Translations under genes and position numbers: made by a program
The notes under the pieces: model-generated
The model's database searches: none
What the model was told of the DNA's origin: nothing
Seen by the model: the letters and a program-made list of their open reading frames with translations, nothing else
From: Microcoleus sp. FACHB-831
GTDB lineage: Bacteria; Cyanobacteriota; Cyanobacteriia; Cyanobacteriales; FACHB-T130
Length of the DNA stretch: 64,000 nt
Reading direction: 5' to 3'
Assembly (NCBI RefSeq): GCF_014695585.1
Contig: NZ_JACJON010000084.1
Location: 62,001 to 126,000, forward strand
Shown here: positions 1 through 64,000 of the stretch, piece after piece
Numbering within the stretch: the first letter of the stretch is position 1
Layout: each line of letters begins with the position of its first letter

Positions 1-489
1 CACTTCATCAACAGTCGGGGGACGAGTTCCCACCAGACTCATATCCCCAATCAACACGTTCCAGAATTGGGGGAATTCGTCTAAGCTAGTGCGACGCAGG
101 AACTTGCCAACGCGCGTGATGCGGGGGTCATTTTCGTTTTTAAAGATATGCCCTTTGGCTTGGTTATCGACCAGATGCTTGAGATGCTCTGCGCCTACGA
201 CCATAGAGCGGAATTTCCAGATGCGAAACTGGCGTCCGTGAAGACCGCAGCGAATCTGGCTGTAAAAGATTGGGCCTGGATTATCGAGTTGCATCGCGAT
301 CGCGATGGGAATTGCGATTATTGCAAGTACCATCAGACCCACTATTGCTCCCAAGATGTCAATTAGCCGTTTGGCTTTGCTCTGGGCAGAGGGATGTACC
401 CGCTGCTCGAAAATATGCACCTCGGTGGGACAATCGAGAACCAGCGAATCTACCGAAAGGGAGACGGGCAATTGCGTAGTGGTAATCAC
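1..489 (-). CDS. Sugar transferase (undecaprenyl-phosphate glycosyl-1-phosphate transferase family), 3' end cut by window
   Basis: This gene reads leftward and runs off the window, so 163 residues are visible. A single hydrophobic segment (about residues 43-62, [20 protein letters not shown]) is followed by the conserved core of bacterial sugar transferases: [21 protein letters not shown], and [20 protein letters not shown] with TRPP. Enzymes of this family move a sugar-1-phosphate from a nucleotide sugar to a lipid carrier in the inner membrane, the first step of exopolysaccharide or O-antigen repeat synthesis. The C-terminal end lies outside the window. The start is placed at the GTG at 489 because an in-frame stop lies just upstream (519-517); no strong ribosome binding site is seen. 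The family is clear; the sugar used cannot be told. Confidence 0.9.
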
Positions 490-768
490 GGCTTGCAGTC
501 GGTTTCTACAGGAGAGTTAGTCTTTCCGCTAATATAAGTAGTTTCACGGGGGTCTGACTATGAAAAGTCCGTAGGTTTACTTAATCTTTTAAATACTCTA
601 CCCTTTTGTAAAGCTTTTATAATTTTTCTTCGAGCTAGACATAATAATTCCGCCATATGGCCTACCTATTGCCTAACTTATAGCCCTATCAAACATTTTA
701 TTAATGATTGTTAATCTGTAATTAAAAGCATAGATAAAGAACTGAGGGAGGGCAAGGCAAAGTAGCGA

Positions 769-2601
769 TTAAGCGAGAAGATTCTCAGCTGGGATACCCC
801 AATCAATAATCAACGGATCATCTAATTTTTGGTGAGTACCAGACAGAACGATACTAAAGAAAGTAAGCAAACGGCGACACTGCAATTGATTGGGGCGATA
901 GAGGCGATCGCCCTCTTTATAGAACAACGGTTCGGCAGCAATCGTCTGGTAGTCAAGATTTTCCCGGCCTTCCTCGGTAAGCAAACTTTTTTCTGGCGAG
1001 GAAGGTATCAGACCCGGAGGTAACTGACCGTCCAGAATTGCTATTAAGCGAGAAAGGCAAGTCCGCGTATTAAGACCGCGACGCTCTAATAACTGAATAA
1101 TTTCCCCAGCTTCGTAGCGGGAGTTACGAGGGGTTTCAGAGAAAACGCGCAAGAGTTCTAATAGCAGAAAATAATCGCTGTACTGCTGCTGAGATCGCTC
1201 TAAAACTTGGGGAACTAAAGGTAAACTAGCTAAACCATAAGCCACTTTTGAAGGCTGAAACTCATCAATTATTAAATTAGCGTTGGGAAACTTTTGTCTG
1301 AGCAACTCCCGCACCTGAACTATTGCAGACGTACCGCCGCTACATATCACCTGAGAAATTGCTTGTGAAGATATTGCAGTCTGGCTCAACAGAGCATTTA
1401 GGGATAAATTCAGACGGTGAACAAAAGGTAGAATAATTCGTTTTTCTAGATCTGCGCGAGTACAAGACAACTGTCGATCGCCTAGCATTAAAGTGAATTC
1501 ATTTTGATGTTGGAGAATCCGCTTCAAATAGGCAGCAGCTTCCACAAGCGCTTGTCCTAAAGGAGAACTTTGTAACTCGCAAGTAAAGCGATAACGATTT
1601 TCCAAGTCTGGTTCGCCGCTTGCAGGAAAACCAGAAGAGGTAAAAGGCAAAACAGAAGACGAAGAATCTGTTTTTCCCTCTAAAAGCATCTGGCAGATAA
1701 TGTCTTGATCTATAGCAGTACCGCCATATGAAAAACTGCTTCGTAGAAAGTTGCTGTGGTTTAAGTCTTGCAAATTTTCCGGCAAATCAACTAAAGCAGT
1801 TTCTGTTGCACTCGCCCCAGCATTAATAACTATAGTACCGCCGCGAATTTTAGATTTTGACTGCTTATTATCCGCCAGCACTCCCAGCAAAATAGCGATC
1901 GCATCCTCTAAGAAGAAAATTTGCTCCGGACGGCTTACCAGTCGCGCACCCAAAACAGCTTCCCGGAGGTTAAAGCGGTAGGTATCGCTCCAATCCATCG
2001 GTGTACCGAGAATTACGCCGCTGAGATTCCCCAGCGCCTTGCTCAATTTTTCTGCATCAAGACGATTAGCGCCCGTTCTTACTGCACTGTTTGAGAGGGT
2101 ATTGGCAGGTGTGAAAGTTGATAATAACGCAATAAGCGATCGCCCAAGCCAATATAGAGAAACTGGCTGTTGTTCCGACCACTGCAATAGAGGCTCCCAG
2201 TTATTAGTACGGGGAGAATAGTAGGGAATGCCAACTTTGAAGTAGTGCTTAAATTTTTCAATGAATACCCCAGGCTTTTTAGACGCCAATAGAGATGCCA
2301 AAGAACCGACAGCAACCGACGCCATCGGAGACTTACCCAAATTGATTTGAGCAGGGCCAGAGTAAACAGCAGATGGCAAACGATAGCTGGATTCCTTAGA
2401 ACCGCTGAGAGTATTAGTTGCCCAATAAAGGGGGTAGCGATCGCCGCTTTTTCCATTCAACAAAACCGCTGAAACACCAGTTGTGCCAAAGTCAATCCCT
2501 AAGTACCAAATCTCATCTGGGACATATGTCTCGCTTTCCCGTTCCACCTCAATTGAAGTCCGTCCCGCTTGGGATTGAGCTATTGGCTTCTCGGTCTGCA
2601 T
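769..2601 (-). CDS. Divergent Hsp70/actin-like ATPase without a canonical substrate-binding domain
   Basis: The 610-residue product begins its fold with the phosphate-1 motif GIDFGTTG (about residues 35-42), as in Hsp70 and other actin-like ATPases. A second phosphate-like motif, VINAGASATETALV, lies near residues 262-275 where DnaK has DLGGGTFD. An adenosine-type motif, VICSGGTSA, ends near residue 426. After it come about 180 residues that do not look like the beta-sandwich substrate domain of DnaK and include a helical stretch (YFLLLELLRVF). The start codon is only 2 nt after the stop of the upstream gene, with no independent ribosome binding site visible, so translation is probably coupled. 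I infer an ATPase working with that coiled-coil partner rather than a general chaperone; the real substrate is unknown. Confidence 0.8.
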   Translation of the reverse strand: MQTEKPIAQSQAGRTSIEVERESETYVPDEIWYLGIDFGTTGVSAVLLNGKSGDRYPLYWATNTLSGSKESSYRLPSAVYSGPAQINLGKSPMASVAVGSLASLLASKKPGVFIEKFKHYFKVGIPYYSPRTNNWEPLLQWSEQQPVSLYWLGRSLIALLSTFTPANTLSNSAVRTGANRLDAEKLSKALGNLSGVILGTPMDWSDTYRFNLREAVLGARLVSRPEQIFFLEDAIAILLGVLADNKQSKSKIRGGTIVINAGASATETALVDLPENLQDLNHSNFLRSSFSYGGTAIDQDIICQMLLEGKTDSSSSVLPFTSSGFPASGEPDLENRYRFTCELQSSPLGQALVEAAAYLKRILQHQNEFTLMLGDRQLSCTRADLEKRIILPFVHRLNLSLNALLSQTAISSQAISQVICSGGTSAIVQVRELLRQKFPNANLIIDEFQPSKVAYGLASLPLVPQVLERSQQQYSDYFLLLELLRVFSETPRNSRYEAGEIIQLLERRGLNTRTCLSRLIAILDGQLPPGLIPSSPEKSLLTEEGRENLDYQTIAAEPLFYKEGDRLYRPNQLQCRRLLTFFSIVLSGTHQKLDDPLIIDWGIPAENLLA

Positions 2602-2603
2602 AG

Positions 2604-5453
2604 CTATTGTTTTTTGTCATCCGTTTGGTCAAAATCTGTAAATTCTTCCGAGTGGGGAAAAAGTAACTCCCATTCGGAATATGTTGGCGCAATGTTTGCA
2701 TCCATCGTCCAGTTAGTAAAGTCGTCGTCTTGGGTGTCTGCATTCGTATCCAGCTCTAAATTCATTGCCTCCAACAGGTCTAAATCGGAGTCCCAGTCTA
2801 ACTCAGCAGAAGAGAGATCGGAATTGCTTGCGATCGCCGATTCAAATAAGGAATCGGTTAAGGCCACATCTTTAGTTTGGCTATCGCCTGCGATCGCTTC
2901 GGGCCACATAGCAGGCACATCCGATGTCGATAATTCTTGCTCCCAATCAAACTCTATTGGCGCGTTTGGTGCAGAAGCGGAAGCAATATCACCTCCTTTA
3001 TTTTCTAACTGCGAATTCTCAATTATGGCATCTTCTTTATATGGATATTTCTTGTTATTAGTTGTAACTTCCTCCGATTCAAACGCAATTGATGGCGTTT
3101 CTAAAAGATTGACTTCTTCTCCTGTTTTGCTGCTTTCCTGAGTTAGGAAATCATCAGTTGCGGACGCTTCAAAACTAGAAAGATCTTCACTCAACTGCTC
3201 TAATATGTTTTCATTCAGGAGAAATTCAATTTCGCGATCGCTCTTCAACTCCTCCGACGCTAGTAGATCTTCATCGAACCCTGCTTGTATATAGCTATCT
3301 TCTACCACCTGCACTGAGGAGCTATTCGTAGAAGCAGGCTGGTTGCTATGTGTCTCTTGAGGCGAGGCGTTGCGATTGCTTTGTACGCTTATTGGGAGTT
3401 TTGGTGGCGAATAAAGCTGGAATTTTTCGTCAGTTTCCTTTCCTAGTGGCTTTGTTACTACTCTATTTTTATGCTGAATATCATCGTAATTTTTGATTTC
3501 TTTACTAGGTTGCTTTTCCTGAAATAAATCTGTTAGCAGAGAAATCGTTTCAATGCCTTCTGGCTGCGATTTACTAACTTGATAGGATGGATTATTTATA
3601 AATTGTGGAGGAATTACCTTTTTTGCAGTCTCTAAAATTACTTTTTCTTCCTCATCAGCTATAACAGTTTTTACTTTTTGATTAGCATCTTCCAATTCCA
3701 CATCTTCTGGGGAATCTTCAAAAAATAAACCTTCCTCCCACGAGTCAACCAACTGATTAGTATCTTCTTGTAGCGATCGCGCTGGCGCTGAATGTGTTGC
3801 TAGGTCTTCTGCTCCCCCGAAAAACGCCTCTTCAAATTGTGAAGACTCAAAAGCTTCTGAATTGTCCAACGCCCCATCGGGGCTGAGCTTTGAGTTCTCG
3901 GAAATTTGCTCGGAGGACGCTAATGAGTCGGTTCTGGTGGTGCGAGACGCCCGATCGGTATCTTGATCAAATTCGCGGACGGTGCTGTTTGCGCTGACAG
4001 CGCCCGATCCAAACAGACTTTCGTAGAGATCGTCGAGTTCGCTGTCATCCCCATCCGCACTCAAATCAAGTGAAGAATCTATAAGCCAAGAGTCAAAATC
4101 CTCCTCATCAGATTGGCTCAAGGAGTTAGGGGAAATGAATGAGGGGGCGAGGAAGCTCGGAGAATTTGCATCTACGCTAGGAACGTCCCCTGTGAATATT
4201 AGCTCGTTTGCCGCCTTTGAAGATTCTGGTGCAGAATTATCATCTAATGCCGAGGCGGGGGTAAGAGAATTAACATCCAGTTGCAAGATGGCATCTATTT
4301 CATCTTCGGCAATTGGTTCAAGACCCAACGCATCGAGATCTAGTTCAACAATTTCCCAGGTGTCCGGGGTTAGGGGTGGGGTGGTTTTCTGTTTCTGGGA
4401 TTGGGCGATCGCAGTAGTGTCATTCACTTGCAATTCCATCCCCGGAAAAGCAAACTGCCCTTGTGTGGAAACTTCTTCAGTTGGCGATGCTGTTGGTAGT
4501 GGCAGATTTTCTTGGTCGGCGGAAATTTTTGTTGTTTCGGGTGTAGATGCTAAGGCAGTAGATACAGTTGCGATCGCTTCTATATTCTGGGATGAATGCA
4601 CAATGGTAGAGGCTTCTCGCCCTAGCTTTTCAGCTAAGTGATTTACCAACGCTGTAAACAGCAATTCCCCCTGCTGTCCCAAGCTGTGCATTTTAGCCAC
4701 TCCCTGAGACAATGACTCCTCATATCCCAGCACATTATTTTGTAGCGACTCAAACACCACCCGGATCGTAGAATCGAGCCTCATTAACAGTTGGTCGGAC
4801 TCGCGCTCTATTTGCCGCAGGTGTTCTAGGCGATCGCGTGGGTGTAAAGTTTCTTCTACAGGGGAGGCAATTTGATGAGCTTTCTCATCATCTTCGCCGC
4901 TTTCCAAAGCGAGAACCCTTCTTGCCTCGCCTATAGCTAATGAGGATTCTTCTTGGCTTGTGTATTTTAGTTCTAAATTTGCCAGGGTTTGAGTTATCTG
5001 ATGGGTCAAGCTTTCCTGCAAGCGGTTTGTTAGCGCCTGTAAGAATTCTGAGATGATTTGCTGCTGTGTAGCTTGTTGCTGAGCAAGAGTTTGATAATGT
5101 TGCCGTTGGGTTTCAAGGACTCGAATTTCTTTAACAAGTGATTCCCGCTGTTGTCGCAGAGCTTCGAGATCCGCTTGCAAGGGCGGCAGCAATCCCGCAC
5201 GCAACTCGGTCATTTCTTTGACCACTGCCTTAGCGATCGCGTGGAATGCTTCTTGCGGGGGTGACTCCACTACCTTTGGCTGCTCTACTTCCAGCTGTTG
5301 CTGCAACGAAACTAGATAGCTGCGGACTCGTTGGAGAACTCTACGCTGTCCAGCCACATCAACAGGGGCAAACATCGACAGACGCGAACCACCCGATGCA
5401 AGTACACTGTCAATTTCAGCAATGAGAGCTTCGATAGCCTTCTGAGAAGTCAC
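2604..5453 (-). CDS. Large acidic coiled-coil protein, partner of the Hsp70-like gene
   Basis: The 949-residue product has two parts. Residues about 1-290 are rich in Gln, Leu and Glu with heptad-like spacing (for example LEALRQQRESLVKEIRVLE) and should form long coiled coils. Residues about 290-949 are highly acidic and Ser-rich, low in complexity, and probably disordered, with recurring short DLD/DELDL-type clusters near the end. There is no signal peptide and no membrane segment, so a cytoplasmic protein is expected. The GTG start at 5453 has a GGGG tract about 7 nt upstream. It is the first gene of a two-gene unit with the Hsp70-like ATPase. I do not recognise a named family. A scaffold or filament-tethering role is inference from composition and pairing only. 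Confidence 0.75.
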   Translation of the reverse strand: MTSQKAIEALIAEIDSVLASGGSRLSMFAPVDVAGQRRVLQRVRSYLVSLQQQLEVEQPKVVESPPQEAFHAIAKAVVKEMTELRAGLLPPLQADLEALRQQRESLVKEIRVLETQRQHYQTLAQQQATQQQIISEFLQALTNRLQESLTHQITQTLANLELKYTSQEESSLAIGEARRVLALESGEDDEKAHQIASPVEETLHPRDRLEHLRQIERESDQLLMRLDSTIRVVFESLQNNVLGYEESLSQGVAKMHSLGQQGELLFTALVNHLAEKLGREASTIVHSSQNIEAIATVSTALASTPETTKISADQENLPLPTASPTEEVSTQGQFAFPGMELQVNDTTAIAQSQKQKTTPPLTPDTWEIVELDLDALGLEPIAEDEIDAILQLDVNSLTPASALDDNSAPESSKAANELIFTGDVPSVDANSPSFLAPSFISPNSLSQSDEEDFDSWLIDSSLDLSADGDDSELDDLYESLFGSGAVSANSTVREFDQDTDRASRTTRTDSLASSEQISENSKLSPDGALDNSEAFESSQFEEAFFGGAEDLATHSAPARSLQEDTNQLVDSWEEGLFFEDSPEDVELEDANQKVKTVIADEEEKVILETAKKVIPPQFINNPSYQVSKSQPEGIETISLLTDLFQEKQPSKEIKNYDDIQHKNRVVTKPLGKETDEKFQLYSPPKLPISVQSNRNASPQETHSNQPASTNSSSVQVVEDSYIQAGFDEDLLASEELKSDREIEFLLNENILEQLSEDLSSFEASATDDFLTQESSKTGEEVNLLETPSIAFESEEVTTNNKKYPYKEDAIIENSQLENKGGDIASASAPNAPIEFDWEQELSTSDVPAMWPEAIAGDSQTKDVALTDSLFESAIASNSDLSSAELDWDSDLDLLEAMNLELDTNADTQDDDFTNWTMDANIAPTYSEWELLFPHSEEFTDFDQTDDKKQ

Positions 5454-5799
5454 AATAGAACCCCTAATACAACAAATGCGGCACTCTCGCAGCTACTATA
5501 ACAATTGTTACTAATGCCCGCACTCAAAGAAAACACCAAAACTGATAAAAAAAGGATTAGCTCTTTAGCATATATTGTAATATTTCAACTGCTAAATGCA
5601 GTTAAGTCTACACTACATAAAATGCCAAAATAGAGGTACTTCTTAACCAGATGGGTAGGCTTCTTCTGACGTAGGTTTTTCCAATTCCCTTGTCAACGCC
5701 AAATATGTTCCTCCTCGGTCTATTTTCTACCACTCTGACAGCAGGGGGGACTTTGGGCAAGGATAATAAAGTATGAAGGATAAACTAAGAAATTTTTCT

Positions 5800-5815
5800 A
5801 TCCCTGATAGGGATT
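5800..5815. repeat. Isolated hairpin resembling the core of a cyanobacterial CRISPR repeat
   Basis: The sequence ATCCCTGATAGGGATT carries 6-bp arms around a 3-nt loop. From memory it matches the palindromic core of a repeat type common in Nostoc-like CRISPR arrays. Only one copy was seen, there is no spacer periodicity and no cas gene is nearby, so this is not an array. A stray repeat or chance hairpin is equally possible. Confidence 0.3.
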
Positions 5816-5902
5816 ACTACAGTGGCGCTCTGTCGGGCAATTTACAAGATGGCTGGCGTACATACTACCATGGTCTCAGGGGCTGGCTGTATTTTCTTCT
5901 CG

Positions 5903-5926
5903 CCAGAATTGCGATCGCAATTCTGG
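5903..5926. repeat. 24-bp perfect palindrome centred on HIP1
   Basis: The octamer GCGATCGC is extended on both sides by perfectly complementary arms (CCAGAATT before, AATTCTGG after), giving a 24-bp palindrome in non-coding DNA. There is no following T-run, so it is not a standard terminator. A comparable 30-bp HIP1-centred palindrome lies at 43254-43283. Confidence 0.8.
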
Positions 5927-6616
5927 GGGAAGTGGGCGTGAGTTGTTAACGTGTAAGCAAAAACACCTTACCTTGTGCCACCAGGATAAAGCCAGCGCTT
6001 GATGGATAAGCAATCAATAAATACTGATTTTTGCCAAATATTTCGATATATTTTTATAATTTTACTTTAAATCTGTAACATAATGGAGGACTGCGATCGC
6101 CCCGCCTACTTCAATCTTCTCCATCACAAATCCCGACCATCCAGAGGGTTGCATCTACTGGGTGAATATTTCCAGAAAGCTGATTACATATAGTGTAGAG
6201 AAATTATAGGCTGATAGCGTTTGACTGCACAGGGAGAGGATTTCAACCACACCCTGCGTACTTTAGTTGGTAGCTTAAAGTAAAAGGGTTCTGAGTTGGA
6301 AGGTAAGTTCTGCATCGTTTTTCGATCGCCTAGTCGGCTGTTGCCCGTTGAGAGGATAATAACCATGGGAGCGTTTCCCCATTATTGCCTCTTGTCCAAA
6401 ACCGGAGGCACCTTCGCACCGACGCAGGGCCAAAATCGAGTGCGAGTTGGGCAACGCAAGCTGACTAAAGCATCCCGGTTTCACTCTCTTGTTGTGTCCC
6501 TTGGGCACAATTGGAAAGTTTTCAGCCTATATGCTTTTCGTTGAAACGCTACCAGCCAGCCCCAACCCAGTGGGCCAATGTCTATCTATCCTTAGCGTTT
6601 ACAATGCGATGGCCCT

Positions 6617-7324
6617 ATGGAAGACCGATACAACTCTCGCGAACTGAATACCAGCCTCAATGCGTTGATACGCACCGCTCCCTTTTTTACAGGTTTACCA
6701 GAGCTAGCGGTGGACAAAGCGACAGCCCATGTCGTCACTCGTACCCATCCCGCAAATCAGGTGATTTTGCTGGAAAATGACTGGGGCGGATCTGTATATT
6801 TCATTTTGAATGGGTGGGCGAAGATTCGTACATACAACCTAGATGGGAAAGAGGTAACGCTCAATATTCTCGGCAAAGGGGAACTCTTTGGTGAAATGGC
6901 AGCGATGGATGAAGTGCCTCGTTCCACAGATGTTATTACCCTTACTCCTACGACAATTGGCAGCATGCCAGCGGCGGATTTTGTCCAGTTAATTCATACG
7001 GAACCGATGGCGGGCGTCCGGTTAGCTCAATTGATGGCGCGACGACTGCGGCAAGTGAATCGCCGTCTGAGGTTGCGGGAATCGGATAGTATGTCCCGCG
7101 TGGCAGATACATTATTATTTCTGGCTGAAGGGCAGGGCAAAAAGGCGACAAAAGGAACTGAGATTCCCAATTTACCCCATAGAGAGTTGAGCAGCCTTAG
7201 CGGACTAGCGCGAGAGACGGTAACGCGGGTGCTGACTAAGCTGGAAAAGAAGGGGCTGATTCAGCGCGAACACGATATTCTTTGCATTCCGGATGTCCAA
7301 GCCCTAGAGCGGCTGATAGCTTAA
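6617..7324 (+). CDS. Crp/Fnr family transcriptional regulator
   Basis: The 235-residue product has a cyclic-nucleotide-binding fold (about residues 20-130) and a winged helix-turn-helix (about 188-215, RELSSLSGLARETVTRVL). The phosphate-binding cassette has FGEM at 91-94 and PRST at 101-104. The Glu, Arg and Ser positions used for cAMP binding in E. coli CRP are therefore present, and cAMP is a plausible ligand. No Cys cluster for an FNR-type iron-sulfur centre is seen. It is not NtcA, whose N-terminal sequence is very different. The ATG at 6617 is the first in this frame; ATGs at 6604 and 6609 are in other frames. A universal stress gene follows 67 bp downstream on the same strand. Target genes cannot be told from the sequence. 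Confidence 0.88.
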   Translation: MEDRYNSRELNTSLNALIRTAPFFTGLPELAVDKATAHVVTRTHPANQVILLENDWGGSVYFILNGWAKIRTYNLDGKEVTLNILGKGELFGEMAAMDEVPRSTDVITLTPTTIGSMPAADFVQLIHTEPMAGVRLAQLMARRLRQVNRRLRLRESDSMSRVADTLLFLAEGQGKKATKGTEIPNLPHRELSSLSGLARETVTRVLTKLEKKGLIQREHDILCIPDVQALERLIA

Positions 7325-7333
7325 AAGATAGGA

Positions 7334-7358
7334 GCGATCGCGCACCATTTGCGATCGC
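7334..7358. repeat. Pair of HIP1 octamers able to form a hairpin
   Basis: Two GCGATCGC copies (7334-7341 and 7351-7358) lie 9 nt apart in the spacer between the Crp-type and universal stress genes. Since the octamer is self-complementary, the pair can form an 8-bp stem. No T-run follows. It may weakly separate the two genes or be simple HIP1 accumulation. Confidence 0.4.
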
Positions 7359-7391
7359 GCCGTTAACTATGGACTACAGGCTGTTAATACT

Positions 7392-7922
7392 ATGGCTTTC
7401 CATAAGATCCTTGTTGCCATCGACTCCTCTAATTTATGCCAATCGGTTTTTGCCCAAGCTCTAGACTTAGCCGAGGCGAATAGATCCGCTTTAATGCTGC
7501 TTCATTGCCTCACTAGCGAAACCGTTGCATACCCCGACCCTTCTATGCCAAGTGAGATGGGCGCGTACTCAGAACTAGACGCCAATTCTTACCAAACTCA
7601 ACAACTTATCCTCAAGAACCACATTGAACAGGCGCAGGCTTTGCTGCAAAGTTATTGCCAAACTGCTAAAAGCCGGGGTCTGGTAGCGGAATTTGATTGC
7701 AAAATAGGAGAGGCTGGGCAATGGCTGTGCGAAACAGCTCAGGGTTGGGGAGCGGATTTGATCGTTATGGGACGGCGGGGGCGGACAGGATTGACTGAAG
7801 CGTTGCTGGGAAGTGCGAGCAACTATGTGCTGCACCACGCTCCTTGTTCTGTGTTAGTAATTCAGCAGCTAAATACTCAGGAGTTGAGTTCGCATTTCAA
7901 AGGTGTTGTGGGGAAAAGTTAG
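7392..7922 (+). CDS. Universal stress protein (UspA family)
   Basis: The 176-residue product opens with the typical strand KILVAIDSS and ends its fold with the nucleotide-binding signature G-x2-G-x9-GS (GRRGRTGLTEALLGS, residues 127-141), followed by HHAPCSVLVI. This pattern marks the ATP-binding branch of the family, soluble dimers that modulate stress physiology. A central Gln/Leu-rich helix region (about 70-100) is longer than in minimal Usp proteins, which is usual in cyanobacteria. It lies just downstream of the Crp-type regulator and upstream of a DUF2232 membrane gene, all on the plus strand. Family assignment is secure; the process served is unknown. Confidence 0.93.
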   Translation: MAFHKILVAIDSSNLCQSVFAQALDLAEANRSALMLLHCLTSETVAYPDPSMPSEMGAYSELDANSYQTQQLILKNHIEQAQALLQSYCQTAKSRGLVAEFDCKIGEAGQWLCETAQGWGADLIVMGRRGRTGLTEALLGSASNYVLHHAPCSVLVIQQLNTQELSSHFKGVVGKS

Positions 7923-7963
7923 ATAAAAGTTAAATTTAAAACTGCGGCTATTTTTTAATTTGC

Positions 7964-8818
7964 ATGAGCGATCCTATTGAAGACGGTAAAACCCACAGCC
8001 CCCACCATTCCCAAAAAAACCAAAACGAGCCGATCCCAGATGATGATGATGACCCCCTAAACGGCAATTGGTCGCTGGATGAAGAATCTCTCCCGCTGCT
8101 GGGGGAAGACCCGCCAGAGGAGAAGGAGGCGGGGAAAAACGAGCCTATGAAAGCAGCGATCGCCCAAAGTGGGAAGTTTTCGCCGCCGACACAAAACCCG
8201 CGATCGCCCTTAGCAATGGTAGAAACGGCTTTTCTAGCCAGCGCTGCCAGCCTAATTTGGCTGATTAATTACTACTTCCCGCTAGGCCCTGTCCTGCGAA
8301 TGTTTTTTCCCGTCCCCATTGCTCTAATCTACTTGCGCTGGGGACACCGGGCGGCATGGATGGCCGCGCTGGTTTCTGGGTTGCTGTTATCCCTTCTGAT
8401 GGGGCCAAGCCGCAGCATTCTGTTTTTTATCCCCTACGGTCTGTTGGGCGTCCAACTGGGGGCTATGTGGAGACGCGGCGCGAGGTGGGAATTTTCTATT
8501 GGCACTGGTGCTTTGATCGGCGCTTTTGGATTCTTCTTTCGCATTTGGTTGCTTTCGATTCTACTAGGCGAAGATCTTTGGCTGTATATGACTACCCAGA
8601 TTACGGAACTCGCAGAGTGGGGGTTTATCAAGTTGGGTTTGCTGCAACAGCCAAGTTTGCCTCTAATTCAAGCGATCGCTGTTGGAACGATCCTCCTCAA
8701 CAATGTTATTTATTTATTCATCGTGCATCTTGTGTCTTTGCTGCTGCTAGACAAGGTGGGCAATCCCATTCCCCGTCCCCCTGGCTGGGTACAAGTGCTG
8801 TTCGATTATGAGGAGTAA
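7964..8818 (+). CDS. DUF2232 family membrane protein
   Basis: The 284-residue product has a hydrophilic, acidic N-terminus (about residues 1-80, with a run of Asp) and then six or so membrane segments, including AFLASAASLIWLINYYF, FFPVPIALIYLRW, AALVSGLLLSLLMG and a last pair around TILLNNVIYLFIVHLVSLL. The motif FFPVPIALIYLRWG followed by a second hydrophobic hairpin is typical of DUF2232/YybS-like proteins, whose function is poorly known. It begins 41 bp after the universal stress gene and ends 75 bp before the CobT-like gene, so the three may share a transcript. The role is not assigned. Confidence 0.85.
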   Translation: MSDPIEDGKTHSPHHSQKNQNEPIPDDDDDPLNGNWSLDEESLPLLGEDPPEEKEAGKNEPMKAAIAQSGKFSPPTQNPRSPLAMVETAFLASAASLIWLINYYFPLGPVLRMFFPVPIALIYLRWGHRAAWMAALVSGLLLSLLMGPSRSILFFIPYGLLGVQLGAMWRRGARWEFSIGTGALIGAFGFFFRIWLLSILLGEDLWLYMTTQITELAEWGFIKLGLLQQPSLPLIQAIAVGTILLNNVIYLFIVHLVSLLLLDKVGNPIPRPPGWVQVLFDYEE

Positions 8819-8893
8819 CTATAAATTATGAATCATAAAATTCAGCATTTTTAGCCTTGGTCGTGAATAATTGCCCCATTTTTCAGCTTTGCC

Positions 8894-10063
8894 ATGACCT
8901 ACCCACAAATGCCGATTCGTGTATGCACTGGAGCTAAACAGGGACAGGAGTGGCTAGAGCGCTATCGAGGACGAAAGCCGATCTTTGCTTGCGTTTTGGG
9001 CTTTACCGACACTGGGCTGATTCCAGGTATTTCGGCTGCGGGTGCAACGCCAGACGATCGCCGAATTACTGCGATCGCCGATGCTGAATTTTTGTACAAT
9101 GGCCCCCGATTGCCGAAGCAATATCCTTTACCTCCCCTAACTGCTGGTGCTTCACCCGTGCTAATCTCCCGCGCTGTTGTTGAAGCACTGGATATCCCTG
9201 TTTATTTATTTAATGCTGGTTTGCCTCTAGCTCCACCTGTTGAAGCAATAGATTTAGGGGGCGCTCCAGCTAAGTGCCTCAGCCAGGGAAATGCCCTAGA
9301 ACTGGCAACCGTAAAACATTTGCTAGAGCAAGGGTTAATTTGGGGGGAAAAACTTGCTACTACTGTTCCTGATGGCTATGTCATCCTGAGCGAGTGCGTA
9401 GTTGGAGGAACTACTACGGCTTTGGCTGTTTTAACTGGGCTGGGGGTTGATGCAGCAGGGAAGGTTAATAGCAGCCACCCCAAGTGCAATCACGAGCAAA
9501 AGTGGGCGTTGGTGCAAGCTGGTTTGCACCGAGCAAACATTGGTTCCCATTCCCCAATCCAAAATCCAAAATCCAAAATCCAAAATTCTCTCGATCCGCT
9601 AAAACTCGTTGCGGCAGTCGGCGATCCTATGCAAATCGCTGTAGCTGGGATGACTATTGCCGCTAGTCGGAGTTGTGGTGTTTTGCTTGCTGGGGGTACG
9701 CAGATGCTGGCTGTTTATGCGCTGATGCAGGCGATCGCTGCTAAATTTTCCTTAGATTGGCGACCGGAAAACATCGTAGTCGGAACTACGCGCTGGGTGG
9801 CAGAAGACCCTACTGGCGATACTGTGGGATTAGCTAGAGCTGTTGGCGAAATGCCCGACGGCAAAACTCCGCCTTTACTAGCCAGCAGGCTGAGTTTTGC
9901 CGCTTCTCGTTATCCCCAACTGCGGGCTTACGAACAGGGATATGTTAAGGAAGGCGTGGGAGCGGGTGGAGCTGCGATCGCGGCTCATCTCTACCAAGGC
10001 TGGGGACAAGATAAACTACTTGTGGCCATTGAAGCCTTGGTAGAGCGCTGTATTACTTGCTAA
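8894..10063 (+). CDS. CobT-like nicotinate-nucleotide-dependent phosphoribosyltransferase (UPF0284 / TIGR00303)
   Basis: The 389-residue product matches the cyanobacterial/archaeal UPF0284 family, distant relatives of CobT, which activates the lower-ligand base in cobalamin synthesis. Supporting stretches are GFTDTGLIPGISAAG near the start, LSECVVGGTTTALAVLTGLG in the middle, and VLLAGGTQMLAVYALMQAI in the C-terminal half. Residues around 220-232 (PIQNPKSKIQNS) come from a heptanucleotide DNA repeat inserted in frame, and I would not expect this segment in family members generally. The start ATG at 8894 gives MTYPQMPIRVCTG. Biochemical function of this subfamily is annotated mainly by homology, so the reaction is likely but not certain. 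Confidence 0.85.
   Translation: MTYPQMPIRVCTGAKQGQEWLERYRGRKPIFACVLGFTDTGLIPGISAAGATPDDRRITAIADAEFLYNGPRLPKQYPLPPLTAGASPVLISRAVVEALDIPVYLFNAGLPLAPPVEAIDLGGAPAKCLSQGNALELATVKHLLEQGLIWGEKLATTVPDGYVILSECVVGGTTTALAVLTGLGVDAAGKVNSSHPKCNHEQKWALVQAGLHRANIGSHSPIQNPKSKIQNSLDPLKLVAAVGDPMQIAVAGMTIAASRSCGVLLAGGTQMLAVYALMQAIAAKFSLDWRPENIVVGTTRWVAEDPTGDTVGLARAVGEMPDGKTPPLLASRLSFAASRYPQLRAYEQGYVKEGVGAGGAAIAAHLYQGWGQDKLLVAIEALVERCITC
9554..9586. repeat. Heptanucleotide tandem repeat inside the CobT-like gene
   Basis: Four exact CCAAAAT units (9559-9586) preceded by a partial unit form a short tandemly repeated repetitive sequence of the kind common in filamentous cyanobacteria. It lies inside the reading frame and keeps it open. 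A related CTAAAAT repeat builds the terminator stem at 16791-16833. Confidence 0.85.
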
Positions 10064-10245
10064 GTAGGTAGAAACAATTTAACTTAAAACCTCTCTCCTA
10101 CCCCTCTCCCTAACTCTCTACTAACAGAATAGGGAAGAGGAAGAATGTTTTTAACTTAGAGTAGAAATATCCCCCTTCCTTTATAGCGAAAGGGTTTCGG
10201 GGGTTACGTCGTTTTTATGTTTATTTATGTCTATCTACTTAGTTG

Positions 10246-10303
10246 TTAGTTCTCAATTGTCTTTTGTACTTCGTCCTTTGTCAGTTGTCGTTTGCTATTG
10301 ACT
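10246..10303. repeat. Degenerate heptanucleotide repeat tract
   Basis: The spacer between the CobT-like gene and the coiled-coil hypothetical gene contains a run of loosely repeated 7-mers of the type TTGTCNT (for example TTGTCTTTTGTAC and CCTTTGTCAGTTGTCG). This is a typical low-complexity cyanobacterial spacer. The preceding 180 bp also hold a CT-rich/GA-rich imperfect inverted repeat (about 10085-10140). No gene is seen in 10064-10323. Confidence 0.5.
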
Positions 10304-10323
10304 TAGAACTGAGGACTACTTGC

Positions 10324-10704
10324 TTAAGAATGGATTCTCCTTGATAAAAGCTGTTCTTCCAAAGCTGCAATACGGTTGTACGCTGCTGTGAGTTGTGCAG
10401 TTAACCGTTGAATCTGAATATCTGGTGACAATTCCTTCTCGCTGCTTTGATAAGAGTACTTATCAAACCCATTGTTATCAACCAGGACATCCTTGTGTTC
10501 CATCGAGCTGTCACCAATGCCAGAATGCTGGTAGTGATAGTGCCTGACACTCGCACCTGCCAAGGAACGCTCGGCTACTTGGACGGGTGGGGGCCGGTGT
10601 TCGGATAACGCTTCAGAAACTTTGTGAGTCAGCTGATCGATGCTTTGGTACAGCCCATCAACTTTATGAGTTAAAGCCGTGACTTGCTTTTGAAGTGAAT
10701 CCAT
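10324..10704 (-). CDS. Small coiled-coil hypothetical protein
   Basis: The 126-residue product has two coiled-coil segments: residues about 3-40 (LQKQVTALTHKVDGLYQSID) and about 93-120 (IQRLTAQLTAAYNRIAALEE). A linker rich in His, Ser and Tyr separates them (RHYHYQHSGIGDSS). There is no signal peptide or membrane segment. A GGAG tract about 12 nt before the ATG at 10704 could serve as ribosome binding site. The gene stands alone between two convergent or divergent neighbours. I do not recognise a family. The codon usage and clean ends suggest it is real. Confidence 0.6.
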   Translation of the reverse strand: MDSLQKQVTALTHKVDGLYQSIDQLTHKVSEALSEHRPPPVQVAERSLAGASVRHYHYQHSGIGDSSMEHKDVLVDNNGFDKYSYQSSEKELSPDIQIQRLTAQLTAAYNRIAALEEQLLSRRIHS

Positions 10705-11097
10705 GAGATTTCCAATTCTCCTATCTTTATGTTCTTTATCCTATGAAATAATTGGTAAAAAATTATAAAAATGCTGAATAATTTAAGTTTTTTAATATAT
10801 CTATCAAAAGTAGTAATTTCCAGGTTAAAAAAAGCAAAAATACTGAGAAAGCCAGATTATCAGGCGCTCGGGCAATTAAGTAGATTGGTAAGATTTTTGT
10901 CGCTTAAAGCACAATGCGTGAATTATATAGGCTTGTAAATTCAACCTTACGCTTGTCCTATTTCCCGTTCCTCCGGGCTATGAGAGTGCGTTGCACTAAT
11001 CTGTAACAGAAATAGGTACTAATTCATGCCTACAGGAAAATTACCCCGCCCTAATGGGTAAACTAAGTACATATACGACAGGTTGTTTAGGAAAAAA
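10705..11097. other. Intergenic region with divergent promoters
   Basis: This AT-rich spacer of about 390 bp separates the leftward coiled-coil gene from the rightward bilin lyase gene. It must hold both promoters. No reading frame, strong hairpin or known RNA was recognised. Confidence 0.4.
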
Positions 11098-11739
11098 ATG
11101 CTTAACTTTGAAGAGTTTTTTACGGCTTGCACGGGGCTGTGGAAGACGGAAAGAATATATCATTCCATCGTGCAAGGTGGGACCGAACGTTCTTACACGG
11201 AATATACAGTAGAAGCGCTGAGGAACGAACAAAAGCAGCAAATTTTGTCTGTCTCAGCAATGAACGGTATAAAGGTTGACCTGGAACAACAGAAAGATGC
11301 TGAGTCAGCGTGTCCTGGGTTTGCGATCGCGTTCGATACGGTTTCGGAAACGGGCGAACGAGTAGCGATGAGTTTGAAGGCGCTATTTGTACCCGATGCA
11401 TATGCGCTAACAGATGCGTCTATCCAGCCATCACCACCGCCCCCAGTTGCGGCAATGGTTCCAGACTCGGAGGAGATAATTAGAGGCTATTATTTGCGGG
11501 ATGAAGGCTATTCAGAAGCAGGCGCGATCGCGGGGCGCTTTACCTATCTACCCACTCGCCAAACCCTGGAAATGACAACGTACTACGGGCGTTCAGTTGC
11601 CATAGACCAAATGCGGATAGTCGCTCCTGATTTACGCTTACGCACGATTCTTACCTATAAGCGACCCGAACAACCCGATCAACCTCCAACAATAATTACC
11701 TTAGCGGGCTTTGGCGTTGAACGCAGGCAATCCCTCTAG
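11098..11739 (+). CDS. CpcS/CpeS family phycobiliprotein lyase
   Basis: The 213-residue product opens with FEEFFTACTGLWKTERIYH, the usual beginning of the CpcS/CpeS family, and ends with beta-rich stretches such as AGRFTYLPTRQTLEMTTYYG and RLRTILTYKRP. These lipocalin-fold proteins bind a bilin and attach it to a cysteine of phycobiliprotein subunits, supporting phycobilisome assembly in the cytoplasm. The subtype (S, U or V) is not clear, and a Pro-rich loop (SIQPSPPPPVAAM) in the middle is unusual. The ATG at 11098 is preferred over the TTG at 11083 because AGGA precedes it at a good distance. No phycobiliprotein gene lies nearby, so the partner subunit cannot be inferred from context. Confidence 0.85.
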   Translation: MLNFEEFFTACTGLWKTERIYHSIVQGGTERSYTEYTVEALRNEQKQQILSVSAMNGIKVDLEQQKDAESACPGFAIAFDTVSETGERVAMSLKALFVPDAYALTDASIQPSPPPPVAAMVPDSEEIIRGYYLRDEGYSEAGAIAGRFTYLPTRQTLEMTTYYGRSVAIDQMRIVAPDLRLRTILTYKRPEQPDQPPTIITLAGFGVERRQSL

Positions 11740-12149
11740 AGGTTTACCTCTAAAGAGATAGGCAACTACGAAAAATTTGTTGAATTTGGACAGCAACCGA
11801 AATTGCCTCATTTGGTAATTTGATTTTTTACAGGTCATTTTCATAATGTGAAAATTTGGACTTTGGTTAACCAGGCAGCATCGAACGATAAATTTTATAA
11901 TTTTGCTGTCAGGAAAATTGATGGCGGTGATGAATCTATTTACAAAATTTGTTTGTCTGATAGTGCAGCGATGATTTGAGCGATCGCGCTTTAGTAATTT
12001 GTGGTTAGCAACTTTAGCGACGTGGGACAGGAAACAAAAGACGACACGACACCGCTCCACACAAATACGCGGATAAAATTAAGTACTGCTATGCAGGCGC
12101 ATCACTGTTCAAAATCCATCCCAGCGCAACGGACAAAGGATAAACATTA
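11740..12149. other. Intergenic region, nothing recognised
   Basis: The gap of about 410 bp between two rightward genes has a minus-strand frame at 11701-12060 without conserved motifs, which I treat as chance. An AAGGA tract lies just before the next start codon. No terminator with a clear T-run was found after the bilin lyase gene. Confidence 0.4.
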
Positions 12150-13301
12150 ATGAAGCGACGGTCTTTTATGGTGGGTGCTGGAACCCTGGCGCTAAGTCAG
12201 CTAGTGGAAGGTTGCAGTTCCCCGTCAGAAACATTGAAAGTTAGACTGCTGAAAAATTCCATCCCACCCCAGCTATTGAAGGAATTTACCAAGGGTCTGG
12301 GACGAAAAATTGGTTTAGATTTTGCCCCAGACGCCAATTTAAAGGACGTTTACACCAACCTGCAAAAGTGGAACGGATCGGGCCAGGATGAAAATGGCTG
12401 GAGGCTGAAACTGCCGTTTTATAAACCCAAAGTGGCCGTAATTCCAGACTTAGTGACGTTGGGTGATTACTGGTTACAAGGAGCAATTCAGCAGCAATTA
12501 ATTCAACCGCTTGAGTTAGCACAGTTGGACGGCTGGAAGCAACTTCCGCCACGCTGGAAAGAGCTGGTAACGCGCAATGACAAAGGCTTAAGGGACGCCA
12601 AAGGGAAAGTCTGGGGGGCACCTTACCGCTGGGGTAGTACTGTTATTATCTATCGCCGCGATAAGTTTGAGACATTGGGTTGGAACCCGACAGACTGGGG
12701 GGATTTGTGGAAAGAAGAGTTGCGCGATCGCATTTCTCTTCTAGACCAGCCCCGCGAAGTAATTGGTTTAACTTTGAAAAAGCTGGGTAAATCCTATAAC
12801 ACCCCAGATCTCAACACAGTTTCTGGCTTAAAAGATGAACTGTCGAAGCTGAAAGGCGGGGTCAAGTTTTACAGTTCTGACACATACCTGCAACCGCTAC
12901 TGCTGGGAGATACATGGCTGGCGGTGGGTTGGTCTACAGATGTGCTAGAAGCTATGAAGGGCGAGCGCTCGATAGCCGCTGTCGTTCCTAAATCTGGAAC
13001 CGCTCTTTGGGCAGACGTTTGGGTTCGTCCTACTACTGCTAATTCTAGTACAGACAACCTGATGAAGCAGTGGATTGACTTTTGTTGGCAGCCAGATACT
13101 GCCAGTCAAATTTCTCAATTTACCAAGGCTGCTTCACCTGCGATCGCTTCCATAGAGCGAAACAAATTACCAAAAGATCTTCAGGAAAATAAGCTGCTTT
13201 TGCCAGAAGCGGAGGTTCTAGACAAGAGCGAATTTCTCTATCCCCTAGCCCAATCTACCCTAGAGCAATATCGTTCCTTTTGGCAGGAAATGCAAAGTTA
13301 A
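12150..13301 (+). CDS. Periplasmic extracellular solute-binding protein (PotD/type 2-like)
   Basis: The 383-residue product begins with KRRSFMVGAGTLALSQLVEG followed by Cys22, a twin-arginine-like and lipoprotein-like export signal. The mature part has the features of spermidine/putrescine-type binding proteins: GAPYRWGSTVIIYRRDKF in the first lobe, WGDLWKEELRDRISLLDQPR, then LAVGWSTDVLEAM in the second lobe. It should bind a small solute in the periplasm for an ABC transporter, but no permease or ATPase gene is next to it, so it is an orphan here. AAGGA precedes the ATG at 12150. Substrate is unknown; a polyamine is only a family-based guess. Confidence 0.85.
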   Translation: MKRRSFMVGAGTLALSQLVEGCSSPSETLKVRLLKNSIPPQLLKEFTKGLGRKIGLDFAPDANLKDVYTNLQKWNGSGQDENGWRLKLPFYKPKVAVIPDLVTLGDYWLQGAIQQQLIQPLELAQLDGWKQLPPRWKELVTRNDKGLRDAKGKVWGAPYRWGSTVIIYRRDKFETLGWNPTDWGDLWKEELRDRISLLDQPREVIGLTLKKLGKSYNTPDLNTVSGLKDELSKLKGGVKFYSSDTYLQPLLLGDTWLAVGWSTDVLEAMKGERSIAAVVPKSGTALWADVWVRPTTANSSTDNLMKQWIDFCWQPDTASQISQFTKAASPAIASIERNKLPKDLQENKLLLPEAEVLDKSEFLYPLAQSTLEQYRSFWQEMQS

Positions 13302-13342
13302 AAATTAAGAGAAAAAAAGAAAAATTATTTCTTTTGCCCTCT

Positions 13343-13363
13343 TTCCCAGGTTCTGCCTGGGAA
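13343..13363. terminator. Interspersed palindrome acting as a possible terminator between convergent genes
   Basis: TTCCCAGG and CCTGGGAA arms flank a 5-nt loop, followed on the plus strand by GCTTTTTA. This is a common cyanobacterial interspersed palindrome; a near copy lies at 49736-49757. It sits between the ends of the binding-protein gene and the leftward gene at 13370, where a bidirectional terminator would be expected. Confidence 0.6.
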
Positions 13364-13369
13364 TGCTTT

Positions 13370-13897
13370 TTAATTCACCCGCAGACTATCCTGAAGGTCG
13401 GCTTCAAACTGAATGTTGCAAACAGGTTGAGCCAAACTGAAGTTACAGGTATAGGTAGCTAAAAGCGCTTTTTGTTGGTTGAAAACCCTAGTGTTATAAC
13501 CATTCTGTCTGGCAACAGTTCCCAACTGATTGACAAAGCTATAACGCCCTATATAGTCGAGCAGAGTCCATAGTTGTCGGTTCACTACTAGATCTACTCG
13601 CTTCTCATCTGGGTAAGCTAACCAGTTGTCTAGCATTTTGCCACCAAACTGTTCTTTTGCCCACCAGAGACTGGGAGGTGTCAATCCAGTTTGCGATATG
13701 GTATCGGCTGTTATAATTTTTCGCCCATTTGTTGGTGTTGTCTTAGCTTGTAGAAGGTTTGACTCTAAAGGCTCTTTTGAGGGCTGTGGAACTGGTGGTG
13801 TTTGTGCGTGCGCTAAAGCAGGCGCAAGCATTCCCAAAGCGAATGGCAAAACAGCCAAAATTACATATTTTTTCTTTTTTACTTTGTTAGGTTTCAT
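13370..13897 (-). CDS. Exported hypothetical protein
   Basis: The 175-residue product starts MKPNKVKKKKYVILAVLPF, a basic end and hydrophobic core, with a probable signal peptidase site after ALAHA (about residue 30). The mature part begins with a Pro-rich linker and then a compact domain with LWWAKEQFGGKMLDNWLAYP and RQLWTLLDYIGRYSFVNQLG. Two Cys residues near the C-terminus (CNFSLAQPVC) could form a disulfide. The frame is open further upstream to 13945, but the ATG at 13897 gives the signal peptide. I do not recognise the family. It is probably periplasmic. Confidence 0.7.
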   Translation of the reverse strand: MKPNKVKKKKYVILAVLPFALGMLAPALAHAQTPPVPQPSKEPLESNLLQAKTTPTNGRKIITADTISQTGLTPPSLWWAKEQFGGKMLDNWLAYPDEKRVDLVVNRQLWTLLDYIGRYSFVNQLGTVARQNGYNTRVFNQQKALLATYTCNFSLAQPVCNIQFEADLQDSLRVN

Positions 13898-14013
13898 AGT
13901 TCCATAGCTCGTGGTTCGTAGTTCATATTTGATGGCAAAAAACATTCAATAATGAACTGTGTACTATCAACAAAATTTATTGATATCGACCCAAAGATGC
14001 CGCCATAGTTCCA

Positions 14014-15138
14014 TTAATCCCAAAGGCGACGCCCAGCTTTGCCGTTGAGACGTTCGTGGGTGTCTCGCAGCAGTGTTGGGATGTCAAGCTGTTGGGGACA
14101 ACGGGGCAAACAGTCGCCGCAATCGGTGCAGCGATCGCCTTTCACTCCCCAAAACCAGTGACCTGCGTTTTCAAACATACCGTAGCGGTACTTACCGTAA
14201 TCGGTCATATCGTAGGCTATGGCTAGATTCCGCAGCCGCAATACTTCCGGTATGTTTATAGTCTCCGGGCATGGCAAGCAGGCATTGCATTGGCTGCACA
14301 GGTCTGTAGAAAGTGTGTTTGTAAGTTGCGACTGCAAGCGCTGGAATACTTCAATTTCTTCGGCTGTCAGCGCCTCGTCGGAGTCAGCTACCTTTAGCGG
14401 TTCTATCAGTTCATCTGGGTTAGCCGCACCGATGCTTAGAGTAGTAATGCGGCGATCGCTTAACAAAAATCTGTAGTTCAGCTCTAGTGGCGAATATGGC
14501 TGACACAACTTTTCGAGCGTCGCAGGGGGTGTATATAGCCTTCCTCCCTTATCAGCGGGAGAGATAATAAAAACTCCCATGTCCTTTTGGTGGGCTAGGG
14601 CAACCGCTGGAGCATTTACCTGCTGGAAATAATAATAATGAAGGTTGACAAATTCAAATAAATCTGTATTTATTGCTGCCAGAATTACATCCAGCGTTCC
14701 ATGAGTCGAGAAGCCAACGTGTCGCACCCGACCATCTGCGATCGCTTCCTGCACCGCCTGTATGCATCCGCACTTCACCCAATCTAGGTGTTCCCAGGTA
14801 TTGACTCCATGAATTGCCAGACAATCTACATAATCTAGCTGTAAACGCTCTAGAGACTCATCAATCCAGCGGCGCATAGTATCGCCGTCAGCAACAGGAG
14901 GAATTTTAGTTGTAATATGCAGTTGCTTTCTATCTAGAGGCAATCCAGCTTTTAAGGCTTCCCCCAGATATTGTTCGCTTTTGCCGTAACCCCGCGCCGT
15001 TTCCAGGTGATTTATTCCCAAATCAACTGCTTGATACACCGTCTGGCGGGCGGTTGACTCGTTAGCCAGACAGCGCATCGTTCCAAGTGAAAACACCGAA
15101 AATAGCAAATTTGTTTTGCCAAACCGCCGATAGCGCAT
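14014..15138 (-). CDS. Aldo/keto reductase with C-terminal 4Fe-4S clusters
   Basis: The 374-residue product has an aldo/keto reductase barrel (about residues 1-280): MRYRRFG at the start, HLETARGYGKSE with the catalytic Tyr, TTKIPP with Lys, and LAIHG with His. The usual Asp is replaced by Glu in LETARGYG, which as far as I recall is normal in this subfamily. The C-terminal part holds two Cys clusters, CSQCNACLPCP and CTDCGDCLPRCP, typical of bound iron-sulfur centres. The substrate is unknown. The ATG at 15138 is preferred over the TTG at 15147. It lies downstream of the bifunctional nuclease gene on the same strand with an 80-bp gap. Confidence 0.9.
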   Translation of the reverse strand: MRYRRFGKTNLLFSVFSLGTMRCLANESTARQTVYQAVDLGINHLETARGYGKSEQYLGEALKAGLPLDRKQLHITTKIPPVADGDTMRRWIDESLERLQLDYVDCLAIHGVNTWEHLDWVKCGCIQAVQEAIADGRVRHVGFSTHGTLDVILAAINTDLFEFVNLHYYYFQQVNAPAVALAHQKDMGVFIISPADKGGRLYTPPATLEKLCQPYSPLELNYRFLLSDRRITTLSIGAANPDELIEPLKVADSDEALTAEEIEVFQRLQSQLTNTLSTDLCSQCNACLPCPETINIPEVLRLRNLAIAYDMTDYGKYRYGMFENAGHWFWGVKGDRCTDCGDCLPRCPQQLDIPTLLRDTHERLNGKAGRRLWD

Positions 15139-15218
15139 TTTTAGCAAATTCTCATTTTTCGCTATTGGTAATTAACATAAATGGGAAAAGAGGAGCCAAA
15201 GGACAAAAATAGAGCTGT

Positions 15219-15722
15219 CTATGTTTCACCACTGGTGAATCGACCGCGCTGAATAATATCTTCTGGTCGCAGGTTGGAGATAAAATCCCGGAAGGCTCGG
15301 CGTTCTGCCTCGTCGGCATCGCGGTCAACCGGAATGGAAGCATCGGCAATTACTTCTTCCATCACCCAAATGGGCGTGTTAGTGCGAATGGCAACAGCGA
15401 TCGCGTCGCTAGGACGCGCATCAATCTCCTTTTTTGCCTCACCCTGACGGACACATAAAATAGCATAGAAAGTATTGTCTTGAAGCGAGTGAATGATCAC
15501 GCGCTCCAAAGTCATGTCCCATGCCTCAAGAATATTAACTATTAAATCGTGGGTGAGAGGGCGCGGAGGGGTCTGTTTTTCCAGGGCGCTGATAATTGCC
15601 TTTGCCTGATCTTGTCCTATATAAATAGGCAGGGCACGTCGCTCCGAAGCATCTTTCAGCAGCACGATCGGGCTGCGAGTGACGGCATCTAATGCAATTC
15701 CAGCTACTTTCATTTCAATCAT
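15219..15722 (-). CDS. Bifunctional nuclease family protein (DUF151)
   Basis: The 167-residue product matches the DUF151/BFN family over nearly its whole length: VAGIALDAVTRSPIVLLKD, LPIYIGQDQAKAI, and the signature EIDARPSDAIAVAIRTNTPI near residues 100-120. Members have been reported with combined RNase and DNase activity in plants and solved as a compact fold in Thermotoga. The ATG at 15722 gives MIEMKVAGIALD. It is divergent from riboflavin synthase, sharing the spacer 15723-16081. The cellular role in cyanobacteria is not settled. Confidence 0.9.
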   Translation of the reverse strand: MIEMKVAGIALDAVTRSPIVLLKDASERRALPIYIGQDQAKAIISALEKQTPPRPLTHDLIVNILEAWDMTLERVIIHSLQDNTFYAILCVRQGEAKKEIDARPSDAIAVAIRTNTPIWVMEEVIADASIPVDRDADEAERRAFRDFISNLRPEDIIQRGRFTSGET

Positions 15723-16081
15723 CAGCTTGGCCTCTAGAACAAAGTAGGCATCGGGGGATAAAGCGAAGCGATAAACTGGTACTGGACAGATTGGGGCCGG
15801 AACAAAGACGCTAAGGCTCTAATTACTTTACCGGGCAACCGTAAATCCAGCCCTTGCAGACCCCTGGCAGTTGGGATCAACAAGACTGTACTCCAAGTAT
15901 GCCCCAGTCTCATGATGATTGTGGTGCGAATTTCACGAAAAAATATAGACACTTTGGTATAGAGTTTAGCCGTTTGTCTGTTGTACCTAAGTTTATTGTC
16001 TGATGTCCGTTGTCCGTTGTTCCTTGTACTTTTGTCAATTACGAATTAGAAATTACCAATTACCACTCAATAGAAAATTAA
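15723..16081. other. Divergent promoter region with heptanucleotide repeats
   Basis: The spacer between the nuclease and riboflavin synthase genes carries a degenerate TTGTCNG-type repeat (about 15976-16040) followed by an AATTACNAATTA-type repeat. It must contain both promoters. I see no FMN riboswitch pattern before the riboflavin gene and no reading frame with conserved motifs. Confidence 0.45.
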
Positions 16082-16789
16082 ATGTTTACCGGGTTAATTC
16101 AAGCATTGGGAAGTATGCGATCGCACGGAGAAGACAGATTCCAAATATCCTGTCTCCCCGAAGCATCCTCGTCGCTTCTGTCAGATTTGGCTATAGGTGA
16201 CAGCGTAGCAGTAGATGGAGTCTGCTTAACTGTAGAGGAGATTTTGCCGATGGGATTTGTGGCAGCCGCTTCCCCCGAAACCCTAAGTCGCACCACCTTG
16301 GGGGAGCGCCAGCGAGCCTCCACCATAGTAAATTTGGAAGCATCTCTACGAGTTGGCAGCAAGCTGGGGGGACATTTTGTAACGGGACACGTAGATGGGA
16401 TCGGCTGCCTCCAAGAATCGACGCAAACTGCCAACTCATGGGAAATGTCCTTTACAGCCATAGAGGGTTTTGGCGAATTGTGGCAGCGAACCATTGCCCG
16501 TTACATCATCCCCAAAGGCAGCATTGCCGTCAACGGCGTCAGCCTGACGGTAGCAGATTGCGACCCATCTGGCAGCTGGTTTAAGGTGTCTGTAATTCCC
16601 CACAGTTATGCTGAAACGAATCTCAGTTATTTGCAGACGGGCAATTGGGTAAATCTGGAAGGCGATATTCTGGGCAAATACGTGGAAAAGTTTCTACGCT
16701 ATCAACCGAATTCCTTGGTAGATGCACCACATACAGCCAGCCTTGACGGTATTACACCTGCCTTTTTAGCCGAAAACGGATATCTTTGA
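16082..16789 (+). CDS. ribE: Riboflavin synthase, alpha subunit
   Basis: The 235-residue product starts MFTGLIQALG, the hallmark N-terminus of riboflavin synthase, and shows the two tandem lumazine-binding barrels. The first barrel has AVDGVCLTV and GGHFVTGHVDG. The second has IAVNGVSLTV and VIPHSYAETNL. The enzyme converts two molecules of 6,7-dimethyl-8-ribityllumazine into riboflavin and the pyrimidinedione precursor, in the cytoplasm as a trimer. The length is slightly above the usual 210-220. No other riboflavin gene is in the window, so the pathway is dispersed. A shared hairpin follows the stop codon. Confidence 0.96.
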   Translation: MFTGLIQALGSMRSHGEDRFQISCLPEASSSLLSDLAIGDSVAVDGVCLTVEEILPMGFVAAASPETLSRTTLGERQRASTIVNLEASLRVGSKLGGHFVTGHVDGIGCLQESTQTANSWEMSFTAIEGFGELWQRTIARYIIPKGSIAVNGVSLTVADCDPSGSWFKVSVIPHSYAETNLSYLQTGNWVNLEGDILGKYVEKFLRYQPNSLVDAPHTASLDGITPAFLAENGYL

Positions 16790-16790
16790 A

Positions 16791-16833
16791 ATTTTAGATT
16801 TTAGATTTGGTAATTTAATCTAAAATCTAAAAT
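16791..16833. terminator. Bidirectional terminator-like hairpin built from a heptanucleotide repeat
   Basis: Perfect 17-bp arms (16791-16807 and 16817-16833) with a 9-nt loop lie between the convergent riboflavin synthase and M23 peptidase genes. The arms consist of repeated ATTTTAG / CTAAAAT units, so the stem is a repeat element placed where termination is needed in both directions. The stem is AT-rich and lacks a strong T-run, so efficiency is uncertain. Confidence 0.65.
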
Positions 16834-16839
16834 CTCGTG

Positions 16840-19191
16840 TCACCTTGGGTTAGCGAGGTTGGAGAATGCTGGAGTTGTCAGCGATGCCGACCCGCGTAAG
16901 AGTGGTGTTTTAGATTGGAGCGCGGGCGTGGGCAACACTGGAGTTGTCAGCGATGCCGACCCGCGTAAGAGTGGTGTTTTAGATTGGACACTAGGGCTAT
17001 CCAGTCTTAACATAGTCAACGATGCCGACCCGTCTAACAACGGTGTTTTAGTTCCGCTAGAGGTGGGGAATAGCAAAGGTGGCATTATTACGGAATTGAT
17101 GGCTGGTGCTGTTTGAGGTTGAACCGCAGCAGGTAAGGTTGTAGTTGGCAGCGTTGCCTGCTTGATGGCTGGTGCTGTTTGAGGTTGAACCGCAGCAGGT
17201 AAGGTTGTAGTTGGCAGCGTTGCCTGCTTGATGGCTGGTGCTGTTTTAGATTGGCCTGGGATAGGGAGGGGTAGAATTGTTGCTGCTGCTAACTTACCCG
17301 ATGAAGACGTTTGAGATGGCTCAAGGTTGGGTAGGGGTAAAGTTGGTTCTGCTACAGAATTATCCCTAGACAGTGATTCAGGTTGATAAGGGGTCGGTAA
17401 CTTTGGCGCTGCTACAGAATTGTCCGCCGACAGTGATTTAGGTTGATAAGGGGTCGGTAACTTTGGCAGTGGTGAAGATGGGGTGAATGATGGTATTCCA
17501 GGTTGTGGATTTACCAAAGTTGGCGCTGCTGCGGAATTGTCCGCCGACGGTGATTTAGGTTGATAAGGGGTCGGTAACTTTGGCAGTGGAGAAGATGGGG
17601 TGAATGATGGTATTCCAGGTTGTGGATTTACCTGAGCGGTTTCCAGGGCTTTCATCAGTTCCGCATGAGCAGAATCTAATTGAGAGCCTGGATCGTGTGC
17701 TACCCAGCCTTGTTCGGTCAATTCTCGCCATTCAAAGTGGAGATGAGACCCGGTTGAACTGCCAGTGTTGCCAACCTTACCAATGACGCTTCCCTGTTCG
17801 ACCCACTGACCTGGTTGAACCGCTATTTCGGAGAGGTGGGCATAGAGACTTTCACGGGTTTCGTTGTGCTGAAGGACAACAGATAAACCATAGCCGCCCA
17901 TCCAGTCTGCGATCGCTACCTTACCAGCATAAGCCGCTAATACTGGCGTTCCCACAGGTGCGCCTATGTCTGTACCTGCATGAAACCTGCGATCGCCGCT
18001 TATAGGATGAATCCGCCAGCCAAACACTGAAGTAATTGAAGCCGGAATCGACAAGGGGAAAAGCATGCTGGTATTGCCATTGCCTGCGCGTCCAGATTCG
18101 TAGATTTTAGGATTGTAGTAAGCCAAAGGCGTTGGCGTCGTGCTTTCCTCATTGCCCTCTCCATCGTCAAATGTTGGCACGATGGAGTTTTTCATGCGAA
18201 TACCGCTGATATTCACTCGCAACGGCCCAATTTTGACTGGCCCGATAGCTGCGATCGCGGTTTGCCCCATTCTCAGCCTGCTGCGTCTTAGCGAACGCAG
18301 CGATCGCCCCTTGCGTGTACTTTCTATGTAGCGCCCGATGTCTGCACTAGCCAACTCCCGCCGTCGCAAAGGGCTGGTTTCTATGTAGCGCCCGACGTTA
18401 GCCGTTTCCAAATTGCGTTTGCGAACGCCTCTTGTTTCTATATAGCGTCCGGCTTTAGCTGTTTCAAAGTTAGGCTTGCGAACGCCTCTTGTTTCTATAT
18501 AGCGTCCGGCTTTAGCTGTTTCAAAGTTAGGCTTGCGAACGCGGCGGGTTTCTATGTAGCGCCTTGCATTAGCTGTATCCAAGTTGCGCCTGCGAACGCG
18601 GGCAGTTTTAAACGAACGTCTAGTGTCAGCAGTTGCAATAGAGCGCGTCCTGTTACCACAGCCCTTTCGACATCTGGTAGAGCCTTCCGACGCTATAACA
18701 GAATTTGGTTCATCGTAAGTGCGAGTCGCTCCAATGCTGTACTCAGTCGAGTCTATATAAGCATTGTTGTTGAATTTATCGACTTTAGCACTTTCGTAGG
18801 GTAAAGGGGGTTTGTCTAGACTGCGACGAGATCTCCTTGGTGGATCGATCAGGTCTTTAGCCCTAGTTGACACAGACGAGTCAAGGGGGGGACTTACCGA
18901 GTCTTCGCGTACAACACGATTTTCTGACTCGGCTTGCGATACTAATCGTCTGCGGCGGCTAGATGCCTCTCGTTTGGGTGCTGGTGGTGCAAGGCTGCGT
19001 ACAACATCAGGTACTGACGTTTCTCCCGTTGCCTCGCTGCTTGCCTTGTCTGGGTTAGAATCGCTTTGCGCCCAAACAATACCGCTGCTAAGGATGCCAA
19101 GACCGCCAATCCAGCCAAGCCCCTGCATTAAAAGCGATCGCCGATATAAAAAACTCAAAAAATTGTAATTTTTGGAGGGTCGCTGGGTCAT
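16840..19191 (-). CDS. Repeat-rich M23 family metallopeptidase (LytM/NlpD-like)
   Basis: The product is 783 residues from the ATG at 19191, which has GAGG 6 nt upstream; a GTG at 19212 is possible. An N-terminal hydrophobic segment (LLMQGLGWIGGLGILSSGIV) exports or anchors it. Residues about 195-300 are basic tandem repeats of about 19 residues containing RYIETRGVRKPNFETAKAG. The M23 domain follows, with HAGTDIGAPVGTPV and HLHFEWR supplying the zinc His/Asp residues and a GNTGSSTGSHLHF stretch. The last 280 residues are Pro/Ser/Thr-rich repeats such as SKTPLLRGSASLTT. All expected metal ligands are present, so it is likely an active peptidoglycan endopeptidase acting at the cell wall. The flanking repeats may bind envelope polymers; this is inference. 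Confidence 0.9.
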   Translation of the reverse strand: MTQRPSKNYNFLSFLYRRSLLMQGLGWIGGLGILSSGIVWAQSDSNPDKASSEATGETSVPDVVRSLAPPAPKREASSRRRRLVSQAESENRVVREDSVSPPLDSSVSTRAKDLIDPPRRSRRSLDKPPLPYESAKVDKFNNNAYIDSTEYSIGATRTYDEPNSVIASEGSTRCRKGCGNRTRSIATADTRRSFKTARVRRRNLDTANARRYIETRRVRKPNFETAKAGRYIETRGVRKPNFETAKAGRYIETRGVRKRNLETANVGRYIETSPLRRRELASADIGRYIESTRKGRSLRSLRRSRLRMGQTAIAAIGPVKIGPLRVNISGIRMKNSIVPTFDDGEGNEESTTPTPLAYYNPKIYESGRAGNGNTSMLFPLSIPASITSVFGWRIHPISGDRRFHAGTDIGAPVGTPVLAAYAGKVAIADWMGGYGLSVVLQHNETRESLYAHLSEIAVQPGQWVEQGSVIGKVGNTGSSTGSHLHFEWRELTEQGWVAHDPGSQLDSAHAELMKALETAQVNPQPGIPSFTPSSPLPKLPTPYQPKSPSADNSAAAPTLVNPQPGIPSFTPSSPLPKLPTPYQPKSLSADNSVAAPKLPTPYQPESLSRDNSVAEPTLPLPNLEPSQTSSSGKLAAATILPLPIPGQSKTAPAIKQATLPTTTLPAAVQPQTAPAIKQATLPTTTLPAAVQPQTAPAINSVIMPPLLFPTSSGTKTPLLDGSASLTMLRLDSPSVQSKTPLLRGSASLTTPVLPTPALQSKTPLLRGSASLTTPAFSNLANPR
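17096..17227. repeat. Two identical 66-bp tandem units within the M23 gene
   Basis: A 66-bp unit (22 codons) occurs at 17096-17161 and again at 17162-17227, apparently identical, with a third partial copy beginning at 17228. It encodes a Pro/Thr/Ala segment beginning QTAPAIKQATLPTTT. A 48-bp stretch is also duplicated at 16871 and 16940 (69-bp period), and a 57-bp unit repeats near 18421 and 18478. Lack of divergence suggests recent or ongoing repeat expansion. Confidence 0.85.
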
Positions 19192-19304
19192 TTTCGCCTC
19201 AATACTCCTCACTCACTCACTAAAGCAATTCTGGCTAGCTTGTTGTGTAGAGACATTGCGTGCAACATTTCTACCCAATTTGCTTTCACCTTGAACTGTA
19301 AAAC

Positions 19305-20099
19305 TTAAATATCATAGCCCAGACTGATTGTACCGGGCTTAAGGCAAATTTCTGATGTTGTTGCTGCTAGCTGCAAGCGGACTCGCAACTCTCCGGTAGA
19401 GCAAACACCTACAACAACTCCAGGGCACCCGTCTACGACGACGGGACGATTGATGCAACCCAGAAGCTCTAGGTAAGACGGTAGTAGAGTTTCTATGTCT
19501 TCCTGATGCAAGCGTTGATAGCCCGATAATAAACCGCGTATGGCGATCGCTGCTAGCATTTCCAACGATGTTACCGTATTGGTCGTATCTTTACCCTGCG
19601 ATCGCAGGTTGATTCCCGTCTCTGGAACTGGATTATCCCAGTTGATCCCGACGCCTACGACAGCTTTGGCAATTTTATTCTTATTTACTCTAGTTTCCGT
19701 TAAAATACCGCCAAGTTTGCGTCCTTGAACTATCAGGTCATTGGGCCACTTGATTAAGACGGGTACGGCGTACTTACGCAATTCTGTCGCTATTCCCCAA
19801 GCGCTACACATAGTCAAGGCGGCGCTATTTACTGCTGGCAGGTCGGGTTCTAGCGCCATAGATAAATATAATCCGCCAGCTGAAGACTGCCACTGTCGTC
19901 CCCACTGACCCCGCCCTGCTGTTTGTTGCTGGGCGATGACTACTGTTCCTGCTGTAGCGCCTTCCTCTATTAATTTCCAGAGGGTTTGGTTTGTGGAGGG
20001 GAGGGTTTCAAATATATGGCAGGAAAGTTGTAAAGGTGCAGCATCCTGTAACAGCGCTTCAAGCTGTTGCTGATTAAATGTCACTGTTGAAAAATTCAC
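19305..20099 (-). CDS. birA: Biotin--[acetyl-CoA-carboxylase] ligase
   Basis: The 264-residue product has the biotin ligase core: STNQTLWKLIEEGA, the nucleotide/biotin loop GRGQWGRQW, KWPNDLIVQGRKLGGILTE with the catalytic Lys, and VVGVGINW. It activates biotin with ATP and attaches it to the carboxyl carrier protein of acetyl-CoA carboxylase. There is no N-terminal helix-turn-helix, so it is the enzyme-only type without repressor function. The start appears to be the GTG at 20099 (MNFSTVTFN). It is divergent from pgeF, only 53 bp away, so their promoters overlap. Confidence 0.94.
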   Translation of the reverse strand: MNFSTVTFNQQQLEALLQDAAPLQLSCHIFETLPSTNQTLWKLIEEGATAGTVVIAQQQTAGRGQWGRQWQSSAGGLYLSMALEPDLPAVNSAALTMCSAWGIATELRKYAVPVLIKWPNDLIVQGRKLGGILTETRVNKNKIAKAVVGVGINWDNPVPETGINLRSQGKDTTNTVTSLEMLAAIAIRGLLSGYQRLHQEDIETLLPSYLELLGCINRPVVVDGCPGVVVGVCSTGELRVRLQLAATTSEICLKPGTISLGYDI

Positions 20100-20152
20100 T
20101 AAATACTTGCATAAGCTAGCATTATTGCACTTGTATTTGAGGAGTTTTCACA

Positions 20153-20983
20153 ATGTCGCAGCTTTCGCCCACCCTGCCGCAAAATTCTATGCATAGCTGG
20201 CACTGGCGCAGCTGGGAAGGATTGCCCTATTTAACTTGCAGCCTGCTGGAAAAGTGGCCGCACGGTTTTTTTACTAAACAGTTTTCGCCTCAGTATCCGG
20301 CGGAGTTGGTGAAGGTGTTACAGCCGGATGCTGGAGTTTATCGAGTTAAACAGGTACATGGCAACGCGGTGCTAACGCCTTCGGAAATAGAAGCGGCTAT
20401 GTCTTCTGAGTCCCCGCCGATTGATGAGTTGCCAGCGGCTGATGGTGTTTTGAGCGATCGCTCAAAACAGTCTGTGTGGGTTTGCAGCGCCGATTGCACG
20501 CCTGTCTTGATTGCTGATACTCATACCGGACAGGTGGCGGCGGTTCATGCTGGTTGGCGGGGGACGGCGACGAAAATTGTCCCCAACGCGATCGCTCGTT
20601 TTGTGTCTTCTGGGAGTAAGCTGCAAAATTTACTTGTTGCTATGGGGCCTGCGATCGCTGGTTCTGTCTACCAGCTCTCTACTCACGTAGCTGCTGAAGT
20701 AGGAGCAAGCATCTTACCCGATACTTACCAAGAAGACAATATAGAAGAAATTCTGGCAGCCATGTCGCAGATAACTGATTCCCCGCTGTCACCAGATGCA
20801 CAAGCAGGACGGGTGCGATTGGATGTAAGGCGGGTGAATGCCATACAGCTACAACAGTTGGGGATTGAGCCAGAACAGATAGCGATCGCGCCTCACTGCA
20901 CTTACCAAGACCCAGAGCATTTCTTCTCTTATCGACGAGAGCATCTCAAGAAAGTCCAATGGTCGGGCATACTTAGCGTTTAG
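20153..20983 (+). CDS. pgeF: Peptidoglycan editing factor PgeF (YfiH/DUF152 family)
   Basis: The 276-residue product carries the family signatures: RVKQVHGNAVL, SADCTPVLIAD, AAVHAGWRGTATK and IAPHCTYQDPEHFFSYRR. The His and Cys residues of these motifs form the zinc site. Family members hydrolyse or edit wrongly built muropeptides (L-Ser instead of L-Ala) and were earlier called polyphenol oxidases. The ATG at 20153 follows GAGGAG with good spacing. It is divergent from birA and its 3' end faces the Gly/Thr-repeat gene across a clear hairpin. Confidence 0.93.
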   Translation: MSQLSPTLPQNSMHSWHWRSWEGLPYLTCSLLEKWPHGFFTKQFSPQYPAELVKVLQPDAGVYRVKQVHGNAVLTPSEIEAAMSSESPPIDELPAADGVLSDRSKQSVWVCSADCTPVLIADTHTGQVAAVHAGWRGTATKIVPNAIARFVSSGSKLQNLLVAMGPAIAGSVYQLSTHVAAEVGASILPDTYQEDNIEEILAAMSQITDSPLSPDAQAGRVRLDVRRVNAIQLQQLGIEPEQIAIAPHCTYQDPEHFFSYRREHLKKVQWSGILSV

Positions 20984-21031
20984 TTTGTAGCCCAAAACTG
21001 CCCAGCCTCTGACATGAAATAGAAATAAATA

Positions 21032-21069
21032 AAAAACCGCCCCCAGTTCATGACCTGGAGGCGGTTTTT
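21032..21069. terminator. Strong bidirectional terminator
   Basis: Arms AAAAACCGCC (21032-21041) and GGCGGTTTTT (21060-21069), extended by an inner CCAG/CTGG stem with one bulged base, form a GC-rich hairpin. A-run and T-run flank it on opposite sides, so it works in both directions. It sits between the convergent pgeF and the Gly/Thr-repeat gene. Confidence 0.9.
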
Positions 21070-21158
21070 ATACTACTTGTCTAAATCAAACTAGAGCGCT
21101 CTTTGGTTGGCAACTCGTCTCACATACATGAGAGCGAGTTGCGCGTTTAGTGCGTTAG

Positions 21159-24110
21159 TTACTGCGCTGGTGCGGGGGCTGGGGCTGTGCTGTCAGCTGG
21201 TGCGGGGGTTGGAGCGATTTCCGTTGTGCCCGTTGCTGGGGTTGTGGTGGTGCCAGTTCCAGTTCCAGTGCCTGTTCCGGTGCCTGTTCCAGTTCCGGTG
21301 CTGGAGCCTGCGCCATCAGTTGTGGCGCCAGTTCCAGTTCCAGTTCCGCTTCCAGTGCCTGTTCCAGTTCCGGTGCTGGAGCCTGCGCCATCAGTTGTAA
21401 TGCCTGTTCCAGTTCCAGTTCCGCTTCCAGTGCCTGTTCCAGTTCCAGTGCTGGAGCCTGCGCCATCAGTTGTGGTGCCTGTTCCAGTTCCAGTTCCGCT
21501 TCCAGTGCCTGTTCCTGTTCCAGTTCCGGTGCTGCCACCTGTGGTGCCGGTGCCTGTTCCGGTGCTACCACCTGTGGTGCCTGTTCCGCTGGTGCCTGTG
21601 CCAGTTCCGGTTCCAGCCCCGCTGCCAGTGCCTGTTCCTGTTCCGCTGCCACCAGTTGTGCCGGTGGTTGTATCGGCTTCGTCAACCGGAATCTCTCTTA
21701 AACCCTGCATACCAGGGAAGACTCGGCTGCTATTGCCTACTGTCTGAAAGGCACGGATTACCTTACCTTTCACTTTGTTACGACCGTAGGCATGACCGCG
21801 ACCGTACCGGTTAGCACGACCCCGGACCTGACCGCGACCTTCACGATCGTCATCATCACCGCCATCGTTGTCGTCATCGTCATCGCGCTGAACCACTAAG
21901 AGCTTCTGCCCGTCACGACTGCGCTCAACAGTTAAGTTAGCAGCAACGCCAGATCCAAATATGCTGTATTCGCGACCTTTACCGTTGACGAAGGCAAAAG
22001 CCAGATTGAACTGATTCTGAACTGACGATTGGCCAATTGAGAAGTCACCGCCAACTGTGCCAGAGCCTGTGCCAGAGCCTGTGCCAGAGCCTGTGCCTGA
22101 TGCTGTGCCTGTACCTGTACCTGTACCTGTGCCTGTGCCTGTACCTGTGCCTGTGCCTGTACCTGCGCCTGCGCCTGTGCCTGTGCCTGTGCCTGTACCT
22201 GTACCTGTGCCTGTGCCACCACCTGCTGTTGTGCCACCAGTGCCACCAGTGCCACCAGAACCACCAGTGCTACCGCCTGCAAAGCCACCGCCGCTGCCAC
22301 CAGCGCTACCACCGCCTGTAAAGGAACCGCCTCCTAAATTGATGGTATTGCTGTTTTTGATGACGTTGGTGTTAAAGGTAGTATCCGGATCGTTGCCGTT
22401 GATGTAAACAAAATTTTGCTGGCCTTTTTCAGAGCCGAAGCCTGTGTTCTTGCTCTTATCTGACCCACCACCAAAGTTATAGGTGGTATCGCCACCATAG
22501 TAGGTTGTGATGTTGTTGTTTACATCGTAGTTGTAGGCTACTTTCCCACTCGTCGTCCCACCTGTACCACTTGTGGTACCACCAGTCATGCTGCTGGCAA
22601 CTATACCCGCGGTGAATTCTGTACGGCCTTTGCTTGCGCCTTCAGCTACGAACTTGCTGCTTTCTTGCTCAAACTTAAACTTCGTTGTGCTGTTAGGGCT
22701 GATAAAGCCAGCAGATGTGCTACCAACTTTGGTAACTACGCCCACACCTTCGCCTTCAACTGTAAATTTACTCTGAGCAGTACTCTTGAAGGCTTGCTGA
22801 TTTTGCGCGGTGAACGAGGTAACGCCGCCGATATTGCCTTCTACGCCAACACCCTGACCTTGGATGTTAAACTTCTGGCTGCTTTCACCACCTGCACTCT
22901 CAATACTGAACTTGGTTACGGCATCCTGGCTCTTAAAGCCTATCTTGCTAACTTGTTGGGCGCTCAATACTTGAGTGCTCATCATGTCGTCATCGTCGTC
23001 GCCGTCGTCGTCGCCACTAGCTGTGGTTGTGGTGCCAGTCGTGCCTGTACCAGTTGTGGTGCCAGTTGTGGTGCCAGTTGTGCCAGTTGTGCCAGTTGTG
23101 CCAGTACCAGTTGCTGTCGTGTCTGTACCAGTTGTGCCTGTGGTGCCAGTACCAGTTGCTGTCGTGCCTGTGGTGCCAGTTGTACCGCCAGTTGCTGTCG
23201 TGCCTGTACCAGTTGTGGTGCCAGTTGTACCGCCAGTTGCTGTCGTGTCTGTACCAGTCGTGCCTGTGGTGCCCGTCATTGCACCACCAGTTGTGCCACC
23301 TGAGCCACTCATCGTGCCCGTACCGCTGGTGGTACTCATTGCGCCATCGTCATCTGAATCAGAATCAGAAGAGAGGGCAGCAACACGCTGATCGTCATCA
23401 TTGGTGTTGAAGTTGACTTTTCCCTCGCCTTCGAGCTTAAATTTAACTTTTTGGCCGAGCAGGAATTCTGGATCCTCAACAGCACCTACAGTTCCGGTGC
23501 TGAGCTTAACATCTGAAGGAAGACCTATCGTACCGTTCGTCAGCTTGGCATCAAATGCACCAACGCTCATCAGACCCTGCTTGGCCTGATAACTAGATGC
23601 AGAGCTGCCAGTTAAGCTTACGTTTGTTAGTGGTAGGAAGACTAGGGGAGCAGAACCTTTGACGATTGGGCTAACCAGCGTTCCACCCAAAAATGCTTGG
23701 CTGGTAAAAGAATTTAAAGTAAAGTCCACTTTCATTGGTACGCCTACAAAGGGAATCGGGGTACCAGTACGTGAAAAGGCTAAACCTGATAGAGTACCTG
23801 CCAAACTACCCGTATCCATCGCATCCGGGCGACCGTTGGTATTGACATCTTTGAAGCTGGAAGCGTTCGGTATGAAGCGAGCCGAACTTGTTACTCCAGC
23901 AGGGGTTTGCAGTTGCAACTGCCGGACGCGAATGTCAAAAAGAGTAGGAGCGGGCTTGCCAGGATTTTGTGGCTGCGTGAAGAAGGCTGCATCGCCTTTT
24001 ATACTACCGCCTGTAACCGTAACTTGAGCATTAGCAGAAGGAGCAAGAGCTAGGGCCAAGCCTCCAGCGATACCTAGAAAAACAACGGAGCGAGTTGAAT
24101 TGGCGATCAT
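21159..24110 (-). CDS. Secreted Gly/Thr-repeat protein, 983 residues
   Basis: A clear signal peptide (residues 1-28, core [15 protein letters not shown], cleavage after ANA) leads into a globular part (about 29-250) with little similarity I can name. Then come three low-complexity blocks: GTT/TGT repeats (about 260-365) next to acidic runs ([16 protein letters not shown]), a Gly/Ser/Thr block (about 600-690), and a C-terminal block (about 830-965) with 25-residue repeats containing [14 protein letters not shown]. Between them is an ordered segment ([18 protein letters not shown], then [14 protein letters not shown]) and an Arg/Gly-rich stretch. The end is Pro/Ala-rich. GGAG lies 9 nt before the ATG. 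I infer an exported, possibly O-glycosylated sheath, slime or surface protein with acidic, perhaps Ca-binding, patches. The family is unknown to me. Confidence 0.8.
21301..21525. repeat. 75-bp tandem repeat encoding the C-terminal Gly/Thr block
   Basis: The marker CTGGAGCCTGCGCCATCAGT recurs at 21301, 21376 and 21451, a 75-bp (25-codon) period, with small changes between copies. The surrounding 21240-21640 and 22060-22260 are further simple GTN-ACN codon repeats. Such DNA is prone to copy-number change and also to assembly error. Confidence 0.85.
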
Positions 24111-24504
24111 GTGATTAAGACTCCATCTGGAAATTAATTACAACTAAGCAAAGTATCTAGCTCAACACTTAACAGGGAACAACTGTTAGTTTTTTTGAAT
24201 TTATCCTGACCCCATTTAGGGTTAGAAGTATTAAGAACGTGTGTAGATCTCCTGACTCTTACAGCGTTGTCATACGGGTAGGGCTTGTTGGAAGCTTACG
24301 AGCCGACCCTTTTAGTAGCTTTCTTTAGGCTATGACTTTGCCGTGTGAGAGAAGGTTCCCGAACAACCAAAAATTTTTTGAAATTTCTTAGTAGCAGATA
24401 AGACATAGGTTTCAGCCTTTGAAGTGCGGGGGAGCTATATAAATAGATCGGGTGCGAGCCGAAAAAGTTAGACAGCATGAACCTTACACAGGTTTAGCTA
24501 TAAC

Positions 24505-24648
24505 TAAGTAAGTTCGTCGGTAGTGCGGCTCCAAAAGGTGCAACCACTGCCTGTTCTACGCAGATATACGGATAAGTAAGTAAGTTTGTCAATGGGTGCA
24601 GCTAAAAAAATTGCGGGTAGCACCCGCGTTACGCAAATGTACGGAGAT
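24505..24648. repeat. Two imperfect 72-bp tandem repeats with conserved hairpins
   Basis: Copy 1 (24505-24576) and copy 2 (24577-24648) both begin TAAGTAAGTT/TGTC. Both contain a stem around a GC-GCT-A-rich loop, and both end with TACGCA-AT-TACGGA. The stems use different bases (GTAGTG with CACTGC in copy 1, GGGTGC with GCACCC in copy 2), so the hairpin rather than the exact sequence seems kept. They lie in the presumed 5' leader or promoter of the leftward repeat-protein gene. No known riboswitch class was matched. Confidence 0.6.
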
Positions 24649-24783
24649 ATAGGTAATCTTTTACAAGCTTGATACTTTTTGCTAACCGCTCCTCTAACCT
24701 CTTTAGTTTTACGATTGCGGCTTTACTTATCTCTTCTCTACTAGGTACGGCACATTAGGGTTCAATAGGGTTCACAGTACGGA

Positions 24784-24809
24784 TAAAAAAAGGTGGGCAA
24801 TGCCCACCC
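24784..24809 (-). terminator. Intrinsic terminator of the porin gene
   Basis: On the minus strand the hairpin GGTGGGCATTGCCCACC is followed at once by seven T residues (24784-24790 on the plus strand as A). It begins about 18 bp after the porin stop codon. The same hairpin core is used after the glucan phosphorylase gene at 48811-48827. Confidence 0.9.
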
Positions 24810-24827
24810 TACCCAAATCGAAAATTC

Positions 24828-26963
24828 CTAGAAGGAGAAAGTAGTACGCAACGCACCAATTGTTATGGTGTCGTTGTTATTGTTATGACCCGGATTGAAA
24901 AGCACGATCACTCCTGGAGTGACGGTTACATTATCCGATACCCGCAAGCGGTAGAAGGCTTCTACGTGAGTTGTAGTTCCAGGCTGACCGCCTTCAGGTG
25001 CTGTAATGTCCCCCCTGCTAAAGAAGCTAGGAATGTTCCTGCCCGTTGGCAAGTCGCTGTCGGTAATCTTGGGAGGCTGACCTACATAAAGACCTAAAAG
25101 GTTGCCATCACCAAAGAGATCGGGGAAGTTTAGGTACGCCATCCAGTTAATAGTCTCTACACTTCCCGATCCTCCACCTTTAAGGTCGGAAGTGGTGTAT
25201 CCACCCCAGCCGCCAAAGGTGATGCGAGGTGTCAGTCGCCATTCTAAGCTGGCGCCGAAGGCGTTGGTGTTCATAGGAGATCTGCCCGAAATCGGACTCT
25301 GGATCGCCAACAAATCATCACCTACACCAGTAGCCAAGCGTCCGAAAGGAGAGTAGGAGTTGATGTACTGAAAGGCAAGGTCAATCGTATCTGCGGGTGA
25401 TGCGTTTAACTGTACGCCTGCCGTCGTTTCGCCAAAGTCTCCGCCCAATATCCCCCCAAATCGGGAATCAGCGGGCGTGCTGGCTGAATAAACTCCTTGC
25501 AAGCTAAAGCGCGTACCGAGTTGGTAGTCAAAGCCTATACCACCGCGACCCGCACCGATGCCTATAATCGGGTTGCGCTGTGCAAACCGAGAAATAGGGC
25601 CTTGACCAGCACTTTCAACGCGGTTGGCTCCCCGGAACACGTTAACGGGGTTAACTCCCTCTGGACCAACCACAAAGGCAAAGTTATTGCCAATAAGCTG
25701 GCGATAGGTCAAGTCGCTGAGTACTACGTCGTTACCAGTGTCGCCTTCATATCCCAGCCCGACAAAGGTGTTCAAGCGTCGTCCTGTTCCCGTGCTGCCA
25801 CCACCTGCTTGAAGTCCGGTGAGTAAGAGGCTGCGCGGGCTGAACTGGGTCAGCAAGCTTAACTGTACGTTGTGAATGAGGTTAACATTCGTGTCTAAGT
25901 CTCTTACTCGATCGAGTTGGGTAAACTCGTTCTCGCTGCGTCCTTGGACACCAACGATCGCTTGTCCAAATAGCTTGGTTGTAGTAGAGAACTGATGCGC
26001 TTCGAGAAAGGCTGTGCGACCTTCCAGGTTGTCTACCCGAGTACCCAAGCTAGCTATTTCTGCCTGGAATTCCTGCGTCAGCCGTCGCAGGGCTTCTAGA
26101 TCTGTTTGGGTAACGGTATCACCAGGTCTGCTGGCAATCAACCGTTCTATCTGCCTCATGCAGGAATTGATACCAGCGGCAAATTCATAGCGGGTTAGCG
26201 CCCGGTTGCCGCGAAATGTGCCATCGGGATAACCTGCGATACAGTTATAGCGCTCGACTAGCGATCGCAGTGCCTCATATGCCCAGTCTCCCGGTCGCAC
26301 GTCCCGCAACTGCGTCACGTTAGTGACTTGGTTCATCGGATCGTCTTCCGCCGCTTCCTCTTCTAGCGACCCTAAGCCGGGGCTATCTATTTGAGAGTTT
26401 TCCGCACCAGCGTCGGGTGTCGAACCGCCTTGGGCTAAAACCGAACTTTGATTTTTTAATTCCTTAACTTGCTTCTCGTCTGACGACGTAGAGCCAGACA
26501 TTGCTTTTCCCTCGACGGGTGCGAATGCTGACTTTGTGCTAATACTAATCTTTTTGGTAACTTCCAGCGGCAATTTGACTGTCATTGTCGCTTTTGCTTC
26601 ATCAGCCTTTGTCAGGCCATCCACTGCCACTAGCGGTTCAGTTGACGCCCCTTGCAAGTCGTCTGGCGTTGTTGCCTGTGCTTCTTGCTTATTAGGGAAT
26701 AAATCTACTGCTACTGGATCGGACGAATCTGCTGCTAAAGCTGATAAATTGGCAGACGTTTTCGCCTGGGCTACCTTAGATACCTTCACTACATCGGTAG
26801 ATGCCGAGAATCCCTGGTTTGAAGACTGTAAATCGGTCGCGCTGCCCGTCGCGTTTACATCTGATGCTGCAACCGCTGGGGACAGGTTGGCTACAAGCAA
26901 ACCAATAGCCGTAAATATTAAGGCTGAGGATGCTGTCTTCTCAAAAAAAAACTGGGATTTCAC
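24828..26963 (-). CDS. SLH-domain outer-membrane porin (iron-uptake porin / OprB-like, Som family)
   Basis: The product is 711 residues from a GTG at 26963, which has GAGGAG about 10 nt upstream; the frame is open to 26990. A signal peptide (SALIFTAIGLLVANLSPAVA) is followed by an unusually long Ser/Lys/Asp-rich linker of about 180 residues. The S-layer homology domain comes next (about residues 215-275: RDVRPGDWAYEALRSLVERY and GYPDGTFRGNRALTRYEFA), then a coiled coil (LRRLTQEFQAEIASLGTRVD) and a beta-barrel ending in aromatic FSF. In cyanobacteria this class forms the major outer-membrane channels; the SLH domain binds wall-linked polymer. Length exceeds the usual 530-600 because of the linker. 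Confidence 0.92.
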   Translation of the reverse strand: MKSQFFFEKTASSALIFTAIGLLVANLSPAVAASDVNATGSATDLQSSNQGFSASTDVVKVSKVAQAKTSANLSALAADSSDPVAVDLFPNKQEAQATTPDDLQGASTEPLVAVDGLTKADEAKATMTVKLPLEVTKKISISTKSAFAPVEGKAMSGSTSSDEKQVKELKNQSSVLAQGGSTPDAGAENSQIDSPGLGSLEEEAAEDDPMNQVTNVTQLRDVRPGDWAYEALRSLVERYNCIAGYPDGTFRGNRALTRYEFAAGINSCMRQIERLIASRPGDTVTQTDLEALRRLTQEFQAEIASLGTRVDNLEGRTAFLEAHQFSTTTKLFGQAIVGVQGRSENEFTQLDRVRDLDTNVNLIHNVQLSLLTQFSPRSLLLTGLQAGGGSTGTGRRLNTFVGLGYEGDTGNDVVLSDLTYRQLIGNNFAFVVGPEGVNPVNVFRGANRVESAGQGPISRFAQRNPIIGIGAGRGGIGFDYQLGTRFSLQGVYSASTPADSRFGGILGGDFGETTAGVQLNASPADTIDLAFQYINSYSPFGRLATGVGDDLLAIQSPISGRSPMNTNAFGASLEWRLTPRITFGGWGGYTTSDLKGGGSGSVETINWMAYLNFPDLFGDGNLLGLYVGQPPKITDSDLPTGRNIPSFFSRGDITAPEGGQPGTTTHVEAFYRLRVSDNVTVTPGVIVLFNPGHNNNNDTITIGALRTTFSF

Positions 26964-27127
26964 GGTGCTAATACTCCTCGAAAACACCACATGACCACGA
27001 ATGGTACACGAACATTATACAATTCGCTACTAGATTATGGATGATTTTTAAAAGTACATTACTTCTGTGGATACGTGGGAAATAGGCCAATAGATACTTG
27101 AATAGTCATCATAGAAAATTGGTAATA

Positions 27128-27182
27128 ATTATGAATTATGAATTAGCAATTATCAACACTAAATTTATTCATAATTCATAAT
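27128..27182. repeat. AT-rich inverted repeat between porin and pentapeptide genes
   Basis: Perfect 16-bp arms (27128-27143 and 27167-27182) made of ATTATGA-type repeats flank a 23-nt loop. It lies after the stop of the leftward pentapeptide gene (about 230 bp after its true end is the porin promoter) and may serve as a weak terminator or be a mobile-type palindromic repeat. The rest of 26964-27230 holds the porin promoter. Confidence 0.55.
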
Positions 27183-27230
27183 GGATAATTAGCATATAGC
27201 CAGAAGTGAGTAGCCAGTTTAGCAATTGGA

Positions 27231-29000
27231 CTAGGCTTGAGACCATAAAAGAGCGATCGCCATCCTCACTGCCTCCCCCACGACCGAAAATCTTGCCCCC
27301 TCATCCGCCGCTTCCTCCCAACGTCGCAACTGCTTGTGGAAAGTTTGATCCTCTTTGGCTCGCTTTATAATTGCCTGACCAATAAGTGTCTTCTGAATTT
27401 CTTCAGTTGAAATCCCTTGACTCTTCAAAAAGTCTATGAGCCGCTGCACGCTCTCTATAATCTGATCGGGAGCTTGCGATTTAATAATCCATTGCATCTG
27501 ATTGATCACCTCTTGATAGTTCCGCAAACGGTGATCTTGAGGCGGCGGTGGTGGTGGTGGCGCAGGCATTGGAGTCTGCCTGAGTCGTGCATCTAGTGGT
27601 GTTGGAGGCGGATCAATACGCAAGGGAATTTGCAGCAATTCCAAAACAGCTTCCCGTTTAGATTGCAGCCTGTGCAACATCGACGGGTACATTTGCAAAA
27701 TGCGTTTAGCCAAACTTTCTCTATTCACCACATGGCTGGCTGTCAGTCTCAGCAGATAACGATCGTCACTGGGTTCATAAGTTTTAATAGTCAGGTATAA
27801 GTCTGGTGAAGACTGTTCCACTTGAATCACAGTAAAAACTAAAGCTTCCCAGTTAGGAGCCTCCTGAAATAGCACCTCAATTGTGGTAGCGCCCTCTGCA
27901 TTCTGTTTGTCGCCATCTTGCTGCTGTTTCCCCAGTTCACCCGGCTCAAAATCGCGATTTTCAGGATAGCGAGCTGTCGGCGTCTTGTTAGCGTAATTAA
28001 ACTGCGTAAAAACATAACTACACTCAACCTTAGACAGATCTACATCCTCAAGATGCCAGTTGTTGATACAACAGCCAGTCATTTGTGCGCGGTCGAGATT
28101 TGTGCGAATTAAATGAGTCTCTAAGAGAAAAGCTTGGCTCAAATTAGCTTCGCTCAAAGTGGCTTCGCTTAGGTACGCGCCGCTGAGATCGGCACGTCGC
28201 AAGTCTGCTCCGCGTAAATTGGCCTCAGTTAAATCAGCGCGTAACAGATATACATCTTGGAGCAGCGATCGCAAAAAGTAGGTTTTTCGCAAACTTGCCT
28301 TAAGCAAATACGCACCAGTCAGATTCGCTCGGCTCAAATCTGCACCGTTGAGATTTGCTTCAGTCAAATCAGCGCCTACCAGAACTGCTCGGTGCAAATC
28401 TGCCTCGCTCAAATTCGCCGACCGCAGATAAGCGGAGGACAAGTCGGCTTCTGTCAAGTTAGCACCCACTAAAATTGCTTCTCGCAAATTCGCTGCTGCT
28501 AAGCGGCTCTCGCGGAGATTTGCCCTAGTAAGATTAGCGTTAATCAAGCTGGCGTTACAGAGATTAACCTCCATCAATTCCGCCTCGATTAACGAGGTAC
28601 CGTTTAGTTTGGCGCGTTCGAGATCGACTTGATCCAACTTTGCTCCTGCAAGGTTCGCGCCACTGAGATCGGCATCTTGGAGAAGTGCCCAGTTGAGTTC
28701 GGCGTCTTGGAGATTAGCCAAACGCAAGTCTACTTTGTGCATTTGAGCGCGGCTCAAACTTGCCTGCTTGAGATCGACATTGTGAAGCGTGGAGCTGTGC
28801 AAATCAGCTTGGCTCAGGCAAGCGCCAGTCAGCCTGCTGTTGTTCAGAGTTGCCCAGCTTAAGTTAGCGCCAGTCAGGTTGGCTCCGGTTAAGTCAATAT
28901 TTTGCAGATTGACCCCGCTGAGACTGGCTCCGCTGAGGTCAATATGGGCAAAATCGCGCTCTCCTTGTCGATAGCGGTCGAGAAAATTCTGTACTTGCAC
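27231..29000 (-). CDS. Long pentapeptide-repeat protein with a C-terminal domain
   Basis: The 589-residue product has about 300 residues (roughly 18-320) of nearly unbroken A(D/N)LXX pentapeptides, for example ADLSGANLAGAKLDQVDLER, which fold as a right-handed four-sided beta helix. A linker rich in acidic residues and Gln follows, then a second domain (about 375-589) with EAPNWEALVFTVIQVEQSSP and a Pro-rich run before a helical end. The first 17 residues (VQNFLDRYRQGERDF) form a helical cap seen in many cyanobacterial members; a similar cap starts the broken gene at 50996. The start is a GTG at 29000. It is predicted cytoplasmic. Function is unknown; protein binding by the helix is a family-based idea. 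Confidence 0.9.
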   Translation of the reverse strand: MQVQNFLDRYRQGERDFAHIDLSGASLSGVNLQNIDLTGANLTGANLSWATLNNSRLTGACLSQADLHSSTLHNVDLKQASLSRAQMHKVDLRLANLQDAELNWALLQDADLSGANLAGAKLDQVDLERAKLNGTSLIEAELMEVNLCNASLINANLTRANLRESRLAAANLREAILVGANLTEADLSSAYLRSANLSEADLHRAVLVGADLTEANLNGADLSRANLTGAYLLKASLRKTYFLRSLLQDVYLLRADLTEANLRGADLRRADLSGAYLSEATLSEANLSQAFLLETHLIRTNLDRAQMTGCCINNWHLEDVDLSKVECSYVFTQFNYANKTPTARYPENRDFEPGELGKQQQDGDKQNAEGATTIEVLFQEAPNWEALVFTVIQVEQSSPDLYLTIKTYEPSDDRYLLRLTASHVVNRESLAKRILQMYPSMLHRLQSKREAVLELLQIPLRIDPPPTPLDARLRQTPMPAPPPPPPPQDHRLRNYQEVINQMQWIIKSQAPDQIIESVQRLIDFLKSQGISTEEIQKTLIGQAIIKRAKEDQTFHKQLRRWEEAADEGARFSVVGEAVRMAIALLWSQA

Positions 29001-29148
29001 AGAAGAAGGGGCTAATTGGCTGGTGTAGGGCTAGCAGTATTCTAGCTTTTAGCCCCACTGCCTCTGAAAAGTTAAAAGTAAAAAGGCTTCATGCTAAAGA
29101 AAGAATTTTTGTTCTTTCTGTTGTTTTTTAGCTTTTGTTTTGCCTTAT

Positions 29149-30702
29149 TTATGGTAGCCAGCGGGGGTGCAATCCAGGTAAAGGCAGCTCTATAGGTTGT
29201 TGCATCTGAGAGGTGGATTGTTCTGGCGTTGACGGAACGAGGGGGAGGAGCCAGAGGCGAGAAGTCGCGATCGCTTGCCCTTCATTGGTTCTTAAGCTCC
29301 CTAACTCTGTTTGGTCTGGCGAACTTACGATCTGATCGAACAGCAGGGCTAAATTATCCGGCGATAGGTTCATCTGAATGTCTCGCTGGTTGGGCAAAAC
29401 CAATAACGGCTTAATCTGGGCTGTATTTATGTCAATCGCCGCTAAGTAAGGCTGTTCTTGGTATTCTTGTCCGGGCAGCAGTTGGGTGAGCAAGCAGTAT
29501 AGCGTAGTTGCGCCGCGATCGAACTCGCAGGCGAGAATTGAGCCGTTTGTGTCTAAAAGTTTTTTCTCAACTCCAGGTTTGATGGCTTGGTTGGGGACGA
29601 TATAGAGCGATCGCGTGTAATTTGTGTTGAACTTCACCATCGCAGTGACTGAGTTATCCTGGGCAAAGCTCAGAGCTACTTGATACTGCGCTAGAAAATC
29701 TACAGGGTTGGCTTTAGGCTGCATCGGTAAAATCGCTACACCTTGTCCCTGAGCGATCGCTACATTCTCATTGTCCGGCGCAATCAAAAAGTCACCCCCA
29801 GGCTGGTTCTCTAACGGTTGTAGAGACATTTTGCCATCCCGATCGCCTTGATTTTTTAGCAGCCACAAACGAAAATCTGCCGGATTGTTGCGATTGATGC
29901 GCCCGACAACAATTGTCTGACCATCGGCAGACAAGTCAAATTTCAGATTGCGATATTCTTTACTATCTAAAACTAGGTTGGTTCGACCTGGTGGCTGCTG
30001 GGAAGTGCGATCGCCAAAAAGGGAAAAGGGAATTAATTGATTTGTTGCTTCTTCGTCTTCCGGCTTGCGATGATGGATTCCTGTCGTTACCGCGTATAAC
30101 TTTTGTTCTTGCAACCCTTTACTAATACTCTGGGGATCGCTAGCAGAAAACAAAATTTTGTCGCCATCTGGGTATGGTCTAAAATCTTCCACCACTAAAT
30201 CTTTGGGCGTCAGAACTGTTTTTTGCTGTCGGGTGAGGTTGTAAACAATTAACCGTCCCTTTTCTTCTCCATCAGTGCCAATGTAAGCAAAAGCGCGATC
30301 GCGAGTCCGAAAAGACCCCACAAACGGCTTCATTACCTTTCCCTTTCCTGCTTCACCTTTATAGCTTTCCGCAGCACCCTGCAACTGAACTTTGTACGGG
30401 GTGTCATACACAGGGGGATCTATTAGGGTATAGGCCATCCGCCGCCCTGCCCAGGCAAATTTTCCGCGTAAAGATGGCTCAATTTTTAGATTCGCTTCGA
30501 CACTAGCGCGATCCATTGGGCGGCTAAAGGTGAGGATAAATTTTTTATCCTCAGCTCCCACTTGTTTCTCTTGCCAGCTAAAATCTCTGACTGTCGGAGC
30601 TGCGTGCTGACCGCTAGATACCATTAGCACCAGCACCAGTGTTAGCACCATGATGAGCGTTAGGGCAGCGCGATCGAGCGGTTGGAGGAATGATTTGGAC
30701 AT
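29149..30702 (-). CDS. Membrane-anchored protein with Ig-like domain and beta-propeller-like repeats
   Basis: The 517-residue product has an N-terminal membrane anchor (ALTLIMVLTLVLVLMVSSG, about residues 12-30). A bacterial Ig-like domain follows (about 38-130: KKFILTFSRPMDRASVEANL and YDTPYKVQLQGA), as in Big_5/SbsA-type folds. The remaining 370 residues show repeated strand pairs such as DKILFSASDP, QTIVVGRINR, ENVAIAQGQG and LALLFDQIVS, resembling TolB/WD40-type propeller blades. It should lie outside the cytoplasmic membrane. No catalytic motif was seen. The upstream neighbour is the TIGR03943 protein gene, on the same strand 135 bp away. Confidence 0.8.
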   Translation of the reverse strand: MSKSFLQPLDRAALTLIMVLTLVLVLMVSSGQHAAPTVRDFSWQEKQVGAEDKKFILTFSRPMDRASVEANLKIEPSLRGKFAWAGRRMAYTLIDPPVYDTPYKVQLQGAAESYKGEAGKGKVMKPFVGSFRTRDRAFAYIGTDGEEKGRLIVYNLTRQQKTVLTPKDLVVEDFRPYPDGDKILFSASDPQSISKGLQEQKLYAVTTGIHHRKPEDEEATNQLIPFSLFGDRTSQQPPGRTNLVLDSKEYRNLKFDLSADGQTIVVGRINRNNPADFRLWLLKNQGDRDGKMSLQPLENQPGGDFLIAPDNENVAIAQGQGVAILPMQPKANPVDFLAQYQVALSFAQDNSVTAMVKFNTNYTRSLYIVPNQAIKPGVEKKLLDTNGSILACEFDRGATTLYCLLTQLLPGQEYQEQPYLAAIDINTAQIKPLLVLPNQRDIQMNLSPDNLALLFDQIVSSPDQTELGSLRTNEGQAIATSRLWLLPLVPSTPEQSTSQMQQPIELPLPGLHPRWLP

Positions 30703-30837
30703 TGGTCAATAACGGTTGGGCATGGGGTATTGGGGATGAGGAAAGATAAAAGGTAAAAGCGGTATTTTTGGCCTTTAGATGCTTCGCTAAGGCTCGAACG
30801 CTTCGCGCTTTTTACTTTCTTAGTTGCAATTCCCTAT

Positions 30838-31644
30838 TTAATAAGCGTAAGGATCTGAGACGGGCGGAATTTTTTTGACCGAACTAGCCTCAATTATGAG
30901 TTGGCGTTTGTCTTGTTGAGTTTCGGCAATCATTTTACCTTCTACTTCTAACCATGTGTCGGTGGGATAGTCTTTACGACTTCCTGTAAGCTTCACTGGC
31001 AGCGCTACGGGATAGGCATCGGCGGCACAGCAGGTTATTACAAATCTAGTTATTAGCAGATATTGCTCTGGCAGTTCAGGCGGATATACAACAAACCCCT
31101 GGACTTTGGCTTTTTTGCCTATGTATGCATCCGGTTCGGGATAAACATTAAGCGTCCGCACCCAGTCAATAAGCGATCGCTCTTCAGATCGGCCTGAAGT
31201 GCGAAAAGATTGAGTTTTGGAGCGTGTTATGGTGAGAGACTCGTTGACGCCCCGTTGAACGGCTGTTTGGCTAGTGAAGATTTTGGGGGCAACTAACAAA
31301 CCTAGTATTGCTGTTGCCAGCAACAGCCCGCTACTCCAACCAGGGGGAAACAGAGTGATGTGCCCAACGCTGGGAGTGGGAGCTTTTTCTCGTCGAGATG
31401 GGGTTCGCAGGCGGGAAATGACCAGGTTCCAAGCTTTTAAAGCGCTCAAGATTAATAAGCAAATGGCGGTGAGCAAGACTAACCAAAAATAATGTGGGTG
31501 AATCAGCAGCTTTAACTCACCAGTGAACCAGTATTTTAGTAGCAAGATGCCCCAAGCGGCGATCGCTAAGACATCCAACCATTCCACTACAAAGAAGACC
31601 CAAAATCGATTAGATCGAGAAGGTTGTGAGGCTCTAACAGTCAT
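30838..31644 (-). CDS. TIGR03943 family protein (YcgQ-like permease partner)
   Basis: The 268-residue product has four membrane segments in its first half (LDVLAIAAWGILLLKYWF, YFWLVLLTAICLLILSALKAW, GLLLATAILGLLVAP). The soluble second half has YIGKKAKVQGFVVYPPELPE and FVITCCAADAYPVALPV, typical of TIGR03943. In many bacteria this gene is paired with a DUF318 permease, as here: the permease gene ends 6 nt before this start, so the two are certainly one operon. The CC-A-DA motif could bind a metal. Transported solute is not established. Confidence 0.9.
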   Translation of the reverse strand: MTVRASQPSRSNRFWVFFVVEWLDVLAIAAWGILLLKYWFTGELKLLIHPHYFWLVLLTAICLLILSALKAWNLVISRLRTPSRREKAPTPSVGHITLFPPGWSSGLLLATAILGLLVAPKIFTSQTAVQRGVNESLTITRSKTQSFRTSGRSEERSLIDWVRTLNVYPEPDAYIGKKAKVQGFVVYPPELPEQYLLITRFVITCCAADAYPVALPVKLTGSRKDYPTDTWLEVEGKMIAETQQDKRQLIIEASSVKKIPPVSDPYAY

Positions 31645-31650
31645 TAGAAA

Positions 31651-32685
31651 TTATACAAAGAAGCTATAGGACAGGGTGAATAGAAGGGTCAGTTGAGCTG
31701 CCAGGAAAAATATATAAATCACCGCCCTTGTCTTGAAAATTGACAACATCAGACCCACACCTTTGAGGTCAATCATCGGCCCAAACACCAAAAATGCCAA
31801 TATGGAGCCGGGGGTAAAGGCGGAAGCAAAGGAAAGGGCAAAAAATGCATCCACTGTTGAACAAATCGACACTAGGCCAGCCAAGATAATCATGGCAATA
31901 ATTGAGGCGATGGGGTTAGTACCGATTGAGAGTATAAGTTCGCGGGGAGCAGCCACTTGGATAATGGCGGCGATCGCGCTTCCTATAATTAATACTCCCC
32001 CTAACTCCCGCAACTCTTGGACTGTATTTTCAAGTAACAGGTTCAGTTTATATGAGAGCGGTTTGCCCTGCGGTGTAGCTGCCATAGAGGCTTGTAGTAT
32101 GGTGGTGTCCATCCGCAAAGGTTCACCTCCGGGCTGTCCTAGTAAGAATGTACCCGATTGCAAAAGGGTAGATTTTTGTTCTGATGCGGGATAGTTAGCT
32201 TTTGACGATGTAGACGATTTAGTTCCTTTAATTGCTCTGGCGATCGCTGGTTGCAGTAGGGGTCGCATATCAGGCTGGGTACTAAATACGCAGCCAATAA
32301 TAGTCGCGATCGCTAGCGAAAACACTACCCGCAAGACAACTATTTCTGGCTGATCCCGAAATGCCGTCCAAGTTGCCCAGATCACGATGGGATTAATTGT
32401 CGGTGCTGCCAGTAAGAACCCAATTGCTACTGGTGTAGGCACGCCTTGAATCAGCAACCGACGCGCTACGGGCACGTTGCCACACTCGCAAACTGGGAAC
32501 AAGAAGCCGATGCAACTGCCGACGAAAGCTCCTAGAAATGGGTTAGAGGGCATAAATGCAATCAGTTTGCGCTCATCTATAAACAACAGCAGGATGCCGG
32601 ATAGCAAAACTCCCAGCAGCAAGAAAGGCATTGCCTCGACGATCAGGCTCAAAAATAGGGTGAAGGCGTTGTTCAGTTGATTCAT
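31651..32685 (-). CDS. DUF318 family permease (YcgR/ArsP-like)
   Basis: The 344-residue product has about eight membrane segments. It carries the conserved motif FPVCECGNVPVARRLL (about residues 62-77) with two Cys residues, followed by GVPTPVAIGFLLAAPTINPIV. These are hallmarks of the DUF318 permeases that include ArsP (organoarsenical efflux) and YcgR. A loop rich in Ser, Lys and Gln (about 155-215) splits the two halves. It is the first gene of the pair with TIGR03943. I looked for a Zur-type palindrome upstream and saw none. Substrate unknown; metal or metalloid export is a family-based guess. Confidence 0.9.
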   Translation of the reverse strand: MNQLNNAFTLFLSLIVEAMPFLLLGVLLSGILLLFIDERKLIAFMPSNPFLGAFVGSCIGFLFPVCECGNVPVARRLLIQGVPTPVAIGFLLAAPTINPIVIWATWTAFRDQPEIVVLRVVFSLAIATIIGCVFSTQPDMRPLLQPAIARAIKGTKSSTSSKANYPASEQKSTLLQSGTFLLGQPGGEPLRMDTTILQASMAATPQGKPLSYKLNLLLENTVQELRELGGVLIIGSAIAAIIQVAAPRELILSIGTNPIASIIAMIILAGLVSICSTVDAFFALSFASAFTPGSILAFLVFGPMIDLKGVGLMLSIFKTRAVIYIFFLAAQLTLLFTLSYSFFV

Positions 32686-33268
32686 GCTTTAACGGTCGCG
32701 CGATCGCTTTCTATGCTTGGTAATGCAGGCGACATTTTATGCAGGCAAATTTAGGATGCTATTTTAAAACTTATGCATCCCTGCCTAGTCTATTGGCGTA
32801 TTACTCATTATGGCTGGGTGTACTTAAGTCTTTTGTGTAAAGTTTCAAGCAAATGCCTTTTTGCGCTAGCTAAGTGTTATATCAGTTAATACCATTAATG
32901 GGATCGTTAATATGGACATTTTAAAAAAGATGCGTAATTTCTAAGGGAACAACTTTTTTGTCATGCGGGGCAACATAAATGGAGCGTAGGCGAAGCCTTC
33001 GCAATAGCTAGAATTTTGCAGATTCTAGCTAAGTCTATCGCGAGCGCTAATGCTCGGTTAGAGTTAGGCAGAAATTACACAATAGCGTACAAATGCCTAA
33101 GTTTTGTCTAAGTCAATTTAATCTATCCCCATAAGCTTAGGGGTTTTTTCTTAGAGAAGGGAAGTATATATGTGTTTTATAACACACAAGATATGCACCT
33201 AAAATGCTAAACTGTCCAACTAACTGACTCCACGTTAAGTGCTGCATTTTCATGCAGTGGGGTACTTT
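32686..33268. other. Intergenic region with repeats and an orphan terminator
   Basis: This 583-bp gap lies between the divergent permease gene and the first gene of the sensor array. It contains a GGCGAAGCCTTCGC-type palindrome near 32985-33001, an AGCTAGAAT/ATTCTAGCT inverted repeat (33007-33030), a plus-strand terminator (33127-33149) and a GTGTT/AACAC hairpin near 33172. No reading frame was found. The terminator implies plus-strand transcription starting inside this gap. Confidence 0.55.
33127..33149 (+). terminator. Plus-strand intrinsic terminator upstream of the diguanylate cyclase gene
   Basis: CCCC, a bulged A, then TAAGCTTA and GGGG form a hairpin, followed by six T residues (33144-33149). 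It ends 119 bp before the first array gene. No plus-strand gene lies before it in this gap. It therefore ends either a small RNA or a regulated leader transcript. Confidence 0.7.
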
Positions 33269-34369
33269 GTGCCGAACAGATTTTTCTCACCCCAGGTGTG
33301 GTTCCAAGTGAGCGATCGCTACCTCTGTTTAGAGTCCACGCTCCAAGAACTTTCGCTTCACGATTTCCAGGTTGAATCGCATATTACTCTGGGTAGAGAG
33401 GTTAACCAAACCTTAGAAGCCAATCCCCTCCTCCCAGGCGTGATTTTGGCAGGGCAAGGCCAGTTTGTGGGGATGATTTCACGACGGCGATTTTTAGAAT
33501 ACATGAGTCGCCCCTACGGACTAGAACTGTTTTCCAAGCGACCAATTGAGTGTTTGTATCGTTCGGCGCAAACTGAAACATTAGTTTTTGCGGGCAATAC
33601 TCTAATTGTGACAGCGGTGCGGCACTGTTTGCAGCGCTGTGCAGAGTTACTCTACGAACCGATTGTGGTAGAGGTAGCGTCTGGGGTTTATCGATTATTA
33701 GACGTGCATGAATTATTGCTTGCCCAGTCGCAAATTCACGAACTGGCAACCGAACTGGTTACTCAACTCTATCGAGATCTCGAAGATGCAAACGCGCAGT
33801 TACGCCGTCTCGCTAATTTAGACGGGCTGACTCAAACGGCAAATCGGCGCAGGTTTGACGAGTATCTCGATCAACAGTGGCGGTGTATGGGGAGGGATGA
33901 GCAACCGCTTTCTCTAATTATGTGTGATGTTGATTTCTTCAAAAAATACAACGACACTTACGGACATCAATCAGGTGATGATTGTTTGCGGCGGGTTGCT
34001 GCTGCTATTAGGGAAGTAGCTAACAGACCGATGGATTTAGTTGCTCGTTACGGAGGGGAAGAATTTGCAGTTGTTCTGCCAAATACGTCGCTTTTGAATG
34101 CAATTAACTTAGCAGATAAAATTAGGTTAGCAGTAACAGCGCTGAAAATTGCCCATATTAAGTCAGCAGTAAGCCCCTATGTCACTCTTAGTTTGGGGGT
34201 CTCCAGCACATTACCCAATCCAGATGCCCAGCCTGCGACTTTGATTGCGACGGCAGATGAGGCTCTGTATCAGGCGAAAAAGGCAGGGCGCAATAGGTGT
34301 ATAGCAATTGAGGAGAGCAATCGCTTCTTCCTCAGTTCATCCGTGAGCCAGATGCAGCTCCCCGACTAA
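33269..34369 (+). CDS. Diguanylate cyclase with the array's shared N-terminal sensor-like domain
   Basis: The product is 366 residues from the GTG at 33269 (GGGG about 6 nt before; aligned with the start of the paralogue at 38216). The frame is open to 33239. Residues about 10-150 are the domain shared by all four array genes: [45 protein letters not shown] and LYEPIVVEV. It resembles a pair of CBS-like motifs. A short coiled coil leads to a GGDEF domain (about 190-355) with active-site GGEEF. The product-inhibition site RPMD lies exactly five residues before it. NLDGLTQTANRRRFDEYL begins the domain. It should make c-di-GMP and be feedback inhibited. It heads the array. Confidence 0.9.
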   Translation: MPNRFFSPQVWFQVSDRYLCLESTLQELSLHDFQVESHITLGREVNQTLEANPLLPGVILAGQGQFVGMISRRRFLEYMSRPYGLELFSKRPIECLYRSAQTETLVFAGNTLIVTAVRHCLQRCAELLYEPIVVEVASGVYRLLDVHELLLAQSQIHELATELVTQLYRDLEDANAQLRRLANLDGLTQTANRRRFDEYLDQQWRCMGRDEQPLSLIMCDVDFFKKYNDTYGHQSGDDCLRRVAAAIREVANRPMDLVARYGGEEFAVVLPNTSLLNAINLADKIRLAVTALKIAHIKSAVSPYVTLSLGVSSTLPNPDAQPATLIATADEALYQAKKAGRNRCIAIEESNRFFLSSSVSQMQLPD

Positions 34370-34784
34370 AACAATATATTTATACTGTTTGCTCTAGCAC
34401 TTTTCTTCCGGGTTCAATATAGCTGACCTCCCTTGATGTGCTAGTTTATCTCTTCTGGGAAATTAGATGTGTAAAAATTTTTATATGTCTGTCTATGCCA
34501 CACTATTTTTCAATGCCTATGTAAAAGGTAGCATACCTACTATTTATCTATTTAACGATAAAATTTTATCTTTCTATACCTAACGAGCATTTGGTATTTT
34601 TTAATACTTATTGGCTAGAAACTTAGTACTAAGTATATTAATTTTTATTTAAATTAATATTAGTAAACATTTTTAAGCCAAAATATTAATAGGTAATATT
34701 TTATTTCAAAAAGATATACTATGTTTTTCTAAAAGTCAGGTAAGCTGGCCTTAGAACCTATAGCGATCGCGCAACCGTCGTGAT
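34370..34784. other. AT-rich intergenic region
   Basis: The 415-bp spacer before the second array gene is very AT-rich (34480-34720 especially) and has no reading frame. It is large enough for a separate promoter for the kinase gene. No terminator with a GC-rich stem was seen. Confidence 0.4.
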
Positions 34785-36233
34785 GTGGCAGAAGGACCCG
34801 TGTCTAATATTTATCCTCAAGATCTCTCTCTAGAGTCAACCCTCCAACAACTTTCACTTTATAATTTTCACATCCAAAATTCGCGTATTTGCCAGGAAGT
34901 AGCGCAGAATTTTGAAGCGAATCCCCTTCTACCTGGAGTCATTTTGATAGAAGACGGGCAATTTGCAGGAATGATTTCGCGGTGGCGTTTTTTTGAACAA
35001 CTCAGCCGCCCTTTCGGAATAGACATTTTTCTAAAAAGACCTATAAAGTCTTTGCAGCGCTTAGCTGGTAGTGAAACTTTGATACTCCCCGGCGATACAT
35101 TAATTGTGGCGGCTGCAAAGCAGTCTTTGCAACGGCCACCTAAATTACTTTACGAACCTATCGTGGTGGAGCTAGAACCTGGCGTTTATCAATTAGCAGA
35201 TATACACCAATTACTGGTAGCCCAGTCGCAAATTCACGAACTAACAACTCATCTGCTAGACGAGCAAACTAGAGCCAAGATGATGCAATCAGAAAAAATG
35301 GCTAGTTTGGGACGAATGCTGGCTGGAGTTGCCCATGAAATTAGAAATCCAGTTAACTCGATTTGTGGCAATTTAGATTTCTTGACAACCTACTGGAAAA
35401 ACCTGATTAACCTTGTATTAGCTTACGAAGAAGAAGTCGTACACCCATCCCCGCGACTTGTAGGACTTAAAGAAGAAATTGAACTTGACTTCTTAATAGA
35501 AGATTTGGAAAAAATAATGAAAAGTATGAAAATGGGAGGGGATAGATTAACAAAACTCGTTGCGGGTCTGCGAAATTTCTCCCATATGGATGAGTTAAAT
35601 CGTCAGCCAATTGATATACATGAGTGTATTGATAGCACGTTGGTGATTTTGAGCAATCCTCTCAAACAGGGGATTAAAGTAATAAAAGATTATGGCGATT
35701 TACCACCAATTAATTGCTATTCAGGCCAAATGAGTCAGGTATTTATCAATATAATCAGCAATGCCATTGATGCTCTAGAAGAAACAAAAGGAAAGAATAA
35801 AAACGGGAGTATTGTAGCTTTTAAAGAAGAAGACATAAGAAGCGATCTATTACCTACGATCTGGATTAGCACGTATATTCTAGACTCTCATGATGCTGTA
35901 ATTAGGATTGCTGATAATGGGCCTGGGATACCACCAGAAATTCAGGCGCGGATTTTTGATACTTTTTTTACTACTAAGCCAGTGGGAAAGGGGACGGGGC
36001 TGGGGTTGGCTATTTGCCATGAAATTGTGACGCAAAAGCATGGCGGGCAGTTGTTGATGCGATCGCGTGGCCTCTGTTCAGGGCAATCTTGCAGCCTCTA
36101 CCCAGGAGACTCGCGCAGCGTCTCTAGAGGAGAATTGCGTAGTGCATCGGAGACCCAATTATCTAGAGACTCGGAAGCAGTTTTTCAGGGGGATGTGGGT
36201 ACTGAGTTTGAGATTCGGTTGCCGCTGGTTTAA
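34785..36233 (+). CDS. Histidine kinase 1 of the array, with shared N-terminal domain
   Basis: The 482-residue product repeats the shared domain (about residues 12-155: [54 protein letters not shown]), then a coiled coil. The kinase module has the H-box SLGRMLAGVAHEIRNPVN (about 180-197), N-box [14 protein letters not shown]1 box [12 protein letters not shown] and an intact [17 protein letters not shown] lid. All catalytic features are present. A stretch near residues 427-470 (RSRGLCSGQSC to SRDSEAVFQG), just before GTEFEIRLPLV, is an in-frame repeat insertion absent from the paralogues. The start is a GTG at 34785, with another at 34800. No membrane segment: cytoplasmic. Confidence 0.9.
   Translation: MAEGPVSNIYPQDLSLESTLQQLSLYNFHIQNSRICQEVAQNFEANPLLPGVILIEDGQFAGMISRWRFFEQLSRPFGIDIFLKRPIKSLQRLAGSETLILPGDTLIVAAAKQSLQRPPKLLYEPIVVELEPGVYQLADIHQLLVAQSQIHELTTHLLDEQTRAKMMQSEKMASLGRMLAGVAHEIRNPVNSICGNLDFLTTYWKNLINLVLAYEEEVVHPSPRLVGLKEEIELDFLIEDLEKIMKSMKMGGDRLTKLVAGLRNFSHMDELNRQPIDIHECIDSTLVILSNPLKQGIKVIKDYGDLPPINCYSGQMSQVFINIISNAIDALEETKGKNKNGSIVAFKEEDIRSDLLPTIWISTYILDSHDAVIRIADNGPGIPPEIQARIFDTFFTTKPVGKGTGLGLAICHEIVTQKHGGQLLMRSRGLCSGQSCSLYPGDSRSVSRGELRSASETQLSRDSEAVFQGDVGTEFEIRLPLV
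36075..36182. repeat. In-frame palindromic-repeat insertion in kinase 1
   Basis: Between the ATP lid and the final strand of the kinase, about 100 bp consist of elements such as AGCGTCTCTAGAGGAGA and GAGACTCGCGCAGCG, matching a cyanobacterial interspersed palindrome type (GAGACGCT-like). The paralogue at 37965-38015 has a shorter version (GCGTCTCTAAGGGAGA). The reading frame is kept through the insertion. Confidence 0.6.
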
Positions 36234-36694
36234 TCTGTAAACTGCATATTTAAACCTTCAAAAGGGGTTGATAAAGGTGAGGCGATATGTATTTAGCGCC
36301 TTAATTATTTTTATATAGCTACTTCTTTAAATCTCTACATTGTCATCTAAATAAAATTCACGCTTGCCTGCGCGGTCTTTATTCAAGTCCAATATAGACC
36401 GCGATCGCCCAACAAACACTAGCGATTTAGTCCTCAGAATATGTTTCGTCACCAATGGATAATAGGAGTAAACACATACTATTTGACCAACACTTATAAT
36501 TGTTAGCACGCTCAAAACTTATATCTTTTTTACAGGTAAAGTTAAGTTTTAGTTAAATAAAGATTTAATCCGAGTTAACAAGTAAATATACCTAAGTTTC
36601 TAGTTATTTTATTGTAGTCTTAAGAAAATAATCTAGTGCTAGACTAAATCTTGCATCTTTCTATACAAACTCCAGGAACTGATTGAGGTTTGCT
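36234..36694. other. Intergenic region between kinases 1 and 2
   Basis: This 461-bp AT-rich spacer has no convincing gene; a 62-codon minus-strand frame at 36327-36515 lacks conserved features. GAGG lies 7 nt before the next ATG. The spacer could contain a separate promoter for the second kinase. Confidence 0.4.
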
Positions 36695-38056
36695 ATGTTT
36701 GCCCTGCAAGAGCCATGTCAGGAGTTATTTGCTTTGCAAAGCTGTGAGACGCCCAAGCTCAGTTTAGAGTCAACTCTCCAAGAACTGCCACTATACGATT
36801 TTCATATAGAATCCTCAAGTCTGGGGAAAACACTCGCTCAAACATTTGAAGCCAATTCCCTCCTCCCCGGAGCCATCATCACAGACCAACAGCAATTTGC
36901 TGGTATGATTTCGCGGCGAAGATTTTTAGAACAAATGAGCCGCCCCTATGGTCTGGAGCTATTTTCCAAACGGCCAATTAAGTCTTTATATTGCTTTGCC
37001 AGCAGCGAAATTTTGATACTTCCTGGCAATACATTAATTGTGGCAGCAGCAAAACAATCTTTGCAACGCTCGGCAGAGTTACTCTATGAACCTATTGTAG
37101 TAGAGCTAGAACCTGGGGTTTATAGATTAGTAGACGTACACCAATTACTCGTAGCGCAATCAAAAATTCACGAATTGACTACCGAGATGCTGGATGAGCA
37201 AACCCAAGCTCAGATGATGCAAACTGAAAAAATGGCTAGCTTGGGACGCATGGTTGCTGGCGTTGCCCATGAGATAAGCAATCCAGTTAACTGCATTAAT
37301 GGAAATATCAGCTTTCTATCAAACTACTGTAAAGATTTAATCGAATTGATGTCAGCTTATGAACAATTTTCAAGCGTTGCATCGGAAGTTGCTGAAGTAA
37401 AAGAAAGAATAGAAATTGATTTTCTTCTAGAAGACCTGCCCAAAGTGCTGGAAAGTGTCAAAGTTGGTACAGAACAATTAATTAAAATTGTTTGGGGGAT
37501 GCGAAATTTCTCTCACATGGATGAGGCAAATCGTCACGAAGTTAACATACATGAATGTATTGATAGCACGCTACTAATTCTGAATAACCGCCTCAAACAT
37601 GGGGTCGAAGTTATTAAAAACTATGGAGAGTTGCCGCCAGTGAGCGGCTATTCAGGTCAGTTGAGTCAGGTGTTTGTAAATATTATCAGTAATGCTATTG
37701 ATGCACTGCTGGAGAAAGCAGAGTTGCCAGCAACGGGGAAGATAGCTTTCCAACCCCAGATTGAGATTACTACAGAAGTTAAGACAGCTTCAAATCAGTG
37801 CTGGGCGATGGTAAAAATTGCTGATAATGGGCCTGGTATACCGCCCGAAATTAAGGCGCGGATTTTTGAAACCTTCTTTACTACTAAGCCAGTGGGTAAG
37901 GGGACGGGGTTGGGCTTGGCTATTAGCCATCAAATTGTGACTAAAAAGCATGGGGGACAATTGCTAGTGCGATCGCGTAGCGTCTCTAAGGGAGAATCGC
38001 CGTCTGAATGGGGAACTGAGTTTGAGATCCTACTGCCGCTGGTTAATACCAAGTAA
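36695..38056 (+). CDS. Histidine kinase 2 of the array, with shared N-terminal domain
   Basis: The product is 453 residues from the ATG at 36695 (GAGG 7 nt before); the frame is open to a TTG at 36683. The shared domain (about residues 20-160) is closest to those of the cyclase and kinase 1: [63 protein letters not shown]. The kinase module is complete: [43 protein letters not shown] and [17 protein letters not shown]. It has no receiver domain and no membrane segment. A short repeat-derived segment precedes the end ([11 protein letters not shown]). The phosphotransfer partner is not encoded next to it. Confidence 0.91.
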
Positions 38057-38215
38057 TTTGGTAGAGCATGGGAATTTAAGGTGAAATTAATATATGCAGG
38101 GTTGTCGCTGCACCCGCCTAGCATCCAATAAACCAGAGGTGTATGCACGCGAGATAGGAGACGAGCAAAAGAATAAGATGATAGTCTAGGGAGTATGAGC
38201 ATTTTTAGGCATTGA

Positions 38216-39586
38216 GTGCCAGTGCAAAACAGATTTGTATCACCTCCGAAGTTATTTCAGGGGATCGATCGCGACCTCTCTATAGATTCAACCCTGCGAG
38301 AACTGCCGCTCTACGATTTTCAGGTGGAAATTAGCTGCCAAGGCGTAGACGTAGCTCGTGTTTTTGAGAAGTATCCCTTGCTGCCAGGAGCAATCTTGGT
38401 GGATAAGGGTGAGTTTTCGGGTATGATTTCGCGGCGTTGGCTTTTGGAGTACCTGATCCGTCCCCACAGACTAGAGCTGTTTTTGCACAAACCGCTTCAG
38501 GTTCTTTACAGGTACGTTCGTTCTGAAGTTTTGATACTTCCCGACAGCACGACAATTTTGGCTGCTTCCCACCAAGCACTGCGGCGCTCGGTCGAACTCC
38601 GAGGCGAACCAGTCGTGGTACAAGTGGAACCAGACAAGCATTTTTTATTGGACTTTCAAGAATTAAATATTGCCTCTTGGCAAATCCGAGGCATAGAAAC
38701 TCAGGTAAGGTACGAGCGCACGCAAGCTCAAATGATTCAAAGCGAGAAAATGGCTAGCTTGGGTCGGCTAGTGGATGGCGTAGCACACGAAATTTTAGAC
38801 CCGGTTAGTTTTATTTGGGGCAACTTAACATACATCTCAACTTATAACGAACAGATCCTCGAATTGGTTTCTGCTTATGAGGAATATCTCCCCCAAATAC
38901 CAGTAGAAATAGCTCAGTTAAAAGAAGATATTGAATTAGATTTTTTACGACAAGATCTGCCGCGAGCAATTGGCAGTATCCGGGCGGGAGCAGAACGTTT
39001 AAAAAAGCTGGTTACGAGCTTGCAAAACTTTTGCCATATTGATGACGTTTATCCTAAGCCCGCAGATTTACACGCCATACTTGATAGTATTCTTTTACTT
39101 TTGAAAAGCCGTTTAACCAGCGATATTGAAGTTGTAAAAGAATATGGAATTTTGCCACCAGTGCAATGCTACGCTGGTCAAATTAATCAGGTTTTTATGA
39201 ATATCATCACCAATGCTATAGATGCATTAATCGATCGGGCAGTTGCTCAGAATTTTTCTAAAGATTTCAGGTATTCCGGACAACCAGAACCAGCTGATAA
39301 ACCTCGGATTGAAATTTCAACGCAGGTATCTTCGCGCAAGGCAAGTACGTCAGAAACTTCTGACGTTCGCTGGGTTTCTATTCGCATTGCAGATAATGGG
39401 CCTGGGATGTCTTTAGAAATGCAGCAGAAAATTCTTGAGTCTTTTTCTATTGAGAAACGTGCTGCTAAGGAAACAAGTTTGGGGGTTAGTTATCAGATTG
39501 TGACCGCCAAGCACGGGGGGCATTTTATGTTTCAATCACAGCTTGGAGCGGGGACAGAATTCCAGATTTGGTTGCCTTTGGTTTAA
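38216..39586 (+). CDS. Histidine kinase 3 of the array, with a degraded ATP lid
   Basis: The 456-residue product carries the shared domain in its most divergent form (about residues 18-150: IDSTLRELPLYDFQVE, YPLLPGAIL, GMISRRWLLEYLIRPHRLEL, GEPVVVQVEPD). The H-box keeps its His but has HEILDP instead of HEI-NP. The N-box (MNIITNAIDALID) and G1 box (IADNGPGMSLEM) are kept. The lid, [15 protein letters not shown] in its paralogues, is here SFSIEKRAAKETSLGV, so the G2 glycines are mostly lost. It may be a weak or inactive kinase, perhaps a partner subunit for the other two. GTG at 38216 is the start. It lies 160 bp after kinase 2. Confidence 0.88.
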   Translation: MPVQNRFVSPPKLFQGIDRDLSIDSTLRELPLYDFQVEISCQGVDVARVFEKYPLLPGAILVDKGEFSGMISRRWLLEYLIRPHRLELFLHKPLQVLYRYVRSEVLILPDSTTILAASHQALRRSVELRGEPVVVQVEPDKHFLLDFQELNIASWQIRGIETQVRYERTQAQMIQSEKMASLGRLVDGVAHEILDPVSFIWGNLTYISTYNEQILELVSAYEEYLPQIPVEIAQLKEDIELDFLRQDLPRAIGSIRAGAERLKKLVTSLQNFCHIDDVYPKPADLHAILDSILLLLKSRLTSDIEVVKEYGILPPVQCYAGQINQVFMNIITNAIDALIDRAVAQNFSKDFRYSGQPEPADKPRIEISTQVSSRKASTSETSDVRWVSIRIADNGPGMSLEMQQKILESFSIEKRAAKETSLGVSYQIVTAKHGGHFMFQSQLGAGTEFQIWLPLV

Positions 39587-39929
39587 CTGTATTTCCTGGA
39601 TCAAATCTAAGGCAAAAAAATTAACACTAAACGAACATAGGCGAGGGCGTATCGAAAGAAAAAGTTATAGAACTTAGCTGCATCAGACTTTATTGCCGCG
39701 ATCGCTTGCTCGGTTTAACCCTGTTAATTAGACAAGGCGTTAGTTTTAGCGCGATTTGGGTCGTCAGGGTGCTAATGGAGTAACCGTTAAAGCTCTACTG
39801 TGTATTTAATCGGAATATGCATCAGATGGGAAAATTTATTTCCACAGGATATAAGTGTTTCTTCGGACGTAATATCACTTGCCAGCATTTACAATTGGCG
39901 CAGTACCATAACCTCCTAAAGGTAGATGT
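39587..39929. other. Intergenic region before the HEAT-NACHT gene
   Basis: The 343-bp spacer has no convincing gene. A 63-codon frame (39817-40008) overlaps the next gene's start in another frame and is probably chance. No strong terminator follows kinase 3. Confidence 0.4.
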
Positions 39930-42900
39930 ATGGCTAAAAATATTACAAAAAGTTATGTCTGGGCGCTCAAAGTTGCGGTTGTCAGCTTTTCATTTCCCCT
40001 CCTATTGACTGGCAATAGCTGGGCGCAAAAACAAGGAAATGGCGAACAGGTAATAAAAATTGCCCAAACAAATTCTCCAACAGCGACAGCTTCACCTAGT
40101 CCGGCAGCTTCACCAACAGCGGCAGCTTCCCCTAGTCCCGCATTGTCGCAAGAGGCTGAAATCGCCTCCTATATCCAGAAGTTTAGAACTGACGATTTTC
40201 GGGTTTACCAAGATGCCTTAAGAGACTTGGAGAGAATTGGCACGCCAGCGGTTCCCGCACTGATCGAAGCATTGCAGGACAAGGATGTGCGGGTGCGCGT
40301 GTATGCTGCCGATGTGCTGGGAGCGCTGGGTTCCAAGGCGCAAGAGGCAGTCCCGCCTCTCGCGAAAGCACTCAAAGACCCCGATCAGTACGTGAGAGCA
40401 AGTGCTGCGGAAGCTCTGCATGAAATTGGTTCCCAGGCTAAAGACGCAGTAACCGAGCTGATCGGAGCGCTCAAGGACGAAGATAGGTACGTGCGCTACA
40501 GTGCCGCAGATGCACTGGGACGAATTGGGTCAGAGGCGAAAACGGCAGTTCCAGCTTTGATAGAAACGCTCAAGGATAAAGATCCTTACGTGCGCTACAG
40601 TGCCGCAGATACCCTAGTGGCAATAGGTGAGGATGCAAAAGACGCAGTAAAGCCGCTAATTGAAACCCTCAAGGATGAAGATGAATACGTTAGAGCAGGT
40701 TCGGCAGCTGCATTGGGAGCGATAGGTGAGGATGCAAAAGACGCAGTGCCGAAGCTCATGGACACGCTAGCAAAAGACAAAAGTGGGTTCGTGCGATCGC
40801 GTGCTGCTAATGCTCTAGGAGATATCAATTGGCAAAAGAAATCTACCGTCCCGGCACTAATCGAAGCACTACAAGACAAAGATCAAAGAGTACGCTCTGC
40901 TGCTGCAATTGCCATAGGTGAAATCGGTGCAGACTCGCCAGCTGCTATCCCTGCGTTGATCCAAGCGCTGCAAGAAGACGATGACAAAGTGCGCTCAAGT
41001 GCTGCTGAAGGTGTGGGAGAGATTGCCGGAAAACTTCAAGACAAAGCAACCAAGCTATCTATCCCAGCCTTAAACAGCATTATTACGGACTTAGAAATAG
41101 CCGTAAAAGTTCTGGAAGACCCTAAAGCTAACTTCAAAGACTCACAAATAGCACAGTTAAAACGGCCTCTTGTAGGAATAAAAGCCGAAAAAGAAGCCCG
41201 CTTATCAGATAGATTCTCCCAGTGGCTGGCGAAGAATCCATTCTGGACGGGAGCGTTGCTTTACTTTACCTTACTCCCATCTACCTGGTGGCTGCTTCTG
41301 CGGTTGCGTCCCCTGTGGCTGTTGGCGCTCAACGAAGCACTGGAACCCTTCTCAAACATTCAGCTAACAGGTTTTATGAGAGGGACGAAGTTATCGCTCC
41401 GCGCCATTTTGTTGATTAGTTTCTTTACTCACAACTCCAGAGTGCTGGATGCGTGGGTGGCTAAATATATCAAAGCAGCTAGAGAAGAATTTGGGCAAAA
41501 AGATGCAGTAAGCGATCGCTCAATTCACATCCCAGTTCCAATTACCATAGACGGCAAACCCGACACACAACTTACTGCCTCGGATTTGCAGACAAAGTTC
41601 AACCAACAGCAATGCAATTTGGTTATCTGGGGAGAAGGTGGATCGGGTAAGACGAGCATAGCTTGTCAAATGGCTAAATGGGCGATGGCGGAAAATCAGG
41701 CAGATCGACTTTGCGATCATCTAATGCTACCCATCCTCATAGAAGAAGATTTAGACATTAAAGTAGACAAGAAAGCTGACAAAAAAGCTGAAAAGACCAA
41801 AACTCCACCTTTCATAGATGCAATTCGAGGGCATCTCCAAGACTTAATCAACGAAGTAAAACCGATTTCCGAGGAACTGCTCGAACGACTGCTCCAAGAG
41901 CAGCGCATTCTAGTGATTGTCGATCGATTCTCGGAACTAAACGATGCTACGAGAGGAGAAATCAGACCTGAGTCTCCTGAATTTCCGGTTAACTCCCTAG
42001 TAATTACCTCGCGGTTTGAGGAAAAGCTGGGTCGAGTGAACAAAACCATCCTCAAACCCCAACGGATTGAAGGCACAAACCTCGCCTCATTCGTGGAAGC
42101 TTATATTAAGGAACAAGGCAAGCGCGATAAGTTTACGGATTTGGAATTTTTCGACGGGTGCGGACAACTTTCGCTGAGGATTGGTAGCCGAAGCGTGACG
42201 CTGCTGTTGGTGAAAATGTACGCCGAGCAGATGATCCAGGCTAAGGAAAAGGATGTAGTAGGCGAATTGGCAAGTGGTATTCCTGATTTAATGTTGACTT
42301 ACTTAAACGAACTCAACGGGGATATATCAGATGGTAAGTTGGACAACCGCACCATTCACAAAGATGCCAAAGCTTTGGCGTGGGAATGCTTGAAGACAGA
42401 CTATCGCGCTGGAGTGGTAAAGCGTAAAGATGCGATCGCGACATTAGGCGATAAATCTGAAGATCGTCTCAAATATCTCGAAAACCGTCTGCGCTTGATC
42501 CAAACTGTTGGCCCTGCTCAAGACCAAATCCGCTTCACCCTCGACCCTCTGGCTGAATATCTCGCTGGTTTGCAGCTATTAGAACTTAATGGCGACAAGG
42601 AGGAAGCGTGGCGCGAGTTCCTCGACAAAACAATGGCCAAAACTGATGCACAAGGGGGAACTCAAGGTTTGTTGCTAGCGGTACGAGATTGCTGTGTGGC
42701 TTACGGTCGCGACGCAAAAGTGCCTAACTTTGTTGTGGAAGAACTGGGTGTAATGACTGGTCTTACTCCAGCGCCTGAACCAGCTCAAGTAATAGAGGTG
42801 GCTGAGGAGTTGGCGGTTGCAACTGTGGTAGAAGAACCAGCCTTAGCTGAGATAACGTCAGCAGAACAAACCCAACCTGCTGCAATTAACGAAAACCCAG

Positions 42901-43205
42901 AAAGCGTTAATACTACTAACGACGCGATCGCTACAACTGAGGTAGAAAAAGACCCCTCTTCTAGCCTGCTTCAACCTGCTGCGGTTTATGAAAAGCCTGA
43001 AACCGTCAACACAGCTAACAACGCGATCGCTAAGGTTGAGGTAGAAACAGGTTCTGACTCAAGTGCGATTGTCGCTGAGTCAGTGCAACCTCAACCATCT
43101 TCAACGATCGACCCGCCGCCGCCAATCGTCACCATTATCGGCGATTTGGTTGCTAAAACCGCGTCAGACAAAGCTTCTGACTCACCAAGCGTCGCCCCAG
43201 CCTGA
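39930..43205 (+). CDS. Exported HEAT-repeat protein with membrane segment and NACHT-type NTPase
   Basis: The 1091-residue product has a signal peptide (about residues 1-32, VVSFSFPLLLTGNSWA), a Pro/Ala/Ser linker, then about nine HEAT repeats (about 75-375; units such as VRVYAADVLGALGSKAQEAV). A membrane region follows (about 435-463, FWTGALLYFTLLPSTWWLLL). The second half is a STAND/NACHT-type NTPase: Walker A WGEGGSGKTS (about 567-576), Walker B RILVIVDRFSELN (about 657), sensor-like LVITSRFEE, and a helical region to about 930. The C-terminal 150 residues are acidic, Ala/Val/Glu-rich and repetitive. The layout places HEAT repeats outside and the NTPase inside the membrane. STAND NTPases usually act as switches for signalling or defence. 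Role unknown. Confidence 0.88.
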   Translation: MAKNITKSYVWALKVAVVSFSFPLLLTGNSWAQKQGNGEQVIKIAQTNSPTATASPSPAASPTAAASPSPALSQEAEIASYIQKFRTDDFRVYQDALRDLERIGTPAVPALIEALQDKDVRVRVYAADVLGALGSKAQEAVPPLAKALKDPDQYVRASAAEALHEIGSQAKDAVTELIGALKDEDRYVRYSAADALGRIGSEAKTAVPALIETLKDKDPYVRYSAADTLVAIGEDAKDAVKPLIETLKDEDEYVRAGSAAALGAIGEDAKDAVPKLMDTLAKDKSGFVRSRAANALGDINWQKKSTVPALIEALQDKDQRVRSAAAIAIGEIGADSPAAIPALIQALQEDDDKVRSSAAEGVGEIAGKLQDKATKLSIPALNSIITDLEIAVKVLEDPKANFKDSQIAQLKRPLVGIKAEKEARLSDRFSQWLAKNPFWTGALLYFTLLPSTWWLLLRLRPLWLLALNEALEPFSNIQLTGFMRGTKLSLRAILLISFFTHNSRVLDAWVAKYIKAAREEFGQKDAVSDRSIHIPVPITIDGKPDTQLTASDLQTKFNQQQCNLVIWGEGGSGKTSIACQMAKWAMAENQADRLCDHLMLPILIEEDLDIKVDKKADKKAEKTKTPPFIDAIRGHLQDLINEVKPISEELLERLLQEQRILVIVDRFSELNDATRGEIRPESPEFPVNSLVITSRFEEKLGRVNKTILKPQRIEGTNLASFVEAYIKEQGKRDKFTDLEFFDGCGQLSLRIGSRSVTLLLVKMYAEQMIQAKEKDVVGELASGIPDLMLTYLNELNGDISDGKLDNRTIHKDAKALAWECLKTDYRAGVVKRKDAIATLGDKSEDRLKYLENRLRLIQTVGPAQDQIRFTLDPLAEYLAGLQLLELNGDKEEAWREFLDKTMAKTDAQGGTQGLLLAVRDCCVAYGRDAKVPNFVVEELGVMTGLTPAPEPAQVIEVAEELAVATVVEEPALAEITSAEQTQPAAINENPESVNTTNDAIATTEVEKDPSSSLLQPAAVYEKPETVNTANNAIAKVEVETGSDSSAIVAESVQPQPSSTIDPPPPIVTIIGDLVAKTASDKASDSPSVAPA

Positions 43206-43604
43206 GCCTAGCGAACGCAACCAACCGACGGTGAGCGAGTAGAGCAAACGATAAGTAGGGCAGTGCGATCGCACTGCCCTACTCTATAGCGTGAAGTAGA
43301 ACGTTGTTCCTTTTTCATGTAAATAGGGGAATGGGGGATCGGGGATTGGGTTGCCAGTCTCATATCCCCATTCCCCGTAGGCTAGCTGAATTAATAATAA
43401 CTTTGCTGTACCATCGCTACAAAATCAGACTCTCAAATATTAAACTTTAATAATTTACTACTACTAAGGATCTATATAGAAAGGTAGATTAAATAGTAAA
43501 AATACATAGCTAACTTTATAGGAAAATGTAGCTCTATCAATAGGTAATAACCTTTGGTTGAGAGTTTTACTTATTTACAAAAATATTATCAAAAAGAGGT
43601 TGTA
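43206..43604. other. Intergenic region with two inverted repeats
   Basis: After the HEAT-NACHT stop come a 30-bp HIP1-centred palindrome (43254-43283) and a second inverted repeat of the GGGGAATGGGG / CCCCATTCCCC type (43326-43336 and 43366-43376), a frequent cyanobacterial spacer element. The rest is AT-rich and includes the promoter of the small exported protein gene. Confidence 0.6.
43254..43283. terminator. 30-bp perfect palindrome centred on HIP1, possible terminator
   Basis: AGTAGGGCAGT and ACTGCCCTACT arms extend the HIP1 octamer symmetrically to 30 bp, 49 bp after the HEAT-NACHT stop codon. Position suggests termination, but only a weak T-rich tail follows. It parallels the 24-bp palindrome at 5903-5926. 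Confidence 0.6.
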
Positions 43605-44072
43605 ATGGGTATTCAAAAAAGGAAGATTTGGGCAGGTACGATAATATCGCTGTTGCTTTCGGCAGTAGCAGTACATCCGGCGATCGCTGAAGCACCTTCT
43701 GAGCCAGAAGCTACCCAACTGCAAAGCGGGACAAATACGCTTAAACCTGTCACGGGAACTATCACAAGTATTGTAGACGAGTTGGTAACGCTGGAAACTC
43801 GCAGCGGTACAACACAACAAATCTCAATTAAGCGCGAGGATTTGTCCCGGCTGGATTTACAGCGCGGAATGTATATTGCGGCGCTCTTAGATAGCAGGAA
43901 TACTGCTAGAAACGTCAGCGTTATAAAAGACAACATTGCTTCGAGAGCTATCACTTCGACAGATTCTACGAGAGGCGGCGATACAATAACTGGGGAAGAA
44001 CAGGTTCTTCCGCAAAGGAGAGCGGACACGCTACCTACTCTCGATGCGACAAAAAAACTCAGCAGAGAGTGA
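43605..44072 (+). CDS. Small exported hypothetical protein
   Basis: The 155-residue product starts at the ATG at 43605, preceded by GAGG; the longer open frame from 43554 would bury the signal peptide. The signal (KIWAGTIISLLLSAVAVHPA, cleavage after AIA near residue 28) is followed by a small beta-type domain (VTGTITSIVDELVTLETRSG, then QISIKREDLSRLDLQRGMY), which looks like a short OB/SH3-like barrel. The remainder is polar. It is probably periplasmic. It lies 400 bp downstream of the HEAT-NACHT gene on the same strand, and a link is only possible, not shown. Confidence 0.75.
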   Translation: MGIQKRKIWAGTIISLLLSAVAVHPAIAEAPSEPEATQLQSGTNTLKPVTGTITSIVDELVTLETRSGTTQQISIKREDLSRLDLQRGMYIAALLDSRNTARNVSVIKDNIASRAITSTDSTRGGDTITGEEQVLPQRRADTLPTLDATKKLSRE

Positions 44073-44090
44073 CTGCTGAGTTAGTTATCT
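44056..44090 (+). terminator. Terminator overlapping the stop codon of the small exported protein gene
   Basis: Arms AACTCAGCAG (44056-44065) and CTGCTGAGTT (44073-44082) enclose a 7-nt loop that contains the TGA stop codon (44070-44072). A T-rich tail (ATCTTTTTG) follows shortly after. The final residues KKLSRE are thus encoded by the terminator stem. Confidence 0.85.
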
Positions 44091-44142
44091 TTTTGTGTAG
44101 TATTACTAGAAATCGCTATTTTCGGAAACAAGCACAGTTAGA

Positions 44143-44775
44143 TCAACCACTTTGATTAATTTCCAACAATCCAGGCGGCGGGGTAATTTCAATGCGACCA
44201 TTTTCGATATCTACAATGGGCGCGATCGCTGTTACAAATGGAATCAAAACGGTTTCTGGTTGTTTGGCTGCTTTTGGCTTGTTACGTTTTTTACCCGTCT
44301 TTGCCTTGGCTTCAGGATTCTCGCTCTCTATAGCAACTGGTGCTGGTGACTGGTGTAGCTTGACTTCTAGCAAATCGTGTCCTGCTGAGAACACATCCAC
44401 CACCACACCAACGTTTTCCCCCGATTCTTGGTTGAAGACTTGCAAGCCAATTAAGTCCAAAACGTGATATTCGCCTTCTTCCAGAGCTGGGCGATCGCTT
44501 TCTGGAACCATCAACTTTGCCCCAACCAGAGCCTCCGCCTGAGTCCGATCCTCTACTCCGGCAAGTTTTACGATGTATAGATTTTTACCATCGACATAGC
44601 GCCCGCTCACTAATTCCACTGGTTGCGGTTCTGTTTCTCCCGGTCGCAACAGCCAACGCTGTCCGGGGTTCTCGAAGCGTTCGGGAAAGTCAGACTGGGA
44701 ATAAACCCGCAACTCACCCTTCAAGCCTTGAGCTGAAACAATCTTACCGATTTCTAGCAATTCGTCTAAGGTCAT
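44143..44775 (-). CDS. rimM: Ribosome maturation factor RimM
   Basis: The 210-residue product has the two RimM beta-barrels: [20 protein letters not shown] with DFPERF at the N-terminus, and [20 protein letters not shown] beginning the PRC-barrel. The end is [17 protein letters not shown]. It binds ribosomal protein S19 and assists 16S rRNA processing and 30S head assembly. A Lys-rich insert (about residues 145-172, [18 protein letters not shown]) lengthens the PRC-barrel. I start at the ATG at 44775 to match the family; an ATG at 44799 that overlaps the avtA stop as TAATG would add eight residues and suggests coupling. Confidence 0.92.
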
Positions 44776-44798
44776 TATTTTAGTAAGAAGCGATCGCA

Positions 44799-46082
44799 TT
44801 AAGGACTAACAACTTTTAGCTTATACACCTGTTCCACCACAGCCGCCAAACGCTTCATCCCAGTTTCGATATCGCTGTCGCTAGCAGTAAGGCTGATGCG
44901 GATACACTGTTGTTTGTGCGGCCATTCTTCTCGCAAGCCGGGGAAGAAGGAACTACCGGGTACAACAATTACACCCACTTGCTTGAGATGCTGATACAGT
45001 TCCCAGTCGGTAATCGGTAAATCTTGCAACCACAGCCAAGCAAATATTGCTCCTTCGCCGCGATGCAAGAACCAGGGTAAATCTTGGGGCATTGCTTCAT
45101 CAAGGGTGCTTTCTACTACATCAAACTTTTTCTGGTAGTAGGGGCGAATTACCTGTTCGGAGATATTGGCAAGCGATCCAGATTCAATCGCACGGGCGGC
45201 GATCGCTTGTCCATACCTAGACGAATGGATACACATATTCGTCTGGAAACACTCCAATACCTGAATTAATTTTTCATTCCCAATCGCAATACCGATGCGT
45301 TCTCCAGGTAATCCCGCCTTCGATAAGCTCATGCAGTGCAAAATATTATCCCCAAAAATCGGCGTCATGGGGGTAAAATTTAACGCCGGGAATGGGAGAG
45401 CATACGCAGAATCAATTAATACCGGAACGTCATAAGGCGCGGCTAGGGCAGCAATCTTGCGTACCTCGTCATCAGTTAGCACGTTGCCCGTAGGATTGCA
45501 GGGGCGAGAGAATAAAACGCAACCAGTATTTTCATTAATCTTCAACTGGCTGAAGTCAGGGCGATATTTGAAGCGATGGGCGGGTGCATCGATATCGAGG
45601 GCAGGTTTGTAGGCAAATAACGCCTCTGCTACCAAGGTCATACCACCATAACCCGTGTAATCTGGACTCAGCGGCAGGACAATTTGCTTCAACGTGCCGC
45701 TGTTGGTGTAACCCCCAAAGGCATTGGTGGCGTAGAAGTAGAGGCTTTGGCTGCCGGGGGTAATAAGGATGTTGCGATGAGTTAGGTTTAGCCCATAGCG
45801 ACGATTGAAGTCTTTAACTACGGCATCAATAAGCGGCTGATATCCTTGACTTGAGCCGTAGCGACACACTACCTCGCCGAAGTCGGGGCTAGCGAGCAAT
45901 TCTGTCGTATAGTCGCGCCACAGTTGCTCAACTTCCGGCAAAATCACGGGATTTCCAGCGCTTAAGTTAATAAACTCCCGCCCTTTACCTGCTTGCAGGG
46001 TTTCAATAATATCTTTCATAATTGCCCGCACCCCAGTTAGGTGGGACATTTGATCGCCGATTTGAGTCAGGCCAGGGTTCAT
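44799..46082 (-). CDS. avtA: Valine--pyruvate aminotransferase (AvtA family)
   Basis: The 427-residue product follows E. coli AvtA along its length: [18 protein letters not shown], a substrate loop [22 protein letters not shown], and the PLP-lysine motif [16 protein letters not shown]. It also has [15 protein letters not shown] and [11 protein letters not shown] near the end. It is a fold-type I PLP enzyme that exchanges amino groups among alanine, valine and pyruvate. It forms a unit with rimM: its stop overlaps a possible rimM ATG by one base. In cyanobacteria the physiological substrate of this enzyme is not certain. Confidence 0.88.
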
Positions 46083-46576
46083 AGTCTGGGGAATGGGGAA
46101 TAAGTAATGGGGGATGGAGGATGGGGAATAATTCTACTATTAGATACCCGTCTGGGATGAAAATAATTTAATACTCTATCCAATTTAACTGCAAAGCTCA
46201 GCTCCTGCGCCCAAGGACACCGCCCCCAGAAGCATGAGGAGAAAGGCGATCGCCTGTTTTTTTATGTAGTGGATAGTTTCGTATATTTGGCAACAGCCAA
46301 ATAGCCGGAAACGCAGGCTATTAATTTATAGTTTCTTAAATTTACCTAACAAACCTATAAACAGTGTAAAAAAACACTATTTATCTATAAAATCCTGGCA
46401 AGCTATAACCGAAGCCTGATAGGGTTGTACTCTCAGCCTGGAATTTTCCTATTTCGGCGATCGCGATGTAGGGACAAGTAATGAGAGATCCGCAGGGCTA
46501 AAACGACCGAATGCGATCGATCTTCACCACAGACGAGCGTGAAGAGTAAGCTACCCCAATTAATTCAACCGAACTT
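46083..46576. other. Divergent intergenic region
   Basis: The spacer between leftward avtA and rightward glgP begins with GGGGAAT-type tandem repeats (46088-46130) and contains a HIP1 hairpin with a T-run (46244-46263). Its right third (46430-46570) presumably holds the glgP promoter. No reading frame was found. Confidence 0.5.
46244..46263 (+). terminator. HIP1-based terminator-like hairpin without an upstream gene
   Basis: AGGCGATCGCCT (46244-46255) is self-complementary and is followed by G and seven T residues. It faces plus-strand transcription, but no plus-strand gene precedes it within the gap, so it could end a small RNA or be coincidence. Confidence 0.45.
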
Positions 46577-48772
46577 ATGACAACAATTGAGACGCTGCGT
46601 GCCAAACTACCATTTCCCCTCAAGCGGCTGGCAGACCTAGCCTATAACTATTGGTGGAGTTGGACGAGCGATCGCCTTTCCTTGTTTCAAAGCATCAACC
46701 CCGACGAATGGCAGCGCTGCGGACACAACCCCGTTGCCTTACTAGACTCTGCTTCAGAAGTTCGACTGGCAAAGATGGCTTGCGACCCAGCATATATTAA
46801 GCGGGTGAAAGCGATCGCTTCTCAGTTTGACATTTATATGTCGGAGAAAAATGTCTGGGCAAGCCGCATCGCGCCGCAAATCTCCCACGAACGCCCCGTT
46901 GCCTATTTCTGCGCTGAATTTGGCATTCACGAATCCCTCCCCATCTACTCCGGCGGCTTGGGAATTCTAGCCGGGGATCACCTCAAGTCTTCCTCAGATT
47001 TGGGCGTCCCGATGGTGGCTGTAGGACTTTGCTATCGCCAAGGTTACTTCCGTCAGCGGTTAAACCAAGGCGGTTGGCAAGAAGAAAACTACGTTGACAA
47101 TCCCTTTGACCGCATGGCTCTAGAGTTGATGAAGAATCAACACGGGGAACCGATCGTTATAGAGATGGAAATTCGCCAGCGTCGGGTCAAAGCGCAAATC
47201 TGGTTAGCGCGAGTCGGTCGCGTTAATCTTTATCTCCTCGATACCGACCGCCACGACAACGATCCCATCGACCGTTGGCTGACAGGGCACTTGTACGGCG
47301 GTAACATCGAAACTCGCATCGCGCAGGAAGTCGTGCTGGGGATTGGCGGCGTGCGGGCGCTGGAAGCACTGGGGATTAATCCATCCGTCTGCCATTTGAA
47401 CGAAGGTCACGCAGCATTTTGCACGTTGGAAATTGCCAGACAAGAAATTCAGCGCACTGGCAAGAGTTTCTATGATATTGAAGCAGCAGTGCGCGATCGC
47501 TGCGTCTTCACCACCCACACCCCAGTCCCCGCAGGTCACGATGTCTTCTCCTCCGACCTGATGGATTCCTACTTCGCCCACTACTGGCCTACACTCGGAC
47601 TATCCCGCGAACAATTCCTCTCCCTCGGCGCACGACGCCTGGGCGATCCTTGGGAACCCTTCGGTATGACCGTCTTAGCGCTGCGGATGTGTCGCGCTGC
47701 CAACGGCGTTAGCGAACTGCACGGCGAAGTTTCCCGTAAAATGTGGAAAATTCTCTACCCAGAACGTAGCGAAGAAAAAGTGCCCATCGGTCACATTACC
47801 AACGGCGTCCACGCTCGTACCTGGACGGCACCCATCATGGGCGACCTGTATTCAGAGTATTTGGGTGAAGATTGGTCAACTAATGTGGCTGACCCGCAAA
47901 TGTGGGCAAAAGTCGATGAAATTCCCGATGAGGAAATCTGGTGGCGACACAGGGTTCTCAAAGAACGGCTGATTGCCCATACCCGCTATAAAGTTAAAAT
48001 GGCGCGGCAACATCGCAGCGAAGAACATTACCGCATCGAAGCCGCCGACCAACTGTTAGACCCCAACGTATTAACGATTGGATTTGCGCGACGCTTCAGC
48101 CCTTACAAACGCGGTGACTTGCTGCTGCGAGATGCAGAACGCGCTTTGAGGATTTTTGGTAATGCGGAAACACCAGTGCAAATTGTCTTTGCTGGTAAAG
48201 CTCACCCACACGACGAAGAAGGTAAGCGGATCATCCAGCGGTTGATGGAGTGGTGCAAGCACAATGCGATTCTCAACCGAGTTGCCCTTATCGAAGATTA
48301 CGATATCTACACTGGTCAAAAACTGGTACACGGTGTTGATGTTTGGCTGAACAACCCGCGTCGTCCCCTAGAAGCATCGGGTACAAGCGGACAAAAAGTT
48401 TGCTTTAACGGTGGCATCAATTGCAGCGTACTAGATGGCTGGTGGTGCGAAGGCTATAAAGCAGATGCAAATGGTAAGGGGATCAACGGTTGGGCGATTG
48501 GTGAAGATGCTCACACCAGCGACCAAGAATTACAGGATCGAATTGATTCTGAATCTCTTTATAAGTTGCTCGAAGAGGAAATCGTTCCCCTCTACTACGA
48601 CCAGGATGAGAATGGGGTTCCCCACCGCTGGATTCAGATGATGAAGGCGTCGATTAAGACAAATTCGCCTTTGTTTAACACTGACAGAATGATTGCTGAT
48701 TATGTTACTCAGGTGTATGCACCTGGTAGCGCCGTAGGTTCTCAACCAATTCGGGCGAGTGTTCTAGCTTAG
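46577..48772 (+). CDS. glgP: Alpha-glucan (glycogen) phosphorylase, GT35 family
   Basis: The 731-residue product is the short phosphorylase type (TIGR02094). Signatures include LADLAYNYWWSWTSDRLSLF near the start, AYFCAEFGIHESLPIYSGGL with GDHLKSSSDLGVPMV (about 110-150), HLNEGHAAF, HTPVPAGHDVF, and in the second half GFARRFSPYKRGDLLL, FAGKAHPHDEEG, and EASGTSGQKVCFNGG for the PLP/phosphate region. It releases glucose-1-phosphate from glycogen. Length is that of the maltodextrin-type phosphorylases and lacks the long regulatory N-terminus of animal enzymes. A strong hairpin terminator follows. Confidence 0.95.
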   Translation: MTTIETLRAKLPFPLKRLADLAYNYWWSWTSDRLSLFQSINPDEWQRCGHNPVALLDSASEVRLAKMACDPAYIKRVKAIASQFDIYMSEKNVWASRIAPQISHERPVAYFCAEFGIHESLPIYSGGLGILAGDHLKSSSDLGVPMVAVGLCYRQGYFRQRLNQGGWQEENYVDNPFDRMALELMKNQHGEPIVIEMEIRQRRVKAQIWLARVGRVNLYLLDTDRHDNDPIDRWLTGHLYGGNIETRIAQEVVLGIGGVRALEALGINPSVCHLNEGHAAFCTLEIARQEIQRTGKSFYDIEAAVRDRCVFTTHTPVPAGHDVFSSDLMDSYFAHYWPTLGLSREQFLSLGARRLGDPWEPFGMTVLALRMCRAANGVSELHGEVSRKMWKILYPERSEEKVPIGHITNGVHARTWTAPIMGDLYSEYLGEDWSTNVADPQMWAKVDEIPDEEIWWRHRVLKERLIAHTRYKVKMARQHRSEEHYRIEAADQLLDPNVLTIGFARRFSPYKRGDLLLRDAERALRIFGNAETPVQIVFAGKAHPHDEEGKRIIQRLMEWCKHNAILNRVALIEDYDIYTGQKLVHGVDVWLNNPRRPLEASGTSGQKVCFNGGINCSVLDGWWCEGYKADANGKGINGWAIGEDAHTSDQELQDRIDSESLYKLLEEEIVPLYYDQDENGVPHRWIQMMKASIKTNSPLFNTDRMIADYVTQVYAPGSAVGSQPIRASVLA

Positions 48773-48810
48773 GATAGTTTGGAATTAAGCCAGTTTTAAG
48801 CTAGTAGTAG

Positions 48811-48837
48811 GGTGGGCAATGCCCACCTTACTTTTTT
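48811..48837 (+). terminator. Intrinsic terminator of glgP
   Basis: The hairpin GGTGGGCAATGCCCACC (48811-48827) is followed by TTACTTTTTTT. The same hairpin core ends the porin gene on the other strand at 24784-24809, so this is a recurring terminator module in the genome. Confidence 0.9.
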
Positions 48838-48901
48838 TCCGCAGGTAAATGCAGATTTATCAGCATACGACGGTGTTTAAATATTATTTAGCTGACTGTT
48901 T

Positions 48902-49723
48902 ATGCGTATTTGGCAGGCTGATTTTTATCGTCGTCCTCTGAAGGATGAGAAAGGGCAGCGGTTGTGGGAGTTGTTAATTTGCGACTTAAGTGGGCAGTTT
49001 ACTTATGAGGCTTTGTGTCCTCAGTCAGAAGCAAATTCTAGTTGGTTGTTTTCTCAGTTACAACAAGCTGCTGCTGGTAATTTGCCAGAGGTTATTCAAG
49101 TTTTTCGGCCCCAGTCTTTGAGTTTAATTGAAGCAGCGGGGAAACAGTTGGGTGTTCAGGTGGAAGCAACGCGACGCACTGCTGCTTTAAAGCAGTTATT
49201 GCAAGAGAAAGCGCAGCAATATCCTCAAATTGGCGAACCTTACGACCCCTTAGCTTTAGACAAACCACCCCCGACGCCTTTACCTGAAATGCTTTGGGGA
49301 GAACAATGGCGATTTGCTACATTGCCTGCGGGTGACATTGTGGAGGCGTTTTCCGATCGACCGATTCCGGTTTTGGAAATGCCAGAATTTTTATTACCTA
49401 TAAATTTAGGTTTAGCATCAACAATTCCCGTTCCCGGTGTGGTAATTTATGGTGGGCGGCAGTCGATGAAGTTAGCGCGTTGGTTACAGGAATCACGACC
49501 ATACGCGCTCAATTATATGGGCGGTGAATTAGCTGGATTGGTGTTAGAAGCTGGGTTGGTAGATAGGTGGATTGTTGCCACTTTTGAAGATAAGGAAGTG
49601 GCAACATCAGCACAGACTTACCAAGAGAGAAAGCAACAGAGTAAAGGGTTGCATTTTTTGTTGGTGCAGCCTGATGATTCGGGAATGACTTATAGCGGTT
49701 TTTGGCTCTTGCGCGAGGAATAA
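48902..49723 (+). CDS. Tab2/Atab2 family RNA-binding protein
   Basis: The 273-residue product matches the Tab2 family (DUF1092), found in cyanobacteria and chloroplasts, over its length: IWQADFYRRPLKDEKGQRLW at the start, VFRPQSLSLIEAAGKQLGVQ, PLPEMLWGEQWRFATLPAGD, and the C-terminal SGMTYSGFWLLRE. In Chlamydomonas and Arabidopsis these proteins aid synthesis of photosystem reaction-centre proteins by binding mRNA. The start ATG at 48902 gives MRIWQADF. It is a single gene after glgP. Confidence 0.92.
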   Translation: MRIWQADFYRRPLKDEKGQRLWELLICDLSGQFTYEALCPQSEANSSWLFSQLQQAAAGNLPEVIQVFRPQSLSLIEAAGKQLGVQVEATRRTAALKQLLQEKAQQYPQIGEPYDPLALDKPPPTPLPEMLWGEQWRFATLPAGDIVEAFSDRPIPVLEMPEFLLPINLGLASTIPVPGVVIYGGRQSMKLARWLQESRPYALNYMGGELAGLVLEAGLVDRWIVATFEDKEVATSAQTYQERKQQSKGLHFLLVQPDDSGMTYSGFWLLREE

Positions 49724-49735
49724 GCTAAATTATCG

Positions 49736-49757
49736 TTCCCAGGCTCCAGCCTGGGAA
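49736..49757. repeat. Interspersed palindrome after the Tab2 gene
   Basis: TTCCCAGGCT and AGCCTGGGAA arms form a hairpin just after the stop codon. It is a near copy of 13343-13363 and again sits at a gene end. No T-run follows. Confidence 0.7.
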
Positions 49758-49843
49758 TGAATGAGTATAGTCTCTGCCGATCATTTCGTTGCCAATGTAG
49801 GAGTAAAGGCGAAGGTTCGCTATTTTGTTGCTGGCGCTACAAT

Positions 49844-50457
49844 AGACTTCTTGCGGAATTAAGGAAAGTGAGTTAAATAAGAAGAGAAAAACTAATAACT
49901 ATAGACCTTCTAATTAAATATTCGTGGTGGATATAGCCGTTAGCGCAGGAGTCGTGCGTACTCGCACGACAACAGAAATTGATCGCCCGCCCTAAAAAAC
50001 AGAAGCAGTATTACAGCAGCAAGCAACGCTGTCACACGCTGAATATGTAACTGTTAATTAATCAAATCACTCAAGAGATTATTTGTGTAGTAATAGGAAG
50101 AGGAAGAAAGCATGATTTCCGAATATTTAAAGATAGTAAAATTAAAGCAATACAAGAGATTGAGATAATTGCGGACAAAGGATATCAGGGGATTAACCGT
50201 TATCATACGAACAGTGGAACTCCTTATAAAAAGCATAAAAAAGTCAGTTAACCACCGAACAAAACCAAGATAATAGAAACCACGCCAGGGCCAGAATAAA
50301 AATTGAGTATATGATGCGATTATTGAAAATATTTAAGATTCTCTTTAGTCGGTATCGGAATCGCAGGAAACGGTTTGGACTGCTAGTCAACCTGAGCGCT
50401 GGAATTTACAATTACAAACTAAAAATGGCTAGATAGTCTGAATTCCGCAAGAGGTCT
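49844..50457 (+). mobile_element. Degenerate IS5-type insertion sequence (614 bp)
   Basis: Ends are inverted repeats AGACTTCTTGCGGAATT (49844-49860) and, in reverse, AGACCTCTTGCGGAATT (50441-50457), 16 of 17 matching. Inside, the plus strand shows broken parts of a DDE transposase of the IS5-like type: KKQKQYYSSKQRCHTLN, then GRGRKHDFRIFKDSKIKAIQ, EIEIIADKGYQGINRYHTNS, and in another frame FKILFSRYRNRRKRFGLLVN with SAGIYNYKL. Several in-frame stops and at least one frameshift separate these. The 614-bp length is short for a full element of about 900 bp, so an internal deletion is likely. It is not functional. Confidence 0.8.
49990..50435 (+). pseudogene. Transposase remnant (IS5 family, DDE type)
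   Basis: The conserved C-terminal half of the transposase can be followed for about 145 codons in two frames, with stops after HTLNM, after KKHKKVS and in the segment before RLLKIFKIL. The Asp of DKGYQG is retained; the Glu-containing region (normally NRKLKIF-like) is partly lost. No start codon or N-terminal half is present. Confidence 0.75.
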
Positions 50458-50511
50458 TATCTACCAGCTTTTGTGAATGTTTCTTCGGCCAACACCGAAT
50501 TTATGCCGTCT

Positions 50512-50996
50512 TCACTCATACCAGTCGGGTCCCTGCACAAAATCCCCGTCAGGGAGAATGGTTTTACAAAAGAAAGCTCCCATCATCCCACCCGGACAAT
50601 TTTTAGCACCTCTGAGACTGGTCGCTACCAGAATGACATTAGCCATTTCGGCTCCCAAACAATCAGCACCGTTCATGTCAGCACCACTCAGGATAGCCCC
50701 CGTGAAATCGGTACCCCTAAGATCGGCATCTATGAAATCGGCACCACTCAGGTCAGTCCCTCTCAAGTTGGCATTACTGAGATTGGCACCACTCAGATTG
50801 CTACCAAGCATCTCTTGGCACGACTCAAGTTGGCATTACTAAGATTGGCACGACTCAAATCGAGAGCGCCAAGATCAGCGCCACTCAAGTTGATTCCACT
50901 CAAGTCAGCCTCACACAGCGACTGACTAGAGAACTTAATTCGAGCAAAATTCCTCTCGCCAGCAGCGTAACGTCTGAGCAATTCTTTAGCGTCCAT
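50512..50996 (-). pseudogene. Frameshifted pentapeptide-repeat gene
   Basis: The first part, from the ATG at 50996, encodes a 67-residue frame starting MDAKELLRRYAAGERNF, then pentapeptides such as ADLSGINLSGADLGALDLSR, and stops at 50793. A second frame (50811-50512) continues with more pentapeptides (LGSNLSGANLSNANLRGTDL) and a non-repeat end (VATSLRGAKNCPGG). At the junction the DNA reads AAGAGATGCTT; removing one GA would join both parts into about 160 residues. This is a 2-nt slip in a GAGA tract. The gene lies next to the IS remnant. Either it is broken, or two overlapping frames are used by programmed frameshifting; the former is more likely. Confidence 0.75.
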
Positions 50997-51564
50997 TACT
51001 CAACTCCAACGTCCATTTACACCATCAACTCTAATGTTTTTAAGATAACTTCCAGGGCTACAGCTTTTCCTCTATTGATGCTTACTGCATTACTAATTTA
51101 GGAATACTAAAAATGTAGTGTTAAGAAAAGTTTATGTATTTAAATTTAGTTAATTTATAGCAGCAGGGTTTCAGAGCTTTGCGCCAAAAGTTATGGGTAA
51201 TTATAAAAATAAATCTAAGGAACTGCAACGATAAGTTAATTAAACTCTTTTAGTAGTTGATATTACAATTCCTAACAAAAAATCCTCCTGGGAGGTTAGT
51301 TCACAAGCTTTGCTTGCGATCGCATCTAAGAACTGAAGCTTGCTTAGTGCCCAATATATGCGCTACGCGATCGCCGAGGGCAAATTTGGTTTTAATTTCT
51401 GTGGAGAATTGTTGGAGCAACTACTGAACTTGCAATAAACTCATGCTAAGTAGGTGGAGCAATTAAACACAAGCTCTCCAAGTGGCATTCGTAGGGGTTA
51501 TCAACCCCGCTTGTTTACGCCGACCTTTTTTCCATTACTTTTGTACCAATTAACCGATTTACCC
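50997..51564. other. Intergenic region, nothing recognised
   Basis: This 568-bp gap precedes the methyltransferase gene. It is AT-rich on the left and has two HIP1-type octamers on the right (about 51318 and 51367). It holds the promoters of both flanking genes. No reading frame with conserved features and no clear hairpin terminator was found. Confidence 0.4.
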
Positions 51565-52845
51565 ATGACATACTCTACTCTCCCTCCCGGCATCCGAGGT
51601 ATCCTTAGTGAAATACTGTCTGGAGTACCGCTCAAAATCTGCATTGAATGCTGGGGTACAGACAAAATATCACTCAATAGCGATCTTGACGACCATCTAC
51701 CTAGAATTACTATAAAAATTCATCATCCCGGAGTATTCCGGGAGCTAATTCTCACTCAAGATCCTTTAGTTCTAGCTGAAGCCTATCTTAAGGGCTTTGC
51801 AGACTATATAGGCGACTTTGACGACTTAATGCTGTTAGAGAATCTTTCCTATTCAGACATAAAACATAGCCAAGCAATAAAGGCTGGGGTTGAGGCTATG
51901 GCTTTACCCGCTTTGCCCGTACCCTTTGACGAAAATTTACCTTGGCATAAACTTCAATTCGGTACGAAAGAGCGCGACAAAGCAGTTATTCAACATCACT
52001 ATGATGCTGGCAATGATTTTTACCGCCTCTGGCTCGATCCTCTACTTCTCTACTCTTGTGCCTATTTTGAACATGAACAAATGAGCCTCAAGGAAGCTCA
52101 AGAAGCAAAACTCGATCGCATCTGTCGTAAACTCAGACTGCAACCAGGCGAATACTTACTGGACATAGGCTGTGGCTGGGGTGCGTTGTTGCGTTGGGCT
52201 GTCACTCGTTATGGAGTAAAGGGTTATGGGATTACTCTTAGCCAAGAGCAGTTAGCTTTTAACCAAGAAATAATTGACCAAGAAGGTTTGGGCGAACATC
52301 TGAAAGTCGAGCTTTTAGACTATCGAGATCTACCCCAAAAAGCAACCTTCGATAAAATTGTTTCTATTGGTATGGTTGAACACGTAGGAGTGAAAAATTA
52401 TCCTATATATTTCGAGAAGGCATTATCTGCATTGAAGCCTGGTGGCTTGTTCTTGAATCACGGTATGACGGCGATCGGACACTCGGAGGGTTCTAGTTTA
52501 AACGAGCGTTTTATTGCACGTTATATTTTCCCTGATGGAAAATTGTCTACTTTGTCTACTAATCTAGCTGCCGCAGAGGAAGTGGGATGGGAAATTGTCG
52601 ATGTTGATGGATGGCGATCGCACTACGGCAAAACATTTAGATGTTGGGCTGCTAATCTAGAAGCAGCGATGGAACAAGCGATCGCCTTAATCGGCGAACC
52701 GAAAGCAAGATTGTGGCGGCTTTATCTAACAGGTTTTGCCCAAGCCTTTGAACAGAACCACCTAGCTATTTATCAAGTATTATTGCGACGGCGGCTTGAT
52801 AGGGAGTGGAAACTGCCCCTTACGCGCAAAAATTGGTTAGATTAA
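51565..52845 (+). CDS. Cyclopropane-fatty-acyl-phospholipid synthase family methyltransferase
   Basis: The product is 426 residues from the ATG at 51565 (MTYSTLPPGIRGILSEI); the frame is open to 51454, but the extra 37 residues look like non-coding sequence. The SAM-binding motif LLDIGCGWGALLRW lies near residue 195, preceded by HHYDAGNDFYRLWLDPLLLY, and followed by VSIGMVEHVGVKNY and FLNHGMTAIG, all typical of CFA synthases. Such enzymes use SAM to add a methylene bridge to, or methylate, unsaturated acyl chains of phospholipids. The substrate in this organism is uncertain, since cyclopropane lipids are not usual in cyanobacteria. The N-terminal 120 residues resemble the lipid-binding domain. 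Confidence 0.9.
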   Translation: MTYSTLPPGIRGILSEILSGVPLKICIECWGTDKISLNSDLDDHLPRITIKIHHPGVFRELILTQDPLVLAEAYLKGFADYIGDFDDLMLLENLSYSDIKHSQAIKAGVEAMALPALPVPFDENLPWHKLQFGTKERDKAVIQHHYDAGNDFYRLWLDPLLLYSCAYFEHEQMSLKEAQEAKLDRICRKLRLQPGEYLLDIGCGWGALLRWAVTRYGVKGYGITLSQEQLAFNQEIIDQEGLGEHLKVELLDYRDLPQKATFDKIVSIGMVEHVGVKNYPIYFEKALSALKPGGLFLNHGMTAIGHSEGSSLNERFIARYIFPDGKLSTLSTNLAAAEEVGWEIVDVDGWRSHYGKTFRCWAANLEAAMEQAIALIGEPKARLWRLYLTGFAQAFEQNHLAIYQVLLRRRLDREWKLPLTRKNWLD

Positions 52846-52918
52846 ACACTTAAATAGTATTTTTTCAGGGTGCTATCTTTCTAGCCAAATAAACCATTTC
52901 AGCTATTTTTAGTGAACT

Positions 52919-55900
52919 ATGCTGACCATTCCTAGCTGCACAGTTACAGCAAAAATTTACCAAGGCACAAAGACAGTTGTATACCGAGGACATACAAATT
53001 ATGGCAGCCATCCTGTAATTATTAAAAAATTACATAATGATTATCCATCCCTTGCAGAAACTGCTAAATTTAAGCATCAATATGAAATTACTAAACATCT
53101 TAATTTAACAGGCATAACTAAGCCGTTAGCACTTGAAAAATATGATAAATCCTGGGTTTTAATATTAGAAGACTTTGGAGGAGAGTCTCTTGACAATTTA
53201 CTTTTAAAGAACTCGTGTGATTTAAAAGACTCTCTTTTTATAGCAATACAGCTTTCTCAAACATTAGGCGAATTACATCAAAATCATATTATTCATAAAG
53301 ATATTAAACCCCAGAATGTCATTATAAATCAAGATAAAAAAATAGTAAAAATTACCGATTTTAGCATTTCATCTCTGCTATCTAGAGAAGATCAAACTAT
53401 TGGCAACCCTAATTTGCTAGAAGGGACTCTCGCATATATGTCTCCAGAGCAAACGGGGAGGATGAACCGTTCAATTGACTACCGCACGGATTTTTATTCT
53501 TTGGGAGTAACGTTATATGAAATGTTAACTGGAGAGTTACCTTTTCAATCTAACGATCCTATGGAATTAGTCCATTGCCATATTGCTAAACAACCAGTCC
53601 CGCCTCACCAACTGAAAGATAACATTCCACCAGTAGTGTCTGAAATTATAATCAAGTTATTATCAAAAACTGCTGAAGATAGATATCAAAGTGCTTTTGG
53701 GTTAAAGGCGGATTTGGAAAACTGCCTTAATCAGCTACAAAAAAATGGGAGCATTAAAAGTTTCCCCCTCGGTCTACAAGATATCTCTGATAAATTTCAG
53801 ATTCCCCAAAAACTTTATGGTCGAGAACAAGAGATTGCTGAACTTTTAGCGGCCTTTGAGAGAGTTAGTCAAGGCACAAGCGAGATGATCTTAGTTTCTG
53901 GGTTCTCCGGGATTGGTAAATCAGCTTTAGTAAATGAAATCCATAAACCTATCGTGCGGGAGAGGGGTTATTTTATAGGCGGAAAATTTGACCAATTTAA
54001 GCGAGATATTCCTTATGCTTCGTTAATTCATGCTTTTCAAGAATTAGTCCGTCAGTTACTTACAGAAAGTGAAGAACAGATATCTATCTGGAAAACAAAA
54101 ATTTTAGAATCTCTCAGCCCAAACTGTCAGGTAATAATTGATGTTATTCCTGAAATAGAACTAATTGTCGGTAAGCAGCCGCCCGTTCCCAAACTAGAAC
54201 CCACAGAATCACAAAATAGGTTTAATTTAGTATTTCAAGAATTTATTAATATTTTTACTACAAGAGAACATCCGTTAGTTCTATTTTTGGATGATTTACA
54301 ATGGGCGGACGCAGCTTCGCTAAAGTTACTCAATATTGTGATGACTACGCCGAATAGTCAATATTTATTGATGATTGGCGCTTACCGAGATAACGAAGTC
54401 AATGCTTCTCATCCTTTAATGCTAACTTTGGATGAAATTCAAGCTTACGGAACTGTGGTAAATAATATCGCTCTCAGACCTTTAGAGCTAATTAATATCA
54501 AGCAATTAGTTGCGGATACACTTCACTGTGAAATCGAAAAATCAAAACCTCTAGCAGAGCTAACTTTTAGTAAAACTAATGGCAATCCCTTCTTTTTGAC
54601 CCAGTTTTTAAAGTCACTGCACGAAGAAAAATTATTATTTTTTGATAATCAATGTGGTATGTGGCAGTGGGATGTCAGCCAGATTCACGAGATGGAGATC
54701 ACAGATAATGTAGTCGAATTAATGATAAAGAAAGTTAAAAAACTGGGGTTAAATACCCAAAATGTTCTAAAATTAGCAGCTTGTATTGGCAATGAATTTA
54801 ATTTAAAAACGCTTTCCGTCGTCAATGAAAAATATGACAAAGAAACCGCTGCTGAACTTCAAGAAGCAATCAGCGAAGGGCTAATTTTGCCAATAGGTAA
54901 TGAGTATAAATATGTACAGACTTATGTAGAAGATTCTATTGCTAACTATCCTAGATACAATTTATTAATTTTATACAAATTCCTACACGACCGCGTGCAG
55001 CAAGCTGTTTATTCTTTAATACCGGAAACTAATAAGCAACAGGTTCATCTCAAAGTTGGTCAGTTGCTTGTCAGAAATACAAAAGAATCGGATTTAGAAG
55101 ACAAAATTTTTGATATTGTTAACCAGTTGAACTTGGGTAGAGACTTAATTACTACTCAGGAAGAAAGATATTATCTAGCAAAATTAAATCTCACAGCAGG
55201 AAGAAAAGCAAAATTGTCTACTGCATTTCAACCAGCTTTAAAATACATTACTGCTGGGATGGAACTGCTTTTAGAGGATAGCTGGAATACCCAATATGAT
55301 TTGACTCTATCGCTGCATATGGAGCGTGCAGACTGTGAATACCTAAATGGCAATATTGAAGCATCAGAAAAAACATTTGAAATTATTTTAAATAAATCAA
55401 CATCAAATCTAGAAAAAACTAATGTATATGTAACTAAAATTATTATAAAAACAGCATTAGTTAAGCCAAAAGAAGGTGTTGAGATTGCTAAAGAAGGTCT
55501 AAGACTATTTGGGATTAATATTCCTGATGATGAATCACAATTAAAAGCTTTGATCCAACAGGAAAACCAATTATTAAAAGTGCATCTGGCAGATAGAGAA
55601 GTACAAGATTTACTTCATGCGTCTAATATGACATCACCAGAGCAAATAGCTCTTACACGATTGCTCATAAACACAATCATGCCAGCTCGCTTTGTTAATA
55701 AAGACTTAGCCTATGCGGTGATATTGAAGACGGTAAATATATCTTTAAAGTACGGCAATTGCGATCTCACATCTTTTGCCTATATGTCTTATGGATTGGC
55801 TTTGTCAGGTATAGATCAGTTTGAAAATGCTTATGAGTTTGGTTCGCTAGCTTTAAAATTAAACGAAAAGTTCAATAATTTAACTCTTAAACCAAGGTTG

Positions 55901-58900
55901 TATTCAGTATTCAGCAATTATATTAATCACTGGAAGAATCATATTAATACGGATAGGCTTTATTTAAGGAATGGCTTTAAGAATGCTATTGAAGTAGGCG
56001 ATTTTCAATGGGGGACATACCTGGCATTTTACTTGGCAGTTAAAATATTCATGTCAGGTGAAAATTTAAATAGCTTTTATCAAGAAACTCAAAAATATAG
56101 CGATTTTCTTAAACAAAAATCTGGAGCTTTTTTTGATTTTCTAAAATTGACCCATGAAATCGCCTGGAAGTTACAGGGAACAAGTATAAAGGATGATAGC
56201 TTCGATCGAGATAAGCATCTGAGGGAGATAAAAAAACTTGCTGGTATTCAGATTACATATTGTATTTTTGAGGCGCAGAGGCTTTATTTAGAAGAAAACT
56301 ACTCTCAGGCTTTAGTGATAGCAAAAGAAGCGGAAACATTAGTTTCTACTGTATTTGCTTCAATTTTAGTACCTGAGCATTATTTTTACTATACTTTAAT
56401 CCTGCAAAGTCTCTACTCGGAGTTGCCCGAATCAGAGAAAAAGCCAGCGCTGGAAAGAATTTTAAATAATACAGAGACGATGCGGAAGTGGTCGGAGTCA
56501 TGTCCAGACAACTTCTTACATAAATACTTATTAATGTCTGCTGAGCTGGCTCGTTGTTTGGGCAAAGATCAAGAGGCTATGGATTTGTATCAAAGGTCTA
56601 TTAACTCAGCAAGAGAATATGATTATGTACAGAACGAAGCTATAGCTAATGAACTGGCGGCTAGATTTTTTATCTATAAGGGATACACCATACTGGCAAA
56701 AGCTCATATTGTGGAAGCCCGCTATGGTTATTTAAAATGGGGAGCGATCGCGAAAGTAAAAGCTCTAGAAGAAACATATCCCCAATTCTTTTCGGGGACA
56801 TCGATAACAGACGATACAGGAGTTAAAAATAGCAGTACAGTTTCCTCTGGCTCTACAGCAGAATCGCTAGATTTAATGACTATTGTTAAGGCTTCGCAAG
56901 CTTTGGCCGGCGAAATTGTTCTTGACAATCTATTAGAAAAATTAATGAAAATCGTCCTAGAGAATGCAGGGGCGCAAAAAGGTTTTCTCCTTCTAGAAGA
57001 ATCAGGCGCTCTCGTAATTGCTGCGTCAGGTGCGGTAGATAAAAGGGAGGTAAAAGTCCTCGAATCAATTTTGTTGGAATCCAGCCAAGAGGTTTCTTGC
57101 GCGATCGCTAATTATGTCAAAAGAACTAAATCTAGTTTGGTTCTAGGTGATGCTGTTAACGAAGGGCTATTCAAATCAGATCCTTACGTGCTGCAACATC
57201 AGCCTAAGTCTATTTTATGTACTCCTATTATTAAACAGACGCAGTTAATCGGTCTGCTTTATCTAGAGAACAATTTAACTACAAATGCTTTTACACCCCA
57301 TAGACTGAAAGTTTTAGAACTTTTGTCTTCTCAAATCGCAATTTCTTTAGAAAATGCAAAATTGTATGACAGCATGACAGCATTAAATGCCGAACTCAGG
57401 CAAGAAATTAGCGATCGCAAACAAGCCCAAGCACAGTTAAGTGATAGCGAAGAAAGGTTTCGTATTATTGCCCAAACCTCTCCAACTGCACTCGTCATCA
57501 GTCGTATATCCGATGGCGTAATTTTATATGCTAACCCAAGATTTGGCTCTACTTTCGGTTTGCTTAGCGAGGAGGTAATTGGTTGCAAATCACCCAATTT
57601 ATATTACAATCCAGCCGATCGACAGGGGTTGCTAGATGGACTTGCTAAAAATGGATACGTCCAAAATTATGAACTCCGCGCCAAGAAAGCAGACGGGACG
57701 CTCATTTGGGTAAGCCTATCTGCACAGCCGCTGACCTTCAATGGCGAACAAACAATGTTAAGCGCACTTCACGACATTAGCGATCGCAAGCGGTTAGAAC
57801 AGCTCAAAGACGAGTTCTTAGCCAATACATCCCATGAACTCCGCACCCCCCTTAATGGCATCATCGGTATAGCTGAGTCTCTCATTGATGGTGCTACAGG
57901 AAAGTTGTCTAAGCAGACTATTTCTAATCTAGAAATGGTCGTATCAAGTGGCCGGAGACTGTCTAATTTAGTCAACGATATCCTTGATTTTTCTAAACTA
58001 AAATATCGTAATCTAACGCTACAAATTAAGCCAGTAGGAATGCGCGAGATTGTCGATATCGTGCTAAAGCTCAGCCAACCTCTCATTGGCAACAAACCTT
58101 TGCAACTGTTAAACTCTATCGACCCATTAATACCACCTGTTGATGCCGATGAGGATCGCTTACAACAAATCCTTTATAACCTCGTAGGGAATGCGATTAA
58201 ATTTACAGATTCAGGGATAGTAGAAGTATCAGCAACTGTAGCCAATAATCAGGTGCAAATTACAGTTTCCGATACTGGCATTGGTATTCCAGCGGCTGAC
58301 TTAGACAGAATATTTGAATCTTTTGAACAAGCTGATGGTACGACCGCCAGAGTTTATGGAGGAACTGGTCTTGGTCTTGCTATCGTTAAACAGCTAGTAG
58401 AATTGCACGGGAGTAAAATTCGCGTTGAATCTAATGTAGGCGAAGGCTCCCAGTTTAGCTTTACCTTGCCACTATCTGATAGCAAGCTGGAAATAGCCCC
58501 GACAGTAACAACAGTTCACCACTTGCTAGAACAACTAAACTTGGGCATCCAGCCTACTGATTTATTGCCTACAGCAGAAACACTTTCTACTTCTATAACT
58601 TCTGAAATTAATTCTACGCAAGGCAATTTAAAAATTTTGTTAGTGGATGATGAACCAGTTAATCTTCAGGTTTTATCCAACTATCTCTCAGGGCAAAACT
58701 ACACGCTTATAAAAGCCTCCAGCGGCATCGAAGCCTTGTCAATAATTGAGGGCGGCACAAAGCCTGACATGATATTACTTGATGTAATGATGCCGCGAAT
58801 GACGGGATATCAAGTTTGTCAAGAAATACGCAAACAATTTTCCTTGTCTGAACTGCCAATTTTGATGCTAACAGCTAAAAATCAAATAGGTGATTTAGTT

Positions 58901-59932
58901 ATAGGCTTCAATTCAGGTGCTAATGATTATTTAACTAAACCAATTTCCAAAAAAGAATTAATAGCTCGAATCAATATTCATTTCCAAATCTCTAAGCTGG
59001 AAGCATTGCGCGAGAGTGAAGCGCGAGAACGCGAGAAAGCGCAAGATCTAGAACATACTCTACGGCAACTGCAACGTACCCAAGTACAGTTGATTCAGGC
59101 AGAAAAAATGTCTAGTTTAGGCCAACTGGTGGCGGGGGTTGCTCACGAAATTAACAACCCGGTAAATTTCATTTACGGTAATCTCAGTTATGCCAAGGAA
59201 TATACTCAAGACTTGCTCAAAATATTGCAACTATATGAACAGTATTACCCCAACCCTGTGCGCGAAATTAAATTGGAGACGGATGAAATTGACCTGCAAT
59301 ATCTAAAAGAAGACTTGCCGAAAGTTATAGGGTCTATGCAGATAGGAGCCGATCGCATTAGCCTGATTGTGCGATCGCTGCAAAATTTCTCAAGGCTGGA
59401 TCAATCTGAAATGAAGGCAGTTGATATTCACGCTGGCATTGACAGCAGCTTGGTTATCTTGCAAAGTCGCCTAAAAGGTAAGCCCGGCCAGCCTGATATT
59501 CAACTTATAAAAGAGTATGGTTGTCTCCCTCGCGTACATTGCTATGCAGGGCAGTTGAACCAGGTGTTTATGAATCTATTAACAAATGCACTTGATGCTT
59601 TAGAAGATGCTCAGGCTTCACAATATTTAAATGAACCATCAAAAATTAACAGCAAACAATTACCTAAGCTTCGGATTCAGACGGAAGTCTTAGAAGGCGA
59701 AAAAGTGGCAATCCGAATTAGCGATAATGGCTTAGGAATTCCTGCGGAAATCCAACAGCGCATATTTGACCCGTTCTTTACTACTAAACCTGTAGGGAAA
59801 GGTACAGGGCTAGGTTTATCTATTAGCTATCAAATTGTAGTAGAAAAGCACGGCGGCCACTTGGAATGCTCCTCTAACCCTGGCGAGGGTACGGAGTTTT
59901 CTATAATTATCCCTTGCCAAATTAGTAGCTAA
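52919..59932 (+). CDS. Giant Ser/Thr-His hybrid kinase (HstK-like) with two histidine kinase modules
   Basis: The 2337-residue product has, in order: a Ser/Thr kinase domain (about 1-265; HKDIKPQNV near 126, DFS instead of DFG near 147, SPEQTGRM loop); an AAA-type ATPase (Walker [15 protein letters not shown] near 329, [14 protein letters not shown]); a long helical TPR-like region (about 700-1270); GAF (about 1337-1480); PAS (about 1507-1620); a first kinase module (H-box [18 protein letters not shown] near 1638); a receiver domain (ILLVDDEP near 1905, phospho-Asp in [13 protein letters not shown] near 1953); and a second kinase module (H-box [17 protein letters not shown] near 2075) with intact lid [12 protein letters not shown]. 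The second kinase module resembles those of the array at 34785-39586. HRD is HKD and the Gly loop is weak, so Ser/Thr kinase activity is unsure. No membrane segment is seen. Confidence 0.93.
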
Positions 59933-60332
59933 TTACTACTTAAATAACCCTAAATTTAGGGTTATTTATTGCTATCATTGCTTTTAGAGCCAGTTATACA
60001 GGTTAGCCGCTTCCTTTTGAGCGCTCATGCTATCTTTTCTACTACTGAATGCATCCGCACGCGCAGCCTAAAGCATTGGCAAATTTTTCCATGTTATAAG
60101 CTTTTATTAGCTGTAATAGCGGGAATATACGCCTTAATTTGCTTTTTGGATGGTGGCGGTTGGGTTTGATGCTGCAAGTTAGCCAACTGCTGCTCATAGT
60201 ACTCGCTATGTTTTATATCCTTGAAAACCTAAGCCGGGGAAATAGCGATCGCTAATCGATTTAACTAAACACAAGCACATTCAGGCTCATCGCCTGCTAA
60301 ATTGGCAATGGCATCCTAGTTGTCTTTAGTCC
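59933..60332. other. Intergenic region with terminator and two short hydrophobic frames
   Basis: The left end is a perfect palindromic terminator. Beyond it, two small frames exist: 59969-60169 (66 codons, hydrophobic end LLLAVIAGIYALICF) and 60169-60255 (28 codons, QLLLIVLAMFYIL), overlapping as TGATG. Neither has a good ribosome binding site or recognised family, so I treat them as doubtful. Confidence 0.4.
59942..59969. terminator. 26-bp palindromic terminator of the giant kinase gene
   Basis: AAATAACCCTAAA and TTTAGGGTTATTT meet without a spacer (59942-59967), followed by TATT. It lies 10 bp after the kinase stop codon. AT-rich outer stem and GC-rich inner part fit an intrinsic terminator. 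Confidence 0.85.
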
Positions 60333-62201
60333 ATGCGTAAAACAATCAAACCATCCCTGCTATTGACTTTGGGTGCTGCCGTCTTGGTGATTGGTGGGGG
60401 AGCAGTTGCTTACTGGTTGCTGGTGCAGCGAAATATCTTGGGAGGAAATGTACCTGTCGGTGCCGAATTGGTTCCGCAAAACGCCCTCGTTGCTGTATCT
60501 ATCTCCACCGATTCAGAGCAATGGCAGCAACTAGAGCAGTATGGTACTCCTGAAACCCAAGCTGCTTTCAGCAAACAACTGCAACAGCTCAATGACAATT
60601 TACTCACTACCAACGGCTTAAACTACCAGCAAGATATCCAACCCTGGATAGGCAAAGAAGTTACCATCGCCTACTTGTCATCTGTTGTCGGGACGCCTAA
60701 TTCCAGTTCATCGGGGGCAATACCTTTGGCTCAACCGTCGATGGTTATGGTGCTGCCGATTGATAATGCAGTTTTGGCACAGCAGCTTTTAGAAAAAGCG
60801 AAATCGCGCCAACAGGGAAAGTTGGTTGAACGTACTTATAAAGACGTACAAATACGAGAAACGCAATCTACTTCCAGCCAAACTTTGTCAACCGCAGTGC
60901 TGGGGCGATCGCTTGTTGTCACTACAGATCCTAGAGCAACTGAGCGAGCAATTGACACCGCCAAAGGCGAACCCTCTTTAGCCATAACCCCCGGATATTC
61001 TGACGCATTGGGCAAAATTAAAGCGGGACAGCCTTTTGCCCATTTGTATTTCAACGTGCCCGTCGCGGCGGCTGTGGCGGCGGCAAATTCTGCTCGCTCC
61101 CTTTCCCCAGAAAATCTCGCCAACTTGCAACAAAACCAGGGACTAGCTGCAACGGTAACGCTAGAGCCAGAGGGAATACAGTTTAAAGGCATTTCTTGGC
61201 TTAAGCCGAATAGCACCAAGAAACATGTTGTAGAAAACAACGCTAAGATTATGGCCAAACGTCTTCCAGGCGAAACGCTGATGATGATGTCTGGCGGTAA
61301 TTTGCAGCGGTTGTGGCAAAATTACGTCCAAGGCGCCCAGTCTAATCCCATCGTCCCCCTTAACCCACAGGATTTTCGGGCTGCTGTAAAGTCTAGAACC
61401 AGTTTGGATTGGGAGCAAGATTTGCTGCCTTGGATGGCAGGAGAGTTTTCTGTATCATTAATCCCTGCGCCTCCAGCAAGCGGGTCAAACTTAAGCGCGG
61501 GCGTGGTGGTGATGGTGCAGGCGAGCGATCGCTCCCTAGCTGAAAAATCCTTCAAGCAGCTAGATGAGTTCGTAGCTACTAAATACAAATTTCTGGTGCA
61601 ACCCAGCCAGCTAAACGGTCAAACAGTCGTAAATTGGATCTCGCCGCTAGGAGGAGTCACATCAACTCACGGCTGGCTAGATGGGAATGTAGCCTTCCTC
61701 ACAATGGGAGCTAACATTGCCAGCGAGTTTGCCCCCCAACCTACAGCTAGACTCGAAGATCAACAGTTATTTAAACAAGCCGTACCTACAGCCCTTAATT
61801 CTAAAAACGGCCATTTTTTCATAGATGTTGACCGTACCATCAACGCTGGTAATCTTACTCTGACGCCGTTTATCCAAAACTTCAAACCAGTAATGGCTGG
61901 GATTCGAGCTATTGGGGTTACAGGTGCGATTAGCGATGAGTACCACAGCCGCTTCGATATCTTTGTAGCGCTCAAAAAGCTAGGAGAACCAAGATCAAAC
62001 TCCAACCCCTTTCCCAGCCCCCAAATTACTCCGATTTTGCCACCGGATTTAAAATCGCCGCGACCTAGTCCCCAACCCACTGGCTCTCCCGGTGCGAAGG
62101 CTAGCCCAACTTTGCCCCCCGCACAAATCCAACCACTACCTACTCCTTCAGCAACAAGCTCTCCCAACCCCAATTTATCAACCCCCTCAGCTTCTCCTTA
62201 A
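60333..62201 (+). CDS. DUF3352 domain-containing membrane-anchored protein
   Basis: The 622-residue product has an N-terminal anchor (LLLTLGAAVLVIGGGAVAYWLL, about residues 9-30; first 20 shown apply). A large domain typical of cyanobacterial DUF3352 proteins follows, with VGAELVPQNALVAVSI, WIGKEVTIAYL, repeated RALVVTTDPRATERAI-like segments, LPWMAGEFSVSLIP and ISPLGGVTSTHGWLDGNVAF. The last 70 residues are Pro/Ser-rich (PSPQPTGSPGAKASPTLPP) and probably disordered. It should lie on the outer face of the plasma or thylakoid membrane. Function of the family is unknown. It is followed by the cytochrome c assembly gene on the same strand after about 200 bp. Confidence 0.88.
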   Translation: MRKTIKPSLLLTLGAAVLVIGGGAVAYWLLVQRNILGGNVPVGAELVPQNALVAVSISTDSEQWQQLEQYGTPETQAAFSKQLQQLNDNLLTTNGLNYQQDIQPWIGKEVTIAYLSSVVGTPNSSSSGAIPLAQPSMVMVLPIDNAVLAQQLLEKAKSRQQGKLVERTYKDVQIRETQSTSSQTLSTAVLGRSLVVTTDPRATERAIDTAKGEPSLAITPGYSDALGKIKAGQPFAHLYFNVPVAAAVAAANSARSLSPENLANLQQNQGLAATVTLEPEGIQFKGISWLKPNSTKKHVVENNAKIMAKRLPGETLMMMSGGNLQRLWQNYVQGAQSNPIVPLNPQDFRAAVKSRTSLDWEQDLLPWMAGEFSVSLIPAPPASGSNLSAGVVVMVQASDRSLAEKSFKQLDEFVATKYKFLVQPSQLNGQTVVNWISPLGGVTSTHGWLDGNVAFLTMGANIASEFAPQPTARLEDQQLFKQAVPTALNSKNGHFFIDVDRTINAGNLTLTPFIQNFKPVMAGIRAIGVTGAISDEYHSRFDIFVALKKLGEPRSNSNPFPSPQITPILPPDLKSPRPSPQPTGSPGAKASPTLPPAQIQPLPTPSATSSPNPNLSTPSASP

Positions 62202-62397
62202 GCTATTTATCAGCTTCATAGGCTGTTCCACACTTAATTTGCGGACTAGGCGCTGGCAAAAATTCTGGAAGCGCATAGCTTTTCCTTCTTTTGCATGACA
62301 GCCTTTTAACTTTTGACTTGGTTAGCGGCCAGAACAGATACGATTTAATTGAGGCTTGTGTTTGCATTCTTTAAAAACTTCAAGGACAGAACAATGT

Positions 62398-63450
62398 ATG
62401 GATTTGGTTGCACTCCAGAACGGGTTAGATAATATTTCGTTTGCTGTTCTTTTTCTGACGATGCTGATTTATTGGGGAGGGGCAGCTTTCCCAAACATTT
62501 CCTATCTGTCAGCTTTGGGAACAGCGGGGATGGCGATCGCCAACCTCTGCATCGCTGCTCTACTGGGAGCTAGATGGATTGAAGCTGGCTATTTCCCGTT
62601 AAGCAATCTGTATGAATCGCTATTTTTCCTAGCTTGGGGAATTACAACTATCCATCTGATTGCTGAAAATATGAGCCGCAGCAGGTTGGTAGGTGTTGCG
62701 ACTGCACCTGTAGCAATGGCGATCGCTGCTTTTGCCGCTTTGACATTGCCCTCCCCCATGCAGTCAGCCGAACCATTAGTCCCCGCGCTCAAATCCAATT
62801 GGCTGATGATGCACGTCAGCGTGATGATGCTCTCCTACTCAGCTTTGATGGTAGGTGCCCTCTTAGCGATCGCTTTTCTCATTGTCACTAGGGGTCAGAA
62901 TATCGAACTCCGGGGTAGTTCAGTAGGCAACGGTGGCTACCGTCACCAGAACTACCAACTACACCGCAACGGTAAGGTAGTATCCGAAAATCCAAGCGTG
63001 ACTGCCGATGTATCTTCAGCAGCCGTTTTAGCTCAAAGCAATGGCAGTAGCAAAACAGCAGTACTTAATTTACTCAACACCAGCATCACAACCGCTACCG
63101 CCACCCTGCCACCACTTTCACCCCAACGGTTGAACCTTGCCGAAACCCTCGACAACATTAGCTATCGCATTATTGGACTAGGCTTTCCCCTACTTACAAT
63201 CGGCATTATTGCCGGAGCAGTTTGGGCAAACGAAGCTTGGGGCACATACTGGAGTTGGGACCCCAAAGAAACCTGGGCGCTAATTACCTGGCTAGTATTT
63301 GCCGCCTACCTGCATGCCCGCATCACCAAGGGTTGGCAAGGACGCCGCCCAGCAATTCTAGCCGCAGTAGGATTTATAGTCGTATGGATTTGCTATCTTG
63401 GGGTCAATCTGCTGGGTAAGGGACTTCACAGTTACGGTTGGTTTTTTTAG
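62398..63450 (+). CDS. ccsA: Cytochrome c biogenesis protein, CcsA/ResC type (system II haem export)
   Basis: The product is 350 residues from the ATG at 62398, which follows AAGGA; the upstream frame to 62356 is unlikely to be used. It has about eight membrane segments and the haem-handling tryptophan-rich WWD motif [20 protein letters not shown] near residues 283-302. Conserved His residues lie near [15 protein letters not shown] and in [12 protein letters not shown]. With CcsB/Ccs1 it moves and attaches haem to apocytochromes c on the lumenal side. A hydrophilic loop of about 90 residues (about 180-260, starting [11 protein letters not shown]) splits the membrane segments. Databases also call this protein CcsB. 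Confidence 0.93.
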
Positions 63451-63540
63451 CTTTGATCCGGAAGCATTAAGCCGCCGTCTGTTAACTGAGACTAACGTAC
63501 AGATTTTTTAAAACTCCGAATCTAACCAGGGGAAATTAAC

Positions 63541-64000
63541 GTGGAAAATAAGTTTGAGCCGCTGGCTAAAGGTGAAGTTCTTTCTGTTGAAGAGGATTCC
63601 CAAATTTTAATTGGACACCGCACCTTTAGGGTTGGTGAATTTTCCAAATCCATGAGAGATCAATTGGAATATGGGTTGGGAAAAGTAAAATGGACGGAAG
63701 AAACAGAAGGATGGTTTAGCGACAACGGCATCAATTGCGAAGTTTTGAAATTTGGTTCTGATGGCTGGCAAAAAGGAAAAGTTAGAATTAGCCTAGAATT
63801 TTGTCCCCAAGATACTGAGGTTGAATTCCCCGAACCACCAACTCCCGCTATCTCTCTAGATGAGGAAGAACCGGAGCTTGCAGCTATGTTAATCATCGAG
63901 GAAGAACCTGACTTTCCTGAAATTATGGCTATCGATGAGGAGGAACCAGAGTTTGCAGGAATATCGGACAACAACCAGTTAGAAGATATGCCGCAAAACT
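63541..64000 (+). CDS. KGK-domain protein, 3' end cut by window
   Basis: A frame from the GTG at 63541 stays open to the window edge (153 residues visible). It begins MENKFEPLAKGEVLSVEEDS, then IGHRTFRVGEFSKSMRDQL, and contains WFSDNGINCEVLKFGSDGWQ with KGKVRISLEFCP, the signature of the cyanobacterial KGK domain. An acidic tail of repeated DEEEPE/IEEEPD units follows. GGGG lies 8 nt before the GTG. Function of the family is unknown. It is about 90 bp downstream of the cytochrome c assembly gene on the same strand. Confidence 0.85.
   Translation, partial: MENKFEPLAKGEVLSVEEDSQILIGHRTFRVGEFSKSMRDQLEYGLGKVKWTEETEGWFSDNGINCEVLKFGSDGWQKGKVRISLEFCPQDTEVEFPEPPTPAISLDEEEPELAAMLIIEEEPDFPEIMAIDEEEPEFAGISDNNQLEDMPQN

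Follow-up and report, generated by a model that had tools for sequence, protein, structure and literature searches.

A divergent CBS-pair sensor family with diguanylate cyclase, histidine kinase and degenerate kinase outputs at a Microcoleus locus, and its proposed link to a permease operon

CBS domains have been listed as sensors that accompany c-di-GMP enzymes (PMC8846402) and likewise histidine kinases (PMC1592074); a CBS input on both GGDEF and histidine kinase (HK) outputs is, in principle, already known. As for HK-like proteins with altered motifs, DivL from Caulobacter carries a Tyr in place of the His and keeps the H, N, G1, F and G2 boxes (PMC4211667). The locus described here lies in Microcoleus sp. 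FACHB-831 (contig NZ_JACJON010000084.1, positions 62,001 to 126,000), within the window, i.e.: the whole stretch of 64,000 nucleotides analysed, whose numbering we use throughout. Sequence and structure prediction place in it a shared CBS input, a diguanylate cyclase (DGC), two motif-complete kinases and a fourth kinase with a defective ATP lid. The sensor type is well described and has been named with each of the two outputs, as cited above, but a search of open-access papers found no report of this array or of its domain family.

The array consists of four consecutive genes on the plus strand. Gene 1 (33239-34369, 376 aa; ORF and Pfam), for which a GTG at 33269 is a plausible alternative start, encodes a CBS pair followed by a GGDEF diguanylate cyclase. 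Genes 2 (34785-36233, +, 482 aa) and 3 (36683-38056, +, 457 aa) join a CBS pair to a HisKA/HATPase kinase with intact motifs, and gene 4 (38216-39586, +, 456 aa) joins it to a degenerate histidine kinase in which the His is retained and the ATP-lid glycines are gone. The first-pass annotation had proposed that all four share one N-terminal domain, and a four-way alignment bears this out: the N-terminal ~150 residues are 47-72% identical in pairwise BLASTP comparisons (E about 2e-45 to 2e-84), homologous far beyond chance, and the C-terminal halves are alignable only among the three kinases (genes 2-4). The domain spans 33317-33796 in gene 1 (from the alignment), 34821-35294 in gene 2, 36752-37228 in gene 3 (structure predicted) and 38273-38746 in gene 4, all on the plus strand. 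The markers proposed for it (LLPG, GMISRR, YEPIVVE, and AQSQIHEL) are present, but substituted in copies 2 (GMISRW) and 4 (GEPVVVQ for YEPIVVE and ASWQIRGI for AQSQIHEL). A fifth copy is found elsewhere in the same genome (C51), on a 567-aa HK. Intergenic gaps measure 415, 449 and 159 bp, in order, and distances of 159-449 bp do not imply a single transcript; promoter and terminator scans gave scores no better than those of shuffles. Directly 3' of the array lies a HEAT-repeat protein (39930-43205, +) with NACHT-like and NCH4 matches, whose relatives occur in just two of the fetched loci.

We sought the identity of the shared domain in profiles and in its predicted fold. Pfam CBS scored 13.1 bits or nothing on the window proteins (gathering cut-off: 24) and no family member tested reached the gathering score, which is a detection threshold, the CBS-pair assignment resting on the fold match; at E≤1, Pfam CBS was detected in 46 of 67 domain family members (best 1.7e-4). 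An AlphaFold2 model built on a 67-row alignment (pLDDT 92) has two CBS-like repeats, and the two beta-alpha-beta-beta-alpha repeats of a CBS pair are packed together in it. Its listed Foldseek matches in the PDB are CBS-domain proteins (2ef7, DarB, AcuB, and CBSX proteins; E 1e-5, probability 1); by sequence, the domain profile found only weak CBS matches and chance ones in the PDB. Because of the family's Pfam matches, the model and the Foldseek matches, the shared N-terminal domain is, by predicted structure, a divergent CBS pair, as had been guessed beforehand. The ligand is another matter. The canonical CBS adenosine-binding motif is G-h-x-T/S-x-x-D, typical though not universal. Its nucleotide-binding Asp is absent from both repeats of the domain (R/L in repeat 1, Q/E in repeat 2), and the earlier suggestion of adenine-nucleotide sensing therefore has no backing in the sequence, which neither supports nor excludes such ligands. 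Invariant across the domain are S54, R55, E60, and R106. Outputs found on it comprise DGC, HK, degenerate HK and SpoIIE phosphatase, the last one joined to the same sensor domain in Baaleninema simplex PCC 7105 (L049:7995-9269; 9e-40) as a third output type.

The outputs of genes 1 to 3 carry intact motifs. The GGDEF end predicted for gene 1 is clear (Pfam 4.4e-51), with an intact active-site motif, GGEEF, found also in 36/36 sampled DGC copies; the inhibitory site RxxD is present as RPMD and is variable among relatives. HATPase_c was found in genes 2, 3 and 4 (Pfam, 7e-20, 6e-22 and 2e-13 respectively), and HisKA above its curated cut-off in gene 2 only. The H, N, G1, F and G2 motifs are all intact in genes 2 and 3. 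One input domain is hence joined to both GGDEF and histidine kinase ends, as first proposed, yet the description of genes 2-4 as three kinase modules needs amending for gene 4, a conserved degenerate kinase. Near its C-terminus, gene 2 bears a Ser/Arg-rich insertion of ~40 residues (36085-36205, +); its relatives have insertions of differing length at about the same site, and the 121-bp region does not recur at other sites of this genome.

Gene 4 departs from its active siblings in the H-box and the G2 box. Its H-box, HEILDPV (38786-38806, +; HExxNP in active siblings), is invariant in 71 gene-4-type copies -a set that includes some overlapping loci, with 41 copies in the 93% non-redundant set- so that the phosphoacceptor His and EILDPV are kept in 100% of them. 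These copies were gathered by the string EILDP, whose invariance is therefore partly by construction; in unselected lists, EILDP occurs in every lid-defective copy and in no lid-intact copy. The degenerate G2 box, KETSL (39467-39481, +), stands where active siblings have GKGTGLGLA: GTGLGL has become ET--SL, the lid is two residues shorter in 71/71 copies, and the G2 glycines, present in 109/109 active siblings, are found in 0/71. The HisKA phosphatase motif is E/DxxT/N (PMC5727384). At this position HExxN has changed to HEILD, with an Asp four residues after the His in 71/71 copies, and gene 4 lacks the Thr/Asn of the motif, a loss from which lower phosphatase activity would be expected. In the predicted structure of gene 4, a continuous helix follows the CBS pair (residues 128-205); few parts of the model are less certain than the ATP lid.

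One can suspect that gene 4 has kept its kinase activity, albeit with an unusual ATP lid, given that the His is invariant and that the first N-box Asn and G1 DNGxG are retained in nearly all copies. Against this stand the lost glycines and the shortened lid, together with a second N-box Asn retained in just 78% of gene-4-type copies and a HisKA match under the curated cut-off. We consider retained activity improbable and infer that gene 4 is kinase-dead. Loss of catalytic motifs could also mark a decaying pseudogene, but this is barely credible: none of the sampled genomes has a disrupted reading frame, the H-box shows higher conservation than that of the active siblings, and conservation and low dN/dS contradict it. 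Instead, the sequences argue for a degenerate kinase that purifying selection maintains, conserved in a clade sampled across Cyanobacteriales, because the gene-4 type is monophyletic (domain tree, 13 rows; SH-aLRT 100), because its lid and H-box signature recurs in copies of many families (including Nostocaceae and kin), and because its dN/dS, about 0.15-0.3, is within the range of the active HK and DGC paralogues. A different fate for the catalytic domain, by analogy with CckA, would be its conversion into a second-messenger sensor, for instance for the c-di-GMP of gene 1. Structural and sequence searches matched, among others, the CckA catalytic domain, which binds c-di-GMP (PDB 5idm), and a DGC adjoins in the array, but many other kinases match equally well and the degenerate kinase persists without an adjacent DGC of this kind; we regard such a conversion as very improbable.

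The domain was present in 91 of 386 cyanobacterial genomes in a one-query survey, and a single-query scan of named genomes for close relatives gave matches in cyanobacteria only. Queried with the gene-4 domain, 233 of 391 Cyanobacteriales genomes had a match at E≤1e-10, a figure that counts all domain family members and not gene-4 orthologues alone. The four-gene form is not the conserved unit: relatives carry three genes, commonly DGC-HK-degenerate HK. Within the family of the window genome, this three-gene array is found in four of the five other genomes and the remaining one shows, on a short contig, an HK paired with a degenerate HK; among the six, only the window genome was found to have a second active HK in its array. 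The four genes of the window are thus probably best read as the usual set (DGC, HK, degenerate HK) plus one extra active kinase. In about 15 Nostocaceae-like genomes, the sole family match to the gene-4 domain query is a strong gene-4 type, so a sibling kinase cannot be its general partner. No response regulator was found conserved beside the array.

Upstream of the array, on the opposite strand, lies a block comprising an ArsP_1-type permease (31651-32685, -), a TIGR03943 putative permease subunit (30838-31644, -) and a conserved 517-aa protein with no Pfam or NCBIfam match (29149-30702, -). This last protein has an N-terminal hydrophobic segment and adjoins TIGR03943 and ArsP_1 genes in many relatives; a pentapeptide-repeat protein (27231-29000, -) is syntenic with the block in several of them. 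The permease is syntenic in 32 other contigs, where the block divergently adjoins sensor genes, and in 7 of these 32 it is directly beside the degenerate kinase; in several Nostocaceae, the degenerate kinase alone remains next to the permease. In an even genome draw, a sensor was found within 1.5 kb at 11 of the best 30 permease loci (own included), and about two thirds of the sampled permease loci had no sensor nearby. Because of these 11 of 30, the permease-sensor link is common but not universal. The permease-array intergenic regions held no shared regulatory inverted repeat, just AT-rich words and near-copies, and a literature search on TIGR03943 found nothing.

These arrangements could result from plain tandem duplication, leaving four independent neighbouring sensors with their own partners, no joint circuit and no permease link. 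The large intergenic gaps fit such a scenario, as do the domain tree, in which copies group largely by output class and so diverged long ago, and the occurrence of DGC, HK and degenerate HK apart from each other. But several families retain both the DGC-HK-degenerate HK order and the divergent permease, far above a chance of adjacency of roughly 0.001-0.002 per genome, as we estimate it from the number of copies and the size of the genome, and we hold plain duplication to be unlikely, if a serious contender.

The reading that we propose is instead a joint circuit: a cytoplasmic CBS input feeding both c-di-GMP and a phosphorelay, a non-autophosphorylating gene 4 subunit, and a linkage to the permease. 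As a whole, we give it an even chance. The CBS pair would sense one cytoplasmic cue and relay a conformational change to its output along the long helix that lies between them, so that a single cue could set c-di-GMP and phosphorelay together. Protein 4, unable to autophosphorylate, would act as a non-catalytic subunit that is either phosphorylated in trans by a different kinase or binds to a response regulator. This circuit would serve the divergently transcribed permease/TIGR03943 operon. On a broader scale, we tentatively suggest, with some doubt, that CBS-sensing pseudo-HKs that keep the His and do not load themselves may form an ancient Cyanobacteriales family at the core of an ArsP_1/TIGR03943-tied locus, joined in filamentous lineages by active kinases and a DGC of the same sensor family. 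If the circuit exists, a single locus would let one input domain act on a second messenger, on a phosphorelay and on a catalytically dead kinase, the role of a His-retaining pseudokinase would be addressable by single-gene deletions, and there would be a candidate regulator for a widespread, uncharacterised permease operon.

Compared to known systems, the domain shares with the CBS pair or Bateman module (PF00571) the two-repeat fold and an N-terminal regulatory place before an enzymatic output, and differs in its score below gathering and in the motif Asp missing from both repeats. CBS-GGDEF and CBS-HK proteins likewise have CBS input on these outputs, whereas here one paralogous CBS family serves DGC, HK, degenerate HK and, in Baaleninema, SpoIIE, partly in conserved arrays. 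The divergent neighbours match both families of the ArsP_1 permease with TIGR03943 partner; against the SO_0444 Cu/Zn efflux model, the window permease scores 89, far below the 300-bit cut-off. The newer part is the conserved family of His-retaining degenerate kinases, and its permease linkage is also of interest. By analogy, its nearest functional counterpart would be DivL, which is likewise conserved over a wide range, has the DHp and CA fold of an HK and is believed to work without kinase activity, yet with the opposite lesion: gene 4 keeps the His and loses G2, and takes its input from a CBS pair where DivL uses PAS.

What the first reader, a model, noticed from the sequence alone, without database searches (positions are those of the whole stretch)
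39930..43205. Signal peptide - HEAT repeats - membrane segment - NACHT NTPase in one protein
The order implies HEAT repeats outside the plasma membrane and a STAND/NACHT-type switch inside (Walker A GEGGSGKTS, Walker B VIVDRF). Most bacterial NACHT proteins known in defence or signalling are soluble with the sensor at the C-terminus. A transmembrane arrangement with an exported repeat sensor would be a receptor-like design. The acidic repetitive tail of about 150 residues is a further unknown.
Basis: partly seen in the sequence, partly recalled or inferred. Interest (0 to 1): 0.7.

Follow-up and report, generated by a model that had tools for sequence, protein, structure and literature searches.

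The report
Membrane-spanning NACHT receptor with exported HEAT
A cyanobacterial gene encodes what looks like an immune-type NTPase switch inside the cell, wired through the membrane to a repeat-built binding arm outside it, and in some relatives that kind of arm is evolving as fast as an arms-race sensor would.

Summary
Window 39930-43205 (+) encodes 1091 aa: export signal, S/T/P/A-rich linker, eight 33-aa HEAT repeats, Trp-rich membrane segment, NACHT-type NTPase, NCH4 helical domain (PF22731, above cut-off), and a 146-aa acidic low-complexity tail. The layout recurs in a sporadic family (12 of 100 genomes of the order, 14 of 292 of the phylum, both counts including this genome); signal plus internal membrane segment occur in 23 of 27 members against 14 of 231 neighbouring proteins. 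A Rhizobium plasmid relative puts a Ycf48-type beta-propeller where the HEAT array sits. New here: in two of the family's ortholog trios the HEAT arrays diversify on one helix face (pN/pS 1.0-2.4 at phases chosen in the other trio) while the NTPase is conserved. These phases match five of the six positions randomised in alphaRep artificial binders, the closest solved structures to this array (Z 24). A third trio shows purifying selection; the window gene has no close ortholog, so its own regime is unknown. Sister genomes carry an L,D-transpeptidase gene at its site. Best reading: a membrane-anchored NLR-like receptor sensing an extracytoplasmic ligand. Topology is well supported by prediction; ligand, output and defence role are inferred.

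The parts
39930..43205 (+). whole gene, 1091 aa
39930..40025 (+). predicted Sec signal peptide, aa 1-32, Ser-Trp-Ala cleavage site
   Evidence: no dedicated signal-peptide predictor was available
40026..40241 (+). Ser/Thr/Pro/Ala-rich linker and lead-in helix, aa 33-104
   Evidence: sequence
40242..41033 (+). HEAT array, eight 33-aa repeats, aa 105-368, alphaRep-like, predicted extracytoplasmic
41241..41297 (+). Trp-rich transmembrane segment aa 438-456
41307..41324 (+). juxtamembrane RPLWLL motif, aa 460-465 (P461 invariant in 16 aligned members)
41391..41459 (+). second hydrophobic segment and RVLDAWV motif, aa 488-510
41631..41657 (+). Walker A GEGGSGKTS, aa 568-576
41910..41936 (+). Walker B LVIVDRFSE, aa 661-669
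42006..42014 (+). T-S-R motif aa 693-695, invariant (sensor-1-like; label recalled)
42534..42572 (+). FTLDPLAEYLAGL, aa 869-881 (winged-helix-like region; label recalled)
42639..42770 (+). NCH4 (PF22731) aa 904-947, above Pfam cut-off
42771..43202 (+). low-complexity acidic tail (net charge -19 over aa 946-1091), low model confidence; holds a degenerate duplicated unit seen by eye
43254..43283 (.). 30-nt perfect palindrome centred on GCGATCGC, possible terminator
   Evidence: sequence printed

Best explanation
A single-gene, membrane-anchored NLR-like receptor. Shown by sequence and comparison: signal peptide, HEAT array, one strong membrane segment, NACHT-type NTPase with intact Walker motifs, and NCH4 domain, conserved as a unit across scattered cyanobacteria. 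Inferred: the chain is exported through Sec until the Trp-rich segment stops it, leaving the HEAT superhelix in the periplasm or thylakoid lumen and the NTPase in the cytosol. The HEAT array binds a protein ligand on its helix-B face, as designed alphaRep binders do. Binding releases the NACHT switch to exchange nucleotide and oligomerise on the membrane. No partner gene accompanies the family, so the output is most likely intrinsic, through clustering of the conserved membrane and juxtamembrane segments, with loss of membrane integrity as the likeliest result. The sensed object is probably a phage, a mobile element or a competitor product, or a host target that these disturb. The last three steps are inference.
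For: Anatomy. Layout conserved: signal plus internal TM in 23 of 27 members vs 14 of 231 neighbours. Sensor swap: the Rhizobium plasmid relative (27% identity over 77% of the query) has a signal, a Ycf48/BNR propeller, TM and NTPase. NCH4 search of 98 phylum genomes found 4, all already in this family. Sensor-like evolution in relatives: ectodomain dN/dS 0.51-0.62 vs NTPase 0.14-0.25 in the exported-HEAT trio, with 7-10 repeats; C-terminal HEAT dN/dS 1.05-1.14 vs 0.09-0.25 in another trio; 0.54 vs 0.12 in one more pair. Cross-chosen phases give pN/pS 1.00-1.57 and 1.48-2.42. Other HEAT proteins between two of the same genomes: 0.03 and 0.15. Shared phases 12, 15, 16, 19, 23 lie within the alphaRep variable set. 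Sporadic and often broken. Gene absent at the same site in sister genomes.
Against: No experiment, no phage phenotype, no defence-island context for the window gene: its neighbours are ordinary, and no relative was found in phage or viral collections. One exported-HEAT trio (L037/L038/L061) is under strong purifying selection, 0.05-0.08, as a housekeeping sensor would be. Window NACHT score is below Pfam's cut-off, and a profile search of solved structures gave mostly short P-loop matches. Positive-inside bias is weak (45 K/R before, 62 after). Low Cys in ectodomains (0.2% vs 1.4%) is not decisive, because the cytosolic HEAT arrays of L045, L060 and L046 are also Cys-poor (L051 less so). The AlphaFold2 model of the NTPase is unusable (mean pLDDT about 42).
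Confidence: 0.5

Rival explanations
1. A conserved envelope or thylakoid housekeeping sensor: the exported HEAT array docks a host protein and the NTPase regulates assembly or stress signalling, with no role in defence.
For: Trio A (L037/L038/L061), with the same layout, is under purifying selection throughout. The gene lies beside two-component kinase genes in the window, in the L037 trio and in L039. Ycf48, the propeller in the Rhizobium relative, is named by Pfam and NCBIfam as a photosystem II assembly factor.
Against: Present in 12 of 100 genomes of the order and 1 of 6 of the family. The kinases occur in 59 of 100 genomes with or without it, so the linkage is probably ancestral synteny. 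Two trios and one pair show rapid array change.
Confidence: 0.25
2. A membrane-effector NLR in which the membrane segment, in the usual N-terminal effector position, is the output (pore or depolarisation) and the HEAT array is a tether or regulator rather than an outside sensor.
For: Four members (L045, L060, L046, L051) have almost no ectodomain and a C-terminal HEAT array, and one (L040) has no HEAT motif match, while all keep the membrane segment, the RVLDAWV-type motif and the NTPase. P461 and L506/D507/W509 are invariant in 16 aligned members.
Against: It does not explain why most members keep a signal peptide and a long exported array, nor the exported propeller in Rhizobium. It can also be combined with the main reading.
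Confidence: 0.2
3. The N-terminal segment is not an export signal and the whole protein is cytosolic or peripherally attached.
For: The membrane segment fails a Kyte-Doolittle cut of 1.5, and HEAT proteins of this type are usually cytosolic (recalled).
Against: Octanol score 14.9; signal and TM conserved through the family while sequence identity falls to 23-53%.
Confidence: 0.05

Closest known systems
Bacterial NACHT (bNACHT) NLR-related anti-phage proteins with NCH domains (PMC12169576, passages read; Kibby et al. 2023 not held, recalled)
   Same: NACHT-type NTPase followed by an NCH helical domain; single-gene architecture
   Different: bNACHT25 and bNACHT32 carry NCH1 and an N-terminal nuclease; none of the passages read describes a signal peptide and an exported sensor
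Fungal NLRs with highly conserved, positively selected repeats (PMC4986451 and PMC12222747, passages read)
   Same: NACHT plus repeat domain with repeat-number polymorphism and hypervariable positions on a ligand face
   Different: those are described as intracellular with C-terminal repeats; here most arrays are N-terminal and predicted exported
DGR-diversified STAND/NACHT putative antigen sensors of multicellular bacteria (PMC10907252, passages read)
   Same: bacterial NACHT proteins with a diversified sensor, some predicted periplasmic
   Different: diversity there comes from a retroelement acting on a C-type-lectin domain; here it lies in HEAT repeats, and no diversity-generating element was looked for systematically
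alphaRep artificial HEAT-like binders (PMC3754942, passages read)
   Same: Z 24, 49% identity to the window's array; the same variable positions
   Different: engineered, soluble, no NTPase
Ycf48 / PSII_BNR beta-propeller proteins
   Same: the Rhizobium relative's N-terminal half
   Different: no NTPase named in those families

Membership tests
NACHT / STAND NTPase | Walker A and NACHT-type Walker B | tested here: met
   G571, G573, K574, T575, D665, S668, E669 invariant in 16 aligned members
NACHT / STAND NTPase | Pfam NACHT (PF05729) above curated cut-off | tested here: inconclusive
   window 17.7 vs 26.7 bits; 1 of 9 relatives above cut-off, L045 at 30.3; 19 of 20 modules match at E<=0.01
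NCH4 (PF22731) NACHT proteins | NCH4 above curated cut-off | tested here: met
   window 50.6 vs 27; 9 of 9 relatives scanned above cut-off; the Rhizobium relative had no NCH4 match
bNACHT anti-phage NLR-related proteins | phage protection dependent on the NTPase | not testable with these tools
   needs infection assays
bNACHT anti-phage NLR-related proteins | recognisable effector domain | tested here: inconclusive
   no catalytic effector domain in the Pfam tables; a membrane effector is possible but unproven
Single-pass receptor | export signal plus one later membrane segment | tested here: met
   by hydropathy and a cleavage-site motif only
Single-pass receptor | experimental topology | not testable with these tools
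   needs reporter fusions or protease accessibility
NLR with diversifying repeat sensor | repeat array evolving faster than the NTPase at surface positions | tested here: inconclusive
   met in 2 trios and 1 pair of relatives, not met in trio A; not testable for the window gene, which has no close ortholog

The most novel reading that the evidence does not exclude
A class of bacterial transmembrane NLRs that survey the extracytoplasmic side with rapidly diversifying, alphaRep-like HEAT binding arms (or swapped-in beta-propellers) and signal across the membrane to a NACHT switch: a bacterial counterpart of a cell-surface immune receptor, with natural repertoire variation on one helix face.
Probability: 0.35. 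Interest if true: 0.87.

Novelty: new variant of a known kind. Interest (0 to 1): 0.64.

Why it matters
Known NLR-type immune switches are described as intracellular. If the exported HEAT arm is the sensor, bacteria have joined a NACHT switch to an outside recognition surface, which would allow response before or during phage adsorption or contact. The diversifying helix face coincides with the positions protein engineers randomise to make binders, so ligand fishing with the natural arrays is directly feasible.

Tried and rejected
Functional linkage to the neighbouring histidine kinases: rejected as the default, because the kinases occur in 59 of 100 genomes and keep the same order in sister genomes that lack the gene. 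No other recurrent dedicated neighbour was found.

Simple vertical descent at this site: the window gene and the same-site genes of the L037/L039 group held together as one clade are disfavoured (p-AU 0.0113; the group was chosen after the first tree had been seen, so treat it cautiously). The deep tree is poorly resolved.

Phage or viral origin: no relative in three viral-contig scans or the phage collection.

Structure of the NTPase part: two AlphaFold2 jobs with two-sequence alignments gave an unusable model outside the HEAT array. A profile search of solved structures found mostly short P-loop matches; one, an NB-ARC protein (9h2l), spans 158 profile positions at E 0.0029. The one structural comparison covered only the HEAT part.

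Amphipathic second helix: moments are low in most members, so a re-entrant or buried helix is as likely.

Sampling: 27 rows were used for the alignment and first tree. Dropped before counting: L054, L057 and L058 (broken, partial or only distantly matched), L056 (fragments), L063 and L065 (broken or truncated plasmid copies). The signal/TM count used 27 proteins, leaving out L041 (split N-terminus) and including L063_6; its four misses are L036, L040, L052 and L053. The AU-test tree used 25 rows, without L055 and L064. dN/dS was computed for 11 pairs in six ortholog sets: trio A (0.05-0.08) and L047/L049 (0.14) were not raised, B, C and L053/L052 were, and L050/L048 was saturated. Fisher tests were run on 4 of the 6 B and C pairs (p 1.9e-5 to 0.0076); pairs within a trio are not independent, and recombination between repeats can inflate such counts. 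One search was a failed first version with a wrong repeat pattern; its numbers are not used. Hot phases were set at entropy >=1.4 for C and the ten highest for B.

Full report
Observation. The open reading frame at 39930-43205 (+) gives 1091 residues. In order it has a hydrophobic N-terminus ending in a Ser-Trp-Ala site at residue 32; a Ser/Thr/Pro/Ala-rich linker; eight HEAT repeats of 33-34 residues; a Trp-rich hydrophobic segment at 438-456 (octanol score 14.9); an NTPase with Walker A GEGGSGKTS and Walker B LVIVDRFSE; the Pfam domain NCH4 (NACHT C-terminal Helical domain 4); and a tail of 146 residues with net charge -19. The membrane segment is missed by a Kyte-Doolittle cut of 1.5 but is strong on the octanol scale. 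Pfam's NACHT model is matched at 17.7 bits, under its cut-off of 26.7; NCH4 is matched at 50.6, over its cut-off of 27.

Family. Relatives occur in 12 of 100 genomes of the order and 14 of 292 of the phylum, the window's own genome included in both counts, and in 1 of 6 genomes of the family, which is the window's own. Searching NCH4 alone in 98 genomes of the phylum finds 4, all already in this set. So in this sample NCH4 and this family coincide. One relative lies in a MAG labelled Planctomycetaceae and one on a conjugative Rhizobium phaseoli plasmid. Searches of phage and viral collections found none. Several copies are broken: fragments in G092, a split and partial copy in G233, an internal deletion in L055, a split N-terminus in L041, and stops within the Nostoc plasmid copy.

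Topology. A hydrophobic N-terminus with a cleavage-type motif together with an internal membrane segment is found in 23 of 27 family proteins and 14 of 231 neighbouring proteins of at least 250 residues. A cleaved signal followed by a stop-transfer segment puts the HEAT array outside and the NTPase inside. In a cyanobacterium 'outside' may be the periplasm or the thylakoid lumen, and nothing here separates the two. The Rhizobium relative carries a BNR propeller (PSII_BNR E 3.2e-59; NCBIfam Ycf48 6.7e-64) in place of the HEAT array, behind its own N-terminal hydrophobic segment. Weaker signs: K/R counts of 45 before and 62 after the segment. Cys is 0.2% in ectodomains and 1.4% in the cytosolic parts, but the cytosolic HEAT arrays of L045, L060 and L046 are also Cys-poor.

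Architectures. Most members have the N-terminal array. L045, L060, L046 and L051 have a short ectodomain and a C-terminal HEAT array. L047 and L049 have HEAT on both sides. L040 has no HEAT motif match. The Nostoc plasmid copy ends in an FGE-sulfatase domain. The constant part is the membrane segment, the RPLWLL and RVLDAWV motifs, the NTPase and NCH4; 35 columns are invariant over 16 aligned members that include the Rhizobium one.

Sensor-like evolution in relatives. Three genomes of one genus carry three paralogs each, at syntenic places for the pairs compared. In trio A (L037/L038/L061) all parts are under purifying selection. In trio B (L042/L059/L062; same layout as the window protein) the ectodomain has dN/dS 0.51-0.62 and 9, 10 and 7 repeat motifs, while the NTPase has 0.14-0.25. 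In set C (L045/L060/L046; C-terminal HEAT) the array has 1.05-1.14 and the NTPase 0.09-0.25 for the two pairs compared. In L053/L052 the ectodomain has 0.54 and the NTPase 0.12. L047/L049 is not raised (0.14 vs 0.06), and L050/L048 is saturated. I then chose variable phases of the repeat in one set and tested them in the other. B at C's phases: pN/pS 1.00, 1.57, 1.42 against 0.51, 0.37, 0.47 elsewhere. C at B's phases: 1.87, 1.48, 2.42 against 0.93, 0.79, 0.87. A: 0.03-0.08 at hot phases. The phases hot in both sets are 12, 15, 16, 19 and 23, one face of the second helix. Fisher tests on four of the six pairs gave p 1.9e-5 to 0.0076. As a control, two other HEAT proteins of two of the same genomes have dN/dS 0.03 and 0.15. 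These counts are simple, pairs share sequences, and exchange between repeats may inflate them.

Link to binder design. The window's array is closest in the Protein Data Bank to alphaRep artificial binders (phmmer to 5.5e-88; structural Z 24.3, 49% identity over 264 residues). Their variable positions in the printed repeats are phases 11, 12, 15, 16, 19 and 23. The library paper lists six randomised positions 18, 19, 22, 23, 26 and 30, which have the same spacing (PMC3754942, passages). All five hot phases shared by sets B and C fall in this set. alphaRep positions were modelled on natural variability, so the coincidence shows that this is the natural variable face of such repeats; the excess of amino-acid change in B and C is a separate observation.

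Locus. The gene lies between a histidine-kinase gene and a small signal-bearing protein followed by rimM. In sister genomes G039, G062, G011 and G081 the same flanks enclose an L,D-transpeptidase gene (YkuD; in G011, and by its GGDEF match G081, a large sensor gene as well), and no remnant of the NTPase gene was detected. The L037 trio has its own copy between the same kinases and rimM, yet a tree holding it together with L039 and the window gene as one clade is disfavoured (p-AU 0.0113). This suggests gain, loss or replacement at one spot. The kinases themselves occur in 59 of 100 genomes and are not specific partners. Neighbour clustering found no dedicated partner gene.

What is known. Passages read in PMC12169576 describe bNACHT proteins with NCH1 and a nuclease. 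PMC4986451 and PMC12222747 (passages) describe fungal NLRs with repeat-number polymorphism and positively selected repeat positions. PMC10907252 (passages) describes NACHT sensors diversified by retroelements, some predicted periplasmic. PMC7159879 (passages) describes membrane-associated conflict systems. Ten paper searches showed in their listings no description of a signal-HEAT-membrane-NACHT protein or of hypervariable HEAT arrays in bacterial NLR-like proteins. The founding bNACHT paper is not held, so prior mention there cannot be excluded.

Verdict. The anatomy is real and conserved. The receptor topology is well supported by prediction. Diversifying HEAT faces in two sets of relatives support a recognition role, and trio A shows that this is not universal. 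Function, ligand and output are open.

Noticed in passing
window 33239-39586: A GGDEF protein and three tandem histidine kinases share an N-terminal region; relatives of the last kinase occur in 59 of 100 genomes of the order.
   Followed up: partly
L085:6738-7409 and L087:6960-7598: Sister genomes carry a YkuD L,D-transpeptidase where the window has the NACHT gene: a variable spot between a histidine kinase and a small signal-bearing protein.
   Followed up: partly
L045, L060, L046, C-terminal HEAT arrays: Cytosolic HEAT arrays with dN/dS near or above 1 and length differences between close genomes.
   Followed up: yes
L064:5532-9332: Rhizobium phaseoli conjugative plasmid protein with a Ycf48-type beta-propeller, membrane segments and the same NTPase module.
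   Followed up: partly
L063:7248-10565: Nostoc plasmid copy broken by stops, ending in an FGE-sulfatase domain; a MoxR ATPase, an SAV_2336-type protein and an XcyI restriction enzyme gene lie nearby.
   Followed up: partly
L065: Scytonema plasmid with two HEAT-bearing pieces of this family among transposase genes.
   Followed up: no
L047, L049: Members with HEAT arrays on both sides of the membrane NTPase.
   Followed up: partly
window 43554-44072: Small protein with a signal-like N-terminus and no Pfam match, nor in its relative in L085; retained beside rimM in sister genomes.
   Followed up: no
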